Shown here: positions 1-20,118 of the stretch, piece by piece | Layout: every line of letters begins with the position of its first letter | How positions within the stretch are numbered: the first letter of the stretch is position 1 | DNA from: Candidatus Latescibacterota bacterium | GTDB lineage: Bacteria; JAAXHH01; JABIQT01 | NCBI GenBank assembly: GCA_018667995.1 | Contig: JABIQT010000978.1 | Coordinates: 1-20,118 of the forward strand | Length of the DNA stretch: 20,118 nt | Direction: 5' to 3' | Translations under genes and position numbers: made by a program | Notes under the pieces: model-generated | What the model was told of the DNA's origin: nothing | The model's database searches: none | Seen by the model: only the letters and a program-made list of their open reading frames with translations

Positions 1-475
1 CGGCGTGAACAGATCGTTTGTACCTGAGAAGGAAGAGGGTTCGTTTGACGGACTGCTTCTGGCCCCTATGGACAGAGGCGCCATTTATCTAGGAAAACTG
101 CTTGGGAATCTTACGTTAATCGGCCTTGTCGAATTACTCTCACTTCCTCTGTTCGCGCTATTTCTCAATATTCCGATCTTCGACTACCTCCCGGGGTTAC
201 TGCTTGTATTTGCGTTGGGGACCGTAGGATTTGCCTCAATAGGTACCTTGTTTGCTGCCATGGCGGTGAATTCGAGGATGCGGGAGGTCATGTTACCGAT
301 TCTTCTATTTCCCCTGGCTTCCCCTATACTCATTGCGGCAGTGGAAACAACGGGCATCGTTTTCCGGAGCGGAGAGTGGGACGAGTTGTCTTCCTGGATC
401 AGTCTTCTGGCCACGTTCATGATCGTATTTTTCGTCGCATCGTTACTCTTGTTTGAATACATTTTGGAGGAATGA
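1..475 (+). CDS. ccmB: Heme exporter protein CcmB, C-terminal part
   Basis: This is the membrane subunit of the CcmAB ABC transporter, which works with CcmC, CcmD and CcmE in System I cytochrome c maturation in the inner membrane. The reading frame is open to the left edge, so the true start lies outside; about 157 C-terminal residues of a family of roughly 220 are visible. The fragment begins with the cytoplasmic segment rich in Glu and Gly that ends in LLLAPMDRGAIYLGK, which is typical of CcmB, and then shows about four hydrophobic helices with the loop AAMAVNSRMREVMLPI between them. It ends 3 bases before ccmC, and its last codons (GGAGGA) supply the ccmC ribosome binding site, so the two are one transcript. 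The internal GTG at 5 is not a credible start. Identification rests on family resemblance and on the ccmC-ccmD neighbours. Confidence 0.9.
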   Translation, partial: GVNRSFVPEKEEGSFDGLLLAPMDRGAIYLGKLLGNLTLIGLVELLSLPLFALFLNIPIFDYLPGLLLVFALGTVGFASIGTLFAAMAVNSRMREVMLPILLFPLASPILIAAVETTGIVFRSGEWDELSSWISLLATFMIVFFVASLLLFEYILEE

Positions 476-478
476 AAG

Positions 479-1192
479 ATGGCTGCCAGGTCGGGTTTCC
501 GTATCAGCCCTTTCGGTATTCTATGTCTGATAGGCGTAATTGCTTCGCTCTATCTCGCACTGGTGTGGGCCCCCCGTGAGCGCGTTATGGGGGATATTCA
601 ACGTATCATGTATTTCCACGTGGCAACAGCGTGGATAGCAGAGCTCGCATTCTGTATGGTGGGACTGGCGAGTGTAATATATCTATGGTTACGAGAACGA
701 AAGTGGGACATTCTTGCTCATGCATCCGCCGAGGTTGGTTTCGTTTTCTGCTGCTTCGTGATGGTGACTGGACCAATCTGGGGTAAGCCAGTTTGGGGTA
801 CGTGGTGGACTTGGGATCCGCGCCTGACTTTTTCCATGATACTGTGGCTCATCTATGTCGCCTATCTGATGCTTCGGGCGTACGGAGGAGAGATGTCGCA
901 GGTGAAGCAGTTTCTCGCCGTACTCGGAATCCTTGGTACGCTGGACATTCCATTCATACATTTCGCGACCATGTGGTGGAGAGGTCTCCATCCTGAATCG
1001 TTAACGATGACACCGGAAGGATTTGGTGCCGGCATGGAGCGGGAGATGCTCACTTCGATGCTAGTCGCCGCCGTATCGTTTACGATGTTGTACTTCTATC
1101 TTCTGGCTCGCCGAATGTCACTTGAGCGCATGCGCGACGAAGCTGGGGATCTGCAAGAGCGTATAGACAACTTAGACATAGCGGTTCGCTAA
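479..1192 (+). CDS. ccmC: Cytochrome c biogenesis protein CcmC (heme handling)
   Basis: CcmC presents heme to the heme chaperone CcmE on the periplasmic side of the inner membrane. The 237-residue product has the usual family length and about six hydrophobic helices. It carries the tryptophan-rich heme-handling motif WGTWWTWDPRLT (about residues 106-117). The two expected axial histidines are present, in YFHVATAW (His47) and in WWRGLHPES (His171), each beside a membrane segment. The C-terminus (about 210-237) is charged and probably cytoplasmic. The ATG at 479 follows TTGGAGGA at good spacing, and the gene sits 3 bases after ccmB and 46 bases before ccmD. The membership of the CcmC/CcsA superfamily is clear; the ccmB-ccmC-ccmD order separates it from CcsA and CcmF. 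Confidence 0.95.
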   Translation: MAARSGFRISPFGILCLIGVIASLYLALVWAPRERVMGDIQRIMYFHVATAWIAELAFCMVGLASVIYLWLRERKWDILAHASAEVGFVFCCFVMVTGPIWGKPVWGTWWTWDPRLTFSMILWLIYVAYLMLRAYGGEMSQVKQFLAVLGILGTLDIPFIHFATMWWRGLHPESLTMTPEGFGAGMEREMLTSMLVAAVSFTMLYFYLLARRMSLERMRDEAGDLQERIDNLDIAVR

Positions 1193-1238
1193 GACGTGAG
1201 AATAACCGGGACTGTGGGTCGACTACTAAGAGGATAAT

Positions 1239-1397
1239 ATGGATAACTTCTGGTATTTATTTGCGGCGTATACGCTGATTTGGATAGGTCTGTTTGTCTA
1301 TATCTTTTCGCTATCCGGTCGCGAGAGACAGTTGTCAGTCGAGATTGAAGAGTTAAAAGAGACATTGGCACGAATCGAGGCGAAAGAAGGGGCATAA
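1239..1397 (+). CDS. ccmD: CcmD-like small membrane protein
   Basis: This short gene encodes 52 residues starting MDNFWYLFAAYTLIWIGLFV. One hydrophobic helix spans about residues 4-25, followed by a polar, Glu/Lys-rich tail (28-52, e.g. VEIEELKETLARIEAKE) that should form a short helix or coiled coil. That layout and length match CcmD, which holds the CcmABC complex together and helps release holo-CcmE. The ATG at 1239 follows AAGAGGAT at normal spacing, and the TAA is at 1395-1397. It lies 46 bases after ccmC, and trmJ begins 13 bases later, so it may share that transcript. Sequence conservation of CcmD is low, so the name depends on position, size and topology. Confidence 0.85.
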   Translation: MDNFWYLFAAYTLIWIGLFVYIFSLSGRERQLSVEIEELKETLARIEAKEGA

Positions 1398-1410
1398 GTC
1401 CCCACCCATC

Positions 1411-2214
1411 ATGTCGATTGACACCGATTTTCAAACACCCGAATTCCTGGGAAACACCTCCATCATTCTCATCGAGCCGCAGATTCCGGGGAATATCGGA
1501 TCTGTTGCGCGTGCCATTAAGACCATGGGATTCTCACGACTGATACTTGTAAATCCGACCGAATATCGGACGGTATCAGAAGCACGTTGGCTCGCCCATG
1601 GCGCCGAGGACGTACTGGACGGTGCAATTGAAGTTGAAAGTGTGGAGGCGGCGCTGGAGGGGATTTCATACGTTGTAGGAACGACCAATCGCGGCCGGGA
1701 GCCCTGGTTCAACCCCATAAAGTCCATTCGCGATACGGTGCCTGAGATTCTGGGAAACATGCAACAGCAACAGGTGGCCATTCTATTCGGGCGGGAAGAC
1801 CGCGGGTTATCCAACGGCGCGCTTGAGATGTGCCACCGGCTCGTGCGAATTCCCGCAGCTATTGTACACCCATCACTGAACCTCTCGCAGGCCGTTATGG
1901 TCTGTGCCTATGAACTATTCCACGCCGCTCACACCCCCCCAAAACCTGTCCAACTTAAAATGGCGGAAGTAAACGATGTAGAACGGCTCATCATTCGTAT
2001 CTCTGATACGTTGGGGTTAACCGGATACGTATCCCGTCCTTCGCCGGAGACACTCCTGAGGTCTATTCGTCGCGTGTTTCGGCGTAGCTTCCGCCTGGAA
2101 GTCCGAGATGTTGGCACACTGCATAAACTATGCGATAATATCGAATACTTTGTGAAGCATCATCGAGGAAGAGGCGTGAAGAAGGAACATACTAAGCTTG
2201 AAGATGGGACCTAA
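1411..2214 (+). CDS. trmJ: TrmJ-type tRNA (Cm32/Um32) 2'-O-methyltransferase
   Basis: This 267-residue protein belongs to the SpoU/TrmH (SPOUT) superfamily, whose members transfer a methyl group from SAM to a ribose 2'-OH. The three family motifs are visible: EPQIPGNIGSVARAIKTMGF (22-41, with the catalytic-type Asn28 and Arg34), ILFGREDRGLS (124-134), and IPAAIVHPSLNLSQAVMV (147-164), which form the trefoil-knot cofactor site. The C-terminal extension after about residue 190, rich in Arg and Lys, is the extra helical domain seen in TrmJ rather than in minimal TrmL. TrmJ methylates position 32 of the anticodon loop; other SpoU targets cannot be ruled out from sequence alone. The ATG at 1411 is the first in frame. 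The stop overlaps the stop of truA, another tRNA-modifying enzyme, on the opposite strand. Confidence 0.85.
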   Translation: MSIDTDFQTPEFLGNTSIILIEPQIPGNIGSVARAIKTMGFSRLILVNPTEYRTVSEARWLAHGAEDVLDGAIEVESVEAALEGISYVVGTTNRGREPWFNPIKSIRDTVPEILGNMQQQQVAILFGREDRGLSNGALEMCHRLVRIPAAIVHPSLNLSQAVMVCAYELFHAAHTPPKPVQLKMAEVNDVERLIIRISDTLGLTGYVSRPSPETLLRSIRRVFRRSFRLEVRDVGTLHKLCDNIEYFVKHHRGRGVKKEHTKLEDGT

Positions 2215-2978
2215 TCTGGCGGAGTTTCACTCAATAAGCCAGCGGTACCCGGATAACTGACGCGTACCAGGCAGAGCCCCTGCGCCGGGGCATTGGGCCC
2301 AGCTGACCGGCGGTCGCGCGCATCCAGGATCTCTCGCATTTTGACTTTATTCCACCGACCTCTCCCGATCTCTACAGATGTACCTACTATGGTGCGAACC
2401 ATGTGGTGCAGAAATCGGTTTGCCTGAATATCGAGAAGCAGCTCGTCGCCCTCCATGTGCCAATGTAGCTTGGTGATATTACACCGTGCGCCTTCACGCG
2501 CTGCCGCAGCCTGGCAGAACGAGGTGAAGTCGTGATCTCCCGTGAGGGCGTCCCCAGCCTTCTGTATTGATTCAACATCTAGAGTATACGGGACGTACCA
2601 GGTGAACCGTCTCCTGAGTGCACTGGGCCTTTCCAGAATTCTATAACGGTACGCCCGAGCTATCGCGTCAAACCTCGCGTGGAAGGATTCCCCGACCTGC
2701 TGTACGTGTCGTATCACAATGTCAGAACCAAGAACTCCGTTTAGAGCCCGCTGAATCCGTTTGGGAGGCATGGGCGAAGAGGTTGTGAAGTGTGCAATCT
2801 GACCGGTTGCATGAACCCCTGTGTCGGTCCTTCCAGCAGCAGTAATTCGGATATCCTGTTGAAGTATCCTTTTCAATGCTCTCTCGATATCGTCCTGGAC
2901 CGTTCTACCTATGGGCTGCATCTGCCATCCTACGAAGCCAGTCCCATCATACTCAATCGTGAGTGCTAGTTTTTTCAT
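2211..2978 (-). CDS. truA: tRNA pseudouridine(38-40) synthase TruA
   Basis: TruA converts uridines 38-40 of the tRNA anticodon arm to pseudouridine. The 255 residues match the family length. The N-terminus LALTIEYDGTGFVGWQ is typical, and the catalytic motif AAGRTDTGVHATGQ holds the invariant aspartate (Asp52). Further conserved blocks are RYRILERP, HDFTSFC and FLHHMVRTIVGT near residues 130-195. It starts with ATG at 2978, 42 bases downstream of ecfT, and is probably co-transcribed with it; ecfT followed by truA is a conserved order in many bacteria. The TAG stop overlaps the trmJ TAA by 4 bases on the opposite strand, so there is no room for a terminator between the two converging genes. 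Confidence 0.95.
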   Translation of the reverse strand: MKKLALTIEYDGTGFVGWQMQPIGRTVQDDIERALKRILQQDIRITAAGRTDTGVHATGQIAHFTTSSPMPPKRIQRALNGVLGSDIVIRHVQQVGESFHARFDAIARAYRYRILERPSALRRRFTWYVPYTLDVESIQKAGDALTGDHDFTSFCQAAAAREGARCNITKLHWHMEGDELLLDIQANRFLHHMVRTIVGTSVEIGRGRWNKVKMREILDARDRRSAGPNAPAQGLCLVRVSYPGTAGLLSETPPD

Positions 2979-3020
2979 ATTCCAAGTCTTGCTATTTATT
3001 GCCGAGAAGTTCGGTATGTG

Positions 3021-3824
3021 TTACGAAATGAGGAGATAGCAGGCCGTTATCACGGAGACAAGTGCCAGGGCTGCAAGACCATCCATGGGCTCGAAGGCTA
3101 GTTCACGATACTGGGTTCTGCCCGTTCCACCACGGTAACACCTGGCATCCATCGCTACGGCGAGATCATCTGCTCTTCTAAATGCTGAGAGCATAAGTGG
3201 GATCAGCAGCGCGGTGAGTTTTTTAGCCTTTCGGAAAGGGTTTCCCGAGAAATCGGCCCCGCGAGCCATCTGTGCCTTCTGCAGCCGATCTGCCTCGTCA
3301 ACCAATGTGGGGATGAAGCGCAAAGCAATCACCATCATCATTGCCAATTCGTGGGCAGGTACGCCGATTCGCTTGAATGGCGACAGCAACGATTCAAGGC
3401 CGTCGGCAACTTCAATGGGCGCCGTGGTCAGTGTCAAAATGGCTGCGATGACCATTATTGAGGCCAGCCTACCCGTGAATAGAGCGCCTTGATTCAGACC
3501 TTCGTGGGTGATCCATGGGATAATGGTATCGCGGACAGTAATTTCCGTGCCCGGAGTCAGGAACGAATGGGCAAAGAACGTTAGTAGAAGGAGCCATCGA
3601 AACGCGCGTATGTTCCTCAGAACCACGGAATATGATATTCCCGATAGACCGATGACGCCGACTATCCCGACGCAAAGGGGAAGGAATCCCATGAGGCTCT
3701 TAACGAACATAAGTACCGCCATCAGAGCCAGGGCACTTCCGAGTTTGGTTCGGGGATCGAGGTGGTGTACAACCGAGTCGGCCGGTAGATATTGGCCCAG
3801 TGTTAGGTCTTTGAGAATGGACAT
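3021..3824 (-). CDS. ecfT: Energy-coupling factor transporter transmembrane protein EcfT
   Basis: EcfT is the membrane coupling subunit of ECF-type vitamin and metal-ion importers, linking two ATPases to a substrate-binding S component. The start of the 267-residue protein, MSILKDLTLGQYLPADS, followed by HHLDPRTKL, is characteristic. Several hydrophobic helices follow. The cytoplasmic coupling helices carry the two family motifs: QMARGADF (ARG at 187-189) and ARCYRGG (227-233). I chose the ATG at 3824 because it gives this conserved N-terminus; a TTG three codons upstream is less likely. truA follows after 42 bases. No EcfA ATPase or S component is visible here: upstream is the divergent arginase gene. 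The partners must be encoded elsewhere, as in genomes with shared (group II) ECF modules. The transported substrate is unknown. Confidence 0.9.
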   Translation of the reverse strand: MSILKDLTLGQYLPADSVVHHLDPRTKLGSALALMAVLMFVKSLMGFLPLCVGIVGVIGLSGISYSVVLRNIRAFRWLLLLTFFAHSFLTPGTEITVRDTIIPWITHEGLNQGALFTGRLASIMVIAAILTLTTAPIEVADGLESLLSPFKRIGVPAHELAMMMVIALRFIPTLVDEADRLQKAQMARGADFSGNPFRKAKKLTALLIPLMLSAFRRADDLAVAMDARCYRGGTGRTQYRELAFEPMDGLAALALVSVITACYLLIS

Positions 3825-3927
3825 GTAGTGCAATTCATTGATGTTAGGAAAACATTAGTAAGCATTCAGGATTAATATATGCCGGCCATCTTAGCTGTCA
3901 AGCCGACCCAAAAGTAGAGAGGACAGT

Positions 3928-4836
3928 ATGAAACCTATTCGGGTGATTGGCGCTCCACAGGATCTGGGAGCGGGTCGTCGAGGGGTTGACATGGGCCCCA
4001 GTGCACTACGTATAGCACGGATCAACAGCCAGCTTCTGGAATTGGGCCGATCCCAATACGATGCGGGAAATATAGTAGTCTCTATTCAGGAGACTCAAGG
4101 CTCAGGAAACGAGAACGCCCGCTATCTTCATCAAATCGCAGACCTATGTACACGATTGAGTGCTGACGTTACGCGGTCATTATCAGAGGGTGAAATGCCT
4201 CTGATTCTCGGCGGAGATCATAGCGTTGCTATTGGGACCATTGCTGGAGCAGCGTCCCATTTTCAAAAGCACGGTGAACGTATGGGGCTTATCTGGGTGG
4301 ACGCACACGCGGATATGAATACCCCGGAGACGACCCCCAGTGGCAATATTCACGGAATGCCTCTCGCCGTGTCATTGGGTTCTGGGCCGAGTATGCTAAC
4401 CGATATAGGCACTGTAAATCCCAAGATCCATCCGGAGGACACTGTTCTCATCGGAATCAGAAGCGTGGACGACACGGAAAGGGACCTCGTAAGACAATCG
4501 GGGGTCACCGTGTTTACCATGAGGGATATTGACGAGCGGGGCATGTGGCCCGTCATCCAGGAGGCGATTCATATCGCGACCAGAAAGACCACAGGTACCC
4601 ATCTAAGTTTTGATGTTGACGCGTTGGATCCCCATCTCGCACCTGGAGTGGGTACCCCTGTCAGCGGCGGCTTGAGTTATCGAGAGGCCCATCTCTTGAT
4701 GGAGAGTATTGCAGATTCCGGGAGCTTGTGCTCGCTGGAAGTGGTGGAGATCAATCCGATAATAGATACGGGAAATACGACGGCCGAACTGGCTGTTGAG
4801 TTAGTGATGTCCGCGCTCGGGAAGCGCATCCTATAG
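3928..4836 (+). CDS. rocF: Arginase (ureohydrolase family)
   Basis: Arginase hydrolyses L-arginine to ornithine and urea, using a binuclear manganese site. All metal-binding motifs are visible in the 302-residue product: GGDHS (95-99, His98), DAHAD (125-129) and SFDVDALDP (227-235, Asp229 and Asp231). The substrate-binding loop after DAHAD reads [15 protein letters not shown], as in arginases, and the C-terminal segment [20 protein letters not shown] is also typical. RocF-type arginase is preferred over agmatinase or formiminoglutamase because of the [10 protein letters not shown] loop. The ATG at 3928 follows AGAGAGGAC. The gene is divergent from ecfT with 103 bases between the starts, and nothing follows it on the same strand, so it is probably monocistronic. 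No urease or ornithine pathway gene is nearby. Confidence 0.9.
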
Positions 4837-5125
4837 GCAACCATTTGCCCGGGGAGTCGTAGTTTTGGGCATAAAAAAAACCCTGCACAAGCCAGCTAAA
4901 GTCTTGATAAGAACCATTTTATAATTGTAGACGATGGTTGTCCACCCGAATGCGTCTGAAGTCCTCGCACTACTTGAGGCATGTCATAAACACCCGGAGC
5001 ATGATTCCCTTTAAGACTAATAAAGGTTCTTCAAAATCTTTGCTTGAGAACCTGTGCAGGGTTACGAATATAATAACAGATCAACCTTCAAAGATCAAGC
5101 TGTTTTTGACAGAACGGTGGCGTTC
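4837..5125. other. Convergent intergenic region with two hairpins
   Basis: This 289-base stretch separates the converging ends of arginase (+) and the secreted protein gene (-). It is more A/T-rich than its surroundings. Two inverted repeats are visible. At 5024-5053, AGGTTCT pairs with AGAACCT, extended by CAA/TTG past a one-base bulge, with a 9-base loop. At 5111-5126, AGAACG pairs with CGTTCT around a 4-base loop, immediately at the stop codon of the minus-strand gene. Neither is followed by a clear run of T on either strand, so they are at best weak terminators. A small + frame at 4938-5129 has no ribosome binding site and no recognisable protein. I see no RNA gene. Confidence 0.35.
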
Positions 5126-6385
5126 TTAGGTCTTCTGTTCCTTCTTCTTGGCGGCGGGAAAGAGGATATTATTCAGTATCAGTCGGTAACCCGGTGAGTT
5201 CCTATACAGGGCCAGATTTGTCGGTGGATCACCCACAAGGTGTTCTTCATCTTCCGGATCATGGCCCCCGTAGAAGGTAAATGTGCCTTTGCCAAAATTA
5301 CCATGAATGTATTTTGCACGCTCCGTATTTGCTTCTTCGGCCAAGACCACCACCGTCTTCTTAATTGTCTGCTTATTGAACGACGTAGAGAGGCCATAAA
5401 AACCAGGGACGTAATTCACGTGGCTTTGGGTAAGCATCGTAGGGACCGGATCATATTTGGCGGAGAAGTCAAATAGCGTAAATGGCCCCGTTGGCACCTT
5501 ACCTGCATTGACCTGGTTTACGTCTATATTCGAGAAGGACCCGATGAATGGATTGATCTGAAGCGTGAAATTCTCGAAGGCGAATGTTTTGTTGAAATCC
5601 AGTTTGGCCTGGCTGTCAAGGTCGAAAGGTGTTCCGTCGTATTCGGGGGCCACCATGTCGGTGAATTCAGCCGATAGGGCGATTTCGAGAGTTTCTGTGG
5701 CGGCACACATAGCGAATAAGAACCCGCCCTGCGATACAAAATTCCTTATGGTCCGTGCCACAGCTTTCTTTTCCTCGGGTACCGTCGGAAAACCAAGGCG
5801 CTGAGCCAAATTTTCGGATGATGCCTGTTCCTGTTGATACCAGGGCATGCGATGGTAGCTGTAGAATTTGCTGTATTGCCCGGTAAAATCCTCATGGTGC
5901 AGATGCAGCCAGTCGTAGTCATCGAGCTTGCCCGTCAGAACTTCTTCGTCCCACAATTTCTCGTATGGCACCTCAGCGTACTCGAGGGCCATTGTCACGG
6001 CATCGTCCCAGGGCCGAGTCTCGGACGGGGTATACACGGCAATTTTCGGCGGTTTCTCCAACGTGACTCTTTCCATGTTGTTCTGTTCGATATCCGCATA
6101 GATCTGACTGAGATCTCCCCCGCTGACAGGTGTAAACCCCACACCACGAATTCTTGCCATGCGGACAAACTCCTGGGTAGCAGGCAGAACAAACGATCCT
6201 CCACGGTAGTTCAAGAGCCATTCGACTCCGAGTCCCTCTTCCAGCGCCTGAAAGGCAATACCGTATGCTTTGAGGTGGTCGCTCTGCGCCAGATCCATAT
6301 AAATGAGCATCTGCTGCGCCTGTACGGGTTGTAGCAGAATGAAATTCACAACCAGGGCGCTGATTATTCTGGATAGTCGAATCAT
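5126..6385 (-). CDS. Secreted protein, 'asparagine synthetase B'-like, amidotransferase-like fold suspected
   Basis: The 419-residue product starts with a signal peptide (MIRLSRIISALVVNFILLQP, probable cleavage after VQA), so it is exported. The mature part begins with LIYMDLAQSDHLKAYGIAF, which resembles Bacteroidetes/Rhodothermota proteins that databases often label 'asparagine synthetase B'. That label looks doubtful: I see no AsnB nucleotide-binding motif, and asparagine synthesis would not be expected outside the cytoplasm. The middle (113-240) looks like a class I glutamine-amidotransferase-like or ThuA-like domain: PKIAVYTPSE begins a beta-alpha unit, and GGFLFAMCAATETLE places Cys227 at a nucleophile-elbow-like turn. 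YGGHDPEDEEH (about 372-382) supplies a candidate histidine. The gene begins 10 bases after thrC, with AAAGG of its ribosome binding site next to the thrC stop, so the two are co-transcribed. The real reaction is unknown. Confidence 0.7.
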   Translation of the reverse strand: MIRLSRIISALVVNFILLQPVQAQQMLIYMDLAQSDHLKAYGIAFQALEEGLGVEWLLNYRGGSFVLPATQEFVRMARIRGVGFTPVSGGDLSQIYADIEQNNMERVTLEKPPKIAVYTPSETRPWDDAVTMALEYAEVPYEKLWDEEVLTGKLDDYDWLHLHHEDFTGQYSKFYSYHRMPWYQQEQASSENLAQRLGFPTVPEEKKAVARTIRNFVSQGGFLFAMCAATETLEIALSAEFTDMVAPEYDGTPFDLDSQAKLDFNKTFAFENFTLQINPFIGSFSNIDVNQVNAGKVPTGPFTLFDFSAKYDPVPTMLTQSHVNYVPGFYGLSTSFNKQTIKKTVVVLAEEANTERAKYIHGNFGKGTFTFYGGHDPEDEEHLVGDPPTNLALYRNSPGYRLILNNILFPAAKKKEQKT

Positions 6386-6395
6386 GAACGGCCTT

Positions 6396-7607
6396 TCAGT
6401 TTGTGCCTTGATGCGTGTCGTGACCAGTGATCAGATCCTGCATGTTGTCGACGTATTTATGACCACTTCCGGTGTTAAACAGGACGATTCGTTCTGAAGG
6501 GTCTGCAAGTCCTGTTTTGAAGAGTTGTTTCAATGCAGCAAGTACAGCACCACCTTCCGGCGCTGCGAAGATACCTTCGGTCGATCCGATCTCACGAACA
6601 TTGTCGATCATATCCTCGTCCGAAACCGCCACGGCACACCCCCTACTCCTTCGAATAGCGTCCAGCATTAGGAAGTCACCAACGGCACGCGGTACTCGGA
6701 GACCGGAGGCCAGTGTATGTGCATTTTCCCATTCCGGTGCATTGGGGAGCCCTTGATCGAAGGCTCTAACTATAGGTTGGCAACCTTCAGCTTGGACCGC
6801 GACCATCCGGGGACGCTTTCTGCCCACCCACCCAAGCTCGCCCATTTCGGCGAACGCTTTCCACATTCCGATGAGCCCGGTGCCGCCGCCAGCGGGATAT
6901 AGTATCAGGTTCGGCAATTCCCGGCCAAACTGCTCAACAAGTTCATAGCCCATGGTTTTCTTGCCCTCCACGCGGTATGGTTCCTTCAGCGTGGAGACAT
7001 CAAACCAGCCCTCCTCATCCTTTCGTTCTTCGACAATCTTCCCGCAATCGGTGATAAGGCCATCTACAAGCTCAACGTGAGCACCATGTCCGTAACATTC
7101 GGTAATGAAGGCGGACGGTGTGTCTTTGGGCATGAAAACATATGCAGGCAGCCCGGCCTTTGCGGCGTAAGCGGCCATGGCCCCAGCCGCGTTTCCAGCA
7201 GAAGGGATGGCAAGAGCCTTAGCGCCAAGCTCCTTTGCCCTGGATACGGCCATACATAAGCCGCGTGCCTTAAATGAACCTGTGGGATTGAGTGACTCGT
7301 CTTTGATAAATAGGTTCTTGGCTCCCAGGCGTTCCCCAAGTCGTTCGGCATGTACCAACGGCGTGCCACCCTCGCCTAGCGTAATGATGTTTGCTTCATT
7401 CTGTACTGGCAAGACCTCACGATAACGCCACATGGTCGAAGCCCGACTTGCCATGGCATCGGGGGTCATCGTTGCCGCAGCGGCCTTCAAATCATATCTG
7501 GCGAGCAGCGGTTTGCCGCACTCTGTACAGAGGTTATGCAGCACGTCCGCAGCGTATGTTTTCCGGCATCCGCCGCAGGCAAGGTCGGTCAAAAAAGATG
7601 TTTCCAT
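6396..7607 (-). CDS. thrC: Threonine synthase (PLP-dependent)
   Basis: Threonine synthase converts O-phosphohomoserine to threonine using pyridoxal phosphate. The 403 residues include an N-terminal zinc-ribbon-like pair, CGGC (11-14) and CTEC (27-30), as in many archaeal and bacterial ThrC proteins. The PLP lysine lies in NPTGSFKARG (Lys113), and the phosphate loop in YPAGGGTGLIG. SAGNAAGAMAAYAAKAG is the usual nucleotide-like helix region, and FNTGSGHKY closes the fold. I chose the second ATG (7607) because AAAGGG at 7613-7618 is 5 bases from it but only 2 from the ATG at 7610. A longer frame from a TTG at 7667 adds residues without family resemblance. Cysteate synthase and related fold-type II enzymes are less likely alternatives. 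It heads a two-gene unit with the secreted protein. Confidence 0.88.
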   Translation of the reverse strand: METSFLTDLACGGCRKTYAADVLHNLCTECGKPLLARYDLKAAAATMTPDAMASRASTMWRYREVLPVQNEANIITLGEGGTPLVHAERLGERLGAKNLFIKDESLNPTGSFKARGLCMAVSRAKELGAKALAIPSAGNAAGAMAAYAAKAGLPAYVFMPKDTPSAFITECYGHGAHVELVDGLITDCGKIVEERKDEEGWFDVSTLKEPYRVEGKKTMGYELVEQFGRELPNLILYPAGGGTGLIGMWKAFAEMGELGWVGRKRPRMVAVQAEGCQPIVRAFDQGLPNAPEWENAHTLASGLRVPRAVGDFLMLDAIRRSRGCAVAVSDEDMIDNVREIGSTEGIFAAPEGGAVLAALKQLFKTGLADPSERIVLFNTGSGHKYVDNMQDLITGHDTHQGTN

Positions 7608-7764
7608 CATATCCCTTTGAGATGGTAGCAGAACCCAGACAGAGGCACCAAGAATTGGTGGCTCCAAAAAGCGCTATCAATTGAAGAGCTCTATATTATA
7701 GGAATAAACGAGAAGCATGCGTGCAGGACAACTGAAATCCCAACCGCCTCGGAGGTGTCACTCA

Positions 7765-8610
7765 TCAAAGATCGAGGAACAGCCCCAAACCTATATACTG
7801 ATCCCTTACATCGAAGAATTGGCCGTGTTCACTTCTACCCGAATGCCCTACAATAGCAGCTCGCAAACCAGAGCCACTCGGCGAATGAAAGAGTATGCCC
7901 AGGTGAGCGGTCAAGTTTGTTACGGTACCCAAGGCATTGAAAATGCGTAAATCGTATGCCGCGTACATCCTCGCTTTTTCACCCAGAAGTGATCTTGTCA
8001 CCGCCTCGCTACCGATCTGGAGACGCCAACGCTTGATGTTAGGAATGGCGTGATTTGATAGTCGCAGACTGGAGTAGACGCGGAGCCAGTGCCAGCTATA
8101 TGCCCCGTAGAACGTGAAATACTCGCGGCTGTAGGTGAAAGGTCTCCGAACGGGATCACTGAATCCGTCAGCCAGATGCGCACTCACGTGGGCGAACTCG
8201 AATCGTCCGGAAAAGTGGCCTTGCTGCACATCAGTGTGCAGGCCGAACAGGAAGTCAGTCATCTCGAGCGGAAAAGTGGGCCCGGTCTTTCGCAGTAGTG
8301 TGAACACTCCGGCGTGAATTCCGATCCGTACCGTCGAGCCGTTCGCTCGTTTGGCATCGAAGGCCTCCCAAGACCCTCCTATTGTACCCTCAAGTCGTGA
8401 GTTGTTGGTGTATTTGAGAATTGAAAATTGCGTTTCGGTGGGATCCGCGAGCAGGGGCTGGAAGAGTCTACTTCGAGGAGCGAAACGCCAGTCCGCCGCA
8501 TTGGCCGTATTCGCAATAACAACAAGCAGAACCGAGACAGCCGTACAACCTAGTTTCAGACAGGCAACTCTCTTACCTTTCGGGTCATGTCCGTGCCTAC
8601 TACGACTCAA
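7765..8610 (-). CDS. DUF1207 family protein, exported
   Basis: This 281-residue protein resembles DUF1207 (a family of unknown function). After a basic N-terminus and a hydrophobic helix (about 20-38, ending ANTANA), which fits a signal peptide, comes the block SRLFQPLLADPTETQFSILK, matching the family's conserved start. The rest is made of alternating short strands ending in aromatics (e.g. FTFYGAYSWHWLRVYSSLRL), and the last residues are YIGLGLFLDL, which suggests an outer-membrane beta-barrel. No Met codon is available in the N-terminal region: the only suitable start is TTG at 8610, overlapping the stop of the preceding oxidoreductase gene in the tetranucleotide TTGA. Translation is therefore probably coupled. 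No function is assigned to this family. Confidence 0.75.
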   Translation of the reverse strand: MSRSRHGHDPKGKRVACLKLGCTAVSVLLVVIANTANAADWRFAPRSRLFQPLLADPTETQFSILKYTNNSRLEGTIGGSWEAFDAKRANGSTVRIGIHAGVFTLLRKTGPTFPLEMTDFLFGLHTDVQQGHFSGRFEFAHVSAHLADGFSDPVRRPFTYSREYFTFYGAYSWHWLRVYSSLRLSNHAIPNIKRWRLQIGSEAVTRSLLGEKARMYAAYDLRIFNALGTVTNLTAHLGILFHSPSGSGLRAAIVGHSGRSEHGQFFDVRDQYIGLGLFLDL

Positions 8611-9575
8611 GGGCGCCGGCCGCCTTCCAGTATGCGATCAACGAGTTCTCTGGACTTGGCCGCATCGAATAGGTTCGTGAGCGGCTGTTCGCCTGTCTTG
8701 ACACAATCGATAAAATGACGGCTTTCGCCATAGAATCCGTAGGTCATGTAGGCCTGGTCCGATCCCGCCAGACCCGAGCCTTCTAGTGAGGTGGGTTCCG
8801 TTTTGTTCTCTGTATAGACTTCTGCTGACTGCGGCGCCCGAATATAGGCACCGATACCGTTGCCGTGCAGCTCAAAGCGTTCATGTCGTGTTCCGGAAGC
8901 CCGGTTGGCCGTCAGAAATCCTGTTGCGCCGCCTTCGAACCGTACTAATGCATTAAACACGTTTTCCTGGTCGGAATACCAGGTCTGTACATAGGAGTCG
9001 ACTTCAGTAACCTCGCCACCAAAATGTCTTAACAAGTCGACGACATGAATCACATCGGTCTCGAACATACCCACGTTGTAGTAATCCCACTTGGCATCGC
9101 CTATATGGTACTTATGAAACTCCACCATGCATTGCGTAATTGGCCCCCGCGCATCCACCAGTTTCTTTGCTTCGACAACCACTGGTGAAAAGCGTCTGTT
9201 AAATGCACACATAGCAATGCATTTGTGGTGATCTGCTGCGTGGGCCATTTCCAGTGCTTCAGCTACAGAGGTACCTGGTGGCTTCTCCATGAATACGTGC
9301 TTTCGAGCAGCAAGACAGTCGAGAACAATAGGCTTCAGAAATACCGGCGGCATGATGACATAAACGGCATCCAGCTCCACCTCGTCCAACATACGGTGAT
9401 AGTCCGTGTAGGTCTGAGCCACATGGAATCTCTCGGCCGTGCTCTGAAGGCGTTCCTCATTCAGATCACAGATCGCCTTTATGCACACGTCATCCATGGC
9501 GTTGACACTTGGATAGTGCATGGCATTTGCGAGCGACCCAGCTCCAATAAAACCGATGTTTATCATGTGGCGCAT
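8607..9575 (-). CDS. Gfo/Idh/MocA family oxidoreductase
   Basis: This 322-residue NAD(P)-dependent dehydrogenase has the family's two domains. The Rossmann fold starts INIGFIGAGSLANAMHYP (5-22) and contains the signature FMEKPPG (95-101, with Glu97-Lys98-Pro99), where the lysine is catalytic or substrate-binding. The C-terminal alpha/beta domain includes NRRFSPVV and FETDVIHVVDLLRHFGG, the latter carrying an Asp/His pair typical of the active site. Members act on sugars, inositols and their derivatives; the substrate cannot be told from sequence. Two starts are possible, ATG 9575 and ATG 9566; I kept the longer. It overlaps the DUF1207 gene by 4 bases and is divergent from the substrate-binding lipoprotein gene, which suggests a link to solute use. 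Confidence 0.88.
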   Translation of the reverse strand: MRHMINIGFIGAGSLANAMHYPSVNAMDDVCIKAICDLNEERLQSTAERFHVAQTYTDYHRMLDEVELDAVYVIMPPVFLKPIVLDCLAARKHVFMEKPPGTSVAEALEMAHAADHHKCIAMCAFNRRFSPVVVEAKKLVDARGPITQCMVEFHKYHIGDAKWDYYNVGMFETDVIHVVDLLRHFGGEVTEVDSYVQTWYSDQENVFNALVRFEGGATGFLTANRASGTRHERFELHGNGIGAYIRAPQSAEVYTENKTEPTSLEGSGLAGSDQAYMTYGFYGESRHFIDCVKTGEQPLTNLFDAAKSRELVDRILEGGRRP

Positions 9576-9606
9576 TCCCGTGTGTCAGGTGTGATTCAAA
9601 TGAGTA

Positions 9607-9636
9607 TTGGGCGGAACCGAGACGTTCGTCTATATT
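9607..9636 (+). promoter_or_regulatory. Possible promoter of the substrate-binding lipoprotein gene
   Basis: TTGGGC (9607-9612) and TATATT (9631-9636) are separated by 18 bases and lie about 70 bases before the chosen ATG at 9709, in the divergent gap. Similarity to the -35 and -10 consensus is moderate. If the organism is in the Bacteroidota, the promoter consensus would differ, which lowers confidence. Confidence 0.3.
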
Positions 9637-9708
9637 CAGAGCGACGCTGGTGAAGATAGGTTCCGACTAAAGCCAGAACAATTCTTTTATTGCCCGGGGA
9701 AACTACAC

Positions 9709-11457
9709 ATGGGATTGGCACCAAACAGCAGCAAACCGTTCCACCTAATATTGAGTGTATTCGTCGCTTTTCTTTTGCCCTCCTGCGGCGACACGACGTC
9801 GGATGATCAAACTGATATCGCAAGGAGCGGTTTGCGTGCATCAGATTCGCCCGCCGCCAAGGCACTCCCACCAGACGCCGCGCCAGCAGAGGAGCAGGTC
9901 TTCAGGTACCTCGGATACGAACCAGCGGGGCTCGATATCAGCAAGTCCGTTTACCAGTCGGGCCAGAGCGAGTTTATCTTTGAGCGTCTCTGCATGCTTG
10001 ATCACAATAATGAACTCATACCCGCTGCCGCAGACCGTTGGGAGAGTTCTGATGACGGCAAGACTTGGACCTTCTATTTACATCCCGGCGCCAAATGGAG
10101 CGACGGCACCCCGGTGACCGCTCATGATTTTGAGTATACGTACAGGCGATTGCTCGACCCGGATAGCGGCAACGTCTACGCTTTCTTTTACTATGATATT
10201 CGTGGTGCCAAGGCTTACAATCAACGGGAAACTTCCGATCCTGGTACATTGGGCATCAGGGCCCTGGACGATCTTACATTCGTCATTGAAACGGAAAGGC
10301 CCTGTTCCTATCTACCTTTTGTGACACAGTTTCCCACTTCATCTCCGGTGCCGCGTCGACAGGTAGAAAAGTACGGTGAAAAGTGGACCGAGGCGGGCAA
10401 CTTCGTCAGTAACTCGGCCTTTCATCTCGAGGAGTGGTTGACTGGAAATCACATGACCTTCGGTCCCAATCTGTACTACGATGGGAATAACCCTGCTTAT
10501 CTGAGGAAGATCCGGCGTATTTTCACCGGCCCGGTAGGTTCCGGGAGCGCATCGGGACCGGTGGGGCTGCTGCCTTATGAAAACCATGAGGTTGACATGG
10601 TCACTGTGAGTGGGGCTGCGGACCTGGAACGCATCAGGAATGATCCGGTACTTTCGAACGAACTTTTCTCCTACGACGGTTTTGGTACCGAATACCTGTT
10701 CTTCCGTACACAAAAGCCTCCGTTCGATGACGTACGGGTCAGGAAGGCCTTCGCCCATGCACTCGATAAAGAGACGATTGCAAATGTGGTATTGGGCGGA
10801 TCTGTTCTGCCCGCATATACCATGTTGCCTCCACACTTTCCTGGCTATGTGGGAGATAAATACAAAGATCTCCAGGCCTACGATCCTGACCGAGCCCAGA
10901 TGCTGTTAGCCGAGGCAGGATATCCAGGAGGGCGGGGATTTCCCAACGTCGATATCTGGCTAGCGGATTCTGCCCCCAGTTCACCCATCGGCCAGGTTTC
11001 CCAGGTGATTCAACAGAAACTGAGAGAGGTGCTGGGTGTTACTATCTCGATTCGGAATACGCAGAGCAATGCGTACATCAAGAGTATGTATGAATGGGAA
11101 ATACCGTTGAGTCTGGGCGGATTCGGGTACGACTACCCTGATCCCCAAAGCTTGTTGGGGGTGGTATGGCGATCACAGCCGAAAGGGTACACGCGGCATG
11201 ACTGGACCAATACGCGATTTGATGAGATGATTGATCGTGGCGTTGTGGAGCTAGATCCTGAAACTCGATTTGGATTTTACGAGGAAGCAGAGCGTACAAT
11301 AGCTTCTGATGTGGGGGCGGCATTCCTCTGGCATCGCCTGGCTCACGAATTGAGGAAGCCCTGGGTTAAAGGGTTAAAAGAAGATCGGTGGGGGAATCTC
11401 CCGTTCCGCGGGAACAACACTACTTATTGCGATCTGTACATCGGAATCCGGCCCTAA
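9709..11457 (+). CDS. Peptide/dipeptide-type ABC transporter substrate-binding lipoprotein (SBP family 5)
   Basis: The 582-residue protein is an extracytoplasmic solute receptor of the OppA/DppA class. The ATG at 9709 follows CGGGGAA at good spacing and gives a lipoprotein signal peptide: hydrophobic residues 11-23, then LLPSC with the lipid-modified Cys26. Family 5 hallmarks follow: ADRWESSDDGKTWTFYL and GAKWSDGTPVTAHDFEYTYRRLLDP (about 105-145), then FDDVRVRKAFAHALDKETI and the terminal region with FYEEAERTIASDVGAAFLWH. Family members bind oligopeptides, dipeptides, nickel, heme or sugars. No permease or ATPase gene is adjacent, so it is an orphan receptor; the convergent methyltransferase gene ends 5 bases away. 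The in-frame extension back to TTG 9607 would bury the signal peptide and was not used. Confidence 0.9.
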   Translation: MGLAPNSSKPFHLILSVFVAFLLPSCGDTTSDDQTDIARSGLRASDSPAAKALPPDAAPAEEQVFRYLGYEPAGLDISKSVYQSGQSEFIFERLCMLDHNNELIPAAADRWESSDDGKTWTFYLHPGAKWSDGTPVTAHDFEYTYRRLLDPDSGNVYAFFYYDIRGAKAYNQRETSDPGTLGIRALDDLTFVIETERPCSYLPFVTQFPTSSPVPRRQVEKYGEKWTEAGNFVSNSAFHLEEWLTGNHMTFGPNLYYDGNNPAYLRKIRRIFTGPVGSGSASGPVGLLPYENHEVDMVTVSGAADLERIRNDPVLSNELFSYDGFGTEYLFFRTQKPPFDDVRVRKAFAHALDKETIANVVLGGSVLPAYTMLPPHFPGYVGDKYKDLQAYDPDRAQMLLAEAGYPGGRGFPNVDIWLADSAPSSPIGQVSQVIQQKLREVLGVTISIRNTQSNAYIKSMYEWEIPLSLGGFGYDYPDPQSLLGVVWRSQPKGYTRHDWTNTRFDEMIDRGVVELDPETRFGFYEEAERTIASDVGAAFLWHRLAHELRKPWVKGLKEDRWGNLPFRGNNTTYCDLYIGIRP

Positions 11458-11462
11458 GCGTT

Positions 11463-12059
11463 CTATTGTCCCTTCTGCGCCAGAATCCGCCAGTGTGTGC
11501 ATCTGATTGTTTCCTCGGATTTTGTGACATAGTCTATTTGCGATGTATGCCTATCGACTAAATTGAATCTGTCGAGTAACGACTCGGTCTCCCGCAGCGA
11601 AGTGAAATGGTGGATAATCCCAGATAGTGGCAAGAACGTATGTTTGCCTATCATCTCGCCGACTCCGTAGCTCCCATGTTCGTGGCTTGCGAGCGTCAGG
11701 TAGAAGTAGCCACTTGGCTTTAGAGTCCGATACACCTCGGCTATGGTCTGGGAAATATCCTCGGGCAACGCGTGATATATGACGTGAACCGCGAGGACGC
11801 CGTCAAGCGTGTCAGATTCTATTGGCGACGAGAGCATGGAACCCACCACCGGATAGATGGACGGTGTTTCGCGTTTACAGCTTGCCACCTCTTCCGTTGT
11901 TAGATCAGATGCAACAATGGAGAGCCCGATCTTCGACAGGGCCCGGACATGACGTCCCGATCCACAACCGAGATCATGGACGAGTCGCCCTCCCTCCTGC
12001 TGTACCAATGTGGCAAATGCAATTGCTTCTGGATCTGGATCCTTCCATGGATCGACCAT
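11463..12059 (-). CDS. Class I SAM-dependent methyltransferase
   Basis: This is a 198-residue single-domain methyltransferase. Motif I reads VHDLGCGSGRHVRALSKIGL (27-46), followed by SDLT, where the acidic residue would hold the SAM ribose. Later motifs include DTLDGVLAVHVIYHAL and VYRTLKPSGYFYLTLAS, as in the Methyltransf_11 and Methyltransf_25 groups. No extra domain indicates the acceptor, so a small molecule is the likeliest substrate but it is unknown. The ATG at 12059 follows AGGA with 8-base spacing. It lies 64 bases downstream of the pyrD homologue on the same strand and may belong to that transcript. It converges on the lipoprotein gene with only 5 bases between the stops. Confidence 0.85.
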   Translation of the reverse strand: MVDPWKDPDPEAIAFATLVQQEGGRLVHDLGCGSGRHVRALSKIGLSIVASDLTTEEVASCKRETPSIYPVVGSMLSSPIESDTLDGVLAVHVIYHALPEDISQTIAEVYRTLKPSGYFYLTLASHEHGSYGVGEMIGKHTFLPLSGIIHHFTSLRETESLLDRFNLVDRHTSQIDYVTKSEETIRCTHWRILAQKGQ

Positions 12060-12123
12060 TTGAGGTTTCCTGATGAATAACGGAGTCTGGTTAGCGCGTC
12101 GAGGTCAGGTTCCTATTACGGTA

Positions 12124-13218
12124 TCAGGAATCCAGTCCGATGGCATCTGATATGTGCTTCAATCCATCGCGCTCGAGTAGATCGCATAGGCCATGGTTTA
12201 TACGGCCTACCAGCCCTGGTCCTTGGTAAATGAGCGCGGTGTAGATTTGCAGAAGCGATGCTCCCAGGCGGATTTTCCGGTACGCATCGGCGGCATTTGT
12301 TATTCCACCAATGCCCACAAGCACATGCCTTTTCTTGTCGAGACGCTCGTACCATGCACGAATTGATTCGTCTATCAGTTTGCCGACCGGTTTGCCGCAG
12401 AGCGTGCCGGGCATTTGGTTCAACTCCTGCTCTGGTGTTTTCAGTCCTTTGTAGGGTTTTCCTGTGGGTAGTCCAAAGGCAATACCCTTTACAAAACCGA
12501 ACGGAGCAATGGCCGCGAGCGTGCCATCAATACGTTCCGAATCCGTCGATGGAACCACCTTCACGTAGGTAGCAGGCATGTTCCGATAGCCTGCATAGCC
12601 CTCGAGAAGACGCCGAAGGTTTTCGGGGTCATCGAAAGGGCTCTTTCCGGCAGAGGTGTTCGGGCAGTTCAGGTTCAACATGAAATAGTCTGCCACTTCA
12701 AGGAAAGGTTCGGCCGCCGTAATGAGTTCTTGGATTACGTGTTCAGCCTCTATCGGTTTTCCCGTATTTGTTTCTACGAGATTCACGCCCAGGGGAACGG
12801 GCATGTATTGGCCCGTCAACCGTTTCGCGACTACTTTAGAGCCATCATTGGGCACTCCATAATACACGACGATGGCCTCATCCGCGGGCAGCCTGAAAAG
12901 GCGAGGTCTGACGACGTTGCCTTCGGACGGAAACGCGGATATAGAACCTACCTCTACAGAGCCAAAACCCACTGCCGCCAATCCTTGAACCGCTATACCA
13001 TTCTTGTCAAACCCTCCCGCGAGCCCGAGTGGATTGGGATATCGCAGGCCTCCTACCTCCAGTTCAAGACGACTATCCTGGGTTGCCAGCAATCGGCGCA
13101 TAGCGGCTCTGACAGGCGGATCCTTTCCTAGCAGTCCTGCAACGGCAAGTGTTGAATGATGAGCCCATTCCGGATCCAGGCGAAATAAGAATGGTCGGAT
13201 TAGAGATTCGTATAACAT
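12124..13218 (-). CDS. pyrD: Class 2 dihydroorotate dehydrogenase (PyrD) homologue with altered active site
   Basis: Class 2 PyrD oxidises dihydroorotate to orotate with FMN and passes electrons to quinone. The 364 residues have the membrane-associating N-terminal helices of that class (MLYESLIRPFLFRLDPEWAHH) and the FMN barrel: GLAGGFDKNG (Lys72), FGSVEVGS, VNL, YVKVVP (Lys220), VGIGGI and GASLLQIYTALIYQGPG. The substrate side differs. By my alignment to E. coli PyrD, Asn111 becomes Val118, Phe115 becomes Val122, the base Ser175 becomes Cys185 (in LNLNCPNT), and Asn246-Thr247 become Gly249-Leu250; Asn182 and Asn187 remain. A cysteine base is normal for class 1 enzymes. It may be a divergent PyrD or a paralogue with another substrate. 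AGGAGGG lies 14 bases before the ATG, a long spacing. The heparinase-like gene ends 38 bases upstream. Confidence 0.75.
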   Translation of the reverse strand: MLYESLIRPFLFRLDPEWAHHSTLAVAGLLGKDPPVRAAMRRLLATQDSRLELEVGGLRYPNPLGLAGGFDKNGIAVQGLAAVGFGSVEVGSISAFPSEGNVVRPRLFRLPADEAIVVYYGVPNDGSKVVAKRLTGQYMPVPLGVNLVETNTGKPIEAEHVIQELITAAEPFLEVADYFMLNLNCPNTSAGKSPFDDPENLRRLLEGYAGYRNMPATYVKVVPSTDSERIDGTLAAIAPFGFVKGIAFGLPTGKPYKGLKTPEQELNQMPGTLCGKPVGKLIDESIRAWYERLDKKRHVLVGIGGITNAADAYRKIRLGASLLQIYTALIYQGPGLVGRINHGLCDLLERDGLKHISDAIGLDS

Positions 13219-13256
13219 GGCTTTGTAAGGTACCCTCCTACTCTAACAGCGCGGGT

Positions 13257-14885
13257 TCATGTTGGATTGGTTCTGATCTCGACGGTGATCTCGCCTTGTA
13301 TGTTGGGCCGGATAGAAAAGCAGGTCTCCTTTGCAGGAGCCGGATCATCTAACTGAAGCAGGCCGTTCCCGACAACTAACGACTCTACGAAACCATCATG
13401 CTGCAAATTCATCAGTTCTCCCTGCGTTACTACTAAAGATACACCATTCTCCCAAACTAGAGAATTTGGCCCAGGCTGTGGTCGATCTTGACAGGTACAG
13501 TTCCAATCCTCTCCGGACCTGCGATGGATAACACATAGTCGGGGACGTTTCAGCACCATTTCCACTTCGGCGTGTACGATCTCGTGGCGAAGTATCGCCG
13601 ATTCGCCGTCGTCCGATACCAATACGGGGCGCGAATTTTCTTTGGGTGCATCGTCCAGGATGTCTGCCCGGAGTACCGTTCTACCACCGGCATGGGCGAT
13701 CGCTTGCGTGCCGCCCATGGCAATTAGCAGGTCCCCTGGATCCCAGGACGATCGTGCATAAACTTCGTTCACAGAGGGAAACTGCCATGAGCGTTTATCC
13801 GGAGTTTGATCTACGGGCACGTCCGGGTCGAACCAGACGCAAGCGTATCCGCCGAGCTCGAACAGCATCTGCTCACCGCTTGGGGAAACATACCTGGTTT
13901 GCTGAATGTGGCCAAGAGTTTGGTCCCAGAGTGCGAGTCGTTGGAGGACCGGTATCTGGTACATATGAGCAAGGTACAGAAGTACCGGGGATGCATAGTC
14001 TAGTTGACCATATGATGGCTGGAGCATAAAGGAGGAATGAGAGGGTCCCAATGCCCGCCAGTGCTCACCTGTGATTCCGGCCAGGGCGGTATCCGCGCAC
14101 ATATATTGCCGGAATGGTGTGAACAGGTCTTGACCGGTCACGCGCTCCAATGCATCCATGAAGAACAAGCGATACTGCATAGTAGATGCCCAGAAGGTCG
14201 CTCCCTCGATCTGGGCACCATCCGGCGAGAGTCCCAGAGGCAAGAGATGGTCCTCAAACTTCTCTACTGTTACTTCGAGCCAACGTTCAGCCTCTGACTG
14301 TTCACCCAGCAGTGCCAGGGCGGCAACGCCGAAGGATGCCCACTCCACAGTAGCATGGTGGGTATGGAAGAGGGCTCCCCTTTTATCTGGCGTGTCGAAA
14401 TACTCTGCGAAATATCGCTCACATATGGAGGATAGCACCTGACGAATCTCGACCACTTCGGACTCCGACAATAGATTGTGTATCAGGTCATATCCTACTG
14501 CGATGCCCTTCAGTAAGCGGCTGACAGCATAAGCTTTGCCACCGTCAACTGCTCCTTCTGCTTCTCGCTTCCATACACTGCAACTTGCGAGCACCCATTC
14601 TCTGGCTGCGGCTCCGTACTTCTCTGTTCCAGTCAGGGAATGCGTGAATGCCAGATGTTCAGTGATCGCCAGGTCCTTCATGATCGCGTAGAAACGATCA
14701 TAGAGGTTTCTATGTATGGGATCGGACGGTGCTGGAGGTATCCAGTCACGACGCGGTACCTGCTCCAGGCACCATTCGGCAGATTCAACAAGATTACCCA
14801 CCAGAATCCTATATCTGGGGTGGGACTGTTTTCTCAGAATCTCGGCGTCGTGTCTATTGGGGTAGAGGCGAGGGTGCTGATTCAT
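13257..14885 (-). CDS. Heparinase II/III-like (polysaccharide lyase-type) protein
   Basis: The 542-residue product has the two-part layout of heparinase II/III-like proteins: an alpha/alpha-toroid in the first 340 residues and a beta-sandwich afterwards. Candidate catalytic residues match the family pattern of His, Tyr, His: FHTHHATVEWASFG (His173-His177), GATFWASTMQYRLFFMDAL (Tyr238) and MGGTQAIAHAGGRTVLR (His398). VNEVYARSSWDPGDLLIAMGG is the usual junction with the sandwich. Members cleave uronic-acid polysaccharides such as heparan sulfate or alginate oligomers by elimination. I see no signal peptide, so it probably works on imported oligosaccharides in the cytoplasm. The ATG at 14885 has GGAC and GGAA elements upstream. 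It lies 230 bases downstream of the tetR stop and 38 bases upstream of the pyrD homologue. The substrate is unknown. Confidence 0.7.
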   Translation of the reverse strand: MNQHPRLYPNRHDAEILRKQSHPRYRILVGNLVESAEWCLEQVPRRDWIPPAPSDPIHRNLYDRFYAIMKDLAITEHLAFTHSLTGTEKYGAAAREWVLASCSVWKREAEGAVDGGKAYAVSRLLKGIAVGYDLIHNLLSESEVVEIRQVLSSICERYFAEYFDTPDKRGALFHTHHATVEWASFGVAALALLGEQSEAERWLEVTVEKFEDHLLPLGLSPDGAQIEGATFWASTMQYRLFFMDALERVTGQDLFTPFRQYMCADTALAGITGEHWRALGPSHSSFMLQPSYGQLDYASPVLLYLAHMYQIPVLQRLALWDQTLGHIQQTRYVSPSGEQMLFELGGYACVWFDPDVPVDQTPDKRSWQFPSVNEVYARSSWDPGDLLIAMGGTQAIAHAGGRTVLRADILDDAPKENSRPVLVSDDGESAILRHEIVHAEVEMVLKRPRLCVIHRRSGEDWNCTCQDRPQPGPNSLVWENGVSLVVTQGELMNLQHDGFVESLVVGNGLLQLDDPAPAKETCFSIRPNIQGEITVEIRTNPT

Positions 14886-15115
14886 GTTTCCGTCCTGAAG
14901 AGGTCAGGTGTTGCGGCCATTCTTCGATTGACCGTGGCGTTATTGCTCGTGTACTAGCGCATCTGGTTCATCAGCGATGTCGATGCCAATGTCTCGGAGC
15001 AATATCAGGTCAAAATCTGAAGACCGTAGATTTGAAAGCGCAGTCGTTGAGCAAGTACAGATCTGTCACTATGAAGGGACCTACCATAGCGCGCATCGGC
15101 GCTGAGACCCTGACG

Positions 15116-15760
15116 CTATCGATATCTCATGGCTTTCGATGCTGCAATTTCGAGTCGTCGCTGAATTCCATTTCTTGCCCGTTCAAAGGAAATGGTCTTG
15201 TGAAAGAGTTGATATGCCCAATTTGCTTCTTGCACAAGAGCATGCAGCTCGAACGCAAGCTGTTCGGGGTCCTCTGCCGCGTCTATCTGGTTTTTCTCTT
15301 TTGCCGTTGCTGCCTCTTGCGTCATCTTGTCCAACCAGGCTTTAGTCATCCCAGCGATTAGATTACGAACGGGACCCGGTCGCCCATCGAACTCCGCAGA
15401 TGCGGCGGAGAAGAAGCACCCTCCTGGAAATACGTCACGTTCCAGATAGGACATCCAGCCTGCGATCATTGCATTGAGCATGTCCAGACCGGGTTCTACG
15501 GATTCAGACATCCGGACGACTTCCTCATGGAATATGTCCCGCGCTTTTTTGACGGTCGCGAGCAGCAGATCCTGCTTAGAACCGAAGTGGGCAAATAGTC
15601 CGCTCTTGCTCATCCCGAGGACCTTTGAGAGCCGTCCGATGGTCAGGCCTTCCAAGCCCTCTTCGGAGGCGATATCTACTGCTATTCTGAGAATCTCCTC
15701 ACGGGTACGCTCACCCCGTGACTGTCTGCGATACTTGATACTGCGGATATTAACCGGCAT
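15116..15760 (-). CDS. TetR/AcrR family transcriptional regulator
   Basis: The 214-residue protein has a TetR-type helix-turn-helix near the N-terminus: TREEILRIAVDIASEEGLEG (19-38), then LTIGRLSKVLGMSKSGLFAHFGSKQDLL (39-66), the recognition helix being SKSGLFAHF. The all-alpha C-terminal part, containing FPGGCFFSAASAEFDGRPGPVR, resembles regulators of the YcdC/TetR_C_11 sort that bind small hydrophobic or reactive ligands. The N-terminal tail has many Arg and Lys residues. The ATG at 15760 follows GAGGA. The operator-like palindromes in its own promoter (15797-15832) indicate that it represses itself. Possible further targets are the heparinase-like gene downstream and others elsewhere. The ligand is unknown. 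Confidence 0.9.
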   Translation of the reverse strand: MPVNIRSIKYRRQSRGERTREEILRIAVDIASEEGLEGLTIGRLSKVLGMSKSGLFAHFGSKQDLLLATVKKARDIFHEEVVRMSESVEPGLDMLNAMIAGWMSYLERDVFPGGCFFSAASAEFDGRPGPVRNLIAGMTKAWLDKMTQEAATAKEKNQIDAAEDPEQLAFELHALVQEANWAYQLFHKTISFERARNGIQRRLEIAASKAMRYR

Positions 15761-15796
15761 CTAAAGATCCTCGTAACGGGCCTTACACTTGAAAAA

Positions 15797-15810
15797 CGAA
15801 TGATCGTTAT
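15797..15810. promoter_or_regulatory. Second, imperfect operator for the TetR regulator
   Basis: CGAATGATCGTTAT matches 11 of 14 positions of the perfect palindrome at 15819-15832. Its GATC centre is 22 bp away, two helical turns, so both sites face the same side of the DNA. It lies just downstream of the -10 element, where bound protein would cover the transcription start. Confidence 0.6.
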
Positions 15811-15812
15811 AG

Positions 15813-15841
15813 ATAATACGAACGATCGTTCGACAGTGCAA
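15813..15841 (-). promoter_or_regulatory. Promoter of the tetR gene
   Basis: On the minus strand, TTGCAC (15836-15841) and TATTAT (15813-15818) are separated by exactly 17 bases, close to the sigma-70-type consensus. The perfect palindrome fills the spacer. The tetR ATG is about 50 bases further on, with GAGGA in front of it. Confidence 0.6.
15819..15832. promoter_or_regulatory. Perfect 14-bp palindrome, primary TetR operator
   Basis: CGAACGATCGTTCG is its own reverse complement and abuts the -10 hexamer of the tetR promoter, within the -35/-10 spacer. This size and placement are usual for TetR-family autorepression. No gene diverges from the site: the next gene to the right is on the same strand. 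Confidence 0.7.
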
Positions 15842-16009
15842 GTTTGTTGATTCGAAGTACGTAGAAATCTCTCATAACACACCTACCCATCATCTGCCAA
15901 TTTCCCTGCCGCTTCGCTTCCGTCGGCGAAGAATGCTCTTACAGTCCATGTTGACTCAGATTAGCCCACGACAAATACCGAATAGAGCTACCTGTCATGT
16001 TCCGTGCGG

Positions 16010-16960
16010 TCATCCACGTTGGAATTCGATTGCTCGCCCAGTCTCTGACGATTCCTGAATAGCCAGGACCATGGCCAAGACATCGCGGGCATCGTGACCC
16101 GTTACTTTAGGTGGCGCTCCATCACGAACGCGAGCCACAAAGTGTTCCTGGATGGTTTCCCCCTGTACCGGGGTGACTACGGTCTCTTCGGCGTCACCAA
16201 TTCGTTGACGAATGGTTCCGTCACGTTCTACGATAATGACTCCTTCGCTACCTAAAACACCCATAGAGCTGTCGCTCATGCCTGGGGCCCAGCTGTCGTC
16301 GATTGCACCAATTCCCTGGGCAAAGACGAATTGAGCGTGTACGTGTTCGTCTGCTTGAATGCCGGGACGGACGCGGTCGACGCGACCGAACAGACGATGA
16401 ACATCCCCTCCGATCCAGCGCACCCAGTCTATATCGTGGCTGGCAAAATCAAGGGCAACGCCACCGCTCTTAGATTGGTCCCCGTACCACCTATTCGCGG
16501 TGTCATAGGGCATGTATCGCCTCGTCCAGCAATTCACCAGGCGTCCAAGAACACCTGAAGCGTAGGTCTCCTGCATGATCTGGAAAGGGTGCGTGAATCG
16601 CAAAACATAACCTACCATCATGATCACGCCTGCTGCTTTTGCTGCCTGGACCATGGTGTCTGCTTCCGCGAGATTCAGCGCGATGGGCTTTTCGACGAAG
16701 ATGTGCTTGCCAGCGGCCGCGCATTCGAGGACGATTTCGGTGCGAGCAAATGGTGGCGTGCAGATCATAACACCGTCCACTTGCGGCAGTAGCTCGCGGA
16801 AATCAGTGTAACCTCGTGTATTCGTTTGCTCGGCCAGAGATCGTGACTTCTCAGGAATCTCATCAGCCACGCCCGCAAGTTGGACATCTTCCAATTTACT
16901 GATGATCTTGGCATGATGTCCTCCCATGCCGCCACAGCCTATTATCCCTATGTTTACCAT
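16010..16960 (-). CDS. Gfo/Idh/MocA family oxidoreductase (inositol dehydrogenase-like)
   Basis: This 316-residue NAD(P)-dependent dehydrogenase starts VNIGIIGCGGMGGHHAK, a Rossmann dinucleotide-binding motif. The signature FVEKPIALNLAEA (88-100) holds Glu90-Lys91-Pro92. GGVALDFASHDIDWVRWIGG (166-185) carries the conserved Asp and His (Asp171, His175, Asp178) that complete the active site of the inositol/sugar dehydrogenase branch. It differs strongly from the other family member in this window, so it is not a recent duplicate. The ATG at 16960 follows GAGAGGAG closely. It lies 47 bases after the Nudix gene on the same strand. Members act on myo-inositol, scyllo-inosose, glucose or sugar amines; the substrate here is unknown. 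Confidence 0.9.
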   Translation of the reverse strand: MVNIGIIGCGGMGGHHAKIISKLEDVQLAGVADEIPEKSRSLAEQTNTRGYTDFRELLPQVDGVMICTPPFARTEIVLECAAAGKHIFVEKPIALNLAEADTMVQAAKAAGVIMMVGYVLRFTHPFQIMQETYASGVLGRLVNCWTRRYMPYDTANRWYGDQSKSGGVALDFASHDIDWVRWIGGDVHRLFGRVDRVRPGIQADEHVHAQFVFAQGIGAIDDSWAPGMSDSSMGVLGSEGVIIVERDGTIRQRIGDAEETVVTPVQGETIQEHFVARVRDGAPPKVTGHDARDVLAMVLAIQESSETGRAIEFQRG

Positions 16961-17007
16961 ATGCTCCTCTCAATCAGATATCAGCACGGCGTCCAGGCTC
17001 CAAGCAA

Positions 17008-17478
17008 TCACCAGGCTCTCTGCTGGACTATTCTGTACGGCGCGTAGGTACAAGTCCGATACTGGACCGTCCCCTCGAATCCCATCAAGATCTCGAATCT
17101 ATCAAGATAGCCTTCATGAGATATGAGGGCTCGCGCCTGTTCCTCGGAGAACCAGCCCACTTCCAGACTTTCCGGACTCGTACGAAGTTTCCCTTCCAGG
17201 AAATGGCCCAAGAAGTCAAAAATCACCTTTGGTGGTTTCGAAAGGGATGTGGTAACTGAAGCCAGTCTGTCAACGGCACACCTTAATCCAGTCTCTTCGT
17301 GGACTTCCCGGATAACGGCCGCGTCGATCGATTCTCCTTCTTCTACCTGCCCGCCTGGGAATTCCCACCCGCGCTTTGGACTCCGAACAAGGAGTATAAG
17401 TCCGGCTTCATTGGTAACAAGGCAACCGGCAGCTACGATGTGTTGCGGATGCAAGTTGCTCTCTCCCCACGAAGGCAA
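17008..17478 (-). CDS. Nudix hydrolase
   Basis: The 156-residue protein contains a complete Nudix box at residues 43-65 (GQVEEGESIDAAVIREVHEETGL), matching every fixed position of the family consensus. The box binds a divalent metal and cleaves nucleoside diphosphates linked to another group. Flanking strands GLILLVRSPKRGWEFPGG and VGWFSEEQARALIS are typical. Specificity cannot be read from the sequence; housecleaning of oxidised nucleotides or cleavage of nucleotide sugars is possible. No in-frame ATG precedes the box: the best start is TTG at 17478, with only a weak GATGG upstream, and a stop lies about 9 codons further up. It sits between the DUF3604 gene and the second oxidoreductase gene, with gaps of 82 and 47 bases. 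Confidence 0.85.
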   Translation of the reverse strand: MPSWGESNLHPQHIVAAGCLVTNEAGLILLVRSPKRGWEFPGGQVEEGESIDAAVIREVHEETGLRCAVDRLASVTTSLSKPPKVIFDFLGHFLEGKLRTSPESLEVGWFSEEQARALISHEGYLDRFEILMGFEGTVQYRTCTYAPYRIVQQRAW

Positions 17479-17560
17479 TTTACCATCTTTGAACAGCGTT
17501 GATCATTCTCGACTTTGGGTCAATTATGTCTGGTGCAGCGTACTATAACGCTCGGACGTC

Positions 17561-19666
17561 TCAGTTGGTCACATAGATGGGACTTGTCCATGCCATGTGG
17601 CCGTCTTCTTGTGTGACGCGGATGTAGATGGGGTTGTCACCCGCGGCAAGATCATCGATCGGTACCGTAGCTGTGAATTTATGGGATGACGGTTGATCAG
17701 GTAATCGAAAAATACTGATCTGCTTGTTGATTCCGCCGTATTCGCGGAGAATGGGTTCGTATCCAATTTTGTTAACGTCGCAGCATAATCTTCCCTGAGT
17801 TGTGTTGACGGCAAGCGAGCCCCTGAGGCTGTCCAGTGTCAGAATGAATCCGGACAATCCACCTGTAGTAATGGATCGCCACGAAAGTTTCTGCGAACTT
17901 GTCTGAACCAACGGATTGTTCTGATTCCAGAAATTGACAGCGGTAACATCGGTGATCTCGGTGCCCTCTAATGTCAGGTCACCATCCCAAGTCACTGCAC
18001 GATCACGCCCCCTGACCTCCGCGCCTGCCCAGATGATCTTTAGTCTCTGTCCCAACTCCTGGTCGGTATATGGCCGTAGCGTCTTAAGATGCCTAATGCC
18101 GTTCATTACATCCACGCGCTCTACAGGACCCGTACCTGTCACGTCGATATGAAGCTTCAGGGCACTCCCGTTTGAACCCAACACATCGCCCATGGCAGCG
18201 ATGACACCATCCGAGCTTTTTAGACGCACATCCACCAGACTTCGGTTCCCTGTGGTGGCATAGCAGTGCCTTGCCTGCAGCGCTGACATCACCGATTCCC
18301 GTGTCAATTCCTCAGAGAGCACACACGTTAGCCCGCCATAGGATCCGAATTTGCTCGCGCCCGGATAGGATGCGCCCGGTCGTCCCTTGTGGCCATCGGA
18401 ATTTGCACAAATTCCCACGCGGTAACCCAGGCGAAAGGCATCCTGGGCTAACCACTCGAAGGTCCCCCACGCCGAATGGACCTCTACGTTCCATTCGAAC
18501 TCACGACTGTGCATAGCAAGGTCGGAATATCTACCGCCCACATGCGGGACCACGAAGGCGTGGCGTTGAGCACTTCCTACGCCCTTTTCTGACTTGAGAA
18601 ATGCGAACAGATCTTCAGCGGTTCGGGAATGAGGTCGCATTCCCACTTCCGCGGGAACCAGATCACCACAACTTCGGCTGATAGCCCTGCCCTCGGAGGC
18701 ATAGAAGACGTTCCGGTCCCCTCCCAGGGGTGTATTCCCACTCCACTCGTATCCCGGGAAGGTGACAAAGGAACCGGGAGCGTGGAAGGTAGCGGTAGTA
18801 TCGTTTATGGTTTGCCAGAATGATTCAGTAATCTGAAAGTCGTTGCCTTGGTGACCGGCAATATCTACCAGTGCAAAGTCGCGGGCAAAGCCAAAATAGG
18901 CCTCAACTGAGTTCGTACCAACGGTCTCCTCCGATTGGCCATGGAAATCGGCCCACCATCTGGTTTGTGCATCGTCAGAAACGTCAATAGGATTGCTCTT
19001 GGCTGTCAGCCCGCTCGCCGAGTCTGAGGCCTCGATTGTCTGGATACCCGCCTCGTCGAAGCCCGAATGTGTCAACCTATATGGTGGACCGGTGGGGTTA
19101 CCCCATCTATCCTCTGTCTTTATGTGGTAATCGAAGGTGGTACCTGTTGTTATATGCGACGGGGCGATACAAACCATCCGACTGGGTGGTCCAGCGACTA
19201 TCGCCATGGTCGGTGAGGTCTCGAGTTCCTTGAACTGATAGGTGGCAACAGGATCGACGAGTGTCTTGAACTCGAAGGACGTCTCGCAGAATGTCTGAGT
19301 CTGCCAACCTGGCGATCCACCAGTTCGGTCGCCGAATGTGATATGGATTTCTTCACCGGAATCTACAAAACCACCCATAACTTTTAGAAAAAGAGCCCGT
19401 CCCCAGGGGCGTGTATGACCTTTGGCATCCCACCTGGGATCCACTCGGCAATTTGCGGTAGTTGAGACGGCGCAGTAGTTTGGTGCACTCGGCTCGGAAA
19501 ACTGTGGCATTCCGAAGTCGCCTGCAAAACGGAAGACGATCTTCAAATATCCGGTGTCATCGATGGGATGGCCGGCTACGTAGGAATATCTTACCGTTAT
19601 GTTGGATCCGGCCACTACGGGGGTAACCTGATCGATGAGAGCTTGTCCCAGCTCGAACTCGGCCAT
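17561..19666 (-). CDS. DUF3604 domain protein, PHP-like metal-dependent enzyme
   Basis: This 701-residue protein matches the DUF3604 family. Residues 1-235 form a beta-rich N-terminal part. The catalytic-looking region then shows a series of metal-ligand motifs: WWADFHGQSEET (237-248, His242), DIAGHQGNDF (268-277, His272), FVVPHVGGR (371-379, His375), EVHSAWGTFEW (395-405) and ANSDGHKGRP (421-430, Asp424 and His426). This order of histidines and aspartates resembles PHP-type phosphoesterases. The C-terminal part (about 500-701) is again beta-rich. I see no signal peptide. The family has no established reaction that I can name; members often sit beside sulfatases and glycoside hydrolases. The ATG at 19666 has GGAGGA 13 bases upstream, rather far, and the upstream gene's stop is only 3 bases away, so translation may be coupled. 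Confidence 0.85.
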   Translation of the reverse strand: MAEFELGQALIDQVTPVVAGSNITVRYSYVAGHPIDDTGYLKIVFRFAGDFGMPQFSEPSAPNYCAVSTTANCRVDPRWDAKGHTRPWGRALFLKVMGGFVDSGEEIHITFGDRTGGSPGWQTQTFCETSFEFKTLVDPVATYQFKELETSPTMAIVAGPPSRMVCIAPSHITTGTTFDYHIKTEDRWGNPTGPPYRLTHSGFDEAGIQTIEASDSASGLTAKSNPIDVSDDAQTRWWADFHGQSEETVGTNSVEAYFGFARDFALVDIAGHQGNDFQITESFWQTINDTTATFHAPGSFVTFPGYEWSGNTPLGGDRNVFYASEGRAISRSCGDLVPAEVGMRPHSRTAEDLFAFLKSEKGVGSAQRHAFVVPHVGGRYSDLAMHSREFEWNVEVHSAWGTFEWLAQDAFRLGYRVGICANSDGHKGRPGASYPGASKFGSYGGLTCVLSEELTRESVMSALQARHCYATTGNRSLVDVRLKSSDGVIAAMGDVLGSNGSALKLHIDVTGTGPVERVDVMNGIRHLKTLRPYTDQELGQRLKIIWAGAEVRGRDRAVTWDGDLTLEGTEITDVTAVNFWNQNNPLVQTSSQKLSWRSITTGGLSGFILTLDSLRGSLAVNTTQGRLCCDVNKIGYEPILREYGGINKQISIFRLPDQPSSHKFTATVPIDDLAAGDNPIYIRVTQEDGHMAWTSPIYVTN

Positions 19667-19669
19667 AAT

Positions 19670-20118
19670 TCAGGAAAGGTCCTCCATATGTGCCGTCCCG
19701 ATCGCAAGATATTTGTGGACAAAAGGCGGACCGGTCCGAGTCGCGTACCAGATGCGCCAGGACCCATCAGGGTATCGGATCACAGACTGACTGGTCGTAT
19801 AGTGAGATTCCCAGGTGTTGGTCGGCTCTGGTTGAAATACAGGATTTTGCGGATTCTTAGTCCAGGCAATTCCGTCTGCACTTACAGCGAAACCCAATGC
19901 TGTTTTTTGTCTATCCTGCACCAAATAGCTGCCGTACCACATGAAGTAATGTTCCTGGTACTTCAGGACGGTGGGATAGAACAGACGGCCCGCTTCCCAG
20001 GGTTGATCAAGTTGAAGTACAGGTTCGTTGGATCGATCCCAAGCGAAGCCATCGCCGCTTTTACCGTACCTGACATACCACGGATCCTCCGCCACATCGA
20101 TATACCACAGCTTATAGC
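19670..20118 (-). CDS. Five-bladed beta-propeller glycosidase-like protein, C-terminal part
   Basis: The frame is open to the right edge (…YKLWYIDVAEDPWYVRYGKSG), so the gene starts outside the window; about 149 residues are visible. The repeated blade pattern, a hydrophobic strand with WYG/WYA followed by a Ser-x-Asp-Gly-x-x-Trp element, occurs at least three times (LWYIDV…KSGDGFAWDR, MWYGSYL…SADGIAWTK, IWYATRT). This is the pattern of GH43/GH62/GH130-type propellers, which hydrolyse or phosphorolyse arabino-, xylo- or mannosides; which family it is cannot be decided without the N-terminal catalytic half. Its stop is 3 bases before the DUF3604 gene, so the two form one transcript. The GTG at 20095 is internal and not a likely start. 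Confidence 0.7.
   Translation of the reverse strand, partial: YKLWYIDVAEDPWYVRYGKSGDGFAWDRSNEPVLQLDQPWEAGRLFYPTVLKYQEHYFMWYGSYLVQDRQKTALGFAVSADGIAWTKNPQNPVFQPEPTNTWESHYTTSQSVIRYPDGSWRIWYATRTGPPFVHKYLAIGTAHMEDLS

Follow-up and report, generated by a model that had tools for sequence, protein, structure and literature searches.

Six side chains are established from dihydroorotate dehydrogenase (DHODH) structures to bind orotate. Lys100, Asn145, Asn212, Ser215 and Asn284 have been described as active-site residues of DHODH (PMC12197698), and His56, Arg136 and Tyr356 as the quinone-site residues of the human enzyme (PMC7762340); in class 1A, the FMN contacts are Lys44, Asn128, Lys165 and Asn195 (PMC5881531). 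Fungal class 1A DHODH-like proteins that were assigned to DHODH in databases proved to be dihydrouracil oxidases (PMC9585004, PMC10395836). PreA/PydA and the putative dehydrogenases X1 and X2 belong to the same superfamily; the available portion of PMC4016543 assigns them to the class 1 branch and proposes pyrimidine-like or purine-derived compounds as their substrates.

The gene analysed here was found in a stretch of 20,118 nucleotides from a Candidatus Latescibacterota bacterium, which is referred to as the window. Its product resembles the class 2 DHODHs (Escherichia coli PyrD, the human and Mycobacterium tuberculosis enzymes; TIGR01036) in its whole predicted fold, its FMN-site residues, the His, Arg and Tyr of the quinone site, and the position of the base. 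The family to which it belongs (the window family) differs from them in human numbering by Asn145 to Val, Phe149 to Val and Thr285 to Leu, by VETN in place of GKNK, by Cys in place of Ser at the base, by an altered stretch past the base, by the absence of pyr context, and by the presence of another PyrD in most carriers; the clade of the window protein differs further by Asn284 to Gly. Two class 2 PyrD proteins encoded in pyr operons (L018/L121 in pyrE-pyrD-pyrF and L022/L122 in pyrC-pyrD) share the class 2 sequence and the Cys base with the window family and stand near it in the tree, on long branches, but unlike it they keep Asn145, Asn284 and Thr285 and adjoin pyrimidine genes. The window family lies on the class 2 side, in contrast to PreA/PydA and X1/X2 as placed in that portion of PMC4016543. 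The window protein shares with the fungal dihydrouracil oxidases a DHODH-like flavoprotein character and a catalytic Cys, which is predicted here, whereas the fungal enzymes have a class 1A scaffold, oxygen as acceptor, and an active site largely conserved with DHODH; they set a precedent for mislabelling of this sort. A class 2 PyrD paralogue family with another substrate was not found described in the open-licence papers searched.

Family assignment and predicted structure

The gene and its neighbours are as follows.

12124-13218, minus strand: coding sequence of a class 2 DHODH-like FMN oxidoreductase (paralogue subfamily), 364 aa, assigned from PF01180, TIGR01036 and NF003652 matches, an AlphaFold2 model and PDB matches
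13257-14885, minus strand: DUF4962 (heparinase-like) gene, upstream and separated from the coding sequence by 38 bases (PF16332, 41 bits)
11463-12059, minus strand: class I SAM methyltransferase gene, downstream, 64 bases past the coding sequence (PF08241, 62.8 bits)

The translated gene matched Pfam DHO_dh (PF01180) with 154 bits and passed both class 2 DHODH models, TIGR01036 with 231.2 bits (cut-off 200) and NF003652 with 297 bits (cut-off 267). These curated models label the protein a quinone-dependent DHODH, and they were not built to separate its clade; when five members of the family and its sister clade were scanned singly, three passed both models and the two from Eremiobacterota fell below. 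The best sequence matches among solved structures were the human and other class 2 DHODHs. The scores with the class 1 model TIGR01037 (57 bits, cut-off 270) and the PreA model NF006183 (32.6 bits, cut-off 335) place the protein outside both groups; it also departs from classes 1A and 1B in having an N-terminal extension and no pyrK neighbour.

An AlphaFold2 model of the window protein, calculated with 28 family sequences, had a pLDDT of 88.3 and a pTM of 0.89 and consisted of an alpha/beta barrel that follows three N-terminal helices (residues 2-13, 16-31, and 34-44). The predicted structure combines the DHO_dh barrel with the N-terminal helical extension of the class 2 fold. Using Foldseek and VIA-align, the model was aligned over its full length with the DHODHs of M. 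tuberculosis and humans at Z scores of 44-45, an rmsd of about 2 A and 34-37% sequence identity, residues 1-364 corresponding to human residues 36-394 with a Z of 44. Residues 188-190, directly past the base, were the sole part of the model with a pLDDT below 50.

Active-site, cofactor and quinone-site residues

Residues were placed in E. coli numbering by aligning the profile of 30 family sequences with that of 37 class 2 sequences, E. coli PyrD from NC_000913 serving as an independent numbering reference, and were counted in 30 family rows, 39 class 2 rows, and 12 class 1 rows. The hand alignment behind the sequence-only reading was reproduced at every pair: Val118 with Asn111, Val122 with Phe115, Asn182 with Asn172, Cys185 with Ser175, Asn187 with Asn177, Gly249 with Asn246, and Leu250 with Thr247. 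The interval which that reading had singled out, 12469-12867, is exactly the span from the codon of Val118 (12865-12867) to that of Leu250 (12469-12471). The codons concerned, all on the minus strand, are listed in the order of the protein.

13159-13161, minus strand: His20, quinone-site residue (human His56), kept in 30/30 family and 39/39 class 2 rows
13003-13005, minus strand: Lys72 (E. coli Lys66, human Lys100), kept in 30/30 family rows
12892-12894, minus strand: Arg109, quinone-site residue (human Arg136), kept in 30/30 family and 39/39 class 2 rows; Glu in class 1
12865-12867, minus strand: Val118, replacing Asn111 (E. coli) or Asn145 (human); Val in 30/30 family rows
12853-12855, minus strand: Val122, replacing Phe115 (E. 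coli) or Phe149 (human); Val in 28 and Cys in 2 family rows
12766-12777, minus strand: signature Val148-Glu149-Thr150-Asn151 (of VETNTG), replacing GKNK(DTP); each residue in 30/30 family rows
12658-12675, minus strand: Asn182 to Asn187, the two active-site Asn that flank the base, kept (Asn182 in 28/30 and Asn187 in 30/30 family rows)
12664-12666, minus strand: Cys185, predicted catalytic base (E. coli Ser175); Cys in 30/30 family rows
12559-12561, minus strand: Lys220, FMN lysine (human Lys255), kept in 30/30 family, 39/39 class 2 and 12/12 class 1 rows
12469-12474, minus strand: Gly249-Leu250, replacing Asn246-Thr247 (E. coli) or Asn284-Thr285 (human), from the alignment and family counts
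12241-12243, minus strand: Tyr326, quinone-site residue (human Tyr356), kept in 27/30 family and 37/39 class 2 rows; Gly in class 1

Conservation of Lys72, Asn182, Lys220, Gly275, Gly304, and Gly305, which correspond to human Lys100, Asn212, Lys255 and the glycines of the FMN site, predicts that the protein would bind FMN. The class 2 quinone site is likewise represented by His20, Arg109, and Tyr326, and because these three residues are kept the enzyme still looks built for quinone reduction.

The replacement of the catalytic Ser175 by Cys185 stands, but it does not serve as a pointer to a different substrate, as had been proposed. Cys occupies the base position in 7 of the 39 ordinary class 2 rows and 11 of the 12 class 1 rows, and the serine base, which the window protein lacks, is not a feature that defines class 2. 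The ordinary class 2 genes L018 and L022 have a Cys base, sit in pyr operons whose genes were identified by reading the sequences, and retain the remaining orotate residues; the Cys base was therefore rejected as a sign of a new substrate. A separate class 2 DHODH group (L142, L154, L157, L100) was observed to combine a Cys base with Asp in place of Asn212, and this suggests that the change from Ser to Cys arose more than once.

The changes in the orotate pocket itself are of uneven weight. At the position of Val118, Val was also found in 5/5 additional or sister rows, and Asn in 38 of the 39 class 2 rows and in all 12 class 1 rows; the pairing is secure, being ungapped and equally spaced from an invariant Arg (in FRL) and an invariant Gly (in YG). 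At position 250 (human 285), the family has Leu in 26 rows, Ile in two, and Val and Thr in one each; Thr is found throughout the 12 class 1 rows, and Thr or Ser in 38 of the 39 class 2 rows. Judged from these rows, the near-universal changes at 118 and 250 go beyond chance. The change at Phe115 counts for little, since class 1 enzymes carry Leu or Ile there, although Phe is present in 36/39 class 2 rows. Loss of Asn246 holds for the window protein, which has Gly249, but is confined within the family to 9 of 30 members; the other 21 retain Asn, as do all class 2 and class 1 rows. The placement of Gly249 and Leu250 requires a one-residue deletion in the preceding strand, and without it Asn246 would pair with Leu250 and Thr247 with Pro251, so that both Asn and Thr are lost under either placement. 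With Val118, Gly249, and Leu250 in place of the Asn145, Asn284, and Thr285 of class 2, the window protein has lost three of the six orotate-gripping side chains. It had been stated that only the two Asn around the base remain; both are indeed kept, but so is Lys72.

Columns conserved specifically in the family include Ser94, Ser98, Val118, Tyr120, Pro123, VETNTG (148-153), and Leu250, and are clustered at 94-98, 118-123, 148-153, and 250; by position these would mainly be loops expected to line the DHODH pocket. At the columns of the VETN signature, the class 2 rows have mostly Gly, Lys or Ala, Asn, and Lys. Two further observations concern variation among related sequences. Orthologues of one genus (g3; L013, L015, L016, and others) carry an insertion of variable length, rich in Pro, Ser, Arg, and Gln, past window residue 136, together with low-complexity C-terminal tails. 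In L149 (G142:C23:19182-20264), a protein outside the window family in the tree, Asn145 is replaced by Val and Thr285 by Leu, and the base is Cys, changes that resemble those of the family; it is one of two class 2-type DHO_dh copies encoded in a 1.2 Mb alphaproteobacterial genome.

Phylogeny, distribution and genomic setting

A careful tree of 53 rows put the family on one side of a branch with support of 100/100, apart from both canonical class 2 and class 1; the phylogeny proposed in the sequence-only reading thus places the window protein in a supported clade outside canonical class 2 PyrD, with the substitutions fixed clade-wide. In a quick tree of 73 rows, the family and its sister clade comprised 26 rows with support of 100, and the nearest sequences were the Cys-base class 2 proteins L018, L022, and L149 (99), with long-branch warnings. 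Because the family and its sister adjoin Cys-base class 2 proteins in that tree, the Cys base may already have been ancestral.

Of the 16 genomes in the phylum of the window, 13 contained the family, as did 20 of 64 genomes (about a third) of the G066 phylum, Latescibacterota members included. It was rare in Alpha- and Betaproteobacteria and in Eremiobacterota: 2/385 genomes of the G062 class (Alphaproteobacteria) were positive, with at least 470 bits compared with at most 278 bits for canonical enzymes, as were 2/149 genomes of the G063 phylum and 1/398 Pseudomonadota, the one being the query genome itself. Part of these matches belong to the sister clade, which has KTNRG in place of ETNTG. 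About 40 genomes carry the gene intact, close pairs show dN/dS values of 0.10-0.35, and the family is under purifying selection.

A search for a second, canonical pyrD, also suggested by the sequence-only reading, found one in the same genome, where pyrK, a class 1B pyrD (NF005574, 388 bits), and pyrF lie in a row on contig C512. In the nearest genus, a second match of class 1 type was present in all 12 carriers of the window family; the eight pyrD genes that were fetched were class 1B-like by score, with a pyrK motif adjoining in four, and in the pieces fetched for the other four genomes the scan did not detect the motif. Among 22 more distant carriers, 19 had a separate DHO_dh match, mostly of class 1B and of class 2 in G060, G062, and G063, and no other PyrD was found in three, which are draft assemblies, one of them with a near-identical relative that has two copies. 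Class 1-like extra copies are also present in proteobacterial carriers. Extra DHO_dh copies with open frames of about 430 aa and weak similarity to class 1 (L123, L124, L126; genomes G059 and G063) were observed in genomes that also contain window-family members.

The position of the gene beside a heparinase-like gene had been taken to fit a different substrate. This was not borne out, and the neighbour was rejected as a functional clue: neighbours vary by clade, and neither the DUF4962 gene nor the methyltransferase gene recurs beside any relative examined. Depending on the clade, the relatives adjoin an MR_MLE enolase gene and an unassigned downstream gene, zinc dehydrogenase and PhyH genes, flavin reductase and GntR genes, hydantoinase A/B genes, or Rieske and extradiol dioxygenase genes. 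The neighbours of the relatives examined are mostly catabolic or unrelated, with no pyr genes, and no conserved partner gene that points to a substrate was found among them. A scan for promoters and terminators near the coding sequence gave matches no more frequent than in shuffled sequence. In genus g3, the DHODH-like gene is overlapped at its end by a same-strand ORF (L005:324-1538, minus strand), which by eye resembles a phosphotransferase-type kinase and had no Pfam match. The gene of one Eremiobacterota relative (L188) is set among Rieske ring-hydroxylating and extradiol dioxygenase genes.

Proposed function, alternatives and significance

We consider it likely that the window protein is a neofunctionalised class 2 DHODH paralogue, namely a quinone-linked FMN dehydrogenase with a Cys base that acts on a substrate other than dihydroorotate. 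It would most likely be a membrane-peripheral enzyme in which Cys185 takes a proton from the substrate while FMN accepts hydride, and, as in class 2 DHODH, a quinone entering between the N-terminal helices would receive the electrons of the reduced flavin. Dihydroorotate is probably not the substrate because three of the six orotate-gripping side chains are gone, the loops around them carry a new sequence conserved across the family, and a separate pyrK-pyrD pair of class 1B is present. The second pyrD, the separate clade, and the fixed pocket changes support the earlier suggestion of a different substrate or an unusual subclass, and from them we infer the change of substrate itself. Retention of Lys72, Asn182, and Asn187, and of Asn at position 249 in 21 of 30 members, counts against such a change, and judging from these residues some affinity for dihydroorotate may be left. 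As a guess, the substrate might be a small cyclic compound with a catabolic or salvage role. With somewhat more reserve, we regard as probable that the proteins constitute a hitherto undescribed family of enzymes built on the class 2 DHODH scaffold, entered in databases as PyrD, which would pass electrons from a compound other than dihydroorotate to the quinone pool.

It is unlikely that the protein is instead a genuine second DHODH, belonging to class 2 and linked to quinone, whose orotate pocket is unusual yet functional and which operates beside the NAD-linked class 1B enzyme. Two DHODH classes do occur in some bacteria, as with 1A and 1B in Lactococcus lactis and Enterococcus faecalis (PMC10395836), the equivalog models score the window protein above their cut-offs, and Lys72, Asn182, Asn187, and the base are kept. 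This reading is opposed by the loss, in all or nearly all members, of Asn145 and Thr285, which are common to class 1 and class 2 rows and are retained even by the Cys-base class 2 pyrD genes inside pyr operons, and by the lack of pyr neighbours in the relatives examined.

Quite improbable, too, is oxidation of another dihydropyrimidine (dihydrouracil or dihydrothymine) or of a hydantoin-like ring on the class 2 scaffold, in the manner of dihydrouracil oxidases or PreA/PydA. The ring-binding Asn/Thr pair (284/285) is precisely what is lost, whereas its counterparts are retained in dihydropyrimidine dehydrogenase. The Cys base is shared with class 1 DHODH and dihydrouracil oxidase (PMC10395836), activity of DHODH-like proteins on dihydrouracil has precedent (PMC10395836, PMC9585004), and one Eremiobacterota member adjoins hydantoinase A/B genes, but that neighbourhood was seen once only.

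A further reading, a class 2 pyrD supplanted by the class 1B enzyme and surviving as a decaying or non-catalytic relic, is very hard to credit: another PyrD in most carriers would relax selection, but the gene's intactness across genomes and its low dN/dS already make this reading unlikely, and the base, the FMN lysine, and the new family-specific motif are invariant.

Automatic labelling would name the window gene dihydroorotate dehydrogenase, and its product, read as a neofunctionalised class 2 paralogue, probably oxidises another small molecule. If so, some of the proteins annotated as quinone-dependent DHODH are not pyrimidine enzymes, which would affect metabolic models of uncultured groups, Latescibacterota among them, as well as inferences of pyrimidine prototrophy drawn from pyrD. 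The family would also be a natural case in which the class 2 DHODH pocket, part of an enzyme class against which human, malarial, and fungal drugs are directed, has been rebuilt for another substrate with flavin, base, and quinone tunnel retained.
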